DNA of 64,000 nt from positions 186,001 to 250,000 of the forward strand of contig NZ_FNHE01000006.1 in the NCBI RefSeq assembly GCF_900103785.1, read 5' to 3'. The DNA is from Geodermatophilus siccatus (GTDB taxonomy: Bacteria > Actinomycetota > Actinomycetes > Mycobacteriales > Geodermatophilaceae). Each line of letters starts with the position of its first letter. The stretch's first letter is position 1. Position numbers and translations under genes: made by a program. The notes beneath the pieces were generated by a model. The model did not search any database, was not told the DNA's origin, and was given only the letters and a program-made list of their open reading frames with translations. Below, in pieces: positions 1 to 64,000 of this stretch.

Positions 1-1
1 G

Positions 2-310
2 GCCGAGGCGCTGGCCGCGCTGGAGCGGCTGCGGGCGTCGGGGTCGACCGTCGTCATGAGCACCCACGACGTCGACCTGGCGCTGCGCTGGGCCGACGAC
101 GTCGCCGTCGTGGTCGACCGGACGGTGGTGCAGGGCGCCCCGGCCGACCTCCTGGCCGACGACGCACTGCTCGCCCGCGCCCGCCTCGACCGGCCGTGGG
201 CGCTGACCGTCGGCGCCCGGCTGCGCGCGCTGGGCCTCCTGCCCGACGGCGCCCTCCCCCGCGACGCGGAGTCGCTGCTGGCCGCGCTGCCCGAGGGGGT
301 GACCCCGTGA
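2..310 (+). CDS. cbiO: Energy-coupling factor cobalt transporter ATPase, C-terminal part
   Basis: The frame is open from the window edge, so only the last 102 residues are visible. They hold the end of an ABC ATPase: the H-loop region (STHDVDLALRWADDVAVV) follows a typical GSTVVM strand and is followed by a helical tail. H-loop sequences of the form THDxxLA.xWADxVxVL are typical of CbiO/EcfA subunits that energise cobalt or nickel uptake. The cobalamin genes directly downstream agree with a cobalt transporter. Walker A and the signature motif lie outside the window, so the family call rests on the tail and on context. The stop codon overlaps the first codon of a linker minicistron (GTGA). Confidence 0.75.
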   Translation, partial: AEALAALERLRASGSTVVMSTHDVDLALRWADDVAVVVDRTVVQGAPADLLADDALLARARLDRPWALTVGARLRALGLLPDGALPRDAESLLAALPEGVTP

Positions 311-387
311 CCGAGCTCGCGCGGTCTCGCATGGGCACGGCACCGCCGACCACGGAGCTGCCGAGCGCCGGCGAGGAGGCGACGTGA
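307..387 (+). repeat. Linker minicistron repeat, copy 1 (81 nt)
   Basis: This is a 26-codon frame that begins with a GTG overlapping the stop of the upstream gene (GTGA) and ends with a TGA overlapping the GTG of the downstream gene (GTGA). It aligns without gaps to the copies at 2157-2237 and 31684-31764. Shared features are an early GAGCTCGCG block, a central GGCACCGCC-type block and a GAGCGCC..GAGGAG end that supplies the ribosome-binding site of the next gene. The encoded peptide would start VTELARS and end SAGEEAT. Whether it is translated is unknown. Confidence 0.7.
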
Positions 388-725
388 TCGTCGGCGTCGG
401 CGCACGACCGGGGGTGGGCGCCGCGGAGGTGCTGGCCGCCGTCGACGCCGTCCTGCCCGCAGGCGCGGACGGCGTGCGGCTGGCCACCCTCGACGCCCGC
501 GCCGCCGAGCCCGGCCTGGTCGAGGCGGCGGCCGCCCGCGGCTGGCCGCTGACCGGGCACCCCGCCGCCGCGCTGGCCGCCGTCCCGGTGCCGTCGCCGT
601 CGGCGCGGGTGGCTGCCGCCGTGGGGACGCCGTCGGTCGCCGAGGCCGCGGCGCTGCTGGGCGGCGGGACGCTGCTGGTGGGCCGCACGGTGGTCGGCCG
701 GGTCACGGTGGCGGTGGCGCGGTGA
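384..725 (+). CDS. Cobalamin biosynthesis protein, CbiG C-terminal/CobE-type domain
   Basis: The 113-residue protein opens with MIVGVGARPGVGA, the glycine-rich start of the CobE/CbiG C-terminal domain, and keeps the family pattern of a LATLDARAAEPGLVEAAAARG helix and a central PVPSPSARV strand followed by GTPSVAEAAALL. In full CbiG this domain takes part in opening ring C and extruding C20 of the precorrin intermediate; a free-standing form is common in actinobacteria. The GTG start is preceded by GAGGAG supplied by the linker repeat. It overlaps the next frame by 4 nt (GTGA) and lies between a cobalt-type ABC ATPase and cobT, consistent with vitamin B12 synthesis. Confidence 0.8.
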   Translation: MIVGVGARPGVGAAEVLAAVDAVLPAGADGVRLATLDARAAEPGLVEAAAARGWPLTGHPAAALAAVPVPSPSARVAAAVGTPSVAEAAALLGGGTLLVGRTVVGRVTVAVAR

Positions 726-1060
726 GCGCCGGAGGCGGGTCCGCGCCGGGTGGGGGGCCGGAGGCCCTCCGGACGGCGCGGACGGGTGAGCTCAGCGCCA
801 CGGCGGGACGGCACCCGGATGCGGTGGGAGCCCGGAGGACGACCGAGTCGTCGCACCACCACGGGGAGGCCGACCTCGCGCGGGGCCTGGTCGACCTCGC
901 GGTCACCGCCGCGGACGGCCGCCCGGCCGGGGAGGTGCTGCCCACCGCGGTCCGTCATCCCGCGACCTCGGTGCTCCTCGCCGCCGACCTCGCTGCCATC
1001 CTGGACCCCGGGACACCGGCGTTCCAGCACCTGCCCCGCCTCCCCGAGGAGATCCGCTGA
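722..1060 (+). CDS. Uncharacterised protein in the cobalamin cluster
   Basis: The 112-residue frame is coupled to its upstream neighbour by GTGA and to cobT downstream (its TGA overlaps the CTG start of cobT). I do not recognise the family. The C-terminal half (about residues 47-112: DLARGLVDLAVTAADGRPAG, then HPATSVLLAADLAAIL and a PGTPAFQHLPRLPEEIR tail) looks like real coding sequence. The N-terminal 45 residues are low in structure and overlap, in antisense, a copy of the multi-hairpin repeat also found after several stop codons in this window. The simplest view is a small gene, or a degraded remnant of a larger cobalamin gene, whose 5' end was invaded by that repeat. Confidence 0.5.
   Translation: MSAGGGSAPGGGPEALRTARTGELSATAGRHPDAVGARRTTESSHHHGEADLARGLVDLAVTAADGRPAGEVLPTAVRHPATSVLLAADLAAILDPGTPAFQHLPRLPEEIR
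752..856 (-). repeat. Multi-hairpin repeat family B, copy A (divergent)
   Basis: Read on the minus strand, this stretch matches the element after the RidA gene (19553-19652). The shared blocks, in order, are TGCGAYGAC, CGTCCTCCGG, GGTGCCG, GCTGAGC and GGAGGnCCTCCGGnCCCC. The first stem is imperfect here. It is the only copy not directly behind a stop codon; it lies antisense inside the 5' half of the frame at 722-1060. Confidence 0.5.
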
Positions 1061-2160
1061 GCCGCCCCACCACCCCTGCCCCCTTCGCCGGCACCCTGCT
1101 GGGCGAGACGATCGCCGCGGTCGCGCCGAGGGACGCCGCCGCCGAGCGCGCCGCCCGCGACCGCCTGGACCGGATGACCAAGCCGCCGGGCTCGCTGGGC
1201 GTGCTCGAGGACGTCGCCGCGCAGCTGGCCGGCACCGCGGGCGCCTGCCCGCCGCCGCTGCCCACGCCGGCCGCGGTCGCGGTCTTCGCCGGCGACCACG
1301 GGGTCCACGCGCAGGGTGTCACCCCGTGGCCGCAGGAGGTCACCGCGCAGATGGTGGCCAACTTCGCCCGCGGCGGCGCGGTCGTCAACGCGTTCGCCGC
1401 CCAGCTCGGGGCCGACGTCGTCGTGGTGGACGTCGGGGTCGCGACGCCGTACGCGGTCGAGGTCAGCCCCGCGCTGCTGTCCCGCAAGGTCAGGTCCGGC
1501 ACCGCCGACCTCGCCGTCGGCCCGGCCATGACGCTCGACGAGGCGCGGCGGGCGGTCGAGGTCGGCATCGAGGTGGCCACCGAGCTGGCCGCGGACCACG
1601 CCTGCCTGGTCACCGGCGACATGGGCATCACCAACACCACGGCGTCGGCGGCGCTGGTCTGCGCGTTCACCGGCGCGACGCCGGCCGCGGCGACCGGGCG
1701 CGGCACCGGGGTCGACGACCCGACGCTGGCCCGCAAGGTCGGGGTGGTCGGCCGTGCGGTGGCCCGCGTGCCCGAGCGGCCGTCGACGTCGGAGGCCGCG
1801 CTGGCCGCGCTGGCGGAGGTCGGCGGCCTGGAGCACGCCGCGCTCGCCGGGTTCGTGCTCGGTGCCGCCGCGGCGCGGGTGCCGGTGCTGCTGGACGGCG
1901 TGATCGCGGGGTCCGCGGCGCTGGTCGCGGCCGCGCTGTGCCCGGCGGCGCTGGAGCACGCGCTGGCCGGCCACACCTCGGCCGAGCCGGGGCACGCCCT
2001 GGCGCTGCGGGCACTGGGCCTGCGCCCGCTGCTCGGCCTGGACCTGCGCCTGGGCGAGGGCACCGGCGCCCTGCTGGCGCTGCCGCTGGTGGCCAGCGCG
2101 GCGCGGGCGCTGCGCGAGGTGGCGACGTTCGACTCGGCCGGTGTGACGGAGAAGTCGTGA
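1057..2160 (+). CDS. cobT: Nicotinate-nucleotide--dimethylbenzimidazole phosphoribosyltransferase
   Basis: CobT makes alpha-ribazole phosphate for the lower ligand of cobalamin. The frame has the family motifs DRMTKPPGSLG, VFAGDHGVHAQGVTPWP, the TGDMGITNTTASAA block and, near the C terminus, LGEGTGALLALPL, in which the Glu (about residue 334) is the catalytic base. The only start that keeps the conserved N-terminal helix is CTG at 1057, placed 5 nt after GAGGAG and overlapping the upstream stop; the first ATG (1174) would remove about 39 residues, including the helix before the TKPPGSLG motif. Length from CTG is 367 residues, close to the usual 350. Translation is probably coupled to the preceding gene. 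Confidence 0.93.
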   Translation: MSRPTTPAPFAGTLLGETIAAVAPRDAAAERAARDRLDRMTKPPGSLGVLEDVAAQLAGTAGACPPPLPTPAAVAVFAGDHGVHAQGVTPWPQEVTAQMVANFARGGAVVNAFAAQLGADVVVVDVGVATPYAVEVSPALLSRKVRSGTADLAVGPAMTLDEARRAVEVGIEVATELAADHACLVTGDMGITNTTASAALVCAFTGATPAAATGRGTGVDDPTLARKVGVVGRAVARVPERPSTSEAALAALAEVGGLEHAALAGFVLGAAAARVPVLLDGVIAGSAALVAAALCPAALEHALAGHTSAEPGHALALRALGLRPLLGLDLRLGEGTGALLALPLVASAARALREVATFDSAGVTEKS

Positions 2161-2237
2161 GCGACCTCGCGAGCTCACGCGTGGGCTCAGCAGCGCCGCT
2201 CGCGGCCGCGACGAGCGCCAACGAGGAGCGACCGTGA
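2157..2237 (+). repeat. Linker minicistron repeat, copy 2 (81 nt)
   Basis: Second 27-codon linker (26 residues and stop), bounded on both sides by GTGA: GTG overlaps the cobT stop and the terminal TGA overlaps the cysG start. It contains the palindrome-like CTCGCGAGCTCAC, the central GCAGCGCCG and the end GACGAGCGCC followed by GAGGAG. The reading frame would give VSDLASSR to TSANEERP. The space between cobT and cysG is 73 nt, identical to the spaces at the other two copies. Confidence 0.75.
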
Positions 2238-3493
2238 GCGCCACCCCGGTCGACCCCGCGAGCGGGGTGGTCTACCCGGTCGGGCTGCGGCTGCTGGACC
2301 GGGAGGTGGTCGTCGTGGGCGGCGGGCAGGTGGCGCACCGCCGCGTCGCCGGGCTGCTGGAGGCCCGCGCGCGGGTCACGGTGGTCAGCCCCGAGGTGAC
2401 GCCGGCGCTGGAGGCGCTGGTCGGCCCGGGCGCGGTCACCTGGCTGCGCCGCCGGTACGAGCCCGGTGACCTGGACGGCGCCTGGTACGCGGTGGCCGCG
2501 ACCGACGACCCGGCGGTGAACGAGGCGGTCGCCGAGGAGGCCGAGCGGGCGCGGGTGTTCTGCGCCCGCGCCGACGACCGGGCGGCGTCCAGCGTGTGGA
2601 CCCCGGCGGTCGGCCGGCAGGGCGACCTCGTCGTGGGGGTGCACGGCGGCGGGGATCCGCAGCGCGCGGTGGGCGTGCGGGACGCCGTCCTGGCCGGGCT
2701 GACCGACGGCTCGATCCGCGACCGGGCGGCGCGCGAGGTCCCCGGCGGGCGGCCCGGCTCCGTCGTGCTCGTCGGGGGCGGGCCGGGCGACCCCGGGCTG
2801 ATCACCGTGCGCGGCCAGCAGGCGGTGTCGCAGGCCGACGTCGTCGTCGCCGACCACCTCGCGCCGCAGTCCCTGCTGGCGTCGCTGCCCGCGGAGGTGG
2901 AGGTCATCGACGCCTCGAAGCTGCCGCGCGGCCGGTACATGGCGCAGGAGCAGATCAACGCGCTGCTGGTCGAGCACGCCCGGGCGGGCAGGCGGGTGGT
3001 GCGGCTCAAGGGCGGCGACCCGTTCGTCTTCGGCCGCGGCATGGAGGAGCTCGAGGCCTGTGTCTCCGCCGGTGTGCCGGTCGAGGTGGTGCCCGGGGTG
3101 ACGTCGGCGATCGGCGTCCCCGGACTGGCCGGCATCCCGGTCACCCACCGCGGGCTGACCCACGAGTTCGTCGTGGTCTCCGGGCACGTGCCACCGGGGC
3201 ACCCGCAGTCGCTGGTCGACTGGGAGGCGCTGGGGCGGCTGCGCGGCACGGTCGTCGTCCTCATGGGCGTGGACACCGCCCCGGCGATCGCGGCGGCGCT
3301 GGTCGAGCACGGCCGGACGCCGGAGACGCCGGTGGCCGTCGTCGCCGACGGGTCGACACCGACCCAGCGCACGGTGCGCACCACCCTGGCCGGACTGGCG
3401 CAGACCCTCGCCGACCAGGACATCCGCCCGCCGGCCGTCTGGGTGGTCGGCGAGGTCGTGCGGCTCTCCGCGGACCTCCTCCAGCAGCGCTGA
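2234..3493 (+). CDS. cysG: Siroheme synthase: precorrin-2 dehydrogenase/uroporphyrinogen-III methyltransferase
   Basis: The protein has 419 residues and two parts. Residues 1-165 carry the NAD-binding dehydrogenase/ferrochelatase domain (VVVVGGGQVAHRRV near 25-38). Residues 175-415 carry the S-adenosylmethionine-dependent methyltransferase (VLVGGGPGDPGLITVRG from 178, DVVVADHL, VRLKGGDPFVFGRG and the PGVTSAIGVPGLAGIPVTHRG block). Together these convert uroporphyrinogen III to precorrin-2 and on towards sirohaem, feeding sulfite/nitrite reductases and the cobalamin branch. It is shorter than the 457-residue E. coli enzyme because the dimerisation region between the halves is reduced. The GTG start follows GAGGAGCGACC, supplied by linker copy 2. 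A strong hairpin follows the stop. Confidence 0.94.
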   Translation: MSATPVDPASGVVYPVGLRLLDREVVVVGGGQVAHRRVAGLLEARARVTVVSPEVTPALEALVGPGAVTWLRRRYEPGDLDGAWYAVAATDDPAVNEAVAEEAERARVFCARADDRAASSVWTPAVGRQGDLVVGVHGGGDPQRAVGVRDAVLAGLTDGSIRDRAAREVPGGRPGSVVLVGGGPGDPGLITVRGQQAVSQADVVVADHLAPQSLLASLPAEVEVIDASKLPRGRYMAQEQINALLVEHARAGRRVVRLKGGDPFVFGRGMEELEACVSAGVPVEVVPGVTSAIGVPGLAGIPVTHRGLTHEFVVVSGHVPPGHPQSLVDWEALGRLRGTVVVLMGVDTAPAIAAALVEHGRTPETPVAVVADGSTPTQRTVRTTLAGLAQTLADQDIRPPAVWVVGEVVRLSADLLQQR

Positions 3494-3504
3494 CGACGGG
3501 TCCC

Positions 3505-3530
3505 GCCGGCGTCCCCGCGGGAACGCCGGC
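3505..3530 (+). terminator. GC-rich hairpin after cysG
   Basis: A 26-nt near-perfect inverted repeat starts 12 nt after the cysG stop: GCCGGCGT pairs with ACGCCGGC around a CCCGCGGG-type centre. There is no U tract, which is usual for high-GC actinobacterial terminators. Confidence 0.6.
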
Positions 3531-3544
3531 CCCATGTCTCACAG

Positions 3545-3673
3545 TCAGGCGACGGCGACCAGCCTCCCGGTGTCCCCCGCGTTCTCGGCGGCGAGACGGC
3601 GTTCGAGGTCCCGGTTGGCCAGCAGGACCCCGACCACGTAGGCGAGGTCCGTCGGCTCGCCGTTGACGTGCAC
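3545..3673 (-). CDS. Possible small protein (42 aa)
   Basis: A GTG-initiated frame on the minus strand would encode 42 residues beginning VHVNGEPTDLAYVVGVLLAN and containing NRDLERRLAAENAG. The composition looks like a real hydrophobic/helical peptide and not a shadow of another gene, because no gene occupies the opposite strand here. No good ribosome-binding site is visible and the start could lie further upstream (CTG in the same frame). It lies in the 296-nt space between cysG and the dioxygenase. Function unknown. Confidence 0.35.
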   Translation of the reverse strand: MHVNGEPTDLAYVVGVLLANRDLERRLAAENAGDTGRLVAVA

Positions 3674-3789
3674 CGCGTCGGGCAGGTCCGGTCGCTGGTC
3701 GGGAAGAGCAGCCGGGTGATCGACGCGGTGGGTGCTCCATCCCCGGGGCTGCGGGGCGGCTCCGCGGCCCCCGGACGGCGTCCGGCGGG

Positions 3790-4608
3790 CTACGGCCGGG
3801 GCCCGGCCGCTCCGTCGTCGTCCGGCAGGGGCGTCAGGCCGACGGTGTAGGACGCCATCGACAGCGAGCCGTCGGCGAACCCGTCGACCAGCAGCTCGGC
3901 CGTCGTGCCGGTCGCCCCCGCCATCCCGGCGACGTAGAGCAGCGGCAGGAAGTGGTCGGGGGTGGGGACGGCGAGGCCGGCGTCCGGGTGCCCGTCGAGG
4001 GCGGCGACCTCGGTCGGCCGCTCGAGCACGACCTCCCGCACCGCCTCGTCGAAGCGCTGCGCCCAGTCGTACCCGGTGTCGGGCATGGCGCGGCTGACCG
4101 CGCGCAGGTTGTGGACGACGTTGCCGCTGCCGATCACCAGCACGCCGTCCTCCCGCAGCGGGGCGAGGGCGGCGCCCAGGCGCAGGTGGTGCTCGGCCGG
4201 CTCGAGCGCGTTGACCGACAGCTGCACGACCGGCACGTCCGCGTCGGGGACGACGTGCCGCAGCACCGACCAGGCGCCGTGGTCGAAGCCCCAGCTGTCG
4301 AGGTCGGCGCCCACCCAGGTCGGGTGGACCAGGTCGGCGACCTCCTCGTACAGCGAGGGCAGCCCGGGCGCGTCGTAGCGGACGTCGTAGAGCGCGCGCG
4401 GGAAGCCGAAGAAGTCGTGGATCGTGCGCGGCCGCGGCATCGCGGTCACCGCGGTCGCGTGCACGAACCAGTGCGCCGAGACCACCAGGACCGCCCGCGG
4501 GCGCGGCACGGCCTGCCCGAACGCGCGCCAGGCCCGGGTGTAGCGGTTGTCCTCGATGGCGTTCACCGGGTTGCCGTGGCCGAGGAACGCAGCCGGCATC
4601 AGCCCCAC
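3790..4608 (-). CDS. DODA-type extradiol aromatic ring-opening dioxygenase (LigB family)
   Basis: The 272-residue protein belongs to the single-subunit class III extradiol dioxygenases (YgiD/4,5-DOPA dioxygenase). The diagnostic elements are FLGHGNPVNAIEDN at residues 8-21, VSAHW (His46), WGFDHGAWSVL (His110), the IGSGNVVHNL loop (His166) and TPDHFLPLLY (His219), giving the expected metal and acid/base histidines. These enzymes cleave catechol-type rings, although the bacterial physiological substrate is often unknown. The start is GTG at 4608 or ATG at 4597-4599; both keep all motifs. It lies downstream of soxR on the same strand with 91 nt between, so co-transcription is possible but not shown. 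Confidence 0.88.
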   Translation of the reverse strand: MGLMPAAFLGHGNPVNAIEDNRYTRAWRAFGQAVPRPRAVLVVSAHWFVHATAVTAMPRPRTIHDFFGFPRALYDVRYDAPGLPSLYEEVADLVHPTWVGADLDSWGFDHGAWSVLRHVVPDADVPVVQLSVNALEPAEHHLRLGAALAPLREDGVLVIGSGNVVHNLRAVSRAMPDTGYDWAQRFDEAVREVVLERPTEVAALDGHPDAGLAVPTPDHFLPLLYVAGMAGATGTTAELLVDGFADGSLSMASYTVGLTPLPDDDGAAGPRP

Positions 4609-4699
4609 GCGGTGATCTTCTCCCGCACCCGGCCGCCGTGCGACACGGGGACGCCACCCGGCGTCCGGCGCAGCGCTCCCTGCGCGTCGGTCCCGGCGG

Positions 4700-5173
4700 T
4701 CACCCCGCGTTCGAGACCGGCGGCACCCGCCGCAGCGCCGGGGACAGCAGCCGCGCCCCCGGCCCCTCGGCGCCCCGGACGTCGCCGGGGTTGTACAGCG
4801 CGCACCGGGTCAGCGACAGGCAGCCGCAGCCGATGCACGACGACAGCCCGTCGCGCAACTGCTGCAGGGCCCGGATCCGCTCGTCGAGCCGGTCCCGCCA
4901 CGACTCCGAGAGCCGGGCCCAGTCGCGGGCCGACGGCGTGCGCCCGTCGGGCAGCGTGGCCAGCGCCTCGCGGATCTCCGGCAGCGTCAGCCCGACGTTC
5001 TGCGCGGCCCGGACGAACGCCAGCCGGCGCAGCACGCTGCGCGGGAAGCGCCGCGCGCCGCCGGGCGTCCGGGTGGCCGTGACCAGACCCTGCGCCTCGT
5101 AGTAGCGCAGCGCGGAGACCGCCATCCCCGACCGCTCGGCCACCTGCCCGATGGTCAGCAGCCCGTCCACCAC
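4700..5173 (-). CDS. soxR: Redox-sensing MerR-family activator SoxR
   Basis: The 157-residue protein begins with a MerR helix-turn-helix (LLTIGQVAERSGMAVSALRYYE, residues 5-26), continues with the dimerisation helix and ends with the [2Fe-2S] cluster motif CIGCGCLSLTRC: Cys113, 116, 118 and 124 in the exact CX2CXCX5C spacing of SoxR. It should sense redox-cycling compounds or superoxide and activate promoters with a 19-bp spacer. The start is the first of two adjacent GTG codons, preceded by GGGGAGGC. The SoxR box at 5185-5204 lies 12 nt upstream of the start and in front of the divergent dehydrogenase, so SoxR probably controls both itself and that gene. Confidence 0.95.
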   Translation of the reverse strand: MVDGLLTIGQVAERSGMAVSALRYYEAQGLVTATRTPGGARRFPRSVLRRLAFVRAAQNVGLTLPEIREALATLPDGRTPSARDWARLSESWRDRLDERIRALQQLRDGLSSCIGCGCLSLTRCALYNPGDVRGAEGPGARLLSPALRRVPPVSNAG

Positions 5174-5181
5174 GCCTCCCC

Positions 5182-5212
5182 TTGACCTCAAGTCGACTTG
5201 AGGTACGACGGT
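5182..5212 (+). promoter_or_regulatory. SoxR box within a MerR-type promoter
   Basis: A perfect 20-bp palindrome, ACCTCAAGTCGACTTGAGGT, occupies 5185-5204; its core matches the classical soxS operator (CCTCAAGT..ACTTGAGG). It lies between a -35-like TTGACC (5182-5187) and a -10-like GACGGT (5207-5212) separated by 19 nt, the stretched spacer that MerR-family activators correct. The dehydrogenase ATG (5219) comes 6 nt later, so the transcript would be leaderless. Confidence 0.9.
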
Positions 5213-5218
5213 AGCGCC

Positions 5219-5917
5219 ATGACACCTCCCACCGCACTCGTCACGGGGGCCTCCCGCGGCCTGGGCGCCGCCCTCGCCGAGGCCCTGAGCCGCCGTGGCT
5301 GGCGGCTCGTCGTCGACGGCCGCACCCCCGACCGGCTGGCCGCCGCCGTCGCCGCGCTGCCCCGCCCGGACCTGGTCACCGCCGTCCCCGGCGACGTGGC
5401 CGACCCCGCCCACCGCGCCGCGCTCGCCGCCGCCGTCGGCGACCGGCTCGACCTGCTGGTCAACAACGCCAGCGAGCTCGGCCCGACCCCGCTCCCCGGG
5501 CTGGCCGACCTGCCGCCCGCGGCCCTCGAGCGGGTGCTCGCGGTGAACACCGTCGCCCCGCTCGCCCTGGTCCAGGCGGTGCTGCCGGCCCTCGAGCGGG
5601 CCGGCGGGGTGGTGCTCGACGTCAGCAGCGACGCCGCGGTCGAGGCCTACGAGGGCTGGGGCGGGTACGGCGCGAGCAAGGCCGCCCTCGACCAGCTCAG
5701 CGCCGTCCTCGCCGTCGAGCACCCGGCGCTGCGGGTGTACGCCGTCGACCCGGGCGACATGGCCACCGACATGCACCGCGCGGCCGACCCCGACGCGACG
5801 GGGCTGCCCGAACCGGCGGCCGTCGTCCCCGCGCTGCTCCGGCTCGTGGACGAGGCTCTGCCGAGCGGCCGCTACCGCGCCGCGGACCTGGCCGTCCCGG
5901 CGGGGGCCGGCCGGTGA
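5219..5917 (+). CDS. Short-chain dehydrogenase/reductase, probable SoxR target
   Basis: The 232-residue protein has the Rossmann motif TGASRGLG at residues 9-16, NNAS near 82-85, a catalytic Ser near 137 and the YGASK motif (Tyr150, Lys154). This is a classical NAD(P)H-dependent SDR; the substrate cannot be read from sequence. The preferred start is ATG at 5219, because it lies directly after the SoxR-controlled promoter; an upstream in-frame start at 5198 would fall inside the operator. The placement makes it a likely member of the small SoxR regulon that in streptomycetes handles redox-active metabolites. It overlaps the next gene by 4 nt (GTGA). Confidence 0.88.
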   Translation: MTPPTALVTGASRGLGAALAEALSRRGWRLVVDGRTPDRLAAAVAALPRPDLVTAVPGDVADPAHRAALAAAVGDRLDLLVNNASELGPTPLPGLADLPPAALERVLAVNTVAPLALVQAVLPALERAGGVVLDVSSDAAVEAYEGWGGYGASKAALDQLSAVLAVEHPALRVYAVDPGDMATDMHRAADPDATGLPEPAAVVPALLRLVDEALPSGRYRAADLAVPAGAGR

Positions 5918-6933
5918 CCGCGCGCGCCATGGGTGCCGAGGCGGCCGCACCGCCGGAGCGCCGGGGCCTGGCCCGCGACGGCGTGCGGCTGATGACGGTC
6001 CGGCCCGACGGGATCACCGAGACGGTCTTCCGCGACCTGCCCGAGCTGCTCGAGCCCGGCGACCTCGTCGTCGTCAACACCTCGGCGACGCTGCCCGCGC
6101 GCCTCGACGTCCGGCGGGCCGACGGTGTCCGCGCCCCGCTGCACGTGGCCACCACGCTGGACGACGGCGACTGGGTCGTGGAGCTGCGCCGTCCGGGCAA
6201 CGACGGCCCCGACCGAGGCGTGGAGCCCGGGACGCTGCTCGACCTGCCCGGCGCCGTCCGGCTGCGGCTGGTCGAGGCCTTCCCGGCACCGGCGCGGGCG
6301 TCGCGGCTGTGGCGGGCCCGCCCCGACCCGGCCGTCCCCGCCGCCGAGCACCTGCAGCGGCACGGCGTGCCGATCCGCTACGGCTACCTCGGTGCCGCCG
6401 TCCCGCTGGCCGACGCGCAGAACGTCTACGCCACCGAACCCGGCAGCGCGGAGAACGCCAGCGCCGGGCGGCCGTTCACCGACCGGGTGCTGGTGCGGCT
6501 GATGGCCCGCGGCGTCCCCGTCGTCCCGGTCGTGCTGCACGCCGGCGTATCCAGCCCCGAGCTGCACGAGCCGCCGGCGCCGGAGCGCTACCGGGTGCCC
6601 GAGGTCACCGCCCGGCTGGTCAACGCGACGCGCGCCGCCGGGAGCCGGGTCGTCGCCGTGGGGACGACGGTCACCCGCGCACTGGAGACGGCGACCGGCG
6701 AGGACGGCGTCACCCGTCCGGCCGCCGGCTGGACCGACCTGGTGCTCGGCCCCGACCGCCCCGCCCGGGTCGTCACCGGCCTGCTCACCGGGCTGCACGC
6801 GCCCGACGCCAGCCACCTGCTGCTGCTCGAGTCGGTGGCGGGCCGCGAGCTGGTCGACCGGGCCTACGCGCGGGCCGTCGCCGGCGGCTACCTGTGGCAC
6901 GAGTTCGGTGACACGATGCTGTTCCTGCCGTGA
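5914..6933 (+). CDS. queA: QueA-like S-adenosylmethionine:tRNA ribosyltransferase-isomerase
   Basis: The 339-residue protein carries the family markers DLVVVNTSATLPARL, IRYGYLGAAVPLADAQNVYA, the SAENASAGRPFTDRVL loop and a C-terminal WHEFGDTMLFLP. Canonical QueA transfers the ribosyl part of SAM to 7-aminomethyl-7-deazaguanine in tRNA to form epoxyqueuosine. Residues around the substrate loop deviate from the GTRT.TSLP form of proteobacterial QueA, and no other queuosine gene is visible here, so the acceptor could differ. The GTG start overlaps the upstream dehydrogenase by 4 nt and the end overlaps the next gene, giving a coupled three-gene unit that may share the SoxR promoter. Confidence 0.8.
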   Translation: MTARAMGAEAAAPPERRGLARDGVRLMTVRPDGITETVFRDLPELLEPGDLVVVNTSATLPARLDVRRADGVRAPLHVATTLDDGDWVVELRRPGNDGPDRGVEPGTLLDLPGAVRLRLVEAFPAPARASRLWRARPDPAVPAAEHLQRHGVPIRYGYLGAAVPLADAQNVYATEPGSAENASAGRPFTDRVLVRLMARGVPVVPVVLHAGVSSPELHEPPAPERYRVPEVTARLVNATRAAGSRVVAVGTTVTRALETATGEDGVTRPAAGWTDLVLGPDRPARVVTGLLTGLHAPDASHLLLLESVAGRELVDRAYARAVAGGYLWHEFGDTMLFLP

Positions 6934-7625
6934 TCGGGGAGCCGGGGATCGAGACGCTGGTCCGCGCCGAGGGGCCGCAGGGCGAGGTGGCCCTCCGCCG
7001 GCGCACCACCGACGCCGGCGGCACGCACCTCGAGCTGGTCGTCGACGGCGTCTTCGCGATGGACGACGTCGACACCACGACCGAGCGCGCCCTGGCCACC
7101 GAGGCGCTGCGCCGTCTGCCGGGACGGGACCTGCGGGTGCTCGTCGGCGGGCTCGGCCTGGGGTGGACGGCGGCCACCGCGCTCGCCGAGCCGCGGGTCG
7201 GCGCCGTCGAGGTGGCCGAGCTGCACGCGCCCCTGGTGCGGTGGGCCGAGGAGGGCAGGCTCCCGGCGCTCCTCCCCGGCGACCCCCGGCTGCGGGTGCG
7301 CACCGGGGACGTCGCCGACGTCCTGGCCGAGCGCGACGGCCGGTGGGACGCCGTCCTGCTCGACGTCGACAACGGGCCGGGCTTCCTCGTGCACCGGTCG
7401 AACGACGCGCTCTACCGCCCGGCCGGGCTGGCCGGCGCGGTGGCGGCGCTGCGCCCCCGCGGCGTCCTGGCGATCTGGTCGAGCTCCCCGGCGCCGCGGC
7501 TGCGGGAGGCGCTGGCCCGGCTGCCCACGACGGCGGACGCCGAGGAGCTGCTGCTGCCGGTGACCCGCGACGGACACGCGTTCACCTACGCGGTCGTGCT
7601 GGCCCGCCGCTCGGCTGCCGGGTGA
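6930..7625 (+). CDS. Spermidine synthase-like methyltransferase-fold protein
   Basis: The 231-residue protein has a Rossmann fold of the spermidine synthase/SAM-methyltransferase type: LVGGLGLGWTAATAL (from residue 71) as the nucleotide-binding loop, VEVAELHAPLV as strand 2, and LLDVDNGPGFLVH as the Asp-containing loop after strand 4. The polyamine-synthase DxxE/D tetrad is incomplete, so the true reaction is uncertain. Homologues are usually annotated as spermine/spermidine synthase domain proteins in actinobacteria. The ATG start overlaps the queA stop. Confidence 0.75.
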   Translation: MIGEPGIETLVRAEGPQGEVALRRRTTDAGGTHLELVVDGVFAMDDVDTTTERALATEALRRLPGRDLRVLVGGLGLGWTAATALAEPRVGAVEVAELHAPLVRWAEEGRLPALLPGDPRLRVRTGDVADVLAERDGRWDAVLLDVDNGPGFLVHRSNDALYRPAGLAGAVAALRPRGVLAIWSSSPAPRLREALARLPTTADAEELLLPVTRDGHAFTYAVVLARRSAAG

Positions 7626-7737
7626 GCCGGAGGCGGCGTCCCGGCCCGGCCTCCTTCCCCGGGTGGCGGCCCACCAACCGGGGAACGAGGCTGGGGACGC
7701 CGGAGCAGACGGCGCCCTCCGGGCTCGGGAGGCGGAC

Positions 7738-8889
7738 GTGCCAGGGACGTGGCTGCTGGGCAGCGGGGTGACCACCGACGGGGACGGCGACGGCGGGCCG
7801 GGCGGCGCCCGCGCGGTGCTGCTGGGCCTGCGCGACGGCGGCGCCGGCGCGACCGACCCGCTCGACGAGCTGGAGCGGTTGGCCGAGACCGACGGGGTCG
7901 CCGTCGTCGGCCGGCTGGTGCAGCCGCGCGACCGGCCCGACCCGGCGACCTACCTGGGCTCGGGCAAGGTGGCCGAGCTCGCCGACCTGGTGCGCGACCG
8001 CGACGCCGGCCTGGTCATCGCCGACGGCGAGCTCTCCCCCGCGCAGGTGCGCAACCTCGAGGACCGGCTCGGCGCGCGGGTGGTCGACCGCACCGCCCTG
8101 ATCCTCGACATCTTCGCCCAGCACGCGCGCAGCTCCGAGGGCAAGGCGCAGGTGGAGCTGGCCCAGCTGGCCTACCAGCTGCCGCGGCTGACCGGGCACG
8201 GCGTGGAGCTGTCGCGAGTCGGCGGCGGGCGCAGCGCGGGGGCCGCGGGCACCGGCGTCCGCGGCCCCGGTGAGCAGCAGCTGGAGACCCGGCGCCGGCA
8301 CCTGCGGCGGCGGATGACGGCGCTGCGCCGGCAGGTGCAGGAGACCGCGCGGCGGCGGGAGCGCACCCGCTCGCGGCGGCGGCGCAACCGGGTGCCGTCG
8401 GTCGCGCTCACCGGCTACACCAACGCGGGGAAGTCGGCGCTGATGAACCGGCTGGCCGGCACCGACGTCCTGGTGCAGGACGCGCTGTTCGCCACGCTCG
8501 ACCCGACGGTCCGCCGCACCCAGGCACCCGACGGCCGGCCGTACACGCTCTCCGACACCGTCGGGTTCGTCCGCCACCTGCCGCACCAGCTGGTCGACGC
8601 CTTCCGCTCGACGCTCGAGGAGGTGGTCGAGGCCGACCTGGTGCTGCACGTCGTCGACGCCTCGGCGGCCGACGCGATGGACCAGGTGACCGCCGTGCGC
8701 GGGGTGCTCTACGAGATCGGCGCCCGCGACCACCCCGAGCTGCTGGCGCTGAACAAGGTGGACGTCGCGCCGCCGGGCTGGCTGTCGGCGCTGCGCACGG
8801 CCTACCCCGACGCCGTCCCGGTGTCCGCGCTCACCGGTGAGGGGGTCGAGGACCTGCGGCAGGCGATCGCCGAGCGGCTGGACGGCTAG
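7738..8889 (+). CDS. hflX: Ribosome-associated GTPase HflX
   Basis: From GTG 7738 the product has 383 residues. The N-terminal HflX domain contains [16 protein letters not shown] and [20 protein letters not shown], followed by [14 protein letters not shown], a basic helical linker ([13 protein letters not shown]) and the GTPase domain with P-loop [12 protein letters not shown] (residues 226-237), DTVGFVR (G3) and NKVD (G4). HflX splits stalled or heat-damaged ribosomes. The chosen start has GGGAGG 5 nt upstream; a longer in-frame start at 7663 lacks such a site and adds a low-complexity tail. The stop codon lies inside a CTAG shared with the stop of the convergent gene. Confidence 0.93.
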
Positions 8890-9593
8890 CGCATCCGCGC
8901 GGCGGTGTCCTCCAGCAGCACCTGGCGCTCGGCCGCGGGCCGGCGCGGGCAGGAGGTGCACAGCGGCTCGGGCGGCAGCCGGTAGAGCAGGCAGCACGAC
9001 ACCCGCCGGGTGAAGCGCACACCGGCGACGTCGACGTAGCGGGGCGACGGCAGCGGCGGCCCGACGGCGGCCGCCAGCGGGGCGGCCAGCGCGGTGACCC
9101 GCCGCTCGTCCCCCAGCGCCCGCCCCAGGGCGAGCAGCCGGTTGGCCAGCGAGTCGGTGGCGATCGCCCACAGCGGCCGGGCCCGCACCCGGCCGGCCGC
9201 GGCCACGGCGTCGACCACCGCGGAGAGGCTCTCCCGCAGCTCCGCGGCGGTGTCCGTGCCCGGTGCGGACGACGTGGCGGCGATCGGGGTCCCGCCCCCG
9301 AGCAGGGCCACCGAGGTGTCGGCCAGCCGCGCCGACAGCGGCAGCCCGGTGGCCAGCCCGGCCAGGGCCGGCGTGAGCAGCACCGAGGACGCCGAGTACC
9401 ACCACACGGTGGCCAGCACCCGCCGGTCGTCGGAGGCGTACCGCGCCCCGAGCGCGGCCAGCCGGTCGGCGGTCCAGCCGGCGTCGGCGAAGAGCGCGGC
9501 GGGGACGGCGGGCGCAGCCGGCGGCGCGAGCAGACCGAGCGCCGCCGCACCCGGCACCCGCGCGGCCACCGCCGCCTGTCCCCCTGCCGTCAC
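8886..9593 (-). CDS. FhuF-like ferric iron reductase C-terminal domain protein
   Basis: The 235-residue protein ends with [20 protein letters not shown], the CCX10CX2C [2Fe-2S] motif of FhuF-type siderophore ferric reductases. The rest is an alanine-rich helical domain with [14 protein letters not shown] and [13 protein letters not shown], also seen in FhuF-like proteins. It probably reduces iron in imported siderophores in the cytoplasm. No siderophore transport gene lies next to it in this window. The start is a GTG after GGCCGG, a weak ribosome-binding site. It is convergent with hflX, the two stops sharing CTAG. Confidence 0.82.
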
Positions 9594-9797
9594 CCGGCCA
9601 GTCTGGCCGCCGCGCGCCAACCGGACCACGCGCTCCGGTGCGCCGACGTTGCGCCGGGCAGACGTGGAGCGTCGTGGGCCATACGGTGTGGCAGAGAGCA
9701 CTCCGCGTCGCGCTGCTGCCGGGACGCCGGGTGCCCACCGCGACGACCGGACACAGGACAGGCGTCGACGACGACGCCACGGAGCAGGAGGAGTCGC

Positions 9798-11750
9798 ATG
9801 AGCGAGTCGACCGAGCTGGAGGGCCGCCGGTTCCCGGTGCCGGAGGAGCTGGCGGCACAGGCCAACGTGGGTCCCGACGTCTACGAGCGGGCGGCGCAGG
9901 ACCGGCTGGGCTTCTGGGCCGAGGCGGCCGACCGGCTGACCTGGGCGCAGAGGTGGGACGAGGTCCTGGACTGGAGCAACCCGCCCTTCGCCAAGTGGTT
10001 CGTCGGCGGCAAGCTCAACGTCGCCTACAACTGCGTCGACCGGCACGTCGAGGCCGGCCACGGGGAGCAGGTCGCCTACCACTGGGAGGGCGAGCCGGGC
10101 GACACCCGCACGATCACCTACGCCCAGCTCAAGGACGAGGTCTGCAAGGCCGCGAACGCGCTGGTGGAGCTCGGCGTGCAGACCGGCGACCGGGTGGCCA
10201 TCTACATGCCGATGATCCCGGAGGCGGTCGTCGCGATGCTGGCCTGCGCCCGCATCGGCGCCGTCCACATGGTCGTGTTCGGCGGGTTCTCCTCCGACGC
10301 GCTGGCCAGCCGGATCACCGACTCCGGCGCCGTCCTGGTGATCACCGCCGACGGCGGCTACCGGCGCGGCGCCCCGAGCGCGCTCAAGCCGGCGGTGGAC
10401 GAGGCGGTCGGCCGCACCCAGAGCGTCCGCAACGTGCTCGTCGTCCGGCGGACCGAGCAGGACGTCGAGTGGACCGAGGGCCGCGACCTGTGGTGGCACG
10501 ACGTCGTCGACCGGCAGTCGACCGAGCACACGGCCGAGGCGTTCGACGCCGAGCACCCGCTCTACATCATGTACACGTCGGGGACGACGGCGTCGCCGAA
10601 GGGCATCCTGCACACCTCCGGCGGGTACCTCACGCAGGTCGCCTACTCGCACTGGGCGTCCTTCGACCTCAAGGCCGACACCGACGTCTTCTGGACCTCG
10701 GCCGACATCGGCTGGGTCACCGGCCACAGCTACATCGTCTACGGGCCGCTGGCCAACCGGGCCACCTCGATCATGTACGAGGGGACCCCGGAGACCCCGC
10801 ACCGCGGCCGCTGGTTCGAGCTCATCGAGAAGTACAAGGTCACGATCCTCTACACCGCGCCCACGGTCATCCGGACCTTCATGAAGTGGGGCGAGGACAT
10901 CCCGGCGAAGTTCGACCTGTCCTCGCTGCGGGTCCTCGGTTCGGTCGGTGAGCCGATCAACCCCGAGGCGTGGCTCTGGTACCACGAGCACATCGGCGGC
11001 GGCCGCTGCCCGATCGTGGACACCTGGTGGCAGACCGAGACCGGCGCGCACATGATCAACCCGCTGCCCGGCGTGACGAGCCTCAAGCCCGGCTCCGCGC
11101 AGACGCCCTTCCCCGGCATCTCGGCCAAGGTCGTCGACGACGAGGGCAACGAGCTCGGCGACGACACCACCGGGCTGCTGGTGCTCACCGAGCCGTGGCC
11201 GTCGATGCTGCGCACCATCTGGGGCGACGACGACCGCTACGTCGACACCTACTGGTCGCGGTTCGGCAAGGAGGTCTACTTCGCCGGGGACGGCGCCAAG
11301 AAGGACGCCGACGGTGACATCTGGCTGCTCGGCCGGGTGGACGACGTCATGAACGTGTCGGGCCACCGCATCTCCACCACCGAGGTCGAGTCCTCGCTGG
11401 TCGCGCACCCCACCGTCGCCGAGGCGGCGGTCGTCGGCGCCAGCGACCCGACCACCGGTCAGGGCATCGTCGCCTTCGTCATCCTCCGCGGGAACGCCGA
11501 GGACTCCGGCGACGAGCTCGTCCAGCAGCTGCGCACCCACGTGGCCAAGGACATCGGCCCGATCGCCAAGCCGCGCCAGATCATGGTCGTGCAGGAGCTG
11601 CCCAAGACCCGCTCGGGCAAGATCATGCGCCGGCTGCTGAGGGACATCGCCGAGAACCGCGAGCTCGGTGACGTCACGACGCTCACCGACTCCTCGGTGA
11701 TGAACCTGATCAAGGACAAGCTGCCGGCCAGCTCGTCGTCCGACGACTGA
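9798..11750 (+). CDS. acsA: Acetyl-CoA synthetase
   Basis: The 650-residue enzyme activates acetate to acetyl-AMP and then acetyl-CoA. It has the AMP-binding motif [12 protein letters not shown], the WxTADIGW-type motif ([14 protein letters not shown]), [12 protein letters not shown] and [24 protein letters not shown]. The acetylatable C-terminal lysine motif is present ([12 protein letters not shown]), so protein acetylation control is likely. ATG is preceded by AGGAGGAG. The gene is the homologue of Rv3667 and opens the syntenic block. About 200 nt lie upstream without another gene; a TACGGT box near 9683 could be its -10 element. A family B repeat directly follows the stop. Confidence 0.97.
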
Positions 11751-11850
11751 GCACGTCGTCGGCCTCCGGCCGACACCGCGGCCAGGAGCCGTCCCCGACG
11801 ATGCGGAGCCCACTCGGCCGCTCGTCGGGGACCCTCCGGGCCCCACTCCT
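11751..11850 (+). repeat. Multi-hairpin repeat family B, copy 1 (after acsA)
   Basis: Directly after the acsA stop: hairpin 1 is GTCGGCC-tcc-GGCCGAC, followed by the conserved block ACACCGCGGCCAGGAGCCGT, a second long inverted repeat (GTCCCCGACGA with TCGTCGGGGAC) and a third GGGGaCCCTCCGGGCCCC-type hairpin. The position suggests a transcription terminator or 3' end stabiliser. Confidence 0.7.
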
Positions 11851-11979
11851 CCCGGCCACTGCCGCCGTGAGGAGGACACCGGGGCGCGCGACCGGTGATC
11901 ATGGGGCACCATTCCCCACGGTGGGCCGCTCGCGTCGGGTGGTCCGGAAGCCGCCCGTCGTCCCCAGGAGGTGCCCCTC

Positions 11980-12486
11980 GTGGCCCACAGCGCACAGTCG
12001 AGCCCGTCCGGGGCACGGAGCACCACCCGCGCGGAGGAACCCTCCGTCGGCGCCCTGGTCCAGAGCGCCATGGCGGACGTCTCGACGCTGATCCGCAGCG
12101 AGATCGAGCTGGCGAAGGCCGAGGTCGGCAGGTCGGCGAAGAAGGCGGGCGTCGGGGCCGGCGCCTTCGGTGCCGCGGCTGCCCTCCTCTTCTTCTCCGG
12201 CATCTTCCTGTTCGTCACCATCGCCGAGCTCCTCACCTGGCTCGGCCTGATCCGGTGGGTCTCCTACCTGCTGGTGTGGCTGCTGCTGGTGGTCCTCGCC
12301 GGCATCGCCGCGCTGGTGGGCCGCCGGATGATCAAGAAGATCGAGAAGCCGGAGCGCACGATCGAGACGCTGCGCGACCTGCCCGAGGTCGTGCGCCGCG
12401 AGGCCCCGGGCCAGCGTCGGCGGGAGGTCCCGACCGTCAGCAACGGCCGCGTACAGCTGCGCGGCAGCGAGAACTACACCGTCTGA
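11980..12486 (+). CDS. Phage holin-like superfamily membrane protein (Rv3669-like)
   Basis: From GTG 11980 the 168-residue protein has an amphipathic N-terminal helix (SALIQSAMADVSTLIRSE type, here LVQSAMADVSTLIRSEIELA), two transmembrane segments (about residues 60-85 and 95-118) and a basic cytosolic tail with RRMIKKIEKPERTIETLRDL. This pattern is the putative actinobacterial holin/phage holin 3-6 superfamily found between acs and ephE homologues in other actinobacteria; function is unknown. AGGAGGT lies 7 nt before GTG 11980, which decides the start over the in-frame GTG at 11971. Confidence 0.78.
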   Translation: MAHSAQSSPSGARSTTRAEEPSVGALVQSAMADVSTLIRSEIELAKAEVGRSAKKAGVGAGAFGAAAALLFFSGIFLFVTIAELLTWLGLIRWVSYLLVWLLLVVLAGIAALVGRRMIKKIEKPERTIETLRDLPEVVRREAPGQRRREVPTVSNGRVQLRGSENYTV

Positions 12487-12509
12487 GCGGGCGCGCCGCG
12501 CCCGCACCG

Positions 12510-13436
12510 GTGAGCACCCCCGACGAGGAGCGGCCGGACGCGACCAGCGTCCTGCTGCCCGGTCCGTGGACCCACCGCGACCTGTCGGCCAACGGCGTCC
12601 GACTGCACGTCGCGGAGGCCGGCGAGGGCCCGCTGGTGCTGCTGCTGCACGGCTTCCCCGAGTTCTGGTGGGCCTGGCGCGCGCAGCTGCCGGCACTCGC
12701 CGCGGCCGGCTTCCGCGCCGTCGCACCCGACCTGCGCGGCTACGGCGGCAGCGACAAGCCCCCGCGCGGCTACGACCTGCCGACCGCCGCCGCCGACGTC
12801 GCCGCACTGGTCCGCGCGCTGGGTGAGCAGGACGCCGTCGTCGTCGGCCACGACTGGGGCGGCCTGGTGGCCTGGACGATGGCCGCGCTGCACCCGCGCA
12901 GCGTCCGCCGGCTGGCGGTGCTCTCCATGGCGCACCCGCGGCAGCTGCGGGCGGCGCTGAAGGACGGCGCGCAGCGGCGGGCGCTGCGCCACGTCCTGGG
13001 CTTCCAGCTGCCACGGCTGCCCGAGCGCCGGCTGACCCGCGCCGACGACGACCCGGTGGCCGAGCTCATGCGCCGCTGGGCCGGCCCCGACTGGACCGCG
13101 ACCGCCGGGTTCGCCGAGGCGGTCTCCCGCTACCGCTCGGCCGCCCGCATCCCGCAGGCCGCCTACGGCTCGATGGAGTACTTCCGCTGGGCCGGCCGCT
13201 CCCAGCTGCGCCCCGACGGGCTGCGCTACGCCCGCCGGATGGCCGCACCGGTCACCGCGCCGACCCTGCAGCTGCACGGCGTCCTCGACCCCTGCGTGCT
13301 GCCGTCGTCGGCCCGGGGATCGGGCCGCTACGTCGCCGGGGCCTACGAGTGGCGGGAGATGCCCGGCGTCGGGCACTTCCCGCACGAGGAGGTGCCCGAG
13401 GAGGTCAACACGGCGCTGGTCGACTGGGCCCGGTGA
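12510..13436 (+). CDS. Alpha/beta hydrolase, epoxide hydrolase (EphE)-like
   Basis: The 308-residue protein has the oxyanion motif LLHGFPEFWWAWRAQL, the nucleophile elbow GHDWGG (Asp nucleophile, typical of epoxide hydrolases and dehalogenases, not esterases), cap-domain Tyr residues and a C-terminal GVGHFPHEE with the catalytic His. The order matches Rv3670 (ephE) upstream of marP. Epoxide or fatty-acid-derived substrates are likely but unproven. The GTG start lies 24 nt after the holin-like gene. The convergent gap to marP is filled by a two-tier hairpin repeat. Confidence 0.88.
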   Translation: MSTPDEERPDATSVLLPGPWTHRDLSANGVRLHVAEAGEGPLVLLLHGFPEFWWAWRAQLPALAAAGFRAVAPDLRGYGGSDKPPRGYDLPTAAADVAALVRALGEQDAVVVGHDWGGLVAWTMAALHPRSVRRLAVLSMAHPRQLRAALKDGAQRRALRHVLGFQLPRLPERRLTRADDDPVAELMRRWAGPDWTATAGFAEAVSRYRSAARIPQAAYGSMEYFRWAGRSQLRPDGLRYARRMAAPVTAPTLQLHGVLDPCVLPSSARGSGRYVAGAYEWREMPGVGHFPHEEVPEEVNTALVDWAR

Positions 13437-13437
13437 G

Positions 13438-13493
13438 AAAGGACCCCGTCCTCCCCACCCCTCGCACGCTCGGGGCGGTTCCCTGGACGGGGC
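13438..13493. terminator. Two-tier hairpin repeat family C, copy 1 (bidirectional)
   Basis: Fills the whole space between the convergent hydrolase and marP genes. Outer stem GGaCCCCGTCC with GGACGGGGCC, inner stem CCCC with GGGG around the loop TCGCACGCTC. Probably a bidirectional terminator. Confidence 0.7.
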
Positions 13494-13494
13494 C

Positions 13495-14676
13495 TCACTC
13501 GCACGGGCCCGTGGGGACCTCCGAGGAGGAGGCCTGGCCGGTCACGGCGGCGTCCTCGACCTGCTCGTGGGTGAGCGCGTAACCGGTGAGCGGGTCGTCG
13601 ATGGCCGAGGCGAAGACCACGCCGAGCACCTGGCCCTCCGGGTCGAACAGCGGGCCGCCGGAGTTGCCGGCGCGCACCTCGCCGTAGAGCGCGTAGACGT
13701 CGCGGACCACGGTCTGCTCGTTGCGGAAGTCCGGCCCGCTGATGCCGGTGTGGTCCCGCACCCGCGCCGGCCCGACGAACAGCCCACCGCCGCCGGGGTA
13801 GCCCATGATGATCGCGCTGTCGCCGGTGTCGGCCGGCTCCGCCGCGAAGGTCAGCGGGACCTGCGGCAGCCCGGGGACGGCGAGCACCGCGACGTCGGTC
13901 TCCTCGTCGACGTACACCGGGACGGCGTCGTACTCCGCGCCCTCCGCGGTGACGACCGGGTCGCTGACGCCGGCGAGCACGTGCGCGTTGGTCATCACGC
14001 GCTCCCGCGCGTAGACGAAGCCGGAGCCGTCGATCTGCCGGGAGCACGACGGCGCGACCCCGCTGATCTGCACCACCGAGCCCTCCACGGACCGGACGAC
14101 CGGGCTGTCCCGCAGGGCCGGGTCCGGCGCGGCGACGTCGGGCACCTCCGTGGGGGTCAGCGGGTCCAGGACGTCGGGCAGCCCGTTGCGGTCGATCGCC
14201 TCCCGCAGCGAGTCGTAGACCCCCCGGACGCCGTCCGGGACGGCGCGGTCGACCGCCTGGACCAGCGCCGACTGCTTCACCTGGCTGGAGACCTGGGGGA
14301 ACGGCGCGTTGGCCAGCGGGGTGGCCACCATCCAGGCGACCAGCAGCACCGCGACCGCCGACAGCACCGCGCCGGCCACCGAGTCGACGATCTCGGCCGG
14401 CTGCCAGGTCACGCGGCGGCGCACCGCCCGGCCGATCGCGCCGGCGAGCACCTGCCCCAGCAGCGCCGCGGCGAGGACGACGACCAGCGCCGCGAACACC
14501 CGCGTGGTCGCCGTCCCGTCGAGGCGGTCGGCCACCGGCCGGGACAGCTGCGCGCCGAGGACCGCGCCGCCGAAGAAGCCGAAGAACGACGTGGCCGAGA
14601 CGATCACGCCCTGCCGGAAGCCGGAGAAGGCGAACACCAGGGCCAGGCCGATGAGGACGAGGTCGACGATCGACAT
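13495..14676 (-). CDS. marP: Acid-resistance periplasmic serine protease MarP (CvpA-like membrane domain plus trypsin-like domain)
   Basis: The 393-residue protein has four predicted N-terminal transmembrane helices of the CvpA/colicin V production type (residues 1-125) and a periplasmic chymotrypsin-fold protease. The triad is His232 (TNAHVL), Asp261 (DVAVL) and Ser339 (GNSGGP). Cys211 and Cys392 sit where M. tuberculosis MarP has the disulfide that stabilises the protease during oxidative stress. In mycobacteria MarP maintains pH homeostasis by processing the peptidoglycan hydrolase RipA. Chosen start: ATG at 14674-14676. It is the last gene of an operon nth, tlpA-like, nudix, cupredoxin, marP. 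Confidence 0.93.
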   Translation of the reverse strand: MSIVDLVLIGLALVFAFSGFRQGVIVSATSFFGFFGGAVLGAQLSRPVADRLDGTATTRVFAALVVVLAAALLGQVLAGAIGRAVRRRVTWQPAEIVDSVAGAVLSAVAVLLVAWMVATPLANAPFPQVSSQVKQSALVQAVDRAVPDGVRGVYDSLREAIDRNGLPDVLDPLTPTEVPDVAAPDPALRDSPVVRSVEGSVVQISGVAPSCSRQIDGSGFVYARERVMTNAHVLAGVSDPVVTAEGAEYDAVPVYVDEETDVAVLAVPGLPQVPLTFAAEPADTGDSAIIMGYPGGGGLFVGPARVRDHTGISGPDFRNEQTVVRDVYALYGEVRAGNSGGPLFDPEGQVLGVVFASAIDDPLTGYALTHEQVEDAAVTGQASSSEVPTGPCE

Positions 14677-14684
14677 GGCGGTGC

Positions 14685-15167
14685 TCAGCCGCTGACCGTC
14701 ATGGTGCCGAACTGCCCCAGCTGGGTGTGGAAGCTGCACTCGAAGCCGTAGTCGCCGGGCGCGGTCACCGCGAACTCGATGGTGCGGCTCTCCCCCGGCG
14801 CCAGCAGCGAGATCTCCGGCTGGATGGGCGCGGGCCCGTCGCCCGGGGTGAAGCGGAGGTTGTGGGTCGTCTGCTCGGCGACGTTCACCACGGTCAGCCG
14901 CACCTCACCCGGCGCGACGGTGAAGGAGTCGGGGGTGAAGACGTAGTCGTCCTGCGTCTGCAGGGTGACCTCCTGGACGCCGTCGGGCGCGGTCGTCACG
15001 GTGCCCGGTGCCGGGCCGGACGACGGCGCCGCCTCCTGCTCCGCCGTCCCCCCGCCGCCACACCCGGTGAGCAGGATCACTGCGGCGGCGACCACAGCGG
15101 CCTTCGTGCAGGGGCCCGCCGCGAGCCCGCGAGCGGTGGGGGGCAAGGAGGTCCTTTTACCCTTCAT
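14685..15167 (-). CDS. Cupredoxin-like lipoprotein
   Basis: The 160-residue protein has a type II signal (hydrophobic AAVVAAAVILLTGC, lipid Cys36), a low-complexity linker, and a plastocyanin-like beta domain. Possible copper ligands are His in TTHNL and, near the C terminus, Cys, His and Met in FECSFHTQLGQFGTM. The ATG overlaps the stop of the upstream nudix gene (ATGA), which supports this start even though residues 3-20 are encoded by a copy of hairpin repeat family C. It may be a periplasmic electron carrier or copper protein, partnered with the TlpA-like gene of the same operon. M. tuberculosis has no such gene at this place. Confidence 0.8.
   Translation of the reverse strand: MKGKRTSLPPTARGLAAGPCTKAAVVAAAVILLTGCGGGGTAEQEAAPSSGPAPGTVTTAPDGVQEVTLQTQDDYVFTPDSFTVAPGEVRLTVVNVAEQTTHNLRFTPGDGPAPIQPEISLLAPGESRTIEFAVTAPGDYGFECSFHTQLGQFGTMTVSG
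15104..15163 (-). repeat. Two-tier hairpin repeat family C, copy 2 (inside a coding 5' end)
   Basis: On the minus strand the sequence shares AGGACCTCCTTGCCCCC and CTCGCGGCGGGCCCCTGCA with the copy at 20337-20418. The outer stem is weakened; the core CCGC..GCGG stem and the TCGCGGGCT loop remain. It is translated as the n-region of the cupredoxin signal peptide. Confidence 0.6.
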
Positions 15168-15928
15168 CGCGGGGGAACGGTACTTGCCGGAGGGCCGTCG
15201 GGTGCGGGGTCGGCCACCGTCGGCGCGGCGGCGTCCTCGTCGTCCACCGGGTCCAGGGTGCCGGGCAGCTGGGGGCGGCGGGCGCCGAGCGGCGGCAGCT
15301 GCCGCACGTCGGTGGTGTCCCAGGGGCGGGCCAGCCCGGCGGCCTCGAGGATCGCGTCGAGCAGACCGCCGGTGAAGCCCCAGACGACCATGCCGGCGAC
15401 GCCGAACGCGGGGCCGACGTAGCCCGACGGGTGGGCGACGCGGAAGCGGTTGGCCGGGTCGGCGAGGTCGGCCAGCGGCACCCGGGCCACCCGGGCCACC
15501 TCGCGGGGGTCGCCCACGGTGACGTCGCGCGGGTCGTCCCACCAGCCCACGACCGGCACCACGAGGTTGTCCGAGGGCCCGAGGAACAGCTCCGGCAGCG
15601 TGGCGAGCACGCGGACGCCGTCGGGGTCGATGCCGGCCTCCTCCTCGGCCTCCCGCAGCGCCGTGCCCACCGGGTAGTCGTCGTCGGGGTCGGCGCCGCC
15701 GCCGGGGAAGGCGGGCTGCCCGGCGTGGGTGCGCAGGTGGGCGGACTTCTCGATCAGCAGGACGTCGGCACCGCGCGGGCCCTCGCCGAACAGGATGAGC
15801 ACCGCCGAGCGCCGGGCGGTCGCCGTGGGCCGGGGGATCCGGTGGCGCAGCGGCAGGTCGTCGCCCGCGGCGAGCAGCCGGCGCAGGTACTCCGGCAGCG
15901 CGGGGTCGGCGGTGGGCGCGTCGGTCAC
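15164..15928 (-). CDS. NUDIX hydrolase, CoA pyrophosphatase-like
   Basis: The 254-residue protein carries the UPF0035/CoA-pyrophosphatase signature around HLRTHAGQPAFPGGGAD, then the Nudix box ALREAEEEAGID, and LFLGPSDNLVVPVVGWW. Such enzymes cleave CoA or related dinucleotides. It is the homologue of Rv3672c between the TlpA-like protein and marP. The GTG start overlaps the tlpA-like stop (GTGA) and its own stop overlaps the cupredoxin ATG, so the whole unit is translationally coupled. Confidence 0.88.
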   Translation of the reverse strand: MTDAPTADPALPEYLRRLLAAGDDLPLRHRIPRPTATARRSAVLILFGEGPRGADVLLIEKSAHLRTHAGQPAFPGGGADPDDDYPVGTALREAEEEAGIDPDGVRVLATLPELFLGPSDNLVVPVVGWWDDPRDVTVGDPREVARVARVPLADLADPANRFRVAHPSGYVGPAFGVAGMVVWGFTGGLLDAILEAAGLARPWDTTDVRQLPPLGARRPQLPGTLDPVDDEDAAAPTVADPAPDGPPASTVPPR

Positions 15929-16518
15929 AGCGTCACCCCCAGGTGCTCGGCGACCAGGCCCTCCAGCTCGGCGAGGTCGGCGACCGGCCCCACCTGGACG
16001 TGCGCGATCCCGCCGTCGGCGTCGAGGAGGTAGGTGTAGGGCAGCGCGCCCAGGCCCAGCTCGGCCATCAGCTCGCCGTCGGCGTCGAAGGCGCTGGGGA
16101 AGCCGGCGCCGGCGTCGGCGGCGAAGGACCCGGCCTGCGGAGCGCCGTCCCTGCTGATGACGCCGACCACCGACAGCCGGTCGCCGCCGGCGTCGGCCAG
16201 CTGCTGGACCAGCGGCAGCTCCTCGCGGCAGGGGCCGCACCAGCTGGCCCAGAGGTTCACCACGGTGGGGACGCCGGGGGCGCGGCCGAGGTCCAGCGAC
16301 CCGCCGCCGGGGCAGGGCAGGTCGAGGGCCGGCAACGTCTCGGCGCCCTCGGCCGGACGGTCGGGTTGCTCTGGGCAGGGCGCCAGCGCTGCGAGCGGGT
16401 CGGGCGTCGGGGAGGCCGCCGTGCCGCCCGGCTCGTCCGCGGCGTCCGGGGTGCACCCGGCGAGCGCGAGCCCGAGCGCCAGCACGCCGGCCGCCGTCCT
16501 CGTGCTGCGGGCGCTCAT
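15925..16518 (-). CDS. TlpA-like thioredoxin-fold lipoprotein
   Basis: The 197-residue protein has a lipoprotein signal ([11 protein letters not shown], lipid Cys22), a Cys pair at about 48 and 69, and the thioredoxin active site [15 protein letters not shown] (Cys94, Cys97), followed by the cis-Pro motif LPYTYLLD. It belongs to the TlpA/ResA group that carries out thiol-disulfide exchange outside the membrane. It matches Rv3673c in position. ATG overlaps the nth stop by 4 nt. The oxidised MarP disulfide two genes downstream is a plausible client, but this is inference. Confidence 0.88.
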
Positions 16519-17300
16519 TCGGTGTCGGAGGCGGCCGGGGTCTTGACCAGCTTCGTGGCGACCTCCGGGTCGGTCGGTCCGATGCCGTACGACGGGCACC
16601 ACCGGGCGAGGCCGCACGCGCCGCAGGCCGCCTTCTTGGCGTGGCAGACCCGACGGCCGTGGAAGATCACCCGGTGGCTGAACATCGTCCAGTCACGCTT
16701 GGGGATCAGCTCGGCGACCTCGGCCTCGACCTTGACCGGGTCCTCCTCCGCCGTCCAGCCGAACCGGCGGACCAGCCGGCCGAAGTGCGTGTCGACGGTC
16801 AGCCCGGGGACGTCGAAGGCGTTGCCCAGGACGACGTTGGCGGTCTTGCGGCCCACGCCGGGCAGGGTGACGAGGTCCTCCATCCGGCCGGGGACCTCGC
16901 CGTCGAACCGCTCCAGCAGCGCCCGGGCCAGGCCGAGCACCGAGTTGGCCTTGGCCCGGAAGAAGCCGGTGGGCTTGAGGATCTCCTCGAGCTCCGCGCG
17001 GTCGGCACCGGCCAGCGCCCGGGCGTCGGGGTACTTCCCGAACAGCGCCGGGGTGACCCGGTTGACCGTCTTGTCGGTCGTCTGCGCCGAGAGCACCGTG
17101 GCCACCAGCAGTTCGAAGGCGTTGGTGAAGTCGAGCTCGCAGTGCGCGTCGGGGTGGATCAGCGCCAGCTCACGGGCCATCCGCCGGGCCCGCCGGGTGC
17201 GCGCCAGCGGCGTCTCCTGCGGGTCGAACGGGGAGCCGCCCCGGGCAGCGGCACGGCGGGCGCGCGGCGGGACGGGCCGGGCGTAGGCGGGCGAGGACAC
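16515..17300 (-). CDS. nth: Endonuclease III
   Basis: The 261-residue DNA glycosylase/AP lyase has the helix-hairpin-helix [13 protein letters not shown] with catalytic Lys, the following catalytic Asp in [13 protein letters not shown], and the C-terminal [4Fe-4S] motif CX6CX2CX5C ([17 protein letters not shown]). It removes oxidised pyrimidines. Start choice: GTG at 17298-17300 lies 7 nt after TACCCT, the spacing of a leaderless transcript; an upstream ATG at 17340-17342 would precede that box. It is the first gene of the nth to marP operon (Rv3674c to Rv3671c order). Confidence 0.93.
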
Positions 17301-17307
17301 GCGGTCG

Positions 17308-17313
17308 AGGGTA
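17308..17313 (-). promoter_or_regulatory. Leaderless -10 box of nth
   Basis: TACCCT on the minus strand, 7 nt before the GTG of nth. No clear -35 box. Confidence 0.45.
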
Positions 17314-17466
17314 GGCGGGTCGGCTGACAGGGCCCGTGCCATCATCGCGACCGCCGTCGCCGGGCATCCCCCGCGACGCGCCGGGGTACAGCCGGGGTAC
17401 ACAGGAGTGCTCGCGCGGGCCGACCCGTCCGGTCCGCGTCCTGCGACGAGGAGAGAGGAGGAGCCG

Positions 17467-17709
17467 GTGGTCGCCCTCAGCGTCATCCTGTTCCCACCCC
17501 TGGTCATCGCCTTCCTGCTGGTGATGGAGCGCGTCGAGGAGCCGCTGCGCCGGCCGGCCGCCCCCCGCGAGGTGGCCGAGTTCCTCTCCACCGCGAGCGC
17601 CGGCGAGGTCGACACGCTGGCCAACTCCGGCATCCGCCGCGCCATGGCCCGCTGGCGGCGTCGCCGGCGGTCGCGGGTGCGCCGCGAGGCCGAGCCGCCC
17701 GTCGTCTGA
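17467..17709 (+). CDS. Small membrane protein upstream of crp (Rv3675-like)
   Basis: The 80-residue protein has one N-terminal hydrophobic segment ([20 protein letters not shown]), a conserved-looking helical stretch ([23 protein letters not shown]) and a very basic tail ([14 protein letters not shown]). The GTG start follows AGGAGGAG by 3 nt. Its place between nth and crp corresponds to the small membrane protein Rv3675 of M. tuberculosis. Function unknown; the topology suggests a cytosolic basic tail. Confidence 0.7.
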
Positions 17710-17766
17710 AGAGGGACCCCGTCCTCCCCACCCCTCGCGAGTTCAGGGCGGGACCCGGGGACGGGG
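17709..17766 (+). terminator. Two-tier hairpin repeat family C, copy 3
   Basis: Begins at the stop of the small membrane gene. GGGACCCCGTCC pairs with GGGGACGGGG; inner CCC/GGG stem around TCGCGAGTTC. Likely terminates that gene before crp. Confidence 0.65.
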
Positions 17767-17850
17767 ACGCGGCGGGACCCTGCAGGACCGGGCTCACCCC
17801 TCGGGGTGGCCGCGTGGGCGTCCGATCGGGTGACGATCCGCACAGACCCC

Positions 17851-17856
17851 TAGACT
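17851..17856 (+). promoter_or_regulatory. -10 box of crp
   Basis: TAGACT, about 90 nt before the crp start, giving a leader of roughly 80 nt. No convincing CRP operator (TGTGAN6TCACA) was found near it. Confidence 0.45.
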
Positions 17857-17944
17857 CACCCCGGGCGGCGCCGCGACGACGCGGCTCGCCGACCGGGCCG
17901 GCCGCGTGCCGGTACTCCCAGGTGTGTGTGCGAGAGGACGCGTA

Positions 17945-18619
17945 GTGGACGAGGTGCTGGCCCAGTCGGGGCTCTTCCAGGGGCTGCCGCAGGAGGCGGT
18001 GGACCCGGTCGTGAGCCGCCTGGAGACCGTGACGCTCCCCCGCGGCCGCGTGGTCTTCAACGAGGGCGAGCCGGGCGACAGCCTCTACATCGTCATCTCC
18101 GGCAAGATCAAGCTCTCCCGTCGGTCGCCCGACGGCCGCGAGAACGTGCTGGCCGTGATGGGCCCCTCCGACCAGTTCGGTGAGCTGTCGGTCTTCGACC
18201 CCGGCCCGCGCACCGCGACGGCCACCGCGGTCACCGACGTCAAGATGGCCCGCATGCCGCAGTCGGTGCTGCGCCCGTGGATCGAGGCGCACCCCGAGGT
18301 CGGCGAGCGGCTGCTGCACGTGCTGGCCCGCCGGCTGCGCCGCACCAACGACTCGGTCGCCGACCTGATCTTCACCGACGTCCCGGGCCGGGTCGCCAAG
18401 GCGCTGCTGCAGATGGCCGACCGCTTCGGCAGCCGCGAGGGCGAGGGCCTGCGCGTCAAGCACGACCTGACGCAGGAGGAGCTGGCCCAACTGGTCGGCG
18501 CCTCCCGCGAGACCGTGAACAAGGCGCTGGCCGACTTCGTGCACCGCGGCTGGATCCAGCTGCAGGGCAAGTCGGTCGTCGTCCTCGACGAGGAGCGCCT
18601 GCGCCGCCGCGCGCGGTGA
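17945..18619 (+). CDS. crp: cAMP-responsive regulator, Crp/GlxR type
   Basis: The 224-residue protein has a cyclic-nucleotide-binding domain (residues 10-120; [20 protein letters not shown] and the phosphate cassette [16 protein letters not shown]), a dimer helix, and a winged helix-turn-helix ([20 protein letters not shown]). It starts [13 protein letters not shown] and ends RRRAR, matching mycobacterial CRP and corynebacterial GlxR over the full length, so it is the global cAMP regulator. The GTG at 17945 has GAGAGGA upstream; the frame extends further 5' but without a better start. A family B repeat follows the stop. Confidence 0.95.
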
Positions 18620-18728
18620 CGTCGTCGGCCTACCGGCCGACACCGCGCCCAGGAGCCGTCCCCCGGCAGCGTCGAGCCGCTGCATCGTGCCTGCGCGGAC
18701 CCCTCCGGGGCCCACTCGGCACGATCAG
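18620..18728 (+). repeat. Multi-hairpin repeat family B, copy 2 (after crp)
   Basis: Starts at the crp stop: hairpin GTCGGCC-tac-CGGCCGAC, then ACACCGCGCCCAGGAGCCGT, and GGACCCCTCCGGGGCCC. A further arm pair ATCGTGCC / GGCACGAT closes over the end. It lies between crp and the convergent nudix gene. Confidence 0.7.
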
Positions 18729-19522
18729 GACGGCAACGGCACGACCATGCGGATGCGGGTGCCGTCGGGGAGCACCGCCCAGCGGCCGTCGGGTTCGTCG
18801 TCGAAGGACGGGCAGATCGGGTGCAGCGGCTCCGGCGGCGACCCGGCCAGGGCGGCGGCCACGTCGGCGAAGGGCTCGAGCTGCCCGAGGGTGTGGATCG
18901 TCGGGGGCAGCATGGGCCGGGTGCCGCCGCTCATCTCCGCCAGCGCCGCGGACGGCGTCAGCCAGCTCACCTCGTCGGCCTCACCGGTGACGTGCCGGGC
19001 CTCCTGGCCCACCGGCAGCGCCGCGGCGAAGAACTTGGTGTCGTAGCGCCGCGGCTCGGCCGGCGGGGTGATCCAGTGCGCGAACGGCCGCAGCAGGTCC
19101 GACCGCAGCACCAGCCCGCGGGCGGCGAGCAGCTCGGCCAGCGACAGCTCCCTGGCCAGCAGGGCCTGGCGCTGCGCCTCCCACTCCTCGCCCGACACGT
19201 CCGGGACGACGTCCCCGTCGGCCGCGCCCGCGAGCAGGACGCCGGCCTCCTCGAACGTCTCGCGGACCGCCGCGCAGACCAGCTCGCGCGCGGTCCGCTC
19301 GTCGCAGCCGAAGGCGTGCGCCCACTCGGCGGGCGACGGCCCGGCCCACGCGGTCTCGACGTCGCCGTCCCGCGGGTCGACGCCGCCGCCCGGGTAGGCG
19401 GTCATCCCGCCGGCGAAGGGCATGCCGCGGGTGCGCCGGAGCAGGTAGACCTCCAGGCCCGGGGCGCCGTCCCGCAACAGCAGCACGGTCGCCGCCTGCT
19501 TCGGGTGGGTGGGGGTGGTCAT
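18725..19522 (-). CDS. NUDIX hydrolase
   Basis: The 265-residue protein has MPFAGGMTAYPGGGVDPRDG, an extended Nudix box ending AAVRETFEEAGVLLAG, and a C-terminal region with RRYDTKFFAAALPVGQEA and ADEVSWLTPSAAL. This layout is the NUDT7/NUDT19-like group; the substrate may be a CoA derivative or a nucleotide. In many actinobacteria this gene lies beside a metallo-beta-lactamase-fold gene (Rv3677c place); only the nudix gene is present here. ATG at 19520-19522; no strong ribosome-binding site is visible. Confidence 0.85.
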   Translation of the reverse strand: MTTPTHPKQAATVLLLRDGAPGLEVYLLRRTRGMPFAGGMTAYPGGGVDPRDGDVETAWAGPSPAEWAHAFGCDERTARELVCAAVRETFEEAGVLLAGAADGDVVPDVSGEEWEAQRQALLARELSLAELLAARGLVLRSDLLRPFAHWITPPAEPRRYDTKFFAAALPVGQEARHVTGEADEVSWLTPSAALAEMSGGTRPMLPPTIHTLGQLEPFADVAAALAGSPPEPLHPICPSFDDEPDGRWAVLPDGTRIRMVVPLPS

Positions 19523-19552
19523 GCCACCACGACGGAGTCGTCGGTTCCGAGC

Positions 19553-19652
19553 TGCGGGGGTCCGGAGGACCTCCCGGCGAGGGACCGGGATGCGCTCAGC
19601 GCAGCCGGCACCGGCACCTGGCCGCGGTGCCGTCCGGAGGACGGCGATGTCA
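19553..19652 (-). repeat. Multi-hairpin repeat family B, copy 4 (after RidA gene)
   Basis: Minus-strand copy starting at the RidA stop. Hairpin 1 is GCCGTCC-tcc-GGACGGC, different in both arms from copies 1-3 (GTCGGCC/GGCCGAC), so the stem is kept by compensating changes. It is followed by ACCGCGGCCAGGTGCCG, GCTGAGC and GGGAGGTCCTCCGGACCCCC. Confidence 0.7.
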
Positions 19653-20123
19653 TCGCAGCTCGACCGTGAGCTCGACCTCGACGGGAGCGCCCAGCGGGAG
19701 CTCGGCCACACCGATGGCGCTGCGCGCGTGCCGGCCGGCCTCGCCGAAGACCCGGCCGAGCAGCTCGCTGGCGCCGTTGACCACCCGGGGCTGGCCGGTG
19801 AAGCCCTCGGCGCTGGCCACGTAGCCGACGACCCGGACGACGCGGGCCACCTCGTCCAGCCCCACCAGGTCGTCGACCGCGGCCAGGGCGTTGAGGGCGC
19901 ACAGCTTGGCGTCGTGGGCGGCGTCCTCGGGGTCGACCGAGCCGCCGACCTTGCCGGTGCGCCGCAGCCCGCCGTCCACGAACGGCAGCTGACCGGACGT
20001 GAAGACCAACTGGCCGCTGCGGACCGCCGGGACGTAGGCGGCGACCGGTGCGGCGACCGCGGGCAGCCGGATGCCGAGTTCGGCCAGCCGGGCGTGCCAG
20101 CTGGAGGTCTGCGGGCTGGTCAT
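19650..20123 (-). CDS. RidA family protein (Rv3678c-like)
   Basis: The 157-residue protein belongs to the YjgF/YER057c/UK114 family: SGQLVFTSGQLPFVDG near residues 36-51, ALNALAAVDDLVGLDEVARVVRVVGYVASAEGF, and the C-terminal RSAIGVAELPLGAPVEVELTVEL. RidA proteins deaminate reactive enamine/imine intermediates; this longer form with an N-terminal extension is the actinobacterial one found beside DUF4177 and the ArsA-like genes. The ATG start lies 7 nt downstream of the DUF4177 stop, so the two form an operon. Confidence 0.88.
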   Translation of the reverse strand: MTSPQTSSWHARLAELGIRLPAVAAPVAAYVPAVRSGQLVFTSGQLPFVDGGLRRTGKVGGSVDPEDAAHDAKLCALNALAAVDDLVGLDEVARVVRVVGYVASAEGFTGQPRVVNGASELLGRVFGEAGRHARSAIGVAELPLGAPVEVELTVELR

Positions 20124-20130
20124 GACCGGC

Positions 20131-20304
20131 TCAGCCGACGGGGCGCTTGAGGTAGGCCACGGGCTGGTCGGCCCCGCCGGGGCCGGGCAGCACGGTGACC
20201 AGCTCCCACCCGTCGACGCCCCACGAGTCGAGGATCGCCTTGGTGTTGTGGATCAGCAGCGGGATGGTGGCGTACTCCCACCTCACGCGGGCCGGTTCGC
20301 TCAT
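20131..20304 (-). CDS. DUF4177-type small protein (Rv3678A-like)
   Basis: The 57-residue protein reads MSEPARVRWEYATIPLLI at the start and DSWGVDGWELVTVLPG in the middle, the WEY...LN.....GWELV pattern of DUF4177. It is conserved between RidA and the ArsA-like pair across actinobacteria. Function unknown. The ATG lies 7 nt after TAGCGT, consistent with a leaderless transcript. Confidence 0.82.
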   Translation of the reverse strand: MSEPARVRWEYATIPLLIHNTKAILDSWGVDGWELVTVLPGPGGADQPVAYLKRPVG

Positions 20305-20311
20305 GGGCGCG

Positions 20312-20317
20312 ACGCTA
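20312..20317 (-). promoter_or_regulatory. Leaderless -10 box of the DUF4177-RidA unit
   Basis: TAGCGT on the minus strand, 7 nt before the ATG. Confidence 0.45.
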
Positions 20318-20336
20318 GCGCAGCGCCTCGGCCTCG

Positions 20337-20418
20337 TCCCGGGCCCCGCCCTGAGCCTCGGCCCCCTGCAGGGCCCGCCGCGAGCCTGCGCGCGGCGGGG
20401 GACAGGGGGTCCTCTTAG
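20337..20418 (-). repeat. Two-tier hairpin repeat family C, copy 4 (in a divergent promoter region)
   Basis: Between divergent DUF4177 and bagA genes. Outer stem CCCCCTG/CAGGGGG and inner stem CCGCCGCG/CGCGGCGG around CGCAGGCT; both stems differ from copy 1 but stay paired. It overlaps the bagA promoter region, so its role here cannot be simple 3' termination. Confidence 0.65.
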
Positions 20419-20421
20419 GCT
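20416..20421 (+). promoter_or_regulatory. Leaderless -10 box of bagA
   Basis: TAGGCT, 7 nt before GTG 20429. Confidence 0.45.
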
Positions 20422-20428
20422 CGTGTCC

Positions 20429-21421
20429 GTGAGTCCGGTCCCCTCCTCCGTGCGCTGCCACGTCGTCACCGGGAAGGGCGGGACCGGGAAGACCACGGTC
20501 GCCGCGGCCCTCGCCCTGGCCCTGGCGGCCGACGGCCGCCAGGTCCTGCTCGTCGAGACCGAGGGCCGCCAGGGCATCGCGCAGCTGTTCGACACCCCGC
20601 CGCTGCCCTACGAGGAGCGGCGGGTCGCCGTCGCCCGCGGCGGCGGGGAGGTCAGGGCGCTGGCGATCGACGTCGAGGAGGCCCTCCTCGAGTACCTCGA
20701 GATGTTCTACAACCTGCGCCGGGCGGGCCGGGCCCTGCGCCGGGTGGGCGCCGTCGACTTCGCCACGACGATCGCCCCGGGCCTGCGGGACGTGCTGCTC
20801 ACCGGCAAGGTCAAGGAGGCGGTGACCCGCCGCCACGACGGCCGCCCGGTCTACGACGCCGTCGTCGTCGACGCACCGCCGACCGGCCGCATCACCCGCT
20901 TCCTCAACGTCACCGGCGAGATGGCCGGGCTGACCCGCTCGGGGCCGATCAAGACGCAGAGCGACGGCGTGATGGCCGTGCTCAAGTCGCCGCAGACGGC
21001 GGTGCACCTGGTGACGCTGCTCGAGGACATGCCGGTCCAGGAGACCGCCGACGCCATCGCCGAGCTCACCGCCGTCGGGCTGCCCGTGGGCTCGGTCGTG
21101 GTGAACATGGCCGCCGAGCCGGCGCTGCCGGAGCCGGCGCTCTCCCGCGCCGCCGGGAGCGGCCTGACCGGCGCCGACCTGGCGCCGGGGCTGGCCGCGG
21201 CGGGCCTGCAGGACGTCGCGGGGCTGGCCGACGCGCTGGCCGCGGAGGCGACCGAGCACGCCCGGCGCTGGGCCGCCCAGGACGAGCTGCGTGACGAGGT
21301 CGAGGCACTCGGCCGCCCGACCGTCGAGCTGCCGCTGCTGCCCGGCCCCATCGACCTCGGTGCGCTGTTCGAGCTCGCCGGCCGACTCGAGCAGCACCTG
21401 CGGACCGAGGTGGCGGCATGA
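20429..21421 (+). CDS. bagA: ArsA/Get3-like ATPase, first of pair (Rv3679-like)
   Basis: The 330-residue protein has the deviant Walker [10 protein letters not shown] (residues 15-23, signature Lys16), switch I-like [13 protein letters not shown] and switch [16 protein letters not shown]. It belongs to the SIMIBI class with Get3 and ArsA. In M. tuberculosis the Rv3679/Rv3680 pair forms a complex studied as bacterial Get3-like proteins. No arsenite-binding cysteines are present. GTG 20429 is preferred over GTG 20423 because it lies 7 nt after TAGGCT. The gene overlaps bagB by ATGA. Confidence 0.88.
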
Positions 21422-22650
21422 CGCAGACGACCGAGCGCACCCGGCGGCACCCGCGCCCGCCCGCACCGGCCGCGCCGGAGGCCCTGCCGCTCGAGCTCGC
21501 CGAGCTGGTCACCGACCCCGGCACCCGGATCGTCGTCTGCTGCGGCGCCGGCGGCGTGGGCAAGACGACGACGTCGGCGGCGCTGGCGCTGGCCGCGGCG
21601 GAGGCCGGCCGCACCGTCGTCGTCCTCACCATCGACCCGGCGCGCCGGCTGGCCCAGTCGCTGGGCCTGGTGGAGCTGGACAACGAGCCGCGGCGGGTCG
21701 ACGTCCCGGAGGCCCGGGGCGAGCTGCACGCGATGATGCTGGACATGAAGCGCACGTTCGACGACATCGTCGTGGCGCACTCCACCCCCGAGCGGGCGCA
21801 GCAGATCCTCGAGAACCCCTTCTACCAGACGCTGTCCTCGTCCTTCGCCGGGACGCAGGAGTACATGGCGATGGAGAAGCTGGGCCAGCTGCGGGCCGGG
21901 GACCGCTGGGACCTCATCGTCGTCGACACCCCGCCGTCGCGGTCGGCGCTGGACTTCCTCGACGCGCCGAACCGGATGAGCCGCTTCCTCGACGGCACGA
22001 TGATCCGGCTGCTCACCGCCCCGAGCCGGACCGGCTTCAGGATCGCCAGCGCCAGCTTCGTGTTCTTCAGCCGGATCATCTCCAAGATCCTCGGCGGCCA
22101 GCTGCTGCGCGACATCTCCTCCTTCGTCGCGGCGCTGGACACCATGTTCGGCGGCTTCCGGGAGCGGGCGACCGCCACCTACGAGCTGCTGCGCCGGCCG
22201 GGCACCTGGTTCCTCGTCGTCGCGACGCCGGAGCCCGACGCGCTGCGAGAGGCCTCCTACTTCGTCGACCGGCTGTCGGCCGAGCAGATGCCGCTGGCCG
22301 GGCTGGTGCTCAACCGCACCCACCCGCCGACGACGACGGCGCTGTCGGCCACGCGCGCCGAGGGGGCCGCCGAGGAGGTCCTCGAGGCCGGCGCTGCGGA
22401 CGCCGAGCTGGCCGCCGGGGCACTGCGGGTGCACGCCGAGCGGATGGCGCAGGCCACCCGTGAGCAGCACCTGGCCGACCGCTTCACCAGCGCCCACCCG
22501 GAGGTCGCCGTTCGCACCGTCCCGGCCGCCGCCGGCGACGTGCACGACCTCGACGGGCTGCGCGGCATGGCCGACGCGCTGACCGGCCCGGACGGCGACA
22601 CGCCGACGGGCGTGCCGCGGCGACGGATCCTGCCCGCGCGCCGTCGCTGA
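21418..22650 (+). CDS. bagB: ArsA/Get3-like ATPase, second of pair (Rv3680-like)
   Basis: The 410-residue protein has Walker [11 protein letters not shown] (residues 43-52), in which the signature lysine of ArsA-type loops is Ala44, [14 protein letters not shown] as switch I and [20 protein letters not shown] as switch II. A long insertion with [20 protein letters not shown] and a hydrophobic segment ([16 protein letters not shown]) suggests membrane or tail-anchor contact. The asymmetric pair (one subunit with, one without the signature lysine) matches the mycobacterial heteromeric complex. ATG overlaps the bagA stop; ponA2 follows after 43 nt with its own promoter. Confidence 0.88.
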
Positions 22651-22679
22651 GCGCGGACGCCCGGGAGCCGTCAGCCACG

Positions 22680-22685
22680 TACATT
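22680..22685 (+). promoter_or_regulatory. Leaderless -10 box of ponA2
   Basis: TACATT, 8 nt before ATG 22694. Confidence 0.5.
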
Positions 22686-22693
22686 GGCGCCCG

Positions 22694-24889
22694 ATGTCTG
22701 CCGACGCCCCCGATCGCGCCCGGGTCCTGGCGAAGCTCGCCGCGACGATCGTCCTCGCCGGTGCCCTGGTCGCCGGAATGCTGCTGCCGTTCGTGGGCGG
22801 CACAGGTCTCGCCGCACGCAACTCCGCCTCGCTGCTCGACGCCCTGCCGGTCGAGCTGACCGACGAGACGCCGGCGGGCAACACCCGCGTGCTGGCGGCC
22901 GACGGGTCGCTGATCACGATGTTCTACCGGGACAACCGGGAGCCGGTGGCCTCCGACCGGATCGCCCCGGTGATGAAGCAGGCGCTGGTCGCGATCGAGG
23001 ACTCCCGCTTCGACGAGCACAACGGCCTCGACGTGCAGGGCACGCTGCGGGCGCTGGCCACCAACGTGGCGGCCGGGTCGGTGCGGGAGGGCGGCTCGAC
23101 GCTCACCCAGCAGCTGGTGAAGCAGACCCTCGCGCAGACCGCCGACACCGCCGAGGAGCGGCAGGCGGCCACCGAGGAGAGCGTGGGCCGCAAGCTGCGG
23201 GAGGCCCGGATGGCCCTCGCCCTGGAGGAGGAGTACTCCAAGGACGAGATCCTCACCCGCTACCTGAACCTCGTGTACTTCGGGCAGGGCGCCTACGGCG
23301 TGCAGGCCGCGGCGCAGCGCTACTTCAGCGTCGACGCCGCCGACCTGACCCTGCCGCAGGCGGCCATGCTCGCCGGCCTGGTGCAGAGCCCGTCCAACGA
23401 CGACCCGGTCACCAACCCGGAGAACGCGTTCGACCGCCGCAACCAGGTGCTGCAGCGGATGCTGGACGTCGGTGTGATCGACCAGGCCCAGTTCGCCGAG
23501 GTCTCGGCCCAGCCGGTGCAGGTGGCCCAGGGCGCCGCCCCGCCCAACGGCTGCATCGACGCCACCGTCGGCGGCTTCTTCTGCGCCTACGTGGCCGACT
23601 ACCTCACCGGCACGCTGGGCCTGAGCCAGGAGCTCATCGACAGGGGCGGCCTGACGATCCAGACGACGCTGCGGCCGGACCTGCAGCGCTCCGGTGACCA
23701 GGCCGTCCTGGGCGAGCTGGCCATGGGTGACTCGCTGGCCGGCACGTTCACCGCCGTCGAGCCGGGGACCGGGCACGTGCTGGCGATGAGCGCCAACCGC
23801 CGCTTCGGCTGCGACGGCCCCGAGTGCGAGTCGGTGAACCTCAACGTCGTCCCCGGGCAGGGCTCCGGCTCCACCTACAAGGTCTTCACCGCGGCCGCCG
23901 CGCTCGAGCAGGGCTTCCCGGTCTCGCACGTCATCACGGCGAGCGAGCCCTACGTCTCGCGCGTGTACAAGGACGGCGCGGGGCGCTACGACGTCGAGAA
24001 CGTCGGCAACAGCTACCCGCGGACGCTGTCGATGTCCGAGGCCCTGGTGCGCTCGTCCAACACGTACTTCCTGGCCCTCGAGGACCAGCTGGGCAGCGTG
24101 GAGGGCCCGGTGCGCATGGCCGAGCGGATGGGCCTGTTCCAGTTCAGCGACCCCGGCCTGCCGCAGCAGATCATCGACGAGAACCGCGGGTCGTTCACCT
24201 TCGGGCCCGAGTCGACCAGCCCCCTGGCCCTGGCCAGCGCCTACTCCACGCTGGCGGCCAACGGCACCCAGTGCGACCCGACGCCCGTGACGGCGGTGCT
24301 CGACCGCAACGGCGAGCCGCTCACCGGCGAGGACGGCCGGCCGGTCGTCGGCGGCGACACGTGCACGACCGATGCGATCCCGGCCGAGGTCGCGACGACC
24401 CTCAACCAGGTGCTCGTCGGGGACACCGAGTCGCCGTTCGGCACCGGCCGCAACGCCGCCATCCCCGGGCACCGGATCGCCGGCAAGACGGGGACCAGCC
24501 AGGACAACCTCTCGGTGGCCTTCGTGGGCTACACCCCGCAGTACACGGCCAGCGTGATGGTCTACAACCCCAAGGAGCGCGAGCAGGTCCGCGGCTTCGG
24601 CGGTGGCATGCCGGCGACGATCTTCTACCACGCGATGGCGCCGATCCTGGCCGGGCAGCCGGCGGTGCCGTTCACCGCACCGGCCCCGGAGTCGGCGCCC
24701 GCGGCTCCGGCAGCAACCCGGACGGCGCCGGACGCCGCGGCCACGCCGTCCCCCGCGCCCGCCGAACCCACCGAGGCAGCGCCGGCCGACCCGGCCGCGC
24801 AGCCGGCCACCCCGGTCGACCCGGCGGCCGGAGCCGGCGGCACCGGCGGGGACCGCGACGGCGAGGACGACGACGGCGCCGACGGCTGA
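22694..24889 (+). CDS. ponA2: Bifunctional penicillin-binding protein (PonA2-like)
   Basis: The 731-residue class A PBP has one transmembrane helix (about 13-33), a glycosyltransferase domain (GT51; catalytic Glu102 in IEDSRFDEHNGLD, EGGSTLTQQLVKQ at 132-144) and a transpeptidase domain with SxxK (Ser393-Lys396 in GSGSTYKVFT), SxN (Ser454-Asn456) and KTG (598-600). It ends in a Pro/Ala/Glu-rich tail of about 70 residues instead of the PASTA domain found in M. tuberculosis PonA2. It polymerises and crosslinks peptidoglycan. Position after the bag genes and the leaderless ATG support the call. whiB4, which lies between these genes in mycobacteria, is missing. Confidence 0.95.
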   Translation: MSADAPDRARVLAKLAATIVLAGALVAGMLLPFVGGTGLAARNSASLLDALPVELTDETPAGNTRVLAADGSLITMFYRDNREPVASDRIAPVMKQALVAIEDSRFDEHNGLDVQGTLRALATNVAAGSVREGGSTLTQQLVKQTLAQTADTAEERQAATEESVGRKLREARMALALEEEYSKDEILTRYLNLVYFGQGAYGVQAAAQRYFSVDAADLTLPQAAMLAGLVQSPSNDDPVTNPENAFDRRNQVLQRMLDVGVIDQAQFAEVSAQPVQVAQGAAPPNGCIDATVGGFFCAYVADYLTGTLGLSQELIDRGGLTIQTTLRPDLQRSGDQAVLGELAMGDSLAGTFTAVEPGTGHVLAMSANRRFGCDGPECESVNLNVVPGQGSGSTYKVFTAAAALEQGFPVSHVITASEPYVSRVYKDGAGRYDVENVGNSYPRTLSMSEALVRSSNTYFLALEDQLGSVEGPVRMAERMGLFQFSDPGLPQQIIDENRGSFTFGPESTSPLALASAYSTLAANGTQCDPTPVTAVLDRNGEPLTGEDGRPVVGGDTCTTDAIPAEVATTLNQVLVGDTESPFGTGRNAAIPGHRIAGKTGTSQDNLSVAFVGYTPQYTASVMVYNPKEREQVRGFGGGMPATIFYHAMAPILAGQPAVPFTAPAPESAPAAPAATRTAPDAAATPSPAPAEPTEAAPADPAAQPATPVDPAAGAGGTGGDRDGEDDDGADG

Positions 24890-24895
24890 GCCGAT

Positions 24896-24939
24896 CCCGC
24901 CGGTGGTGGCGCCCGGACGAGGGGCGCGCGGCCGGCGGG
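24896..24939. terminator. Inverted repeat between ponA2 and convergent gene
   Basis: CCCGCCGG at 24896-24903 pairs with CCGGCGGG at 24932-24939 over a GC-rich loop. It fills the convergent gap. Confidence 0.45.
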
Positions 24940-24940
24940 G

Positions 24941-25267
24941 TCACCTCCCGCGACGTTCCCTGCCCGTGTCCGGGGGACGGCGCCGGACGGCGGGGACGCC
25001 CTGCCGGAGGAGGTCGGCCAGGACCCCCTCGGCCATCCGTCTGCGGGCGTCGGCGCGTTCCCGCAGCACCGCGGCGAGGTGGGGGCTGGCGCACCGCCCG
25101 GCCCGGGCCTCCAGCACGTTGGCGGTCTCCACGCAGAGGGCGTACCGGCGCAGCAGGTCGAGCAACTCCCGGCGGGACTCGAACGACGGCCGGGGCGGCA
25201 CCGCCCCCCCGCCGGTTTCTCCGGAGAGCCGGGACGGGCTGCTGCCGACGGCGCCGCGCACGGTCAC
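24941..25267 (-). CDS. Uncharacterised helical protein at the end of the stressosome operon
   Basis: The 108-residue protein is not recognised. Residues 30-95 look like a helical bundle (ESRRELLDLLRRYALCVETA, then HLAAVLRERADARRRMAEGV and LADLLRQGVPAVRRR); two cysteines are present (in YALCVE and RCASPH) but not in a WhiB pattern. GAGGAGG lies 8 nt before the GTG at 25267, which is chosen over the overlapping GTG at 25276. It begins 83 nt after the RsbU-like gene on the same strand, so it is likely the last gene of the operon. It could be a small partner or output protein of the sigma-RsbT system; this is inference from position. Confidence 0.6.
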   Translation of the reverse strand: MTVRGAVGSSPSRLSGETGGGAVPPRPSFESRRELLDLLRRYALCVETANVLEARAGRCASPHLAAVLRERADARRRMAEGVLADLLRQGVPAVRRRPPDTGRERRGR

Positions 25268-25350
25268 GGTCGCCACCTCCTCGCGATCGACGGTGGTCTG
25301 TCGCAGAGGAGGACGCGCCCGGCGTCCGGGGATGACGCGGGCCGTGTCGT

Positions 25351-25635
25351 TCAGGAGCCCGGGCCGCGCCGCGCCATGTCGTAGCTGGCCAGCACCTCGA
25401 CGAGGAAGTCCGACGCCGACCGGGCGATGAGGGGCACCTCGGCGGCCGGGCTGTCCCGGAGCACCTCGGCGAGGACGTCGTGGTGGACCTGGACGACCTC
25501 GAGGGGGCTGCGGCCGTCGGCCAGGGCACCGCGCCCCAGCTGGTAGCCGCTGTGCAGCGCGGACTCCTCGCGCCGCGACAGGTACCGCAGGAACGCGGCC
25601 CGGTAGTCGCGGAGCAGGGTCTCCCGTGCCGTCAC
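25351..25635 (-). CDS. Free-standing RsbU N-terminal (RsbT-binding) domain protein
   Basis: The 94-residue protein aligns over its whole length with the first 84 residues of Bacillus subtilis RsbU (as I remember that sequence): LLRDYRAAFLRYL, ESALHSGYQLGRGAL, PLEVVQVHHDVLAEVL and the closing DFLVEVLASYDMA. In RsbU this four-helix domain binds the RsbT kinase and so switches on the attached PP2C phosphatase. Here the domain ends at the stop codon and no phosphatase follows. The GTG overlaps the stop of the RsbS gene (GTGA). It probably binds the RsbT part of the sigma fusion, acting as adaptor, competitor or anti-sigma-like factor. Confidence 0.8.
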   Translation of the reverse strand: MTARETLLRDYRAAFLRYLSRREESALHSGYQLGRGALADGRSPLEVVQVHHDVLAEVLRDSPAAEVPLIARSASDFLVEVLASYDMARRGPGS

Positions 25636-26021
25636 GTGCGCGGCGCCGGCGGTGCCGCGAGGCAGCTGTCCAGCTCGGCCAGGCCCTCCTCCAGGTCGAG
25701 TGCGGTGACCACCCGGCCGGTGTCCATGCCGAGCTCCACCATGGCGAACGCGACGTCCGGCTGGATCCCGACGATCACGGTCACCGCCCCACGCAGCCGG
25801 GCCATCTCGCCGATGTCGCGCAGCGTCCGGGACGCGAAGGAGTCCAGGACGTCGAGGGCGGCCACGTCGATGACGACCCCCCGCGCGCGGTCGGAGCCGA
25901 TCCGTTCCACCAGGTCCTGCTGGAACCGCACCAGCTGCGAGTCGTCCAGGGCGGTGTGGATCGACGCGATCAGGTACGGGCCCTGCCGCAGGATGGAGAA
26001 CAGCCGCGGGCCACCGTTCAC
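25632..26021 (-). CDS. rsbS: Stressosome STAS protein RsbS
   Basis: The 129-residue protein is a single STAS domain: GPYLIASIHTALDD, VVIDVAALDVLDSFASRTLRDI with Ser61 at the place of the RsbT target Ser59 of B. subtilis RsbS, and IVGIQPDVAFAMVELGMD. It should form the stressosome core with RsbR and be phosphorylated by the RsbT domain encoded two genes upstream. Its start overlaps the RsbR stop by 4 nt. The phospho-acceptor serine is intact, unlike the equivalent site in RsbR. Confidence 0.88.
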   Translation of the reverse strand: MNGGPRLFSILRQGPYLIASIHTALDDSQLVRFQQDLVERIGSDRARGVVIDVAALDVLDSFASRTLRDIGEMARLRGAVTVIVGIQPDVAFAMVELGMDTGRVVTALDLEEGLAELDSCLAAPPAPRT

Positions 26022-26923
26022 GGCCCACCGTTCCCGTCGTCGCGGGACACCGCGTACCCCAGCAACCGCTCGGCCTCCTCGAGGCCGCCCTGCAGGTCGC
26101 CGATGGTGTTCATCTTCGACAGGTCGACGCCGATGGTGACCAGCGTCTGGGCGATCTCCGGGGAGAGCCCGGTGATGATCACGCTGGCGCCCATCAGCCG
26201 CGAGGCGTCGACCGTCCGCACCAGGTGGTTGGCGACGGACTCGTCGACGTCCGGGACGCCGGTGATGTCGACGACGACCACCTTCGCCCGGTGCGTGCGG
26301 ATGCCCCCGAGCAGCTGCACGGTCAGCTGCCGCGCGCGCTCCCGGTCGAGCACCCCGATGATCGGCAGGATCAGCAGCCGCTCGCGGACCGGCAGCACCG
26401 GCGTCGACAGCTCGCGGATGGAGTCCTGCTGCTGTCGGATGACCCGCTCGCGCTCCTCGACGAAGCTGACGGCCACGGTGTTGGCGATCCGGTTGGCGGC
26501 CGGCTCGTAGGCGTCGAGCACCCGGTTGAGCAACGCGAAGTCGCGCTGGTACTTCTCGAACAGCGACCTGGCCAGCACGTCGCGCAGCAGGAGCACGATG
26601 CCGACGACCTCGTGGGTCTCCACGCCGCGCGGGATGATCCGCTCGGACAGGTCACGGGCGTAGTGCTGCAGCGCCTCCACGCTGCCGGTCTCCAGGACCT
26701 CGACGTAGTTGTCGTAGACGAGCGTGGTCTCGGCGGACATCTCCTGGGCGGTCATCGCCTGCAGGAGGTGGGCCTCCTGGATGCGGCCGACCCACTCCTG
26801 GCGCAGGCGGGTGCGGTGCTCGCGCAGGTGGGCCACCAGCTGCGGGAGGAGCGCCTCCCCGTCGAGCTCGTGCCTGACGTCCGTGGGAGCCACGGTCGCG
26901 CTCGGGTCCTCGTGCCTGGTCAT
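26018..26923 (-). CDS. rsbR: Stressosome sensor RsbR (RsbRD-type N-domain plus STAS)
   Basis: The 301-residue protein has an all-helical N-terminal RsbRD-like domain (residues 25-150) typical of RsbT co-antagonists, a linker helix and a STAS domain (175-290: LPIIGVLDRERARQLTVQLL, VVVVDITGVPDVDESVANHL, GLSPEIAQTLVTIGVDL). By alignment from memory, Thr260 matches Thr205 of B. subtilis RsbRA, but the position of Thr171 is Glu228 (DVDES). The ATG at 26921-26923 overlaps the stop of the sigma-RsbT gene (ATGA), deciding it over an upstream GTG at 26938. The N-domain is the likely signal input; the signal is unknown. Confidence 0.9.
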   Translation of the reverse strand: MTRHEDPSATVAPTDVRHELDGEALLPQLVAHLREHRTRLRQEWVGRIQEAHLLQAMTAQEMSAETTLVYDNYVEVLETGSVEALQHYARDLSERIIPRGVETHEVVGIVLLLRDVLARSLFEKYQRDFALLNRVLDAYEPAANRIANTVAVSFVEERERVIRQQQDSIRELSTPVLPVRERLLILPIIGVLDRERARQLTVQLLGGIRTHRAKVVVVDITGVPDVDESVANHLVRTVDASRLMGASVIITGLSPEIAQTLVTIGVDLSKMNTIGDLQGGLEEAERLLGYAVSRDDGNGGP

Positions 26924-27999
26924 CCCTCTCCCCGCCACTTCGTCATCGTCACCGTGGTGCCGCGGCCGGTCTCGGAGACCACCGCGAACTCGTCCATCAG
27001 CCGTCGGGCGCCCGGCAGCCCCAGGCCGAGCCCGTGGTAGGTGCTGTAGCCGTCCTGCAGCGCCTGGTCGACGTCGGGGATCCCCGGGCCCGCGTCGCGG
27101 GCGACGATGGAGATGCCCCTCCGCGGCTCCTGCAGCTCCGTCACGACGACCTCGCCGGAGTCCGCGAACCGCACGATGTTGCGGGTGATCTCCGACACCG
27201 CCGTCGCGATCAGCGTGACGTCGGTGGTCGAGAAGCCCAGCCGGGTGGCGACCTCACGAGCGGCCTGCCGGGCGGCGACGACGTCGGCGTCGGTGCGCAC
27301 GGCGACCCGCACGGCGTCGTCCCGGGACCGCCCGCGTCCCACCAGGGGCTCGGAGAGCCGCGCGCACAGGCCGCACTCCAGCAGGTGGCGGGCGGCGTCG
27401 ACCTCGCGCTGGCGACGGCGGTCGCCGCTGGAGATGGCCAGCAGCACCGGCCGGCAGCGCTCCGTCGGTGGCTCCACCCGCTCGGAGACGAGGAGGTACT
27501 CCACCCGCAGCCGGGCGCGGGTGCGGTTGAGCTGGGCGGCCACCGCACCGGCGGTGGACCCCAGCTCGGCGGCCAGGGACCGGGTGTCCTGACCGGAGAC
27601 CTCGTGGGCGAGCAGCGTCGCCCGCTCGCGGTCGGACAGCCGGGTCAGGGCCTCCGCGACGGCGGCGCGGTCCTCGCGGGCGAGGACGTCCTCGTCCGGC
27701 GCCTCGGGGGGCCGCAGGTCGACGACGCGGTGCTGGTGCCGCCGCTGCCGGTCCTGGTCCCGCCACATCGAGGTGACGACGTTGCGCGCCGTCACGATCG
27801 CGTAGGGCTCGAGCATCCCCGGCTCCACCCGGCCGGCGGCGGCGAGGACCCGGGTCAGGGTCTCCTGGACCAGGTCGTCGGCGGTCGCCGGGTCGGGGAC
27901 GCGGGACGCCACGATCCGGCGGACGAGCGGGATCAGCGCTGCGACGTCCGCAGACCCGCAGTCACCTCCCGGGCTCCCCACCGGCTCGACCGCCGCCAC
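26920..27999 (-). CDS. ECF-type sigma factor fused to an RsbT-type serine kinase
   Basis: One uninterrupted frame of 359 residues joins a sigma factor to a switch kinase. Residues 20-92 are sigma region 2 (ATADDLVQETLTRVL, PYAIVTARNVVTSMWRDQDR). Residues 112-168 are region 4 (LTRLSDRERATLLAHEVSG, then SLAAELGSTAGAVAAQLNR). An HX3CX2C motif (His205, Cys209, Cys212) like that of zinc anti-sigma domains follows. Residues 230-355 are an RsbT-like GHKL kinase: N-box EITRN (270-274), DAGPG (302-306), the lid DGYSTYHGLGLGLPGARRLMDEF and GRGTT. Start: GTG 27999, 7 nt after TACCGT; longer frames lack support. It heads the operon sigma-rsbT, rsbR, rsbS, rsbU-N. I know of no characterised protein with this order. 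Confidence 0.88.
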   Translation of the reverse strand: MAAVEPVGSPGGDCGSADVAALIPLVRRIVASRVPDPATADDLVQETLTRVLAAAGRVEPGMLEPYAIVTARNVVTSMWRDQDRQRRHQHRVVDLRPPEAPDEDVLAREDRAAVAEALTRLSDRERATLLAHEVSGQDTRSLAAELGSTAGAVAAQLNRTRARLRVEYLLVSERVEPPTERCRPVLLAISSGDRRRQREVDAARHLLECGLCARLSEPLVGRGRSRDDAVRVAVRTDADVVAARQAAREVATRLGFSTTDVTLIATAVSEITRNIVRFADSGEVVVTELQEPRRGISIVARDAGPGIPDVDQALQDGYSTYHGLGLGLPGARRLMDEFAVVSETGRGTTVTMTKWRGEG

Positions 28000-28006
28000 C
28001 CGCGAG

Positions 28007-28012
28007 ACGGTA
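28007..28012 (-). promoter_or_regulatory. Leaderless -10 box of the sigma-RsbT operon
   Basis: TACCGT on the minus strand, 7 nt before the GTG at 27999. A GGGGGTCCCCC palindrome lies just upstream of it at about 28017-28027 and could be an operator. Confidence 0.45.
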
Positions 28013-28243
28013 CGCCCGGGGGTCCCCCGTCGGCGCGTCGAACGGACAGTCCTCGGACGCCTCCCCCCCTCGTGCATGACGCGGATCCGGAGGTCGCATC
28101 GGCCGGTCCCGACGACGTGCTGGGACGCACGACGCACGCCCGAGCAGGGACGACACCGGGACGGCGACCGGGAGGAGCGGCCCGGCAGCGCTCGTCACCC
28201 CCGCAGGGGAGCGGCGTCTCCATCCGTGCAGGGCCGTACTCCT

Positions 28244-28260
28244 CCGGCGCGAGGCGCCGG
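28244..28260. promoter_or_regulatory. Inverted repeat upstream of the secreted-protein gene
   Basis: CCGGCGC-gag-GCGCCGG, 28 nt before the GTG at 28288, in the 288-nt divergent region shared with the sigma-RsbT operon. It could be an operator or a leader hairpin. No promoter for the plus strand could be assigned with confidence. Confidence 0.35.
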
Positions 28261-28287
28261 GACGGCACACGAGCAAGGAGGCTCCAC

Positions 28288-28587
28288 GTGATCAGCACAT
28301 GGGCACGCAAGGCCGTCGTCCCGGTGTTCGCCGGCGCCGCGGTGATCGCCGCTGCGACGCCTGCTGCGGCGCAGCCGAACCAGCAGGACGGACTCATCAA
28401 CGTCAACGTGGGGGACGTGACGATCCTCGAGGACGTCAACATCGGGGTCGCGGCCCAGGTGGCGGCCCAGATCTGCGGTGTCAGCGTCGGGCCCGTCGCC
28501 GTCCTCGGCCGGGCCGTGGACCGCAGCGGTGACACCCGGACCGTCTGCGAGAGCGACCAGGGACCGGTCACCCTCAGGCAGAACTGA
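28288..28587 (+). CDS. Small secreted protein, unknown family
   Basis: The 99-residue protein has a clear signal peptide (WARKAVVPVFAGAAVIAAAT, cleavage expected after PAAAQ) and a mature part of about 70 residues with a beta-rich, Asn/Val-alternating stretch (GLINVNVGDVTILEDVNIGV), AAQVAAQICG and two cysteines (in QICGV and RTVCES) that could form a disulfide. The pattern recalls small actinobacterial surface proteins such as chaplins or rodlins, but key features of those families are not met, so no family is assigned. AAGGAGG lies 6 nt before the start. It is divergent from the sigma-RsbT operon and a candidate target of that sigma factor. Confidence 0.75.
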   Translation: MISTWARKAVVPVFAGAAVIAAATPAAAQPNQQDGLINVNVGDVTILEDVNIGVAAQVAAQICGVSVGPVAVLGRAVDRSGDTRTVCESDQGPVTLRQN

Positions 28588-28591
28588 GAAC

Positions 28592-28628
28592 CCGGCCGGC
28601 GGACCCCTGACCCCGGTCCGCCGGCCGG
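28592..28628 (+). terminator. Strong hairpin after the secreted-protein gene
   Basis: Perfect 14-bp stem CCGGCCGGCGGACC / GGTCCGCCGGCCGG with a 9-nt loop, 4 nt after the stop. Confidence 0.75.
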
Positions 28629-28642
28629 CCCGGCCGGCGCTC

Positions 28643-28706
28643 CCCGGCCCCGTCCCGAGGCTCGCCCCGAGCTCGCGAGGGGTGAGGAGGACGGGGTCCT
28701 TCCTCA
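28643..28706. terminator. Two-tier hairpin repeat family C, copy 5 (bidirectional)
   Basis: CCCCGTCC pairs with GGACGGGG; inner CCCC/GGGG stem around the TCGCGAGCT loop. It ends at the stop of the convergent YqeY gene. Confidence 0.7.
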
Positions 28707-29156
28707 GCCCAGCTGGCGGCGCACCTCGGCGGCCACCCGGCCACCCTCGGCCCGGCCGGCGACCTCCTCCTGCACCGCGCCCATGACCCGGCCCATGTCC
28801 TTCATGCCGCTGGCGCCGGTGCGGGTGACCACGTCGGCGACCAGTGCGGCGAGGTCGGCGTCCTCCAGCTGCGCGGGCAGGTAGGCGGCGACCACGTCGC
28901 CCTCCGCCCGCTCCCGGTCGGCCTGCTCGGTGCGGCCGGCGGTGGCGAAGGCGTCGGCGGCCTCCCGGCGCTTCTTGGCCTCGCGGCGCAGCACCGCCTG
29001 CACCTCGTCGTCGCTGAGCTCGCGGGCCTCCTTGCCCGCCACCTCCTCCGCGCTGACCGCGGCGAGCACCATCCGCAGCGTGGCGGTGCGCAGCTCGTCG
29101 CGGGACTTCATCGCGGTGGTCAGGTCGGCGCGCAGCTGTTCCTTGAGGTCGGACAC
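28704..29156 (-). CDS. GatB/YqeY domain protein
   Basis: The 150-residue protein matches YqeY over its length: MSDLKEQLRADLTTAMKSRD at the start, TLRMVLAAVSAEEV, REAKKRREAADAFATAGRTE, AYLPAQLEDADLAALV and GMKDMGRVMGAVQEEVAGRA. The domain is related to the tRNA-binding tail of GatB; a role near tRNA amidation or charging has been proposed but is unproven. The start is GTG at 29156, 7 nt after a GAGGCT box. It is convergent with the secreted-protein gene and divergent from the phosphoesterase. Confidence 0.9.
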   Translation of the reverse strand: MSDLKEQLRADLTTAMKSRDELRTATLRMVLAAVSAEEVAGKEARELSDDEVQAVLRREAKKRREAADAFATAGRTEQADRERAEGDVVAAYLPAQLEDADLAALVADVVTRTGASGMKDMGRVMGAVQEEVAGRAEGGRVAAEVRRQLG

Positions 29157-29163
29157 GGGCGCC

Positions 29164-29169
29164 AGCCTC
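29164..29169 (-). promoter_or_regulatory. Possible leaderless -10 box of the YqeY gene
   Basis: GAGGCT on the minus strand, 7 nt before GTG 29156; first base differs from TANNNT. Confidence 0.3.
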
Positions 29170-29196
29170 GCACGGCGCTCAGGGACGGCGCGCCCG

Positions 29197-29202
29197 TAAT
29201 CT
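29197..29202 (+). promoter_or_regulatory. Leaderless -10 box of the metallophosphoesterase
   Basis: TAATCT, 8 nt before GTG 29211. Confidence 0.5.
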
Positions 29203-29210
29203 GGGCTGCT

Positions 29211-30122
29211 GTGCGTGCGACCACAGCCCTCCCGGCCGCCGTCCTCGGGTCCGCGACCGCGGGGATCGCCTACGCCTCCCTCTACGAGCGCAACCGCTGG
29301 ACGCTGCGCCGCTTCGACGTCCCGGTCCTGGCGCCCGGTTCGGCGCCGCTGCGGGTGCTGCACCTGTCCGACCTGCACATGACCGCCGGGCAGCGGTCCA
29401 AGCAGGAGTGGGTGGCCTCGCTGGCGGAGCTGCAGCCGGACCTCGTGGTCGACACCGGGGACAACCTGGCCGGCCACGACGCGGTGCCCGGGACGCTGCG
29501 CGCGCTCGAGCCGCTGCTGGACCTGCCCGGCGCCTTCGTCATGGCGAGCAACGACTACTACGCGCCGCGGCCGAAGAACCCACTGAAGTACTTCAAACGG
29601 GACCACGTGCGGGTGCACGGCGACGAGCTGCCCTGGCGGGACCTGCGGGACGCCCTCGCCGCCCGGGGTTGGATCGACCTCACCAACGCCCGCGGCGAGC
29701 TCACGGTCGCCGGACGACGGATCGCCTTCGCCGGCGTCGACGACTCGCACCTCGGGCTGGACCGCTACGACCGCGTCGCCGGCCCCGCCGACCCGACCGC
29801 GGACCTGCGCATCGGCCTGGCGCACTCCCCCGAGCCGCGGGTGCTCGACCGCTTCGCCGCCGACGGCCACGACCTGCTGCTGTGCGGCCACACCCACGGC
29901 GGGCAGCTGCGGGTGCCCCTCTACGGCGCGCTGGTGACCAACTGCGGCATCGACCGCGCCCGGGTCCGCTGGCTGCACCGCTGGGCCGAGCCGTCGGCGG
30001 GCAACCCGCACGGCACCTGGCTGCACGTCTCCGCGGGCCTGGGTACCAGCCCCTACGCTCCGGCCCGGTTCGCCTGCCCGCCGGAGGCGACGCTGCTCAC
30101 CCTGACCGGCCGCCAGGGTTGA
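29211..30122 (+). CDS. Metallophosphoesterase (Rv3683-like)
   Basis: The 303-residue protein has an N-terminal hydrophobic segment and a calcineurin-like phosphoesterase domain: LHLSDLHM (metal Asp and His), VVDTGDNL, MASNDYYAPRPKNP in place of the usual GNHD, LAHSPEP and CGHTHGGQLRVP. It resembles YkuE/YaeI-type membrane-associated phosphodiesterases. It follows ponA2 directly in M. tuberculosis; here the stressosome module and YqeY separate them. The GTG start has a TAATCT box 8 nt upstream and no ribosome-binding site, as expected for a leaderless mRNA. Confidence 0.9.
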   Translation: MRATTALPAAVLGSATAGIAYASLYERNRWTLRRFDVPVLAPGSAPLRVLHLSDLHMTAGQRSKQEWVASLAELQPDLVVDTGDNLAGHDAVPGTLRALEPLLDLPGAFVMASNDYYAPRPKNPLKYFKRDHVRVHGDELPWRDLRDALAARGWIDLTNARGELTVAGRRIAFAGVDDSHLGLDRYDRVAGPADPTADLRIGLAHSPEPRVLDRFAADGHDLLLCGHTHGGQLRVPLYGALVTNCGIDRARVRWLHRWAEPSAGNPHGTWLHVSAGLGTSPYAPARFACPPEATLLTLTGRQG

Positions 30123-30135
30123 TCCGGGCGTCGGC

Positions 30136-30141
30136 TAGACT
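30136..30141 (+). promoter_or_regulatory. -10 box of the tRNA gene
   Basis: TAGACT, 13 nt before the mature 5' end of the tRNA. Confidence 0.5.
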
Positions 30142-30154
30142 CGTCGACGTACCT

Positions 30155-30229
<75 letters not shown>

Positions 30230-30233
30230 ACTG

Positions 30234-30263
30234 CTCAGGGGCCGCCGCGAGGCGGCCCCTGAG
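30234..30263 (+). terminator. Terminator hairpin after tRNA-Pro
   Basis: Perfect 13-bp stem CTCAGGGGCCGCC / GGCGGCCCCTGAG with a GCGA tetraloop, 6 nt after the tRNA. Confidence 0.85.
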
Positions 30264-30334
30264 CCATCTCCAGGGGTCGGTGCGTCGGGGTCCCGTGGGT
30301 TGGCGGGGCCTCCATCCGGGCACCGTGCCCCCCG

Positions 30335-31687
30335 ATGACCGAGTGGTTGCTCCTCCTCGCCGCCGTGCTGCTCACGGCACTGACCGGTTTCTTCGTGGCC
30401 GCCGAGTTCTCCCTGACGACGGTCGACCGGGGGCGCGCGGAGCAGGCCGCGGCCGCCGGTGACCGCGGGGCCCGTGGCGTCCTGGCCGCGCTGCGCACGC
30501 TGTCCACCCAGCTCTCCGCCGCCCAGCTGGGCATCACGATCACCACGCTGGTCGTCGGCTACCTCGCCGAGCCCGCGCTGGGCCAGCTGCTGCGCGGCCC
30601 GCTGGAGGCGGCCGGCCTGCCCTCCGGCTGGGTCACCGGGGTCTCCTACGGCCTGGCGCTCGCGCTGGCCACCACGCTGCAGATGCTGCTCGGCGAGCTG
30701 GGGCCGAAGAACCTGGCCATCGCGCGCCCGCTGCCGGTCGCCGCCGCGGTGGCCCCCGGGATGCGCGCCTTCACCCGGGTCACCGGCGTCGTCGTGCACG
30801 CGCTGCAGGCCCTGGCGAACGCCATCGTCCGGCGGCTGGGCTTCGAGCCGCGCGAGGAGCTGGAGTCCGCGCGCGGCGCCGACGAGCTGGTCGCGGTGGC
30901 CCGCCGGTCGGCCGAGGAGGGCGACCTCTCCCCGCGTGCGGCCCGGCTGCTGGAGCGCTCGCTGGCGCTGCGCGACAAGGTCGCCGCCGACGTGATGACC
31001 CCGCGCACGCAGATGTGGGCGCTGCACGCCGACGCCACCGCGGCCGACGTCATCGCCGCCGCGGTCGCCTCGGGCAGCTCCCGCTTCCCGCTCTACGGCG
31101 CCGGCCTCGACGAGGTCACCGGGCTGGTGCACGTCAAGCACGCCGTCGCCGTCCCCGAGGACCGGCGGGACGTCGTCCCGGCCGAGGAGCTGGCCGTGCC
31201 GATCCTCACGGTCCCCTCGCTGCTGCGGGTCGAGCGGCTGCTGGACCTGCTGCGCGAGCAGGGCCTGCAGATGGCCCTGGTCGTCGACGAGTGGGGCGCC
31301 ACGCACGGCGTCGTGACGCTGGAGGACATCGTGGAGGAGGTCGTCGGCGAGATCGCCGACGAGACTGACCGCCCGCTGCGGCTGCTGCGCCGGGTCGACG
31401 GGCAGACCTGGCTGCTGTCGGGCCTGCTGCGCCCCGACGAGGTCCGCGAGCGCACCGGCGTCCCGGTGCCCGAGGGCCGCTACGAGACGCTCGGCGGCTA
31501 CCTCGCCGAGCAGCTGCAGCGGCTGCCCGAGGTCGGGGACACGGTGCCCGTCGAGAGCGGCGAGCTGACCGTGGAGACCCTCGAGGGGCGGCGGGTGGCC
31601 CGCGTGCGGGCCCGCATGCGGGAGGGGTACGCGTCGGGGGCGACCGCCGTCCGGCTCGTCGAGGGCGAGACGGAGGCCGTGGCGTGA
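30335..31687 (+). CDS. CNNM/CBS-domain membrane protein (HlyC/CorC family), first of pair
   Basis: The 450-residue protein has a CNNM transmembrane domain (residues 1-190; FVAAEFSLTTVDRGRAEQAA, SAAQLGITITTLVVGYLAEP, LGELGPKNLAIARP), a CBS pair (about 210-330; VMTPRTQMWALHADATAADV, LVVDEWGATHGVVTLEDIVE) and a C-terminal CorC/HlyC domain. Relatives are implicated in Mg2+/Co2+ efflux or Na+-driven ion transport; the old name haemolysin is historical. ATG start. It is joined to a second family member by linker repeat copy 3. Confidence 0.9.
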   Translation: MTEWLLLLAAVLLTALTGFFVAAEFSLTTVDRGRAEQAAAAGDRGARGVLAALRTLSTQLSAAQLGITITTLVVGYLAEPALGQLLRGPLEAAGLPSGWVTGVSYGLALALATTLQMLLGELGPKNLAIARPLPVAAAVAPGMRAFTRVTGVVVHALQALANAIVRRLGFEPREELESARGADELVAVARRSAEEGDLSPRAARLLERSLALRDKVAADVMTPRTQMWALHADATAADVIAAAVASGSSRFPLYGAGLDEVTGLVHVKHAVAVPEDRRDVVPAEELAVPILTVPSLLRVERLLDLLREQGLQMALVVDEWGATHGVVTLEDIVEEVVGEIADETDRPLRLLRRVDGQTWLLSGLLRPDEVRERTGVPVPEGRYETLGGYLAEQLQRLPEVGDTVPVESGELTVETLEGRRVARVRARMREGYASGATAVRLVEGETEAVA

Positions 31688-31764
31688 ACGAGCTCGCGAG
31701 CTCACCCGAGTACACCGCAGCGCCGCGAACGCGGGCGACGAGCGCCAGCGAGGAGGACTCGTGA
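31684..31764 (+). repeat. Linker minicistron repeat, copy 3 (81 nt)
   Basis: Third copy, again bounded by GTGA at both junctions and leaving exactly 73 nt between the two genes. It contains GAGCTCGCGAGCTCAC, GCAGCGCCG and GCGACGAGCGCCAGCGAGGA. The frame would read VNELASSPEYTAAPRTRATS and end with SEEDS. It shares over half of its positions with copies 1 and 2 without any gap. Confidence 0.75.
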
Positions 31765-32849
31765 GCGACGTCCTCAGCCTGCTCGTCCTGGTGGCGCTGC
31801 TGCTGGGCAACGCCTTCTTCGTGGCCGCGGAGTTCGCGCTGGTCACCGCCCGGCCCGACCAGCTGGAGCCGAAGGCCGCCGCGGGCTCCACGCGGGCGCG
31901 CACGACCATCCGGGCGATGCGGAACGTGTCGTCGATGATGGCCGGCGCCCAGCTGGGCATCACGCTGTGCTCGCTGGGCCTCGGCGCGGTCGGCGAGCCT
32001 GCCGTGGCCCACCTGATCGAGGCGCCGATGGCCGCAGCCGGCGTCCCCGACGGGCTGCTGCACCCGATCGCGCTGGTCATCGCGCTCTCGCTGGTGACCG
32101 TGCTGCACATGGTGCTCGGCGAGATGGTGCCCAAGAACATCACCATCGCCGGGCCCGACCGCGCCGCGCTGCTGCTCGGCCCGCCGCTGGCGGCGTTCGT
32201 CCGGCTGCTGGGGCCGGTGATCCGGCTGTTCAACGCCGCGGCCAACGGGCTGGTCCGGCTGGCCGGCGTGCAGCCCACCGACGAGGTGGGGGCCAGCTTC
32301 GACGAGGCCGAGATCCGCTCGATGATCAACCAGTCGCGGCGGGAGGGTCGGCTGGGCAGCGAGGTGGGCGAGCTGGCCGCCGGGGCGCTCACCTTCGACC
32401 GCGACGAGCTCGACTCGGTGCTGCTCCCCCTCGACCGGCTGGTCTCCGTGCCCCGCTCGACGACGCCCCGGCAGCTGGAGGCGGTCGTCGCCGAGCACGG
32501 CTTCAGCCGCTACCCGGTCGAGGACGACGACGGCGCGCTGCTGGGCTTCGTGCACGTCAAGGACGTGCTGGGCGTGGACGCCGCAGCCCGCGACCTGCCG
32601 ATCGCCGACGAGCACGTCATCGGCTTCATCCCGCTGCAGCCCGGCGCGGCCCTGCCCGACGTGCTGACGGCGATGCGGGACTCCGGCGCGCACCTGGGCC
32701 GGGTGGTGGACGGCCGGCGCACCCTCGGCCTGGTCGCGCTGGAGGACGTGCTGGAGCGGCTCATCGGCGACATCCGCGACGCGGCCGCGGAGACCTCCCG
32801 CCGGCTCGAGGACCCTGCCCGGAGCGGGACCGGAGCCGGGGGAAGATGA
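31761..32849 (+). CDS. CNNM/CBS-domain membrane protein, second of pair
   Basis: The 362-residue protein repeats the CNNM architecture (NAFFVAAEFALVTARPDQLE, GAQLGITLCSLGLGAVGEP, LGEMVPKNITIAGP), with a CBS pair around residues 200-340 (PLDRLVSVPRSTTPRQLEAV, LGFVHVKDVLG, RRTLGLVALEDVLERLIGDI). It lacks the C-terminal CorC/HlyC domain of its neighbour, so the two may form a heteromer with a single such domain. The GTG start follows GAGGAGGACTC from the linker repeat. Confidence 0.9.
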   Translation: MSDVLSLLVLVALLLGNAFFVAAEFALVTARPDQLEPKAAAGSTRARTTIRAMRNVSSMMAGAQLGITLCSLGLGAVGEPAVAHLIEAPMAAAGVPDGLLHPIALVIALSLVTVLHMVLGEMVPKNITIAGPDRAALLLGPPLAAFVRLLGPVIRLFNAAANGLVRLAGVQPTDEVGASFDEAEIRSMINQSRREGRLGSEVGELAAGALTFDRDELDSVLLPLDRLVSVPRSTTPRQLEAVVAEHGFSRYPVEDDDGALLGFVHVKDVLGVDAAARDLPIADEHVIGFIPLQPGAALPDVLTAMRDSGAHLGRVVDGRRTLGLVALEDVLERLIGDIRDAAAETSRRLEDPARSGTGAGGR

Positions 32850-32853
32850 GCCG

Positions 32854-34656
32854 GTGAGCTCCGAGCCGACCGCCCTCTCCCCCGAGGTCACCGCCCGCTG
32901 GCAGGCCCGCTTCCGCGCGCCCCGGGTGAGCCTGCCCGACTGGGCGCTGGAGGCCCCGCACCGCAACCTGTACGCCTCCGACGTCAGCGGCGTCGTCGAG
33001 CAGTACGCGTGGGACCGCACCACCGACGCCCACCGGCAGGCGACCCACCGGGCCAACGGCACGCTGATCGGCACGCTGAGCCCCGACGGCGAGACGATCT
33101 GGTGGTTCGCCGACACCGACGGTGATGAGTTCGGCGTCTGGATGACCCAGCCCTTCGCCGGTGGGGAGGACCGCGTCGCCGTCCCCGAGGTGGGGCCGGC
33201 CTACCCGGCGGGCCTGGAGGTCGGCCGCCGGGTGGTGGCGATCGGTCGCTCGACGGACGACGGCTCGGAGCTGTGGCTGGTGCCGTCCGGCGGCACGCCG
33301 CGGGTGGTCTACCGGCACGAGGACCCGGCGTCGGTCGACGCGCTCACCCACGACGAGGACCTGCTGGTCATCTCGCACTCCGAGCACGGCGACCCGCGCT
33401 ACCCGGCGCTGCGGGTGCTGCGCACCGACACCACCACCGAGGACGCGCCGTCGGTCGTCGCCGAGAAGTGGGACGGCGAGGGCCGCGGCCTGCACGCGCT
33501 GGAGTTCGCCCCGCTGCCCGGCGACCGGCGGCTGCTGGTCGGTCACGAGCGGCGCGGGCGTGAGGAGCTGCTGGTCTGGGACGTCGCCACCGACACCGAG
33601 ACCGAGGTCGTGCTCGACCTGCCCGGCGACGTGACCGCCGGCTGGTACCCCGACGGCTCGGCGTTGCTGGTCGGCCACGACCACGCCGCGCGCAGCGAGC
33701 TGTACCGCTACGACCTGGCCAGCGGCGCGCTGGAGCGGCTGGACACGCCGCGCGGCGTCGTCCGCGGGGCCACCGCCCGCCCGGACGGCGCGGTGGAGCT
33801 GGCCTGGTCGAACTCGGAGCGCCCCCCGGTGGTCCGGCGGGCCGACGGGCCGGTCGTGCTGGCCGCCCCCGGGGAGGAGCCGCCGGCGGCCTACCCGGTG
33901 GAGGACCGCTGGGTGCCCGGCCCGGGCGGCGACATCCACGCCCTGGTGGTGCGCCCGGCGGGCCCCGCGCCGTACGCGACCGCGTTCCTGGTGCACGGCG
34001 GGCCGGAGTCGGCCGACGACGACTCCTACCGCGCCCGCCGGGCCGCCTACGTGGACGCCGGGTACGCCGTGGTCCACGTGAACTACCGGGGCTCCACCGG
34101 TTACGGCAGCGCCTGGCGCGACGCGCTCACCGGCCGGCCCGGGCTCACCGAGCTCGAGGACGTCGCCGCGGTGTACGACGCGCTGGTCGAGGAGGGTCTC
34201 CTCGACCCGTCGCGGGCGCTGATCTCCGGTGGGTCGTGGGGCGGGTTCCTCACCCTGCTGGGCCTCGGCACCCAGCCGGAGCGCTGGGCCGCCGGGATCG
34301 CCGAGGTGCCGGTCGCCGACTACCTGGCCGCCTACGAGGACGAGATGGAGGGCCTGCGGGCTTACGACCGGGCGCTGTTCGGCGGGTCACCGGACGAGGT
34401 GCACGACGTCTACGTCCGCTCCTCGCCGATCACCTACGCGCAGGCCGTGGCCGCGCCGGTGCTCGTCGTGGCCGGCGCGAACGACCCGCGCTGCCCCATC
34501 CGGCAGATCGACAACTACCTGACCCGGCTGGAGGAGCTGGACAAGCCGCACGAGGTCTACCGCTTCGACGCCGGCCACGGCTCGCTGGTCGTCGAGGAGA
34601 CCATCCGCCAGGTCGAGGTCGCCCTGTCGTTCGCGCTGAGGAACGTCAAGCCGTGA
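32854..34656 (+). CDS. Prolyl oligopeptidase family serine peptidase (S9)
   Basis: The 600-residue protein has an N-terminal beta-propeller (residues 40-350 with repeated WD40-like strands such as ETIWWFADTDGDEFGVWM) and a C-terminal alpha/beta hydrolase domain. The triad is Ser461 (SGGSWGGF), Asp544 (GANDPRC) and His575 (DAGHGS). No signal peptide is seen, so it acts in the cytosol on short peptides, as dipeptidyl/acylaminoacyl peptidases do. GTG start 4 nt after the CNNM gene stop. A family B repeat follows the stop. Confidence 0.92.
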   Translation: MSSEPTALSPEVTARWQARFRAPRVSLPDWALEAPHRNLYASDVSGVVEQYAWDRTTDAHRQATHRANGTLIGTLSPDGETIWWFADTDGDEFGVWMTQPFAGGEDRVAVPEVGPAYPAGLEVGRRVVAIGRSTDDGSELWLVPSGGTPRVVYRHEDPASVDALTHDEDLLVISHSEHGDPRYPALRVLRTDTTTEDAPSVVAEKWDGEGRGLHALEFAPLPGDRRLLVGHERRGREELLVWDVATDTETEVVLDLPGDVTAGWYPDGSALLVGHDHAARSELYRYDLASGALERLDTPRGVVRGATARPDGAVELAWSNSERPPVVRRADGPVVLAAPGEEPPAAYPVEDRWVPGPGGDIHALVVRPAGPAPYATAFLVHGGPESADDDSYRARRAAYVDAGYAVVHVNYRGSTGYGSAWRDALTGRPGLTELEDVAAVYDALVEEGLLDPSRALISGGSWGGFLTLLGLGTQPERWAAGIAEVPVADYLAAYEDEMEGLRAYDRALFGGSPDEVHDVYVRSSPITYAQAVAAPVLVVAGANDPRCPIRQIDNYLTRLEELDKPHEVYRFDAGHGSLVVEETIRQVEVALSFALRNVKP

Positions 34657-34757
34657 CGCTGTCGGCCTGCCGGCCGACACCGCGGCCAGGTGCCGTCCCC
34701 GACGCGCGCTGAGCCCGGCCATCCGCCCGGCCGGGAGGCCTCCGGCCCCCGCGTCCG
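34657..34757 (+). repeat. Multi-hairpin repeat family B, copy 3 (after S9 peptidase)
   Basis: Directly after the stop: TGTCGGCC-tgcc-GGCCGACA, then CACCGCGGCCAGGTGCCGTC, CGCGCTGAGC and GGGAGGCCTCCGGCCCCCGC. It closes the convergent gap to asd. Confidence 0.7.
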
Positions 34758-34768
34758 GGCGGATCCGG

Positions 34769-37089
<2,321 letters not shown>

Positions 37090-37097
37090 GGGTCCAG

Positions 37098-37103
37098 AGG
37101 CTA
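37098..37103 (-). promoter_or_regulatory. Leaderless -10 box of lysC-asd
   Basis: TAGCCT on the minus strand, 8 nt before the lysC GTG. Confidence 0.5.
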
Positions 37104-37162
37104 CCGACGTCGCGGGAACGGCCGTGCTTGCGTCCCCCTGGGCAGGGCGCTGTGATCAACCG

Positions 37163-38755
37163 GTGGAGGACGTCGAGCGCTGGTTGCTGACCGCCGAGGA
37201 GCGCGGCAACCCGTCGACGTCACTGCCCGCGTACACCGAGGGCAACCTCGTCGAGCCGCTCGTGCACGGTGCCACCTACTTCGACCGGCTGGTCGAGTGC
37301 GTCGAGCGCCTGGACGCCGGCGACCACCTGTTCTTCACCGACTGGCGGGGCGACCCCGACGAGCAGCTGCGCCCGGGCGGCCCGACCGTCGCCCAGCTGT
37401 TCACCGAGGCGGTGCGCCGCGGCGTCTGCGTGCGCGGGCTGGTCTGGCGTTCGCACGTGGACTGGATGTCGTTCAGCGCGGAGGAGAACCGGGCACTGGA
37501 CGACGAGGTCGAGCACGGCGGCGGCGAGGTGATCCTCGACCAGCGGGTGCGTCGCGGCGGCAGCCACCACCAGAAGCTCGTCGTCCTGCGGCACGACCAG
37601 GACCCGACCCAGGACGTCGCCTTCGTCGGCGGGATCGACCTGTGCCACAGCCGTCGGGACGACGCCGAGCACAGGGGCGACCCGCAGCCGCTGGCGATGT
37701 CGGCGGCCTACGGGGAGCGGCCGCCCTGGCACGACGTCCAGCTGATGCTGCGGGGACCGGCGGTCGGCGTCCTCGACACCGTGTTCCGCGAGCGCTGGGA
37801 CGACCCGACCAACGCCGACTCGGGCAACCCGATCGCCTGGGTGCTCGACCGGCTGCGCGGCGCACGCCTGGAGCCCGACCCGCTGCCGCCACAGCTGCCG
37901 CCCCCACCTCCCTGCGGCCCGCACGTGGTGCAGAACCTGCGCACCTACCCGGCGATCCGCCCGCCGTACGACTTCGCGCCGCGCGGCGAGCGGTCGGTGG
38001 CCCGCGGGTACTCCAAGGCGATCGAGCGGGCCCGCCGGCTGGTGTACCTGGAGGACCAGTACATGTGGTCGGCCGACGTCGCCCGCCTCTTCGCCCGGGC
38101 GCTGGCCGGGAACCCGGAGCTGCACCTGGTCGTCGTGGTGCCGCGAGTGCCCGACCAGGACGGCGCGGTCGCGGAGCGGTCGCAGTACGTCGGCCGGTGG
38201 CAGGCGCTGGAGATGTGCCGGCGGGCGGGGCGCGGCCGGGTGCACGCGTTCGACGTGGAGAACCACGAGGGGACGCCGGTCTACGTGCACGCCAAGGTCT
38301 GCGTGGTCGACGACGTCTGGGCCAGCGTCGGCAGCGACAACTTCAACCGGCGCTCCTGGACCCACGACAGCGAGCTGTCCTCCGCCGTCCTGGACGCGAC
38401 CCGGGACCCGCGCGAGCCCCGCGACCCGGCCGGCACCGGCGACGGCGCCCGCACCTTCGCCCGCGACCTGCGCCTGGAGCTGGCCCGCGAGCACCTCGAC
38501 CGGGCCGCTGACGGCAGCGAGGACGACGACCTGCTCGACCCCGAGGCGTTCGTGCGGACGCTGGAGTCCTCGGCGGCCGAGCTCGACGCCTGGTACGCCG
38601 GTGGCCGCCGCGGCCCGCGCCCGCGCGGTCGGTTGCGCGAGCACCGGCCCCCGCGGCTGTCGCTGCCGACGCGGCTGTGGGCGACGCCGGTCTACCGCCT
38701 GGTCGACGACCCCGACGGCCGCCCGCTGAGCATGCGGCTGCGCAAGGCGTTCTGA
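37163..38755 (+). CDS. Phospholipase D-like protein (two HKD motifs)
   Basis: The 530-residue protein has the first HKD motif as GGSHHQKLVVLRHD (His136, Lys138) followed by AFVGGIDL, and the second as VYVHAKVCVVDDVWASVGSD followed by NFNRRSW. No transmembrane segment is seen, so it is more like a cytosolic or exported phospholipase D/transphosphatidylase than a membrane cardiolipin synthase. The start is the GTG at 37163; no strong ribosome-binding site is seen and the frame is open further upstream over the antisense of lysC. It is divergent from lysC with 73 nt between. The stop is followed by the tandem-repeat region. Confidence 0.85.
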   Translation: MEDVERWLLTAEERGNPSTSLPAYTEGNLVEPLVHGATYFDRLVECVERLDAGDHLFFTDWRGDPDEQLRPGGPTVAQLFTEAVRRGVCVRGLVWRSHVDWMSFSAEENRALDDEVEHGGGEVILDQRVRRGGSHHQKLVVLRHDQDPTQDVAFVGGIDLCHSRRDDAEHRGDPQPLAMSAAYGERPPWHDVQLMLRGPAVGVLDTVFRERWDDPTNADSGNPIAWVLDRLRGARLEPDPLPPQLPPPPPCGPHVVQNLRTYPAIRPPYDFAPRGERSVARGYSKAIERARRLVYLEDQYMWSADVARLFARALAGNPELHLVVVVPRVPDQDGAVAERSQYVGRWQALEMCRRAGRGRVHAFDVENHEGTPVYVHAKVCVVDDVWASVGSDNFNRRSWTHDSELSSAVLDATRDPREPRDPAGTGDGARTFARDLRLELAREHLDRAADGSEDDDLLDPEAFVRTLESSAAELDAWYAGGRRGPRPRGRLREHRPPRLSLPTRLWATPVYRLVDDPDGRPLSMRLRKAF

Positions 38756-38811
38756 CTCGCGGCAACCGGATCGGCGGCGGCGCAGGGCCCCCTGCACCTC
38801 GTCCTCCCACG

Positions 38812-38967
38812 ACCTCCACCCTTGCTCCGCCCTGGGAGCAGGAGTTGATCACCTCCACCCTTGCTCCGCCCTGGAAGCAGGGGCTGATCACCTCCACCCT
38901 TGCTCCGCCCTGGAAGCAGGGGCTGATCACCTCAACCCCTGCTTCCGTGTGCAAGCAACGCCCGAGG
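38812..38967. repeat. 39-bp tandem repeat array (three units plus a degenerate fourth)
   Basis: Units at 38812-38850, 38851-38889 and 38890-38928 start ACCTCCACCCTTGCTCCGCC and end GCTGATC; unit 1 has three changes. A fourth, diverged unit follows to about 38967. Each unit has an internal inverted repeat (CCCTTGCTCC with GGaAGCAGGGG). The array lies in the 313-nt space between the phospholipase D gene and the XRE gene; nothing else is seen in that space. It may act as repeated hairpins in the 3' region, or as protein-binding sites. Confidence 0.8.
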
Positions 38968-39068
38968 TTGCCGGAGGACACCTCGGGCCCGGATCGAGGG
39001 GACGAGGGCTCGTCCACAGGTGCGGCCGGCCGGACCCACGCAGGGGCCTCCCACCGCACCATGGCCCG

Positions 39069-39704
39069 GTGGCGACCGGCTTCGACCTGTGCGGGGTGCT
39101 CCGGCGCATCCGGCGTACCGCCGACCTGTCACAACGCGAACTGGCCTCGGCAGCCGGGCTCAGCGTGTCGGCCGTGGCCCACGCCGAGGCGGGAACCCGG
39201 GACCTGCCGTCGTGCGCCCTGGCGCGGGCCGCCGAGCTGGCCGGGTTGCGCCTGGTCCTGCTCGACGCGGAGGGACGCGAGGTCCGCGGCATGCACCCCG
39301 ACGGTCCACGGGACTCGACCCGGCGCCGGTTGCCCGCTCACCTGGACACCCAGCACACCGACGAGGTCGCCGACCGGTGGGCGCACCGCCTCGACCGGCC
39401 ACAGCCCTGGTTCACCTTCGGTCTCGACCGAGCCGCGCGGAACCGCCAGAGGGCACGGGTCGGGACACCCGAGGACCACGACGTCCCCGTGCCGGGTGAC
39501 TCGCCGGCCGAGCGGCGCGCCCGGCGACAGGAGGCGGCACGCCGGCGTGCCGCCGAGGACCGGGAGCGCCGACGCGCGACCGTCGGGTGGTCCGCCGACG
39601 AGGGCCTGACCTGCACGTGTCCCCCGGAGTGCGACGAGGTCGACGACGGCTCGGGCCCGCCGAGGCACGCCGCGGCCTGCGCCTGTCGCTGCGACGCCGG
39701 CTGA
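39069..39704 (+). CDS. XRE-family helix-turn-helix protein with a cysteine-rich tail
   Basis: The 211-residue protein begins with an XRE-type HTH (residues 5-62: VLRRIRRTADLSQRELASAA, GLSVSAVAHAEAGTRDLP). The middle has WAHRLDRPQPWFTFGLDR, and the C-terminal part a basic coiled helix (ERRARRQEAARRRAAEDRER) and cysteines (CTCPPECDEV, then CACRC) that could bind a metal. The GTG start is chosen because it leaves the HTH at the N terminus; an upstream start at 38949 would add about 40 residues without support. It ends 8 nt before the promoter of the leuA leader, so a link to leucine control is possible but untested. Confidence 0.75.
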   Translation: MATGFDLCGVLRRIRRTADLSQRELASAAGLSVSAVAHAEAGTRDLPSCALARAAELAGLRLVLLDAEGREVRGMHPDGPRDSTRRRLPAHLDTQHTDEVADRWAHRLDRPQPWFTFGLDRAARNRQRARVGTPEDHDVPVPGDSPAERRARRQEAARRRAAEDRERRRATVGWSADEGLTCTCPPECDEVDDGSGPPRHAAACACRCDAG

Positions 39705-39712
39705 CCCGCTGC

Positions 39713-39718
39713 TACCGT
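39713..39718 (+). promoter_or_regulatory. -10 box of the leuA leader transcript
   Basis: TACCGT, 6 nt before the GTG of the leader peptide. Confidence 0.5.
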
Positions 39719-39724
39719 GGCGGT

Positions 39725-39772
39725 GTGCGCGGCAGCCTCCTGCTTACCCGCCGCGGCGAGGCCCTCTCCTAG
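39725..39772 (+). CDS. leuA leader peptide (15 aa, leucine-rich)
   Basis: A 15-codon frame reads MRGSLLLTRRGEALS with three consecutive leucine codons (CTC CTG CTT) and a fourth before the stop. It starts 6 nt after the -10 box, so the leader mRNA begins at or next to its GTG. Leucine-rich leaders upstream of leuA are the basis of predicted attenuation in actinobacteria. The 3' half of the frame forms the left arm of the hairpin at 39751-39791. Confidence 0.75.
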   Translation: MRGSLLLTRRGEALS

Positions 39773-39791
39773 GTCGGCCCCCTCGCCGCGG
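39751..39791 (+). promoter_or_regulatory. leuA leader hairpin
   Basis: CCGCGGCGAGG (39751-39761) pairs perfectly with CCTCGCCGCGG (39781-39791) across a 19-nt loop holding the leader stop codon. A ribosome stalled on the leucine codons would cover the left arm. Which partner structure acts as terminator or antiterminator cannot be settled by eye. Confidence 0.6.
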
Positions 39792-39805
39792 AGACCCTGC
39801 CGTGA

Positions 39806-41626
<1,821 letters not shown>

Positions 41627-41629
41627 GAA

Positions 41630-41665
41630 GTCGGTGCGGGTGCCGGTGCCGGCGCCCGCACCGAC
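41630..41665 (+). terminator. Terminator hairpin after leuA
   Basis: GTCGGTGCGGG pairs with CCCGCACCGAC over a 14-nt loop, 3 nt after the leuA stop. Confidence 0.8.
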
Positions 41666-41680
41666 CGCCGGAGGCCCGCG

Positions 41681-42418
41681 ATGCCGCAGCTCACCCCCTA
41701 CCTCACCGTGCGGGACGCCCGGTCGGCGACGGCCTGGTACGCCGAGGCGCTGGGCGCCCACGTCGTCGGCGAGCCGCACGTGATGGACGACGACCGCATC
41801 GGGCACGCCGAGCTCGACCTCGGCGGGGCGCGGCTCTACCTCGCCGACGAGTACCCCGAGCTGGGGCTGGCCGCGCCGGACCCCGGCCGGGTCAGCGTGA
41901 CGCTGCACCTCGCGGTGCCCGACGCCGACGCGGCGGTCGACCGGGCCGCCGCGGCCGGCGCCACCGTGGAGCGGTCGCCGGCCGACGGCCCGGGTGGGCG
42001 CACCGGCGTCGTCGTCGACCCCTTCGGCCACCGCTGGATGCTGCAGACCCCGGCGTCGGCCGACCCGGAGCCGCGTCCGCCGGTGCGCCCCGGTGACGCG
42101 GTGTACCTGACGCTGCGCGTGCCCGACGGCGCCCGTGCCCGCGACTTCTACGAGTCGGTGCTCGGCTGGACGTCGGTGCCCGGGCGGGTCCCCGACGGCT
42201 GGCAGGTGGACGGCGCCGTGCCGATGGTCGGCATCGGCGGCGGGGACGGCGAGGTCGGCACCGTGCCGGTGTACGCGGTCGACGACATCGAGGTGGCCGT
42301 GGCCGCGGTCCGGACGGCGGGCGGGCGGGCGGGCGAGGTCACCGACCAGCCGTACGGCCGGACGGCGGAGTGCCGGGACGACCAGGGGCTGCCGTTCTGG
42401 CTGGCTCAGCTGGGCTGA
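41681..42418 (+). CDS. VOC-superfamily protein, two tandem glyoxalase-like domains
   Basis: The 245-residue protein has two beta-alpha-beta-beta-beta repeats: residues 1-125 (LTPYLTVRDARSATAWYAEA, GHAELDLGGARLYLADEYPE, GVVVDPFGHRWMLQTP) and 135-245 (VYLTLRVPDGARARDFYESV, TVPVYAVDDIEVAVAAVRTA). This is the glyoxalase/bleomycin resistance fold; the ligand is unknown. ATG with GGAGG upstream. Its last 13 nt overlap the end of the convergent mnhG gene. Confidence 0.88.
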   Translation: MPQLTPYLTVRDARSATAWYAEALGAHVVGEPHVMDDDRIGHAELDLGGARLYLADEYPELGLAAPDPGRVSVTLHLAVPDADAAVDRAAAAGATVERSPADGPGGRTGVVVDPFGHRWMLQTPASADPEPRPPVRPGDAVYLTLRVPDGARARDFYESVLGWTSVPGRVPDGWQVDGAVPMVGIGGGDGEVGTVPVYAVDDIEVAVAAVRTAGGRAGEVTDQPYGRTAECRDDQGLPFWLAQLG

Positions 42419-42810
42419 GGGGCCGGCTGCTCGGGCGGGGCGTCGCCGGGCTCGTCCCCGTGGTACCGCGCGTCCTGCCGGCCGGGCCCGCCGTACTCGT
42501 CGACCAGCAGCAGGTCGCGGCGCACGTGCCGGCGGCGGTAGGCGACCCGGCTGATCAGGTGGGCGCTGACCGGGGCGGTGAGCAGCTGGAAGGCCGCCAC
42601 GAGCAGCAGCATCCAGACGTTGGTCCAGCCGTCGAGCCGGATGGCGCCTCCGACCATGACCAGCAGCACGCCGAGCACCTGGGGCTTGGTGCCGGCGTGC
42701 ATCCGGGACAGCACGTCGGGGAAGCGGACCAGCCCCAGCCCGGCGGTCAGGCACAGCGCGGCGCCGGCCAGCAGGCAGGCGAAGGCGACGACGTCGGACG
42801 AGCCCGTCAC
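42406..42810 (-). CDS. mnhG: Mrp-type Na+/H+ antiporter subunit G
   Basis: The 134-residue protein has three transmembrane helices (about 8-28, 42-58, 66-88) with the MnhG hallmark LVRFPDVLSRMHAGTKPQVLG, then a hydrophilic tail of about 40 residues not needed in the family. It is the last gene of the mnhA-G operon. GTG overlaps the mnhF stop. Confidence 0.93.
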   Translation of the reverse strand: MTGSSDVVAFACLLAGAALCLTAGLGLVRFPDVLSRMHAGTKPQVLGVLLVMVGGAIRLDGWTNVWMLLLVAAFQLLTAPVSAHLISRVAYRRRHVRRDLLLVDEYGGPGRQDARYHGDEPGDAPPEQPAPQPS

Positions 42811-43136
42811 GAGCCGGCCTCCCGCTCCTCGGCGGCGACCGGCAGTCCGAGGTCCCGGCCGTCGCCGGTGCCCGAGCGCAGCAGCATCCCGCCGACGTAG
42901 CGGGCCACCGACACCGAGCCGACGAAGGCCAGCAGCGCCACCACCACCAGCACCGGCACGACGGTCGGGTCCTGCGTGAGCGCGGCGTGCACCGCCAGGC
43001 CGGCCGCGATGATGACCAGCAGCGTGTCGGTCGCGACCACTCGGTCCAGCAGCGAGGGTCCGCGAGCCAGGCGGACGAGGGCCAGCAGCGCTCCCCCGCC
43101 GATCATCGCGTACAGCGCGACCTGCACGATCGTCAT
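42807..43136 (-). CDS. mnhF: Mrp-type Na+/H+ antiporter subunit F
   Basis: The 109-residue protein has three helices and the MnhF motif LARGPSLLDRVVATDTLLVI near residues 23-42, followed by VVPVLVVVALLAFVGSVSVARY. The tail is hydrophilic. ATG overlaps the mnhE stop by 4 nt. Confidence 0.93.
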   Translation of the reverse strand: MTIVQVALYAMIGGGALLALVRLARGPSLLDRVVATDTLLVIIAAGLAVHAALTQDPTVVPVLVVVALLAFVGSVSVARYVGGMLLRSGTGDGRDLGLPVAAEEREAGS

Positions 43137-43699
43137 GACGTCGGCACCTCGTCCCTCCGGTCCGCCTCGAGGGCCGCGACGTCCGCGGTCGAGCCGAACG
43201 CCCGCACCAGACGCCGCTCCACCACCAGGACGTGCGCCTTCTTCCGCTCCACGTCCTCGAGGTCGCGCACGGGCAGCAGGTGGAGGGTCATCACCCGCTG
43301 CTCGCGGTCCAGGTCGAGCACCAGGGAGCCGGGCACGAGGGAGGTCGCCTCGGCGACCATCGTCAGGAGCAGGTCGGAGTCGGCGCGCAGTCGCACCCGC
43401 ACGATCGCTGTCCGGCGCACCCCGCCCGGACGCAGGGCCTGCCAGGCGACCTCGGCTCCGGACGAGAACAGGTCCAGGACGAAGTGGCCGAGGAAGGCCA
43501 GCAGCGGCACCGGCCGCACCCGGGTGCCGCCGACCACGTGCGGGAGCGGCAGCAGCGTCAGCACGGCCAGCGCGACGAGCAGGCCGGACAACAGGTTCGC
43601 CCAGGACCAGGTGCCCCACAGCAGCATCCAGACCAGCACCAGCCACACGACCAGCGGGCCCTGGTGGCGCAGCCGGGTGGCAGCGGGCTCGACGCTCAC
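43133..43699 (-). CDS. mnhE: Mrp-type Na+/H+ antiporter subunit E
   Basis: The 188-residue protein has the MnhE pattern: two N-terminal helices (LVVWLVLVWMLLWGTWSWAN and LLSGLLVALAVLTLLPLP), FLGHFVLDLFSSGAEVAWQA and the conserved TMVAEATSLVPGSLVLDLD, LHLLPV block. GTG start overlaps the mnhD stop. Confidence 0.92.
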   Translation of the reverse strand: MSVEPAATRLRHQGPLVVWLVLVWMLLWGTWSWANLLSGLLVALAVLTLLPLPHVVGGTRVRPVPLLAFLGHFVLDLFSSGAEVAWQALRPGGVRRTAIVRVRLRADSDLLLTMVAEATSLVPGSLVLDLDREQRVMTLHLLPVRDLEDVERKKAHVLVVERRLVRAFGSTADVAALEADRRDEVPTS

Positions 43700-45417
43700 G
43701 GGACCTCATCCACCCCGAACACCGAGGAGACGTAGGGCGTGCGCTCGAGCAGGTCCACCGACGCCCGGTCGGCCAGGCCGTAGAGCGGTCCGGCCAGCCC
43801 GGTGAGGGCCACGGTGAGCGCGACCAGCGCCGCCGTGGCACCCACCATCGTGCGCGGCAGCGGGCGCAGCGCCCGGACCGCGCCCGCGGCGGGCGGCAGG
43901 CCCGGCTCGGTCGCCGTCGCGACCGCCGTGTGCCGCCGCCACGCGTCCTGCAGCGCGGTCCGCGCCGAGCCGTCGGGGGACGCCGTCCCGTCCGGCGACC
44001 CGGCACCGTCCGGCGACCCGGCACCGTCGCCGGACGGCCGGTGGCGCTGCACGGAGTCGGCGGCCGCCGCCGCGGCGGTCTCCTCGGCCGGCGACTGGTT
44101 GGGAGACCGCCAGAACGCGCGGGTCCAGACGCGGGCGACCGCGAGCAGGGTGAGCAGGCTGGTGGCCACCCCGCCGGCGACCAGCGTCAACGCCGCGGCG
44201 GTGCCCTCGGCGACCCCGGCCTGCAGCAGGCCCAGCTTGCCGATGAACCCCGACAGCGGCGGGATCCCGGCCAGGTTCATCGCGGGCACGAAGAACAGCA
44301 CGGCCAGCAGCGGCGAGCGCCGGGCCAGGCCGCCGAGCTTGTCGATCGAGGTGGTGCCGCCCTGGCGCTCGACCAGCCCCGCGACCAGGAACAACGTCGT
44401 CTGGATGGCGATGTGGTGGGCGACGTAGAAGACCGCGCCGGCCAGCCCGGCCGCCGTGCCCAGGGCGATCCCGAACACCATGTAGCCGATGTGGCTGACC
44501 AGGGTGAACGACAGCATCCGGCGCAGGTCGCTCTGGGCGACCGCGCCGAGGATGCCGACCAGCATCGTGGCCAGCGCCGCCCACAGCAGCAGGTCGTCGA
44601 GCGCGCCGCCGGGGAACAGCAGCGTCTGGGTGCGGATGATCGCGTAGACGCCGACCTTGGTGAGCAGGCCGGCGAACACCGCGGTGACCGGCGCGGGGGC
44701 GGTCGGGTAGCTGTCGGGCAGCCACGCCGAGAGCGGGAAGACGGCGGCCTTGATGCCGAACGCGATGAGCAGCATCGACTGCAGCAGCACCTGGGTGCCC
44801 TCGGGCAGCTCGCCGAGCCGCACCGCCAGCTGGGCCATGTTCACCGTGCCGGTCGCGGCGTAGACCAGCCCGATCGCGGCGAGGAACACCAGCGAGCTGG
44901 TGAGGCTGACGATGATGTAGGTGATGCCGCCGCGGATGCGCGCCGCCGTCCCGCCGAGGGTGAGCAGCACGTACGAGGCCATCAGCAGGATCTCGAAGCC
45001 CACGTAGAGGTTGAACAGGTCGCCGGCGAGGAAGGCGTTGCCCACGCCCGCCACCAGCACCAGGAACGTCGGGTGGAAGATCGACAGCGGCGTCTCCTCC
45101 GACCCGTCGGCCGCGCCCTGGCCGACGGCGAACACGAGGACACCGAGCGCCACGGTCGAGGCGACGACCAGCATCAGCGCCGACAGCCGGTCGACGACCA
45201 GCACGATGCCCAGCGGCACCGGCCAGCCGCCGACGGAGACCGAGCTCGCGCCCTCGGCATCGGCCACGAACAGCAGCACCACCGAGACGGCGAGCACCGC
45301 GCTGAGCACGGTCGTGCTGAGGGTGCGCTGGAACGCCGGGTGCCCGGAGACCAGCAGCGCGCCGGCCGCCCCGAGCAACGGGAGCAGCACCGGCAGCGGG
45401 GCGAGGACCTCGATCAC
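43696..45417 (-). CDS. mnhD: Mrp-type Na+/H+ antiporter subunit D
   Basis: The 573-residue membrane protein is a proton-translocating subunit related to NADH dehydrogenase NuoM/NuoN, with about 14 helices, a helix-breaking lysine region (FGIKAAVFPLSAWLPDSYPT) and AGLLTKVGVYAIIRTQ. A Gly/Ser/Asp-rich loop near residues 460-490 contains a short DGAGSPDGAGSPDG repeat, unusual for the family and probably cytosolic. ATG overlaps the mnhC stop. Confidence 0.94.
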   Translation of the reverse strand: MIEVLAPLPVLLPLLGAAGALLVSGHPAFQRTLSTTVLSAVLAVSVVLLFVADAEGASSVSVGGWPVPLGIVLVVDRLSALMLVVASTVALGVLVFAVGQGAADGSEETPLSIFHPTFLVLVAGVGNAFLAGDLFNLYVGFEILLMASYVLLTLGGTAARIRGGITYIIVSLTSSLVFLAAIGLVYAATGTVNMAQLAVRLGELPEGTQVLLQSMLLIAFGIKAAVFPLSAWLPDSYPTAPAPVTAVFAGLLTKVGVYAIIRTQTLLFPGGALDDLLLWAALATMLVGILGAVAQSDLRRMLSFTLVSHIGYMVFGIALGTAAGLAGAVFYVAHHIAIQTTLFLVAGLVERQGGTTSIDKLGGLARRSPLLAVLFFVPAMNLAGIPPLSGFIGKLGLLQAGVAEGTAAALTLVAGGVATSLLTLLAVARVWTRAFWRSPNQSPAEETAAAAAADSVQRHRPSGDGAGSPDGAGSPDGTASPDGSARTALQDAWRRHTAVATATEPGLPPAAGAVRALRPLPRTMVGATAALVALTVALTGLAGPLYGLADRASVDLLERTPYVSSVFGVDEVP

Positions 45418-45905
45418 CGGGTGCCGCTCCCCGCGGGCAGGTCGACGTCGTCCGCCAGCTCCTCGAGGTCCTCGGCGAGGCTGTCGGCGTGGCCGGCGGC
45501 GCGGTCGTCGGGGGCCAGCTCGTCGGGGTCGAGCTCGTCGGCGTCGAGAGCCCTCCGGGCGGCGACCCGGCGGTCCTCCTCGTCGGTGCCGACCGCCTCG
45601 TTGCGGGCCAGCCGCCAGGAGCGGTGGATGATCGCCAGCAGGAACGCCGCGACGCCGAAGGTGATCACGATCGCGGTCAGGATCAGCGCCTGCGGCAGCG
45701 GGTCGTTGAACGCCTCCGGGTCGGAGTAGCCGAGGATCGGCGCCAGCCCCGAGGGGCCGCCGGCCGACAGCACCAGCAGGTTGGTGGCGTTGCCCAGCAG
45801 CAGGAAGCCCAGCAGCACGCGGGTGAGGCTGCGGTCCAGCAGCAGGTACACCCCCGCCGCGTAGAGCCCGCCGATCATCACCGGCAGCACGATCGTGGGG
45901 GTCAT
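45414..45905 (-). CDS. mnhC: Mrp-type Na+/H+ antiporter subunit C
   Basis: The 163-residue protein has three helices typical of NuoK-like MnhC (GGLYAAGVYLLLDRSLTRVL, GFLLLGNATNLLVLSAGG, PQALILTAIVITFGVAAFLL) and an acidic C-terminal tail of about 55 residues (rich in DELDPDELAPDD). ATG overlaps the mnhA stop. Confidence 0.93.
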   Translation of the reverse strand: MTPTIVLPVMIGGLYAAGVYLLLDRSLTRVLLGFLLLGNATNLLVLSAGGPSGLAPILGYSDPEAFNDPLPQALILTAIVITFGVAAFLLAIIHRSWRLARNEAVGTDEEDRRVAARRALDADELDPDELAPDDRAAGHADSLAEDLEELADDVDLPAGSGTR

Positions 45906-48778
45906 CGCAGCACCACCTCCCCGGGTGACAGCTCGATCTCGTCCTCCTGGTCCTCCTGGCGGTCGAGCTCCGCGCCCAGGCTGCGCAGCACGTCGAGGAC
46001 CAGCCCCACGACGATCAGGTAGACGCCGATGTCGAAGAAGAGCGAGGTCACGAGCTTGACGTCGCCGAGCACCGGCAGCGTGGCCTGCACGATCGCCGTC
46101 TGCAGCACCCCGGCACCCAGCAGCAGACCGGCCACGCCGGTGCCACCGGCGAACAGCAGCCCGCCGCCGAGCAGCAGGCCCGGCGCGACCGGCGCGGCCT
46201 CCCCCAGCTCGTAGCGCCCGCCGGCCAGGTAGCGCAGCACCAGGGCCAGGCCGGCGACCAGGCCGCCGGCGAACCCGCCGCCGGGCTCGTTGTGCCCGGA
46301 GAACAGCAGGTACAGCGAGAAGACCACGATCGTGTGGAAGAGGATCCGGGTGACCACCTCGAGCACGACCGAGCGCCGCGCCGGGTCGAGCGTCGCGGTC
46401 GCGGCCAGCCAACGGTCCCGCGGCGCCCGACGGCTGCGCTCCCGCCGCTGCGCCAGGTCCGCCCGGGTCACGCGGTCGACGCCGCCGGTGCGCCCGCGGA
46501 GGAAGACCAGGCTGGCCACGCCGGTGGCGGCGACGACCAGCAGCGAGATCTCGCCGAGGGTGTCCCAGGCGCGGATGTCGACCAGGGTCACGTTGACGAC
46601 GTTCTTGCCGCCGCCGAAGTCGTACGCCGGCCCGGGCCAGGCCTCCGACACCGGCGTCGCGGTGCGGGCCGACAGCGCCACCGCGCCGACGGCGGCCATG
46701 AAGGCGCCCACGGCGACGGCGATCACGCCGCGGACGGCGCGCTCGCGCGGCCGGTGCCGCTCGGAGATGTCCTTGGGCAGCTTGCGCAGCACCAGCACGA
46801 AGACGACGAGGGTGAGGGTCTCGACGAGGAACTGGGTGAGCGCGAGGTCGGGGGCGCCCTGCAGGGCGAAGACGACGGCGATGCCGTAGCCGGTGACACC
46901 GACGACGAGCACGGCCGAGAGCCGCTGGCGGATCCGCAGGGTCAGCGCGGCGGCGGTCACGACCACGACGCCGACCATCGCCTGCACCGGGGTGTCCCAG
47001 GCCCGCCACTCGCCCGGCCACGGGGCGCGGGTGAGCAGCAGCGTCCCGGGCAGCGCGAGCACCGCCACCAGGATGGTGCCGAGGTAGGCCGGCAGCGAGC
47101 CGCGCTGGGTGGTCCCGGTGACCAGCACCGAGAGCCGGTCGACCGCCTGGACGACGTTCCAGTAGCCCTCGTCGGCCGAGGCGCCGACGGCCACCCGCCG
47201 CTGCAGGCGCGTGACCCGCCCGCGGACGACGAACAGCGCGGCACCGCCGGCGATCGACAGCGCCGACAGCGCCAGCGCCGGCTGCCAGCCGTGCCACAGG
47301 CCCAGGTGCGCGGGGTAGGGGGCCAGCAGCGGCAGCGTGTCGGCGTAGCCGGCGACCAGCGGCTCCAGCAGCGGGCTGGCCGGCCCGAGGACCAGCCCGG
47401 TCAGCGCCAGGACGGCGGGGGCGGCGAGGAACAGCGGCTCCGGCGGGTGCTCGACCTCGGTGTCCTCGACGCCGGGCTTGCGGGCGAAGGCCCCCCACAC
47501 GAAGCGCGCGGTGTAGGCGGCGGTGAGCACCGAGCCCGCCACCAGCCCGGTCAGGACGACGGCCGCGGCGGTCCGGTCGGGCAGGCCGGCGTCCCACAGC
47601 GCGGCGAAGGCCGCCTCCTTGCCGACGAACCCCAGCAGCGGCGGCAGCCCGGCCATGGACGCCGCCGCGGCGGTGCCGATGGCGGCGAGCAGCGGCAGCC
47701 GCCGGCCGAGCCCGGACAGTCGGCGCAGGTCGCGGGTGCCGGTGGCGTGGTCGATGACACCGACGGTGAGGAACAGCGTGGACTTGAACAGCGCGTGCGC
47801 CAGGGTCATCACCAGACCCGCGGCGGCCAGCTCGCGGCTGCCGCCGCCGACCAGCGTCACGAGGAACCCGAGCTGGCTGACGGTGCCGAAGGCCAGCAGC
47901 AGCTTGAGGTCCTTCTGGCGCAGCGCGCGGTAGCCGCCGAGGAGCATCGTGGCCACGCCCAGGCCGAGCACGACCGGCCGCCAGCCGGGGACGTCGGCCA
48001 GCCCGGGGGCCAGCCGGGCGACGAGGTAGACGCCGGCCTTCACCATCGCCGCGGCGTGCAGGTAGGCGCTGACCGGCGTCGGCGCCTCCATGGCCGCGGG
48101 CAGCCAGAAGTGGAAGGGCACCAGGGCGGACTTGGTGACCGCACCGACCAGCACCAGCGCCGCGCCGGCGGTCATGGCCGGGCCGCTGCCGGGGTCGGCG
48201 ACCACCTCCGACAGCAGGGACGAGCCGCTGGCCTGGCCGATGAGGATCAGCCCGACCAGCATCGCCAGCCCGCCGGCGGTGGTCAGGATGAGCGCCTGCG
48301 ACGCCGCCCGCCGCGCGGCCAGCCGCCGTCCCGAGCCCCCGATCAGGAGGAAGGAGAAGACGGTGGTGAGCTCCCAGAACACGTAGAGCAGGAAGAGGTC
48401 GTCGGCGACGACGAGGCCGAGCATGGAACCGGCGAAGGCGGTGAGGCAGCCGGCGAAGCGGCCGGTGCCCTCCTCGTCCGGGGCGAAGTAGCGGGCGCAG
48501 TACACGAGCACCAGCGCCCCGACGCCGGTGACCAGTGCGGCGAAGGCGAGCGCCAGGGCGTCCAGCCGCAGCGCGACGTCCAGCTGCAGGGCGGGGATCC
48601 ACGGCACCGTCTCGCGCAGTTCCTCGCCGGCGAGCACCGGGCCCAGGCGCGACAGCACCCAGACGAAGCCGGCGGCGGGCACGAGCGCCAGGGCGAGGAA
48701 GGCCTGCCGCCCCCACCACCGCACGAGGACGGGCGCCAGCACGCCGGCGAGCAGGTGGAGGAGCAGTAGTACGAGCAC
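45902..48778 (-). CDS. mnhA: Mrp-type Na+/H+ antiporter subunit A fused to subunit B
   Basis: The 958-residue protein has the NuoL-like MnhA core (VLVYCARYFAPDEEGTGRFA, FHFWLPAAMEAPTPVSAYLH, HALFKSTLFLTVGVIDHATG), the MrpA-specific C-terminal domain (about 620-720) and the MnhB domain (about 800-930: FHTIVVFSLYLLFSGHNEPG, then TSLFFDIGVYLIVVGLVLD). As in many Mrp systems, A and B are one polypeptide. It exports Na+ in exchange for protons and supports pH and salt tolerance. GTG start with GGAGA upstream. First gene of the operon; a TAGACT box lies about 70 nt upstream. Confidence 0.94.
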   Translation of the reverse strand: MLVLLLLHLLAGVLAPVLVRWWGRQAFLALALVPAAGFVWVLSRLGPVLAGEELRETVPWIPALQLDVALRLDALALAFAALVTGVGALVLVYCARYFAPDEEGTGRFAGCLTAFAGSMLGLVVADDLFLLYVFWELTTVFSFLLIGGSGRRLAARRAASQALILTTAGGLAMLVGLILIGQASGSSLLSEVVADPGSGPAMTAGAALVLVGAVTKSALVPFHFWLPAAMEAPTPVSAYLHAAAMVKAGVYLVARLAPGLADVPGWRPVVLGLGVATMLLGGYRALRQKDLKLLLAFGTVSQLGFLVTLVGGGSRELAAAGLVMTLAHALFKSTLFLTVGVIDHATGTRDLRRLSGLGRRLPLLAAIGTAAAASMAGLPPLLGFVGKEAAFAALWDAGLPDRTAAAVVLTGLVAGSVLTAAYTARFVWGAFARKPGVEDTEVEHPPEPLFLAAPAVLALTGLVLGPASPLLEPLVAGYADTLPLLAPYPAHLGLWHGWQPALALSALSIAGGAALFVVRGRVTRLQRRVAVGASADEGYWNVVQAVDRLSVLVTGTTQRGSLPAYLGTILVAVLALPGTLLLTRAPWPGEWRAWDTPVQAMVGVVVVTAAALTLRIRQRLSAVLVVGVTGYGIAVVFALQGAPDLALTQFLVETLTLVVFVLVLRKLPKDISERHRPRERAVRGVIAVAVGAFMAAVGAVALSARTATPVSEAWPGPAYDFGGGKNVVNVTLVDIRAWDTLGEISLLVVAATGVASLVFLRGRTGGVDRVTRADLAQRRERSRRAPRDRWLAATATLDPARRSVVLEVVTRILFHTIVVFSLYLLFSGHNEPGGGFAGGLVAGLALVLRYLAGGRYELGEAAPVAPGLLLGGGLLFAGGTGVAGLLLGAGVLQTAIVQATLPVLGDVKLVTSLFFDIGVYLIVVGLVLDVLRSLGAELDRQEDQEDEIELSPGEVVLR

Positions 48779-48848
48779 GTGTCTCCGGGAGTCGTGGGGC
48801 GGCTCGGGGACACCAAGACGTCGGTCGACGACGGCCGGCGGTACCCCG

Positions 48849-48854
48849 AGTCTA
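48849..48854 (-). promoter_or_regulatory. Probable -10 box of the mnh operon
   Basis: TAGACT on the minus strand, about 70 nt before the mnhA start. The rest of the 209-nt space to the next gene shows no further gene. Confidence 0.4.
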
Positions 48855-48987
48855 CCGGGGCGCGCCGATCGAGCGCCTCGGAGGCGGACGGGCCCGGCTG
48901 GCCCGGTGCTGCTCTACCCGCGGGGACGGGACCCGACCCCCGGAACAGGGGCACCTGTCCGGCGTCTCGGCCCCACGCGGTCCCCTC

Positions 48988-50802
48988 TCAGCCCTCGGCG
49001 ACCTCGGCGGCCTCCAGCCAGTCGGTCTCGACCTGCTCCTTCTCCGCGAGGACGGCGCGCAGCCGCTCGTCGAGCTCGAGCACCCGCGCGTGGTCGGTCG
49101 CCGCCGCGGCGAGCTCGCCGTGCAGCCGCTCCTCCTCGGCGGTGAGCTTCTCCAGCCGCCGCTCCAGCCGCGCGGCCTCCTTGCGGGCGGCCCGCACCTC
49201 CCCGGCCGGGCGGGCCACGGGGGCCGCCGGCGCGGGAGCGGCCGCGGCGGCCGAGGGCAGCGCCGCCTCCCCCGCCGCTCTGCGCTGCAGGTACTCCTCG
49301 ACCCCGCCGGGCAGGGCGGCCAGCGAGCCGTCGCCCATGAGCGCGACCACCGAGTCGCAGACCCGGTCGATGAAGTACCGGTCGTGGCTGACCACCAGCA
49401 CGGTGCCGGGGAAGCCGTCGAGCAGGTCCTCCAGCGCGGTGAGCGTGTCGATGTCGAGGTCGTTGGTCGGCTCGTCGAGCAGCAGCACGTTCGGCTCGGC
49501 CATGAGCAGCCGCAGCAGCTGCAGGCGGCGCCGCTCTCCACCGGAGAGGTCACCGACCGGCGTCCACTGGCGGGAGGCCGGGAAGCCGAACCGCTCGGCC
49601 AGGGACGACGCGGAGATCTCCTGGTCGCCCACCCTGGCCACTCGCTTGATCTCCTGCACCGCCTCGAGCAGACGCAGCCGGCCGGGCAGCTCGGTGACGT
49701 GCTGGGACAGGTAGGCCGGGGCGACCGTCCGCCCGCGCACCACCCGGCCGCGGTCGGGCTCGGTCTCCCCGACCAGCAGCCGCAGCAGCGTCGTCTTGCC
49801 CGCCCCGTTGACGCCCACGACGCCGATCCGGTCACCGGGGCCGACGTGCCAGGTGAGGTCGTCGAGGAGGGTGCGCGGGGGCGTGCCGGTCACCGGGTCG
49901 CCCGGGACGGCGTAGTCGACGTCCTCCACGTCGTAGACGGTCTTGCCGAGCCGGCGGCTGGCGAAGCCCTTGAGCGCCATCGAGTCGCGCGGCGGCGGCT
50001 CGTCCTCGATCAGCGCCTGGGCCGCCTCGATGCGGAACCGCGGCTTGCTGGTGCGCGCGGGCGGCCCGCGGCGCAGCCAGGCCAGCTCCTTGCGGACCAG
50101 GTTGAGCCGGCGTTCCTCGGTGACCGCCGCGATCCGGGCGCGCTCGGCCCGGGCGAGGGTGTAGGCCGCGTAGCCGCCCTCGTAGGCGTGCACGCGGCCG
50201 TCGGCGACCTCCCAGGTCTGGCTGCAGACCTCGTCGAGGAACCACCGGTCGTGGGTGACCACCACCAGTGCGCCGACCCGGTCCCTGACGTAGCCGGCCA
50301 GCCAGGCGACGCCCTCGACGTCGAGGTGGTTGGTCGGCTCGTCGAGCACCAGCAGGTCCAGCGGGCGGACCAGCTGCGCGGCCAGCGCCACCCGCCGCCG
50401 CTCGCCGCCGGACATCGGCGCGACCGGGGAGTCCAGCCCCAGCCGGTCGAGTTCCAGGCCCGTGAGCACGCTGCGCACGGCCGGGTCGGCGGCCCACTCG
50501 TGCTCGGCGGCGAAGAGGCTCTCGGGCAGGACGACGTCGCGCACGGTCGCGCCGGGCGGCAGCGTGCCGGACTGGTCGAGGACGCCGACGGCGAGGTCGC
50601 CGCGGCGGGTCACCCGGCCGGAGTCGGGCTCCTCGCGCCCGGTGAGGACGCCGAGCAGCGTGGACTTGCCGCTGCCGTTGCGCCCGACCACGCCGATCCG
50701 CTCGCCGGCGGCGATGCCCAGCGAGACGTCGTCGAGCAGGACGGTGGTGCCGTGTGCCTTGTGCACCCGCTCGAGGTTGACCAGGTTGAGGGGCGCGCTC
50801 AT
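48988..50802 (-). CDS. ABC-F family ATPase
   Basis: The 604-residue protein has two ABC domains and no membrane part: Walker A GRNGSGKSTLLG and GVNGAGKTTLLR, signatures SGGERRRVALAAQL and LSGGERRRLQLLRLL, an inter-domain linker and a C-terminal coiled coil (ARKEAARLERRLEKLTAEEE). It belongs to the Uup/EttA-like translation factors that relieve stalled ribosomes; close relatives differ in substrate. ATG follows GGAGGGCG. It is convergent to nothing and divergent from the MurE-like gene. Confidence 0.92.
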   Translation of the reverse strand: MSAPLNLVNLERVHKAHGTTVLLDDVSLGIAAGERIGVVGRNGSGKSTLLGVLTGREEPDSGRVTRRGDLAVGVLDQSGTLPPGATVRDVVLPESLFAAEHEWAADPAVRSVLTGLELDRLGLDSPVAPMSGGERRRVALAAQLVRPLDLLVLDEPTNHLDVEGVAWLAGYVRDRVGALVVVTHDRWFLDEVCSQTWEVADGRVHAYEGGYAAYTLARAERARIAAVTEERRLNLVRKELAWLRRGPPARTSKPRFRIEAAQALIEDEPPPRDSMALKGFASRRLGKTVYDVEDVDYAVPGDPVTGTPPRTLLDDLTWHVGPGDRIGVVGVNGAGKTTLLRLLVGETEPDRGRVVRGRTVAPAYLSQHVTELPGRLRLLEAVQEIKRVARVGDQEISASSLAERFGFPASRQWTPVGDLSGGERRRLQLLRLLMAEPNVLLLDEPTNDLDIDTLTALEDLLDGFPGTVLVVSHDRYFIDRVCDSVVALMGDGSLAALPGGVEEYLQRRAAGEAALPSAAAAAPAPAAPVARPAGEVRAARKEAARLERRLEKLTAEEERLHGELAAAATDHARVLELDERLRAVLAEKEQVETDWLEAAEVAEG

Positions 50803-50810
50803 CGCCCTCC

Positions 50811-50816
50811 AGTATC
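50811..50816 (-). promoter_or_regulatory. Possible -10 box of the ABC-F gene
   Basis: GATACT on the minus strand, 8 nt before the ATG. The 261 nt between the divergent genes hold no other gene that I can support. Confidence 0.35.
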
Positions 50817-51050
50817 CGCGGCGGCGCCAGCGGCCGAGGAGCCGACCACCGCGCGCACGGACGCCGCCGGGGTCGTCCTGCCGGCGGTGGTGGCCGGCGG
50901 CGGGTCGGACGACCGGCCGGCCGCCGGGGCCGGTCGGTCACGGCGGCCGGGCCGGTTCCGGCGTGTGGCCCACCCGTTCCGTGAGGTCAGCGGCGCGCCG
51001 GGTCGGTGGAGTGCCTACAGTCTCGGTCTGCGTGGTCGCGGGGGCGCACC

Positions 51051-51056
51051 TACCGT
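51051..51056 (+). promoter_or_regulatory. Leaderless -10 box of the MurE-like gene
   Basis: TACCGT, 7 nt before GTG 51064. Confidence 0.5.
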
Positions 51057-51063
51057 CGGGCCG

Positions 51064-52590
51064 GTGCGTCTCCCCCCGGTCCCCTGGTCGGAGGTCGAGC
51101 GCCGCGCCCGGTCCGTGTCCGGTGGGCCGGTCACGCGGGCCGGTGGCGCCGACGACCTGACCGTGCGCGGCCTGGTGACCGACTCGCGGCTCGTCGTCCC
51201 CGGTGCGCTGTTCGCCTGCGTCCGCGGGGCCACGAGTGACGGGCACCGGCACGCCTCCGCCGCCGCGGCCCGCGGTGCCGCCGCCCTGCTGGTCGACCGG
51301 CCGGTCGACACCGACCTGCCGGCGCTGTGCGTGCCGTCGGTGCGTGCCCAGCTCGGCCCGCTCGGCGCGCTGCTGACCGGCGACCCGGCGCGGGCGCTGC
51401 GGCTGGTCGGGGTGACCGGCAGCAACGGCAAGACGACGACCAGCGTCCTCGTGCGCGGGGTGCTGGACGCGGACGGCGACTGCACCGGCGTCGTCGGCAC
51501 GCTCGGAGCCGAGGTCGGTGACCGCTCGCGCAGCACGGCGCTGACCACGCCGGAGGCGCCCGAGCTGCACGAGCTCCTGCGCTGGATGGTCGACGCCGGG
51601 GCGCGGCGGGCGGTCGTGGAGACCTCCTCCATCGCGCTGGACATGGGCCGCATGGACGGGCTGACCTTCGAGGTCTCGGTCTTCACCGGATTCGAGGAGG
51701 ACCACCTCGACCACCACGGCACCCTCGAGCAGTACTGGGCCAGCAAGGCGCGGCTGTTCGAGGCCGGGCGGACCGCCGCCGGGGTGGTCGTCACCGACGA
51801 CCCGTGGGGACGGCGGCTGGCCGACCAGGCCGCGGTGCCGGTGACCCGGGTCGGGTCCGACGGGGACGCCGACGTCCGGGTGCTCGGCTGGCGGACCGGG
51901 CGCGGTGGCACCGAGGTGCTGCTGGGCGACGACACGGGCGGGCACCGGGTGCACAGCCCGCTGGTCGGGCGGGTGCACGTGACCAACCTGGCGGCCGCCT
52001 GGGCCGCCGGCCGGGTGCTCGGCGTGGCGCCGGACCGGATCGCCGCCGGGCTGGCCGCGGTGGCCCCGCCGCGGGGACGCAACACCGTCCTCGGCGGGTC
52101 GGGCCGGCCGCTGGTCGTCGTCGACTACGCGCACACGCCACGCGCGCTGGCCGCTGCCCTCGGCACCGCCCGCGACCTCACCGGCCGCGGCGGCCGGGTG
52201 CACCTGGTGCTCGGCGCCCGCGGCCGGCGCGACCGGTACAAGCGCCAGGGGCTGGGTGGGTCCGCCCGGGCCGCCGACTGCGTGTGGCTGACCGACGAGG
52301 GCAGCCACGGCGAGGACCCGGCGGCGATCCGGGCCGAGCTGCGCGTCGGCCTGCTCGGCTCGTCGGCGCGGGTGCGCGAGGTGCCCGACCGGCGGGCGGC
52401 GATCACCGCCGCGGTGGGCGCCGCCGGGCCGGCCGACGTCGTCCTGGTGGTGGGCCGCGGCCACGAGACGCGGCTGCTGGACACCACCGACCCGCGGGAC
52501 GCGGTCCACCTGGACGACGCCGAGGTCGCCGCCACGGCACTGGCGACCCTGCACGCGAGCGAGGAGGACCTGCGCGGACGCGCGTCCTGA
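51064..52590 (+). CDS. MurE-like Mur ligase lacking the Dap-recognition motif
   Basis: The 508-residue protein has the three Mur ligase domains of MurE: substrate domain (VRGLVTDSRLVVPGALFACV), ATP domain with P-loop GVTGSNGKTTTS (117-128), VETSSIALDMGRMDGL and FTGFEEDHLDHHGTLEQYWA, and the C-terminal domain with VVDYAHTPRALAAAL and LVLGARGRRDRYKRQGLGG. Where MurE has DNPR followed by xEDP, this protein has EGSHGEDP (412-419), so the meso-diaminopimelate/lysine selectivity motif is absent. It is therefore probably a paralogue with another amino acid or substrate. GTG start 7 nt after TACCGT. It stands alone, not in a division/cell-wall cluster. Confidence 0.85.
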   Translation: MRLPPVPWSEVERRARSVSGGPVTRAGGADDLTVRGLVTDSRLVVPGALFACVRGATSDGHRHASAAAARGAAALLVDRPVDTDLPALCVPSVRAQLGPLGALLTGDPARALRLVGVTGSNGKTTTSVLVRGVLDADGDCTGVVGTLGAEVGDRSRSTALTTPEAPELHELLRWMVDAGARRAVVETSSIALDMGRMDGLTFEVSVFTGFEEDHLDHHGTLEQYWASKARLFEAGRTAAGVVVTDDPWGRRLADQAAVPVTRVGSDGDADVRVLGWRTGRGGTEVLLGDDTGGHRVHSPLVGRVHVTNLAAAWAAGRVLGVAPDRIAAGLAAVAPPRGRNTVLGGSGRPLVVVDYAHTPRALAAALGTARDLTGRGGRVHLVLGARGRRDRYKRQGLGGSARAADCVWLTDEGSHGEDPAAIRAELRVGLLGSSARVREVPDRRAAITAAVGAAGPADVVLVVGRGHETRLLDTTDPRDAVHLDDAEVAATALATLHASEEDLRGRAS

Positions 52591-52614
52591 GCACGCTCCC
52601 GGCCGGTCGGGTCG

Positions 52615-53379
52615 TCAGTCGGCGGTCGCGACCCCGAGCCACGGCCGCAGCGCCCCGTCGGCGAGCAGCCGGCCGACCCGGCCGGACTGCTCCTGCGCCT
52701 GCTGCCAGCGCGGGTCGTCCCCGTGCCTCCGGGAGACCTCGGCGTCGACCGCGTCGGCGCGCTCGCTCCACTCCGGCGGGCTGTCCCCGAGGTCCGCGGT
52801 CGCGGTCTCCCCGAGTCGGAGAGCCGCCGCGTCGAGCAGCCCCCGCAGCTCCTCCTCGGTCGGGAAGTCGTTGCCCTCCGGCAGGGGCGGGGGCAACGGG
52901 CGGTCGGCCACGAAGACCAGCAGCCCGAGCCGGCCGCCGTCGGCCAGCACCCGCCGCAGCTCGGCCAGCGCCGGGGCCTTGTCGGAGGTGGTGCAGAGGA
53001 CGCCGAGGCACCAGGCGGCGTCGAAGGCGGCGTCGGCGAACGGCAGCCGTTGCGCCAGCGCGGTCACCGACGGCAGCCCGAACAGCCGGTGCGCGGCGCG
53101 TGCCGCCTCGTGCATCGGCTCGGCGCAGACGGCGCGCACGCCCCGCTCGGCCGCGAGCCACCCGGCCGGCCCGCCGACGCCGGCGCCGTCGTCGAGCACC
53201 CGGCTGCCGGCCGTCAGCCCCAGCCGGTCGGCCAGCCAGCGCAGCGCCCCCTCGCTGCCGCTCCCCCGGCACCCGGCCGGGACGGCGTGCTCGGGGCCCA
53301 GTGCCCGCACCGCCTCCTCGGTCCACCCGGCGACGGTGCCGAACTCGGCCTCCATCGCCTCGCTCTCCAGCTCGGTCAT
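52615..53379 (-). CDS. Class I SAM-dependent methyltransferase
   Basis: The 254-residue protein has motif I as VLDDGAGVGGPAGWLA (Asp, GxGxG-like), the acidic loop CAEPMHEAARAAH, LPFADAAFDAAWCLGVLCTT and a C-terminal LRRVLADGGRLGLLVF strand. It is a UbiE/11-type small-molecule methyltransferase of unknown substrate. The ATG overlaps the stop of the upstream MTHFR-like gene (ATGA), tying it to one-carbon metabolism. Confidence 0.85.
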   Translation of the reverse strand: MTELESEAMEAEFGTVAGWTEEAVRALGPEHAVPAGCRGSGSEGALRWLADRLGLTAGSRVLDDGAGVGGPAGWLAAERGVRAVCAEPMHEAARAAHRLFGLPSVTALAQRLPFADAAFDAAWCLGVLCTTSDKAPALAELRRVLADGGRLGLLVFVADRPLPPPLPEGNDFPTEEELRGLLDAAALRLGETATADLGDSPPEWSERADAVDAEVSRRHGDDPRWQQAQEQSGRVGRLLADGALRPWLGVATAD

Positions 53380-54428
53380 GCTGCCTCCCTGATCGCGGCG
53401 GCGACCTCGGCCTTGACCCGGGCGCCGTCGTCCTCCCCGCCGCCCGAGGCCAGACCGGACAGGTTGACCCCCACGACCCCGGGGACGCCCAGCAGCGCGC
53501 GGGCCTCCGCCACGGCGGCCGCGATGCCGGCCGACCGCGGGTCCGGCGCGGCCAGCACCTCCTCGACCGTGGCGTCGTCCACGTGCAGGCCGGGGAAGCG
53601 CTGCAGCACCCGCGCCGAGCGCTCGTCGGTGTAGACGGCGACCGCGGCGACGAACGGCAACGTCGCCCCGGCGCTCCGCGCGGCGGCGACGAAGGCCGCC
53701 ACCTCCGCCGGGGTGCGGACGTGGTTGAGGACGCACACCTGCGCCCCGGCCCGCTGCTTGTCCGCGACCCGGGCCGGCCGGCGGTCGACCGGCGGGGCCG
53801 CGGGCGACTCGGGGACGGCGACCGGCAGCCCCGCCGCTCCGGCGAGCGCCGCCAGCCGGGTGCCGTCGAGGTCGAACACCTGGGTGACGCCGGGCCGGAC
53901 GCCGGGGCCGCGGGCGTCGCCGGTCACGCACAGCACGCCGTCGACGCCCACCGCGGCCAGGCCCGCCAGCTCCTGCTCCAGGACGACGCGGTTGCGGTCC
54001 CGGCAGGCCAGCGTCGTCCACGGCCGGCCGCCGGCGTCCCGGACCTCGGCGGCGAACAGCGTGGGCGGGAAGTCGGGCCGGTTGGCGTGCTCGCCGACCA
54101 GCAGCCCGTCGGACACCGGGGCCAGCACGCCCACCACCCGGCGCAGGGAGGCCGGGTCGAACGGCGCCACGGTGAGGTCGGTGAGCACGACCGGCCCCGT
54201 GCGGGCGCGGTCGAGGAGGCTGCCCGGCGGGGGCGCGACCGGGGGCGCTGCCGGCGCGTCCCAGGCGGGGGCCGGGTCGTCGAGGAAGACGCAGCGGTGC
54301 TCGGCCACCTCGCAGCGGCCGTCGTCCCGGACGCCGCCGCACGGGCCGAACACCATCCGCTTGGGGCAGTCCGGCCGCCGGCGGTCGTCGTCCACGGTCG
54401 GGGCCTGACCCGTCCGGTCCCCGCCCAA
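53376..54428 (-). CDS. Methylenetetrahydrofolate reductase-like protein with N-terminal zinc-type cysteines
   Basis: The 350-residue protein begins with a cysteine cluster CPKRMVFGPCGGVRDDGRC followed by EHRC, as in the MTHFR C-terminal zinc domain family (MetV-like), and continues with a MetF-like TIM barrel (VLTDLTVAPFDPASLRRVVG, LLVGEHANRPDFPPTLFAAE, DGVLCVTGD, GAQVCVLN). The order is reversed relative to separate MetV and MetF subunits. The barrel is divergent and FAD/folate residues cannot be confirmed. The start is TTG at 54428; a GTG at 54395 is the alternative. Coupled to the methyltransferase downstream. Confidence 0.7.
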   Translation of the reverse strand: MGGDRTGQAPTVDDDRRRPDCPKRMVFGPCGGVRDDGRCEVAEHRCVFLDDPAPAWDAPAAPPVAPPPGSLLDRARTGPVVLTDLTVAPFDPASLRRVVGVLAPVSDGLLVGEHANRPDFPPTLFAAEVRDAGGRPWTTLACRDRNRVVLEQELAGLAAVGVDGVLCVTGDARGPGVRPGVTQVFDLDGTRLAALAGAAGLPVAVPESPAAPPVDRRPARVADKQRAGAQVCVLNHVRTPAEVAAFVAAARSAGATLPFVAAVAVYTDERSARVLQRFPGLHVDDATVEEVLAAPDPRSAGIAAAVAEARALLGVPGVVGVNLSGLASGGGEDDGARVKAEVAAAIREAA

Positions 54429-54513
54429 ACCGGCGTCCCCGGGCGGCGGCTACCGCCCGGCCGCCGGGATCGTCATGCTGGCCGCGACCGGTCCCGCGAC
54501 GGAGGAGCCGCCC

Positions 54514-55425
54514 GTGTCCGTCTTCCCGCCCATGCCGCTGGCCGAGTGGGCCGACACCAAGGAGACCCTGCACCGGTTCCTGCAGGTCGTCGGCAAGCTG
54601 CGGTTGGCCAACGCCCCGCGGCGCAACCACTGGTGGCACATCCCCTTCCACCTCACCGGCCGGGGGCTGACCACCCGCCCGATGGGCTTCGACCCGGTCT
54701 TCGCCGTCGACCTCGACCTGGTCGACCACCGGCTGGAGGTGGCCGTCGCCGACGGACGGCGGGCGTCGTTCCCGCTGCCCGGGCTGAGCGTGGCGGCGTT
54801 CTACCGGCAGCTGCTCGACACCCTCGCGACGCTCGGCCTGCCCGCCACCGTGGACATCCCGGTCCCGTTCGACCTGGCCGACCGCACCCCGTTCGCCGAG
54901 GACGAGCACCACGCCTCCTACGACCGCGACCGGGTGACCCGCTACTGGGTGGTGCTGGGCCAGGTGGCGCAGGTGCTCGAGGAGTTCGCCGGGCGCAGCT
55001 ACGCCAAGACCAGCCCGGTGCACCACTTCTGGCACACCTTCGACCTCGCCGTCACCCGCTTCTCCGACCGCCGGGTGGAGCAGCCGGACACCGTCGACCC
55101 GGTCACCCGCGAGGCCTACTCGCACGAGGTCATCAGCGCCGGCTTCTGGTTCGGCGACGACCAGGTGCCCGAGCCCGCCTTCTACTCCTACACCGCCCCC
55201 GAACCGCCGGGCCTGGTCGAGGAGCCGCTGCGGCCGGCCGCGGCGCGCTGGATCGACAGCCGCGGCGCGCACCTGGCGCTGCTGCCCTACGACGACGTGC
55301 GGACCGCGGCCGACCCGCGGGGCGTCGTCCTGGACTTCCTGGAGAGCGCCTACGCCGCCGGCGCCCGCCGCGCCGGGTGGGACCTCGCGGCGCTGCGCTG
55401 CCCGACCGCCCCGGAGCCCCGATGA
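54514..55425 (+). CDS. DUF5996 family protein
   Basis: The 303-residue protein has the DUF5996 hallmarks LAEWADTKETLHRFLQVVGK, NHWWHIPFHLTGRGLTTRPM, VDHRLEVAVADGR, HHFWHTFDLAVTRFSDR and ISAGFWFGDD. The function of the family is unknown; the conserved Trp/His residues suggest a binding pocket. The start is GTG 54514, 6 nt after GGAGGAG; an upstream ATG at 54475 lacks such a site. Pirin follows after 34 nt on the same strand. Confidence 0.85.
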   Translation: MSVFPPMPLAEWADTKETLHRFLQVVGKLRLANAPRRNHWWHIPFHLTGRGLTTRPMGFDPVFAVDLDLVDHRLEVAVADGRRASFPLPGLSVAAFYRQLLDTLATLGLPATVDIPVPFDLADRTPFAEDEHHASYDRDRVTRYWVVLGQVAQVLEEFAGRSYAKTSPVHHFWHTFDLAVTRFSDRRVEQPDTVDPVTREAYSHEVISAGFWFGDDQVPEPAFYSYTAPEPPGLVEEPLRPAAARWIDSRGAHLALLPYDDVRTAADPRGVVLDFLESAYAAGARRAGWDLAALRCPTAPEPR

Positions 55426-55459
55426 CCCCCATCCCACCCACCGTCCGGAGGCCTGCGCC

Positions 55460-56428
55460 ATGAGCAACCTCGACCGCCGCCCACCCGCCCGTGAGCTCGG
55501 CGGACTGGAGGGCACCGCCGCCGGCCCCGTGCTGGACCTGCTGCCGGGCAAGGAGGTGCTGCTGGGCGAGAGCACCCGGGTGCGCCGGCTGCTGCCCACC
55601 CTGGGGCGCCGGCTGGTCGGGGCGTGGGCGTTCGTCGACCACTACGGCCCCGACGACATCACCGCCTCCCCCGGCATGCAGGTGCCCCCGCACCCGCACA
55701 CGGGCCTGCAGACGGTGTCCTGGCTGCTCGACGGCGAGGTGCACCACCGCGACTCGCTCGGCAGCGACGCGCGCATCCGCCCCGGCGACCTCGCCCTGAT
55801 GACCGCCGGGCACGGCATCGCGCACTCCGAGCAGTCCCCGGCGGAGCACCCGCGGTACCTGCACGGCGCGCAGCTGTGGGTGGCGCTGCCGGAGACCGCC
55901 CGCGACACCGCGCCGGCCTTCGCCCACCACACCTCGCTGCCCGGCTTCACCTCCGACGGGCTGACCGCCACCGTGCTCATGGGCAGCCTCGGCGGGGCCA
56001 CCTCGCCGGGCACCGCGCACACCCCGCTGGTCGGCGCCGACCTGGCACTGACCGCCGGCACGGACGTCGAGCTGCCACTGGAGCCGGACTTCGAGTACGC
56101 CCTGCTGGCCTCGTCCGGGTCGGCCGAGGTGGAGGAGGCGCCGCTGGAGGTCGGCGCGATGCTGTACCTCGGCACCGGCCGGCGCACGGTGCGGGTGCGC
56201 GCTGCCGGGCCGACCCGGCTGCTGCTGCTCGGCGGCGAGCCGTTCGAGGAGCGGATCGTCATGTGGTGGAACTTCGTCGGCCGCTCCGGTGAGGAGATCG
56301 CCGAGTACGCCGAGCGGTGGAACGAAGAGGACGGGCGCTTCGGCGCCGTGGTCGGCTACGACGGCGACCGGCTCGAGGCCCCGCCGCTGCCCCCGGTCCC
56401 GCTCAAGGCCCGCGGCCGCGAACGCTAG
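55460..56428 (+). CDS. Pirin family protein
   Basis: The 322-residue bicupin has the pirin metal motif PPHPHTGLQTVSWLLDGEVH with HRDSLGSDARIRPGDLALMT and AGHGIAHSE, and RRLLPTLGRRLVGAWAFVDH at the start. Bacterial pirins include quercetin 2,3-dioxygenases and redox-linked regulators. ATG is preceded by CGGAGG. It probably forms a unit with the DUF5996 gene. Confidence 0.9.
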   Translation: MSNLDRRPPARELGGLEGTAAGPVLDLLPGKEVLLGESTRVRRLLPTLGRRLVGAWAFVDHYGPDDITASPGMQVPPHPHTGLQTVSWLLDGEVHHRDSLGSDARIRPGDLALMTAGHGIAHSEQSPAEHPRYLHGAQLWVALPETARDTAPAFAHHTSLPGFTSDGLTATVLMGSLGGATSPGTAHTPLVGADLALTAGTDVELPLEPDFEYALLASSGSAEVEEAPLEVGAMLYLGTGRRTVRVRAAGPTRLLLLGGEPFEERIVMWWNFVGRSGEEIAEYAERWNEEDGRFGAVVGYDGDRLEAPPLPPVPLKARGRER

Positions 56429-56465
56429 GGACGGCGCGCCTCCCCCCGAGGAGGTAGAGGAACCG

Positions 56466-56486
56466 CCGGGTCTCTGTGGAACCCGG
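56466..56486 (+). terminator. Short hairpin after pirin
   Basis: CCGGGT pairs with ACCCGG over 9 nt, between pirin and the GGDEF gene. It is too short to be sure of termination. Confidence 0.3.
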
Positions 56487-56509
56487 ACGGCCGGGGCGAT
56501 GACAGGACC

Positions 56510-57589
56510 ATGAGAGCGCTGGCCCAGGACGAGGAGCGGGTCGCCTTCTGGCGACGGCACACCGTCAGCGGGATCGTGCTGTGCGGGGTCCTGCCGGCGA
56601 TCATCGCCGTGCGCACGCTGGCCACCGACCCGCCTCGTGGCGGGGCCATCCTCGCCCTGGCCGCGGTGGTGGCCGGGGCGGCTCCGCTGCTGGCGCTGGT
56701 CCCGGTCGAGCGGCTGGTCCGTTCCCCGTGGGGCCGGCTGTTCTACGATGCCTGGGAGGCCGCCGGCATCGCCCTGGTCACCACCGTCTGCCTGCTCGAC
56801 ACGGGGGCCGACAGCCCCTACGTGCTGTTCCTGTTCGTCCTGCTGGCGCACGCGGCACTGGCCTACCCGCCGGTCGGTGTGGCGCTGGCCGGCGGCACCA
56901 TCCTCGTCGGGTACCTGGGCATGGGGCTGGGGGTCGGCGGTGTACCGGCGGACCACGTCCTCGTGGGTGCCCTCGCCCTCGCGGCCGCCACCGCCACCTG
57001 CGCCTTCGCGTCCGCGAACCACCAGCGGGCCTACCAGCGCACCGCCGCCTACGCCCAGCAGCTCGCCCTCCTCGCCGAGCGCGACGGGCTGACCGGTGCG
57101 CTCAACCACCGCGCCTTCCACCAGCGACTCCGCGCCGAGGCGGCCCGCGCGACGACCGACCGGCCGCTCAGCCTGCTCCTGGTCGACGTCGACGAGTTCA
57201 AGACCGTGAACGACACCCTGGGTCACCTGGCCGGGGACGCGGTGCTCCGCCTGGTCGCCGGCTCGATGCAGGAGCTGACCCGCAGCGAGGGCGTCGTCGG
57301 GCGCCTGGGCGGGGACGAGTTCGCCCTCCTGCTGCCGGACACCGACCTGCCGGAGGCGACCGGGATCGCCGAGCGGCTCGTGACCCACGTCCGCACCACC
57401 GCCGCCCCCTTCGCGGCCACCGTGAGCGTCGGCGCGGCGGCGGTCACGTGGAGCGACCCCGTCGGGCTGCAGGCCACGGCGGACGCGGCCGTGTACCGCG
57501 CGAAGCACAGTGGCCGGGACCGTGCCTGTGTGCCCCCCACGGCACTCGACGGCCCGCGGACCGTGCCCGCGACCCCGTCGGGACGCTGA
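56510..57589 (+). CDS. Membrane diguanylate cyclase (GGDEF)
   Basis: The 359-residue protein has five or six hydrophobic segments (about residues 20-165) and a GGDEF domain (190-345) with RDGLTGALNHRAFHQRL, LLVDVDEFKTVNDTLGHLAG and the intact active site GGDEF at 267-271. It should make c-di-GMP. The inhibitory I-site RxxD is RSEG (258-261), so product inhibition is probably lost. The membrane part has no recognised sensor domain. ATG start with no clear ribosome-binding site. Confidence 0.92.
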   Translation: MRALAQDEERVAFWRRHTVSGIVLCGVLPAIIAVRTLATDPPRGGAILALAAVVAGAAPLLALVPVERLVRSPWGRLFYDAWEAAGIALVTTVCLLDTGADSPYVLFLFVLLAHAALAYPPVGVALAGGTILVGYLGMGLGVGGVPADHVLVGALALAAATATCAFASANHQRAYQRTAAYAQQLALLAERDGLTGALNHRAFHQRLRAEAARATTDRPLSLLLVDVDEFKTVNDTLGHLAGDAVLRLVAGSMQELTRSEGVVGRLGGDEFALLLPDTDLPEATGIAERLVTHVRTTAAPFAATVSVGAAAVTWSDPVGLQATADAAVYRAKHSGRDRACVPPTALDGPRTVPATPSGR

Positions 57590-57664
57590 CCCCGGCCCCG
57601 GTCCGACCCCGCCCCGACGAGGGTCGGCGGGCACAGGACGGCGCCGGAGGGCGTTGCTGCCGGC

Positions 57665-58099
57665 ATGAGCGCCGCCGTGGACCCCCGCATGCTCGCCTTC
57701 GTCGCCACCCAGCACGCCGGTGTGCTGGCCACCATCAAGCGCGACGGGCGGCCGCAGCTGTCGAACCTCTTCTACGCGTGGGACGACGAGCAGCAGCTGG
57801 CCCGCATCTCGGTGACCGCCGACCGCGCGAAGACCCGCAACCTGCAGGCCGACCCCCGGGCGACCCTGCACGTGACCTCGGCGGACTTCTGGACGTGGGT
57901 CGCCGTCGAGGGCACCGCCGAGCTCAGCCCGGTCGCGGCCGACCCGCACGACGCCACGGTCGAGGAGCTCGTCGGCTACTACCGCGCGCTCAGCGGCGAG
58001 CACGACGACTGGGACGCCTACCGCGCGGCCATGGTCGCCGACCGCCGGCTCGTGATCCGGCTGCGCCCCGAGCACACCTACGGGCAGGTCCGGGGTTGA
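57665..58099 (+). CDS. PPOX class F420-dependent oxidoreductase
   Basis: The 144-residue protein has the split beta-barrel pattern of the PPOX family: AFVATQHAGVLATIKRDGRP, QLSNLFYAWDDEQQLARISV, KTRNLQADPRATLHV and a DFWTWVAVEGTAEL strand; it ends RPEHTYGQVRG. Actinobacterial members use F420 or FMN. ATG start; it stands alone. Confidence 0.85.
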   Translation: MSAAVDPRMLAFVATQHAGVLATIKRDGRPQLSNLFYAWDDEQQLARISVTADRAKTRNLQADPRATLHVTSADFWTWVAVEGTAELSPVAADPHDATVEELVGYYRALSGEHDDWDAYRAAMVADRRLVIRLRPEHTYGQVRG

Positions 58100-58164
58100 T
58101 GCGCTGAGCCGCGGCCGGCGGGTGGTCGGGGTCGGTCCACCGCACCGGCTCGCGGCTGCGTCCG

Positions 58165-58926
58165 TCAGCTGCCCGACGGCGGCTGCATCACCGAGAGCGG
58201 GGCACCCCACGGGTCCTCCACCACGGCGAAGCGGCCGTACTCGGTGTCCATCGGCGCCATCGTCACCTTGCCGCCGCCGGACTCCACCGTGGCGACGGCC
58301 TCGTCGGTGGAGTCGACCGCGAAGCACGCCGTCCAGCCCTTCGGGGAGCCCGGCTGGTGGCCGCCGAGGCCACCGAGCATGCGGTCCCCGATCGCGAAGG
58401 TCTGGTAGCCCTCCGCGCCGGGCACCTCGGCCCAGGTGAAGCCGAAGACCGCCGTGTAGAACCCGCGCGCGGCGGCCGGGTCGTCGACCGCGGCCTCGTT
58501 CCACACCAGCGACCCGTGCTCGTTGAAGACGCGGTACCCGGTGTGCTGGCCGGACTGCCACAGGCCGAACGCGTTGCCCTGCGGGTCGGCGGCGATGACC
58601 ATCGTGCCCATCGGCCCGACCTCCATGGGCTCCACGACGACGGCGCCGCCGGCCTCCCGGATGCGGGCGGCCGTGGCCGCGGCGTCGTCGGTCGCGAAGT
58701 ACGTCGTCCAGCCCGGGGAGTCCCCCGGGTCCATCAGCGGGCCCAGGCCGGCGGCCGGCTCGCCGTTGCGCGTGGCGTTGAGGTACCCGCCGTACTCCGG
58801 GTCACCGCCCTCGAACTCCCAGCCGAACAGCCGGCCGTAGAAGTCCTTCGCGGCGTCGATCTCCGAGGCGCCGTAGTCGATCCAGCAGGGGGTGCCGGCC
58901 GGCCACGGGGTGTTCCGAGTGGGCAT
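58165..58926 (-). CDS. VOC-superfamily protein, two tandem domains
   Basis: The 253-residue protein has two glyoxalase-like halves: WIDYGASEIDAAKDFYGRLF to ADPQGNAFGLWQSGQHTGY, and WNEAAVDDPAAARGFYTAVF to VVEDPWGAPLSVMQPP. This arrangement is the hydroxylase-like VOC family common in actinobacteria; its substrate is unknown. ATG at 58924-58926 with GAGGAG upstream. Confidence 0.88.
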   Translation of the reverse strand: MPTRNTPWPAGTPCWIDYGASEIDAAKDFYGRLFGWEFEGGDPEYGGYLNATRNGEPAAGLGPLMDPGDSPGWTTYFATDDAAATAARIREAGGAVVVEPMEVGPMGTMVIAADPQGNAFGLWQSGQHTGYRVFNEHGSLVWNEAAVDDPAAARGFYTAVFGFTWAEVPGAEGYQTFAIGDRMLGGLGGHQPGSPKGWTACFAVDSTDEAVATVESGGGKVTMAPMDTEYGRFAVVEDPWGAPLSVMQPPSGS

Positions 58927-59002
58927 CGCTCCTCCTCGTCGGGTGGGGGGAGGACACCGTGGCACCGGGGACCGACAGTTCCCGGGGGTGCGGGGACGCC
59001 GG

Positions 59003-61063
59003 TCAGAACCGCCCGCCACCGGAGCGGCCGCGGCTGCGCGAGCCGCCGAAGCTGCCCGGACCGCGCCCGCCGCCGCGGGACCCGCCCCCGCCGCCGAAGG
59101 AGCCGCCGCCGACGCCACCTCCGTAGGAGCCGCCGTAGCCGCCCGCGCCGCGCCCGCCGCCGAAGAGGATCCCGCCGAGCACCAGGCTGCCGAGGTCCAC
59201 GCCGCCGCGGCCACCGCCGTATCCGCCGCCGTAGCCGCCGCCGAAGCCACCCGGCCCGTACCCACCGCCGAAGCCGCCGGGCCCGTACCCACCGCCGCCC
59301 CAGCCGGCCACGTCGGACTGCGCCCGCTGCAGCGCCTCCTGGGCCAGCGTGTCGGCCAGCTGGGCCTCGCGCACCGCGCCGACCGGGTCGGTGCGGCCCT
59401 GCGCGACCGCGAGGTCCAGGTGCCGCTGCGCCTCGGCCAGCCGGGTGCGGGCCTCGGGGCCGACGGCACCGCGGCGGGTGCTGATGAAGTCGCCGGCCGC
59501 CGCGATGCCGGAGCGGGCCGTGAGCAGCGCCTGGTCCAGCGACGCCGCGGCCCGCCGCGCCCGCTGCTCGGCGTCCCGCGCCACGGCGAGCGCCTGCTCC
59601 AGCGCGATGTCGGCCTCCTCCAGCTGGCGGAGGGCCGCCATCGGGTCGGGCAGGCCGCCGTCGGCCGGGCGCAGCGCCGCGTCGGCCGAGGTCAGGGCCT
59701 CCTCGGCCCGGGCCACCTGCGGCCGCAGCCCGCTGCCGGTGCCCCCCGCGACCAGCGCGCGGGCCTCGGCGAGGTCCTCCTCGGTCTCGGCCCGCACCTG
59801 CGCCACCCGGACCTCGGCCGCCTGCAGGTCGGTGCCCAGGCGGGCGACGGCGTCCATCAGCGTGCCGGTCTGGGCGAGCGCGTCCTCGGCGACCCGGATG
59901 TCCCCGACAGCGGCGCCCGAGCGCCCGGCCGCGATCTCGTCGCGTGCCTCGGCGATCTCCTGCTCGGCGGCGTCCAGCCGCGCCCGCGCCTGCACCAGGT
60001 TGTCGGCGACCGGCGCCAGCGCGGTGGCGGCGTAGCGGCGCTGCAGCGCGGCGAAGCGCTCCTCCTCGGCGGGCAGCCGGCCGCGCAGCGCCGTGGCGCG
60101 GGAGGACAGCGCCTCGAGGGCCTGCGGCGCGGTGCGCTCCAGGTCGCGCAGCCGGTCGAAGGCCTCCGCCTGCTCGTCGAGGCGGGCGTCGGCCGCGGCG
60201 GTCAGCTGCAGCATCTCGGCCAACACCCGCCGCTTCGTCGGCTCGTCCTCCGGGTGCTCGTCGTCGAGCTGCTGGCGCAGCGAGAAGGCCCGGGCCAGGT
60301 CCTGCTCCGAGGCGGTCAGCGCCTCGGCGAAGCCGGCGACCGCCTCCTGGCCGTACTGCAGCCGGGCGTAGTCCAGGTCGAGCCGGGAGGTCTTGACCGC
60401 CTCGTCCAGCTCGAGCAGCGCCGTGCTGGCCTGCGCCTCCAGCTGCTCGGTGGGGACGCCGGCGTGCGGGTCGGGCCGCTCCAGCCGCTGGGTGGGCGGT
60501 GGCCCCTGCCGGCGCCGGCGGGACCGCGAGACCAGGTAGGCCCCGCCCGCGGCCGCCGCGATGCCGCCCACGACCGCCACCGTGCCCAGCCCGCTGCCGC
60601 CGTCGCCGCCACCGCTGCCCAGCCCCTCGGCGAAGGCGACGGCCGCCCCGTCGAAGTCCCCGGCGGTGAGCTCCGGCTCGACGTCGGAGGCGATCAGTTC
60701 CTCGATCTCCTGGTCGGAGAGCCGGAAGTCCGCGGGCGGGTTGTACGCGTAGCGCCGGTCCTCGACGGCGACCGCGAACAGGACGTCGTTGCCGCCCAGC
60801 CCGGACAGCTCGGCGGTCCGGGTGCCCCACTCGGCCGGATCGAGCCCGTCGAAGGAGTCGACGTAGACGACGAACAGCTGCAGCTGCTCCTCGGCCTGCA
60901 GCTCGGCGACCGCGGCCTCGACCGCCGACTCGTCGCCGACGAGCACGCCGGCGCGGTCGGTGACCTGGTCCGGCACGTCGAACGGTGGCTCGGCCAGCGC
61001 CGGGCCTCCGCCGAGGAGGACCAGGGCGGCCAGCGGGACGAGGACGGCGGGCAGCCGGCGCAC
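59003..61063 (-). CDS. TPM-domain membrane protein with coiled coil and glycine-rich tail
   Basis: The 686-residue protein has a signal peptide (PAVLVPLAALVLLGGGPALA), a TPM domain (about 30-150: DQVTDRAGVLVGDESAVEAA, LFVVYVDSFDGLDPAEWGTR, NDVLFAVAVEDRRYAYNPPA), one transmembrane helix (about 165-185), a long helical/coiled region (215-580) and a tail of about 90 residues that is mostly Gly with repeated GYGPGGFGGG units, Ser and Arg. TPM domains have been linked to photosystem assembly and phosphatase activity in plants; the bacterial role is unclear. The GTG is preceded by GGAGG and a TAGGGT box (61093-61098). Confidence 0.85.
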   Translation of the reverse strand: MRRLPAVLVPLAALVLLGGGPALAEPPFDVPDQVTDRAGVLVGDESAVEAAVAELQAEEQLQLFVVYVDSFDGLDPAEWGTRTAELSGLGGNDVLFAVAVEDRRYAYNPPADFRLSDQEIEELIASDVEPELTAGDFDGAAVAFAEGLGSGGGDGGSGLGTVAVVGGIAAAAGGAYLVSRSRRRRQGPPPTQRLERPDPHAGVPTEQLEAQASTALLELDEAVKTSRLDLDYARLQYGQEAVAGFAEALTASEQDLARAFSLRQQLDDEHPEDEPTKRRVLAEMLQLTAAADARLDEQAEAFDRLRDLERTAPQALEALSSRATALRGRLPAEEERFAALQRRYAATALAPVADNLVQARARLDAAEQEIAEARDEIAAGRSGAAVGDIRVAEDALAQTGTLMDAVARLGTDLQAAEVRVAQVRAETEEDLAEARALVAGGTGSGLRPQVARAEEALTSADAALRPADGGLPDPMAALRQLEEADIALEQALAVARDAEQRARRAAASLDQALLTARSGIAAAGDFISTRRGAVGPEARTRLAEAQRHLDLAVAQGRTDPVGAVREAQLADTLAQEALQRAQSDVAGWGGGGYGPGGFGGGYGPGGFGGGYGGGYGGGRGGVDLGSLVLGGILFGGGRGAGGYGGSYGGGVGGGSFGGGGGSRGGGRGPGSFGGSRSRGRSGGGRF

Positions 61064-61167
61064 GGGAGGACCTCCGGGGTTCGGGTGCGGCGACCCTACC
61101 CGCGCCGGCCGGTCTGACCCGTCGCTCCCGGGGGTAGGGCTGCGGGCCCGAGACCGTTGGAGGACGC

Positions 61168-61524
61168 ATGACCGAGCCCGACCGGATCCCCGCCGCCGAC
61201 CTGCCGCCGGGTGCGGTCCGCCGCGTCGGCGACTGGGCCGTCGGCAACCGGGACGGCCGGTACTTCGCCGTCTCCCGGCGCTGCCGCCACCAGCTCGCCG
61301 ACCTCTCCGAGGGCAGCATCGACGCCGAGGGCTGCCTGGTCTGCCCGTGGCACCAGAGCCGCTACGACGTCCGGACCGGCGAGATGGTCGAGGGCCCGCA
61401 CGGCTTCCTCGGCTACCACGGGCCGACCCCCGGCTACACGCAGTTCGTCCGCGCCTACGCCCGGGTCCTGCGGCTGCGGGTCCGCCGGGCGCTGCGCCGT
61501 GGGGACGACGTCGTCCTGGAATAG
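61168..61524 (+). CDS. Rieske [2Fe-2S] protein
   Basis: The 118-residue protein has the Rieske motifs RRCRHQLADLSEG (Cys39, His41) and CLVCPWHQSRYD (Cys59, His62). It lacks a catalytic oxygenase domain, so it is a ferredoxin-type electron carrier or a regulatory Rieske protein. ATG follows TTGGAGGACGC. It is divergent from the TPM gene. Confidence 0.9.
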   Translation: MTEPDRIPAADLPPGAVRRVGDWAVGNRDGRYFAVSRRCRHQLADLSEGSIDAEGCLVCPWHQSRYDVRTGEMVEGPHGFLGYHGPTPGYTQFVRAYARVLRLRVRRALRRGDDVVLE

Positions 61525-61540
61525 CCCCGTCCCGGGACCC

Positions 61541-61598
61541 CGGCCCCGTCCGGGGGCTCGCGCCGAGCGTGCGCGGCGCGAGGGGGACGGGGCCTTCC
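61541..61598. terminator. Two-tier hairpin repeat family C, copy 6 (bidirectional)
   Basis: Between the convergent Rieske and ABC genes. Outer stem GGCCCCGTCC/GGACGGGGCC, inner 8-bp stem CTCGCGCC/GGCGCGAG around GCGCACGCT. The inner stem differs from the other copies but is fully paired. Confidence 0.75.
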
Positions 61599-61629
61599 AC
61601 TGCGGAGGGTGAGAGGACGCGGCCCTCCC

Positions 61630-63348
61630 TCAGGACGCGGGGAGAACTCCCTCCACCTGGGCGAGGGCCTGCCAGGTCGCCCGGCGGCGGGCCTGCTCCT
61701 CGGGGTCGGGCACCGGCAGCGAGGCCAGCAGCCGCTGGGTGTAGGGGTGCCCGGGCGCGCCGAGCACCTCGGCACCGGTCCCCTCCTCGACCAGCCGGCC
61801 GCGGTGGAGCACCGCGATCCGGTCGGCGAGCAGGTCGACGACGGCGAGGTCGTGGCTGATGAACAGGCACGCGAACCCGAGCTCGCGCTGCAGCTCGGCG
61901 AAGAGCTCGAGCACCCGCGCCTGCACCGACACGTCGAGGGCGGAGGTGGGCTCGTCGGCGATGAGCAGCTCGGGGTCCAGCGCCAGCGACCGGGCGAGGC
62001 TGGCCCGCTGCCGCTGCCCGCCGGAGAGCTCGTGCGGGAAGCGGTCGCCGAAGCTCCTCGGCAGCTGGACGGCCTCGAGCAGCTCGTCGACCCGGCCGCG
62101 GGCGGCGCGCGGGTCGTCGGCCCGGTCGTTGACCACCAGCGGCTCGGCGACCGCCTCGGCGATGGTGAGCAGCGGGTTGAAGCTCGACGCCGGGTCCTGG
62201 AAGACGAAGCCGATCCGCCGGCGCACCGGCCGGAACGCCTTCTCCCGGACCCCGTTCATCTCGGCGCCCAGGACCTGCAGCGACCCGCCGGTGACCTTCG
62301 TCAGACCGGCGATGGCGCGCCCGATCGTGGTCTTGCCGCTGCCGCTCTCCCCGACCAGCCCGAGGACCTCCCCCGGCCGGATCGCGAAGCTGACGCCGTC
62401 GACGGCGACGAAGTCCGGACGCCGCAGCCGCCCCGGGTACACGATCCGCAGGTCGCGGGCCTCGACGACCGGCGCCGCGTCGGTCCAGCCGGCCGGCCGG
62501 CGGGACGCCCGCTCCTCCGCGCGGGCCCGGCCCTCCCCGAGGCGGGGCACCGAGGCCAGCAGCTGCTGGGTGTAGGGCTCCCGCGGCGCGGAGAACAGCG
62601 TCCGGACGTCGGCCTGCTCGACGACCCGCCCCTGGTACATGACCGCGACCCGGTCGGCCAGGTCGGCCACCACGCCCATGTTGTGGGTGATCAGCACGAT
62701 GGCGGCGCCGAACTCGTCGCGGCAGCGGCGCAGCAGGTCGAGGATCTCGGCCTGTACGGTGACGTCGAGGGCGGTGGTCGGCTCGTCGGCGATGATCACG
62801 CCGGGGTCGAGCACGAGCGCCTGGGCGATGACGATGCGCTGCTTCTGCCCGCCGGAGAACTGGTGCGGGTAGTGGTCGACCCGCTCCTCGGGGTCGGGGA
62901 TGCCGACCCGCCGGAGGACGTCGATCGCCCTGGCGCGGGCCTCCTTGCGACTGATCCGCCCGTGCGCGCGCAGCCCCTCGGCGATCTGCCAGCCCACGGG
63001 GTAGACCGGGTTGAGCGCGGTCGACGGCTCCTGGAACACCATGGCGGCGTCCCGCCCCCGCACCTCCCCCAGCTGACGGCGGGACAGCGTGACGACGTCG
63101 TGCTGCTCGGCGCCGTCCCGGCTGCGCAGCAGCACGGCCCCGCGGGTGGTGGCGGTCTCCGGCAGCAGACCGAGGATGCTGCGCGCGGTCACCGTCTTGC
63201 CGCTGCCGCTCTCGCCCACGACGGCGAGCACCTCGCCGGCGGCGACCGACAGGCTCACCCCCTGGACGGCGGCGATGGTCCCGGCGTCGGTGGCGAAGGC
63301 GACCGACAGGTCGTCGATGGCGACGACGTCCTCGCGTGCGGTGGTCAT
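61630..63348 (-). CDS. Oligopeptide-type ABC transporter, double ATPase (DppD-DppF fusion)
   Basis: The 572-residue protein contains two complete ATPase domains: Walker A VGESGSGKTVTARS and VGESGSGKTTIGRA, signatures FSGGQKQRIVIAQAL and LSGGQRQRASLARSL, Walker B VIIADEPTTALDV and LLIADEPTSALDV, and the peptide-transporter tails PREPYTQQLL and PGHPYTQRLL. It energises uptake of peptides, nickel or related solutes; the substrate cannot be read here. ATG overlaps the permease stop. Confidence 0.93.
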   Translation of the reverse strand: MTTAREDVVAIDDLSVAFATDAGTIAAVQGVSLSVAAGEVLAVVGESGSGKTVTARSILGLLPETATTRGAVLLRSRDGAEQHDVVTLSRRQLGEVRGRDAAMVFQEPSTALNPVYPVGWQIAEGLRAHGRISRKEARARAIDVLRRVGIPDPEERVDHYPHQFSGGQKQRIVIAQALVLDPGVIIADEPTTALDVTVQAEILDLLRRCRDEFGAAIVLITHNMGVVADLADRVAVMYQGRVVEQADVRTLFSAPREPYTQQLLASVPRLGEGRARAEERASRRPAGWTDAAPVVEARDLRIVYPGRLRRPDFVAVDGVSFAIRPGEVLGLVGESGSGKTTIGRAIAGLTKVTGGSLQVLGAEMNGVREKAFRPVRRRIGFVFQDPASSFNPLLTIAEAVAEPLVVNDRADDPRAARGRVDELLEAVQLPRSFGDRFPHELSGGQRQRASLARSLALDPELLIADEPTSALDVSVQARVLELFAELQRELGFACLFISHDLAVVDLLADRIAVLHRGRLVEEGTGAEVLGAPGHPYTQRLLASLPVPDPEEQARRRATWQALAQVEGVLPAS

Positions 63349-64000
63349 CGGTGGGTCTCCTCGATCCCGTCCAGGCCGCCCGGGCCCGCGTCCAGCGCAC
63401 CGCCGGGCACGACCGGCGTCTCCGCGGTGTCCGCCGACCCCGCGGCGCGGCGGCTGCGCAGCCGGGGGTCGGCCAGGTCGTTGAGGCTCTCGCCGACCAG
63501 GGTCAGCCCGAGCACGACCAGCACGATCGCCAGGCCGGGGAAGATCGACGTCCACCAGATGCCGCTGGTGACGTCGGACAGGGCGGCGTTGAGGTCGTAG
63601 CCCCACTCCGCGGCCGCCGTCGGCTCGATGCCGAAGCCGAGGAACCCCAGCCCGGCGAGGGTCAGGATCGCCTCGGAGGCGTTGAGCGTGAGGATCAGCG
63701 GCAGCGTGCGGGTGGCGTTGCGCAGCACGTGCCGGGTCATGATCCGCCAGTGCCCGGCCCCGACCACGCGGGCGGACTCGACGAAGGCCTCGTTCTTGAT
63801 CCGCACCGTCTCGGCACGGACCACGCGGAAGTACTGCGGGATGAACACCACGGTGATCGAGATCGCCGCGGCCAGGATGCCGCCGAACAGGCTGGACTGC
63901 CCGCCGCTGATCACGATCGCCATGACGATGGCCAGCAGCAGCGAGGGGAAGGCGTAGACCGCGTCGCAGACCACGACCAGCACGCGGTCCAGCCAGCCGC
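63345..64000 (-). CDS. Oligopeptide-type ABC transporter permease (DppC-like), partial
   Basis: The C-terminal 217 residues are visible; the gene continues beyond the window end. It has several membrane helices, the EAA loop ESARVVGAGHWRIMTRHVLR, and the DppC ending LGFLGFGIEPTAAAEWGYDL followed by WTSIFPGLAIVLVVLGLTLV and GESLNDLADPRL. It overlaps the ATPase gene by 4 nt. Confidence 0.92.
   Translation of the reverse strand, partial: GWLDRVLVVVCDAVYAFPSLLLAIVMAIVISGGQSSLFGGILAAAISITVVFIPQYFRVVRAETVRIKNEAFVESARVVGAGHWRIMTRHVLRNATRTLPLILTLNASEAILTLAGLGFLGFGIEPTAAAEWGYDLNAALSDVTSGIWWTSIFPGLAIVLVVLGLTLVGESLNDLADPRLRSRRAAGSADTAETPVVPGGALDAGPGGLDGIEETHR

Follow-up and report, generated by a model that had tools for sequence, protein, structure and literature searches.

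An ECF sigma factor fused to an RsbT-type switch kinase, encoded with RsbR and RsbS in Geodermatophilus siccatus and relatives

The window analyzed here, a stretch of 64,000 nucleotides from Geodermatophilus siccatus (contig NZ_FNHE01000006.1, positions 186,001 to 250,000), carries a gene that joins an ECF sigma factor, a ZAS-like segment and an RsbT-type kinase in one chain, next to genes for RsbR, RsbS, a stand-alone RsbU_N domain and a small secreted protein (Table 1). The initial annotation had described a single frame of 359 residues with sigma regions 2 and 4, an HX3CX2C motif and an RsbT-type GHKL kinase with intact N, G1 and G2 boxes; its coordinates proved exact, and the strand, which it did not give, is minus. 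The Pfam search that it had proposed placed Sigma70_r2 at residues 20-84 (E 8e-13), Sigma70_r4_2 at residues 112-164 (E 2e-6) and HATPase_c_2 at residues 237-354 (E 2e-14), all above their curated cut-offs. As in ECF factors, regions 2 and 4 are the only sigma regions present, and TIGR02937 scored 73.2 bits against a cut-off of 42.9. Alignment of 26 family orthologues revealed that the DLVQE of sigma region 2, the kinase box residues and the annotated H205, C209 and C212 are invariant, as is a further candidate ligand, C182. The key box residues (S-E-x-x-R-N, D-x-G-P-G-I-x-D and G-x-G-L-x-G) were kept in all 37 fusions compared, the exceptions within the boxes being Pro to Gly in G2 of one and Leu to Met in G2 of two.

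Table 1. Features of the fusion locus, in positions of the window
Feature	Position	Strand	Basis or remark
Fused gene: ECF sigma factor (sigma 2, sigma 4), ZAS-like segment and RsbT kinase, 359 aa	27999 down to 26920, stop included	minus	
Sigma region 2, residues 19-85	27745..27945	minus	Pfam; DLVQE invariant
Sigma region 4, residues 112-170	27490..27666	minus	Pfam
ZAS-like segment C-x22-H-x3-C-x2-C, residues 182-222	27334..27456	minus	Conserved ligands; no Pfam match
RsbT kinase domain, residues 232-356	26932..27306	minus	Pfam and box residues
Leaderless-type -10 box TACCGT	28012-28007	minus	7 nt 5' of the GTG start
RsbR, RsbRD_N and STAS; ATGA overlap with the fusion stop	26018..26923	minus	RsbRD_N 21.7 bits, below the Pfam cut-off of 24.3
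RsbS, STAS, phospho-Ser position kept; GTGA overlap	25632..26021	minus	Pfam and alignment
Stand-alone RsbU_N domain, 94 aa, no phosphatase domain; GTGA overlap	25351..25635	minus	
Candidate promoter of the fused sigma factor, CGTCAC-N17-GTCTCCA, 2 mismatches to consensus	28193..28222	plus	
Small secreted chaplin-like protein, 99 aa, probable output gene	28288..28587	plus	

None of the three weaknesses that the initial annotation had anticipated was borne out. There was no stop or frameshift between the domains, all 26 full-length orthologues being free of internal stops. No start codon from which the kinase part might be made separately was conserved at the junction: among the 32 junction codons scanned, ATG, GTG and TTG were absent from 6 of the 26 orthologues, and the commonest position was common to only 18. 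The sigma part is not degenerate, since every segment was under purifying selection, with dN/dS values over 12 chosen pairs of 0.135 (sigma 2), 0.137 (sigma 4), 0.099 (zinc segment) and 0.183 (RsbT). The intact orthologues, the purifying selection and a conserved start region rule out an artefact of a stop, a frameshift or a wrong start. Translation begins at the GTG at 27999, and a hexamer TA[CG]C[GTC]T, a pattern composed after inspection of the orthologues themselves, lies 6-7 nt 5' of an in-frame start in 24 of the 26. The promoter of the operon looks like the housekeeping type. Autoregulation from an ECF-type promoter found no support, as no -35 conservation was seen upstream of the operon in 24 aligned loci.

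To locate the operon elsewhere, the window proteins were used as tblastn queries. The order fusion, RsbR, RsbS, RsbU_N on one strand was fixed in all 39 loci with room on their contig, the RsbT domain being encoded with RsbR and RsbS in every one, as expected of an RsbT; two further loci cut by contig ends (G349 and a fusion fragment in G010) were left out. Stops within the matches occurred only at the C-terminal ends of RsbS (L064) and RsbR (L198). Start and stop codons overlapped by four bases at the three successive junctions in 35, 33 and 34 of 37 loci, and at all three in the window. Within the family, the proteins co-occurred in an all-or-none manner: the same 26 of 96 genomes, from 6 of 12 genera, carried the full-length fusion, RsbR and an RsbU_N above the Pfam cut-off, 69 carried none of these, and G010 had the fusion fragment only, at a contig end. 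Among the other window neighbors sought, a metallophosphoesterase gene and a penicillin-binding protein gene recurred solely in the nearest relative (L033). In draws that overlap, and with just the top few candidates per genome scored, the full-length fusion was found in 17 of 298 genomes of the order (5 outside the family), 4 of 394 of the class (3 from other orders) and 4 of 396 of the phylum (2, G941 and G883, from another class). Among at most 80 loci listed, a set that may omit near relatives, the named carriers are two strains of Humibacillus xanthopallidus and two MAGs, one from Tetrasphaera and the other labelled Nocardioidaceae. These four may be the same as genomes counted in the draws, and the MAG labels may be wrong.

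Between the sigma and kinase parts, the pattern C-x22-H-x3-C-x2-C was present in 40 of 40 fusions and also in 12 of 12 sister proteins (L065, L171, L172, L180, L194 and L207-L213), which share the sigma-ZAS module and carry a membrane helix instead of RsbT. We take the Cys...His-x3-Cys-x2-Cys arrangement to correspond to the zinc site that defines ZAS anti-sigma factors, and the segment is likely a built-in anti-sigma factor. No zinc-finger or ZAS family of Pfam matched the window protein (E up to 1) or the five fusions and three sisters scanned (E up to 10). A hydrophobic helix past the zinc segment (19-residue mean hydropathy of at least 1.6) was found in all 12 sisters versus none of the 40 fusions. 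By eye, 11 sisters share an outer domain, and L194 ends at a contig edge past the helix. One genome, G103, encodes both a fusion and a sister, the latter cut at the contig end. In a sigma-ZAS tree of the 40 fusions and 12 sisters, the fusions fell within the spread of the sisters, and in an RsbT tree of 40 fused and 38 separate RsbT proteins, some fusions fell among the separate ones. Neither tree resolves the direction of the exchange or a single origin of the fusion, which may still hold. The existence of these sisters suggests that a sigma factor can have its input module swapped between membrane and stressosome. As a separate observation, the outer domain (GFWVG...VWVQL...GQxVSFxG in L065, L171, L172, L180 and L207-L213) had no good Pfam match in three sisters scanned and may be an unnamed sensor domain.

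The phosphorylation sites of the stressosome proteins were surveyed in 37 of the 39 operon loci and placed via Listeria and Bacillus-type chains. The phospho-Ser of RsbS (S59/S56 equivalent), the presumed acceptor for RsbT, was kept in all 37. In RsbR, the second site (T205/T209 equivalent) was Thr in all 37. The first site (T171/T175 equivalent) was Glu in 31, Ala in 3 and Gln, Val or His in one each; it was never Ser or Thr, and part of the usual phosphorylation cycle is therefore lost. In contrast, at the eight loci with a separate RsbT, the seven actinobacterial RsbR rows had Ser or Thr there, the match at the eighth (L067) being an RsbS-like protein. Excerpts of PMC3944199 describe that in B. 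subtilis the Thr at the T171 site already carries a phosphate before stress, which seems to help RsbS become phosphorylated. For Listeria, parts of a preprint (PMC12154155) describe RsbR T175E as locking a pre-activated state, a mutant that the authors could not obtain. Given this behavior, the Glu that occupies the priming site of RsbR makes the fused systems appear primed by nature.

In Bacillus, RsbT quits the stressosome after phosphorylating RsbS and RsbR, and free RsbT binds the RsbU_N domain and activates the phosphatase RsbU; sigma-B is freed two steps later. Two arginines of the fused RsbT, which we equate with R19 and R23 of Bacillus RsbT, were invariant in 26 of 26 orthologues and, by eye, also present in the 40 fusions. 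The position that we presume to be N24 was Glu or Asp in 37 of 37 fusions. On the other side, the orphan RsbU_N kept E24 in 39 of 39 loci and did not keep Y28 and I78; I74 was Ile in 3 of 39 and mostly Leu or Val. The full-length RsbU of the separate-RsbT locus L203 likewise has none of the Y28, I74 and I78 residues. Parts of PMC12143880 name R19, R23 and N24 of RsbT and E24, Y28, I74 and I78 of RsbU for this binding and describe the linker of RsbU as a major contributor to activation. The orphan stops near the end of its domain, 88-145 residues past the match start in all 39 loci, and so cannot hold a phosphatase domain. Partners in the own genome were sought with RsbT and RsbU_N: at E 0.001, the operon orphan was the sole RsbU_N, no RsbU phosphatase with an RsbU_N was found, and the whole-protein search matched the fusion and one sigma factor, revealing no second RsbT. 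The genome has 18 SpoIIE-type phosphatase matches.

The initial annotation had proposed that release from the stressosome would deliver the sigma factor itself. Part of this stood. Sigma factor and RsbT form one conserved polypeptide, RsbR and RsbS are co-encoded, and the search of the own genome revealed no RsbU phosphatase; it is therefore plausible that the kinase brings the sigma factor to the stressosome and takes it away again. The proposal had overlooked the orphan RsbU_N, the zinc segment that is likely a built-in anti-sigma factor and the membrane-anchored sisters; given these, release alone may not yield an active sigma factor. From the comparisons above, a shortened stressosome pathway, with release of the sigma factor itself and RsbU_N as a second partner, appears fairly probable. 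At rest, the fusion would dock by its RsbT domain on the RsbR/RsbS core, with the sigma factor kept off RNA polymerase. Under stress, RsbT would phosphorylate RsbS, and the fusion would leave the core with its own sigma factor. The freed face of RsbT would then be taken by the small RsbU_N in place of the RsbU phosphatase of Bacillus, and this contact would most likely open the ZAS-like clamp and complete activation.

The main rival gives that contact the opposite sign: RsbU_N would inhibit by capturing free sigma-RsbT, and the stressosome would serve as the platform on which the sigma factor works or as the place that passes it on. Binding of either sign fits the gene order and the conserved E24 and presumed R19/R23 equivalents, and the lack of an effector and of a linker in the RsbU_N domain speaks for the rival. 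However, binding of RsbT to the N-terminal domain and linker of RsbU is the activating event in Bacillus (described in parts of PMC12143880), and we consider inhibition unlikely. Less probable still is a role of the RsbT domain chiefly in cis, as an anti-sigma factor of the SpoIIAB/RsbW kind directed at its own sigma domain, with RsbR and RsbS as anti-anti-sigma factors. Among solved structures, the kinase part matches the sigma binder SpoIIAB best, and parts of PMC8999054 describe ECF sigma factors with fused anti-sigma parts, but the likeness to solved SpoIIAB (32 bits) or RsbW (18 bits) is remote, whereas the kinase part is 55-58% identical to the separate RsbT of the RsbR-RsbS-RsbT loci L066, L067, L202 and L203; moreover, the zinc segment common to the sisters is already a built-in anti-sigma candidate. 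That the fusion yields two proteins in practice, by cleavage or an internal RsbT start, and merely equalizes dosage is comparably improbable: proteolysis is the expected means of release for ECF sigma factors whose zinc extension is anchored in the membrane (parts of PMC8999054), but here an internal start is not conserved and is absent from the junction in 6 of 26 orthologues, and several families as well as a second class of the phylum retain the fusion.

In the preferred reading, a shortened pathway with RsbU_N as activator, the active sigma factor would transcribe from CGTCAT-N17-GTCTTCA promoters, foremost that of a chaplin-like gene for a small secreted protein next to the operon. Such a gene adjoins the operon in the window and many relatives, and homologues (E 1e-5) were found in 15 of the 26 operon-bearing genomes versus none of the 70 others. 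The Pfam family ChpA-C matched above its cut-off in one of four relatives scanned (L053, 24.4 versus 21 bits), matched weakly in L039 and gave no match in L049, L245 or the window copy. The consensus CGTCAT-N17-GTCTTCA precedes chaplin-like genes near the operon, and its looser form CGTCAY-N17-GTCTYCA occurred at 20 sites in 20 of the 39 operon loci (372,164 bases), where the same halves were absent at all other spacers from 10 to 25. Twenty first-order simulated sets gave 0 or 1 match each. The 77 other loci over 8 kb, which include two second copies of operon loci, gave one match, in such a copy (L060), and no match came from the 12 loci that carry sisters or a separate RsbT. With up to two mismatches, the motif preceded 13 of the 17 chaplin-like genes with upstream room (18 minus L061, whose contig begins just before the gene), compared with 23 of 1500 random 230-base windows of the same loci, which include the motif sites themselves. 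The L039 gene is preceded by CGTCAT-N17-GTGTCA. In the two genomes of the second class, G941 and G883, the best upstream match was CGTCAT, a spacer of 17 and CTTATC in both, the CGTCAT half being part of the search pattern.

Across whole genomes, the loose form gave 31 matches in the 26 operon-bearing genomes versus 34 in the 70 others and is therefore largely background; the reversed pattern gave 9 across all 96. The strict form CGTCAT-N17-GTCTTCA separated the two groups, with 17 matches in 16 of 26 operon-bearing genomes versus 1 in 1 of 70 others; 15 of the 17 lie in the loci from which the motif was derived, and because the genomes are related, the P value of 1e-10 should not be read literally. 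Only two strict matches in operon-bearing genomes lay outside operon loci, in G023 and G043. G023 is the best independent case, as its secreted gene lies on a different contig from the operon and yet has a perfect motif upstream. In the own genome, the loose and the reversed loose pattern each matched once and the strict motif not at all. Since the window site at 28193 has two mismatches and the strict form is absent from its genome, it rests on its neighbors in L033 and L034. We infer that the fused sigma factor reads CGTCAT-N17-GTCTTCA as its candidate motif.

Some motif sites lacked an evident gene. Perfect sites pointing to the 3' end of the operon were found at L037:2153, L039:7055, L041:4266 and L042:2702, perhaps reflecting a lost chaplin gene, a small RNA or antisense control. 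In L044, L047 and L198, a gene scan listed no gene behind the motif, which carries little weight because the scan overlooked known genes as well, those of L033 and L051. The strict site of G043 (L238:1530, minus strand) precedes the gene of a 73-aa protein that has CxxC pairs and what looks like a membrane segment, a possible further target.

A more specific reading, which we hold tentatively and judge slightly short of an even chance, is a one-step and permanently primed stressosome. The sigma factor would be the cargo of the kinase, the RsbU-RsbV-RsbW relay would be bypassed, the RsbR Glu would act as a phosphomimetic, RsbU_N would open the ZAS clamp, the output would be a chaplin-like surface protein, and the module would have arisen when RsbT took the place of the membrane sensor in a sigma-ZAS protein.

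The system resembles the RsbR-RsbS-RsbT stressosomes of Bacillus, Listeria and other actinobacteria in its RsbR with RsbRD_N and STAS domains, the RsbS phospho-Ser and the intact RsbT boxes, and the RsbR of two separate-RsbT loci from the same order (L202, L203) is 76-80% identical to that of the window. It differs in that RsbT is separate in those systems, followed in L203 by an RsbU_N-PAS-SpoIIE-HATPase protein, whereas here RsbT is fused to a sigma factor and RsbU is reduced to its N-terminal domain; the priming site is Ser or Thr there and mostly Glu here. As in the ECF52, ECF48 and ECF53 sigma factors, among them SCO4117 of Streptomyces, an ECF sigma factor and a ZAS extension share one chain (parts of PMC5826349 and PMC8999054), but those proteins continue into membrane helices and outer domains, and proteolysis is expected to release them (parts of PMC8999054), while the fusion ends in RsbT without a helix. 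BldN of Streptomyces is likewise an ECF sigma factor with chaplin-type output genes, but it is held by a separate anti-sigma factor, RsbN, and not by a stressosome (parts of PMC4255298), the candidate mode of control here. The initial annotation knew of no characterised protein with this architecture, and literature searches of open-licence PMC papers turned up none; a fusion of this kind is not named in the excerpts of PMC8999054, PMC5826349, PMC8103513, PMC3944199, PMC8115616, PMC9237128, PMC4976288, PMC9239204, PMC12154155, PMC4255298 and PMC12143880.

If the preferred reading is true, no shorter path from a stressosome to transcription is known to us, and the system would be a clean one for the old question of what release of RsbT does, free of intervening phosphatase and anti-sigma steps. 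It would also pair an orphan RsbU_N with a likely partner in the same operon, and it offers, ready-made in nature, a test of what Glu does at the priming site of RsbR. The predicted promoter and target gene make the model testable in harmless soil actinobacteria.

Two minor observations concern neighboring variants and genes. In Streptomyces loci L068-L072, RsbR, RsbS and RsbT are followed by a second RsbT-like match, which in L068 lies in a frame of 530 residues and may be another variant output. In the window, positions 24941-25276 (minus strand) encode a 111-aa protein without a Pfam family above cut-off, found as a single copy in its own genome. Of 26 family loci, 14 have its gene next to the operon, 4 of them on the downstream side and 10 upstream in the same orientation, and in L036 a perfect sigma motif precedes the homologue.
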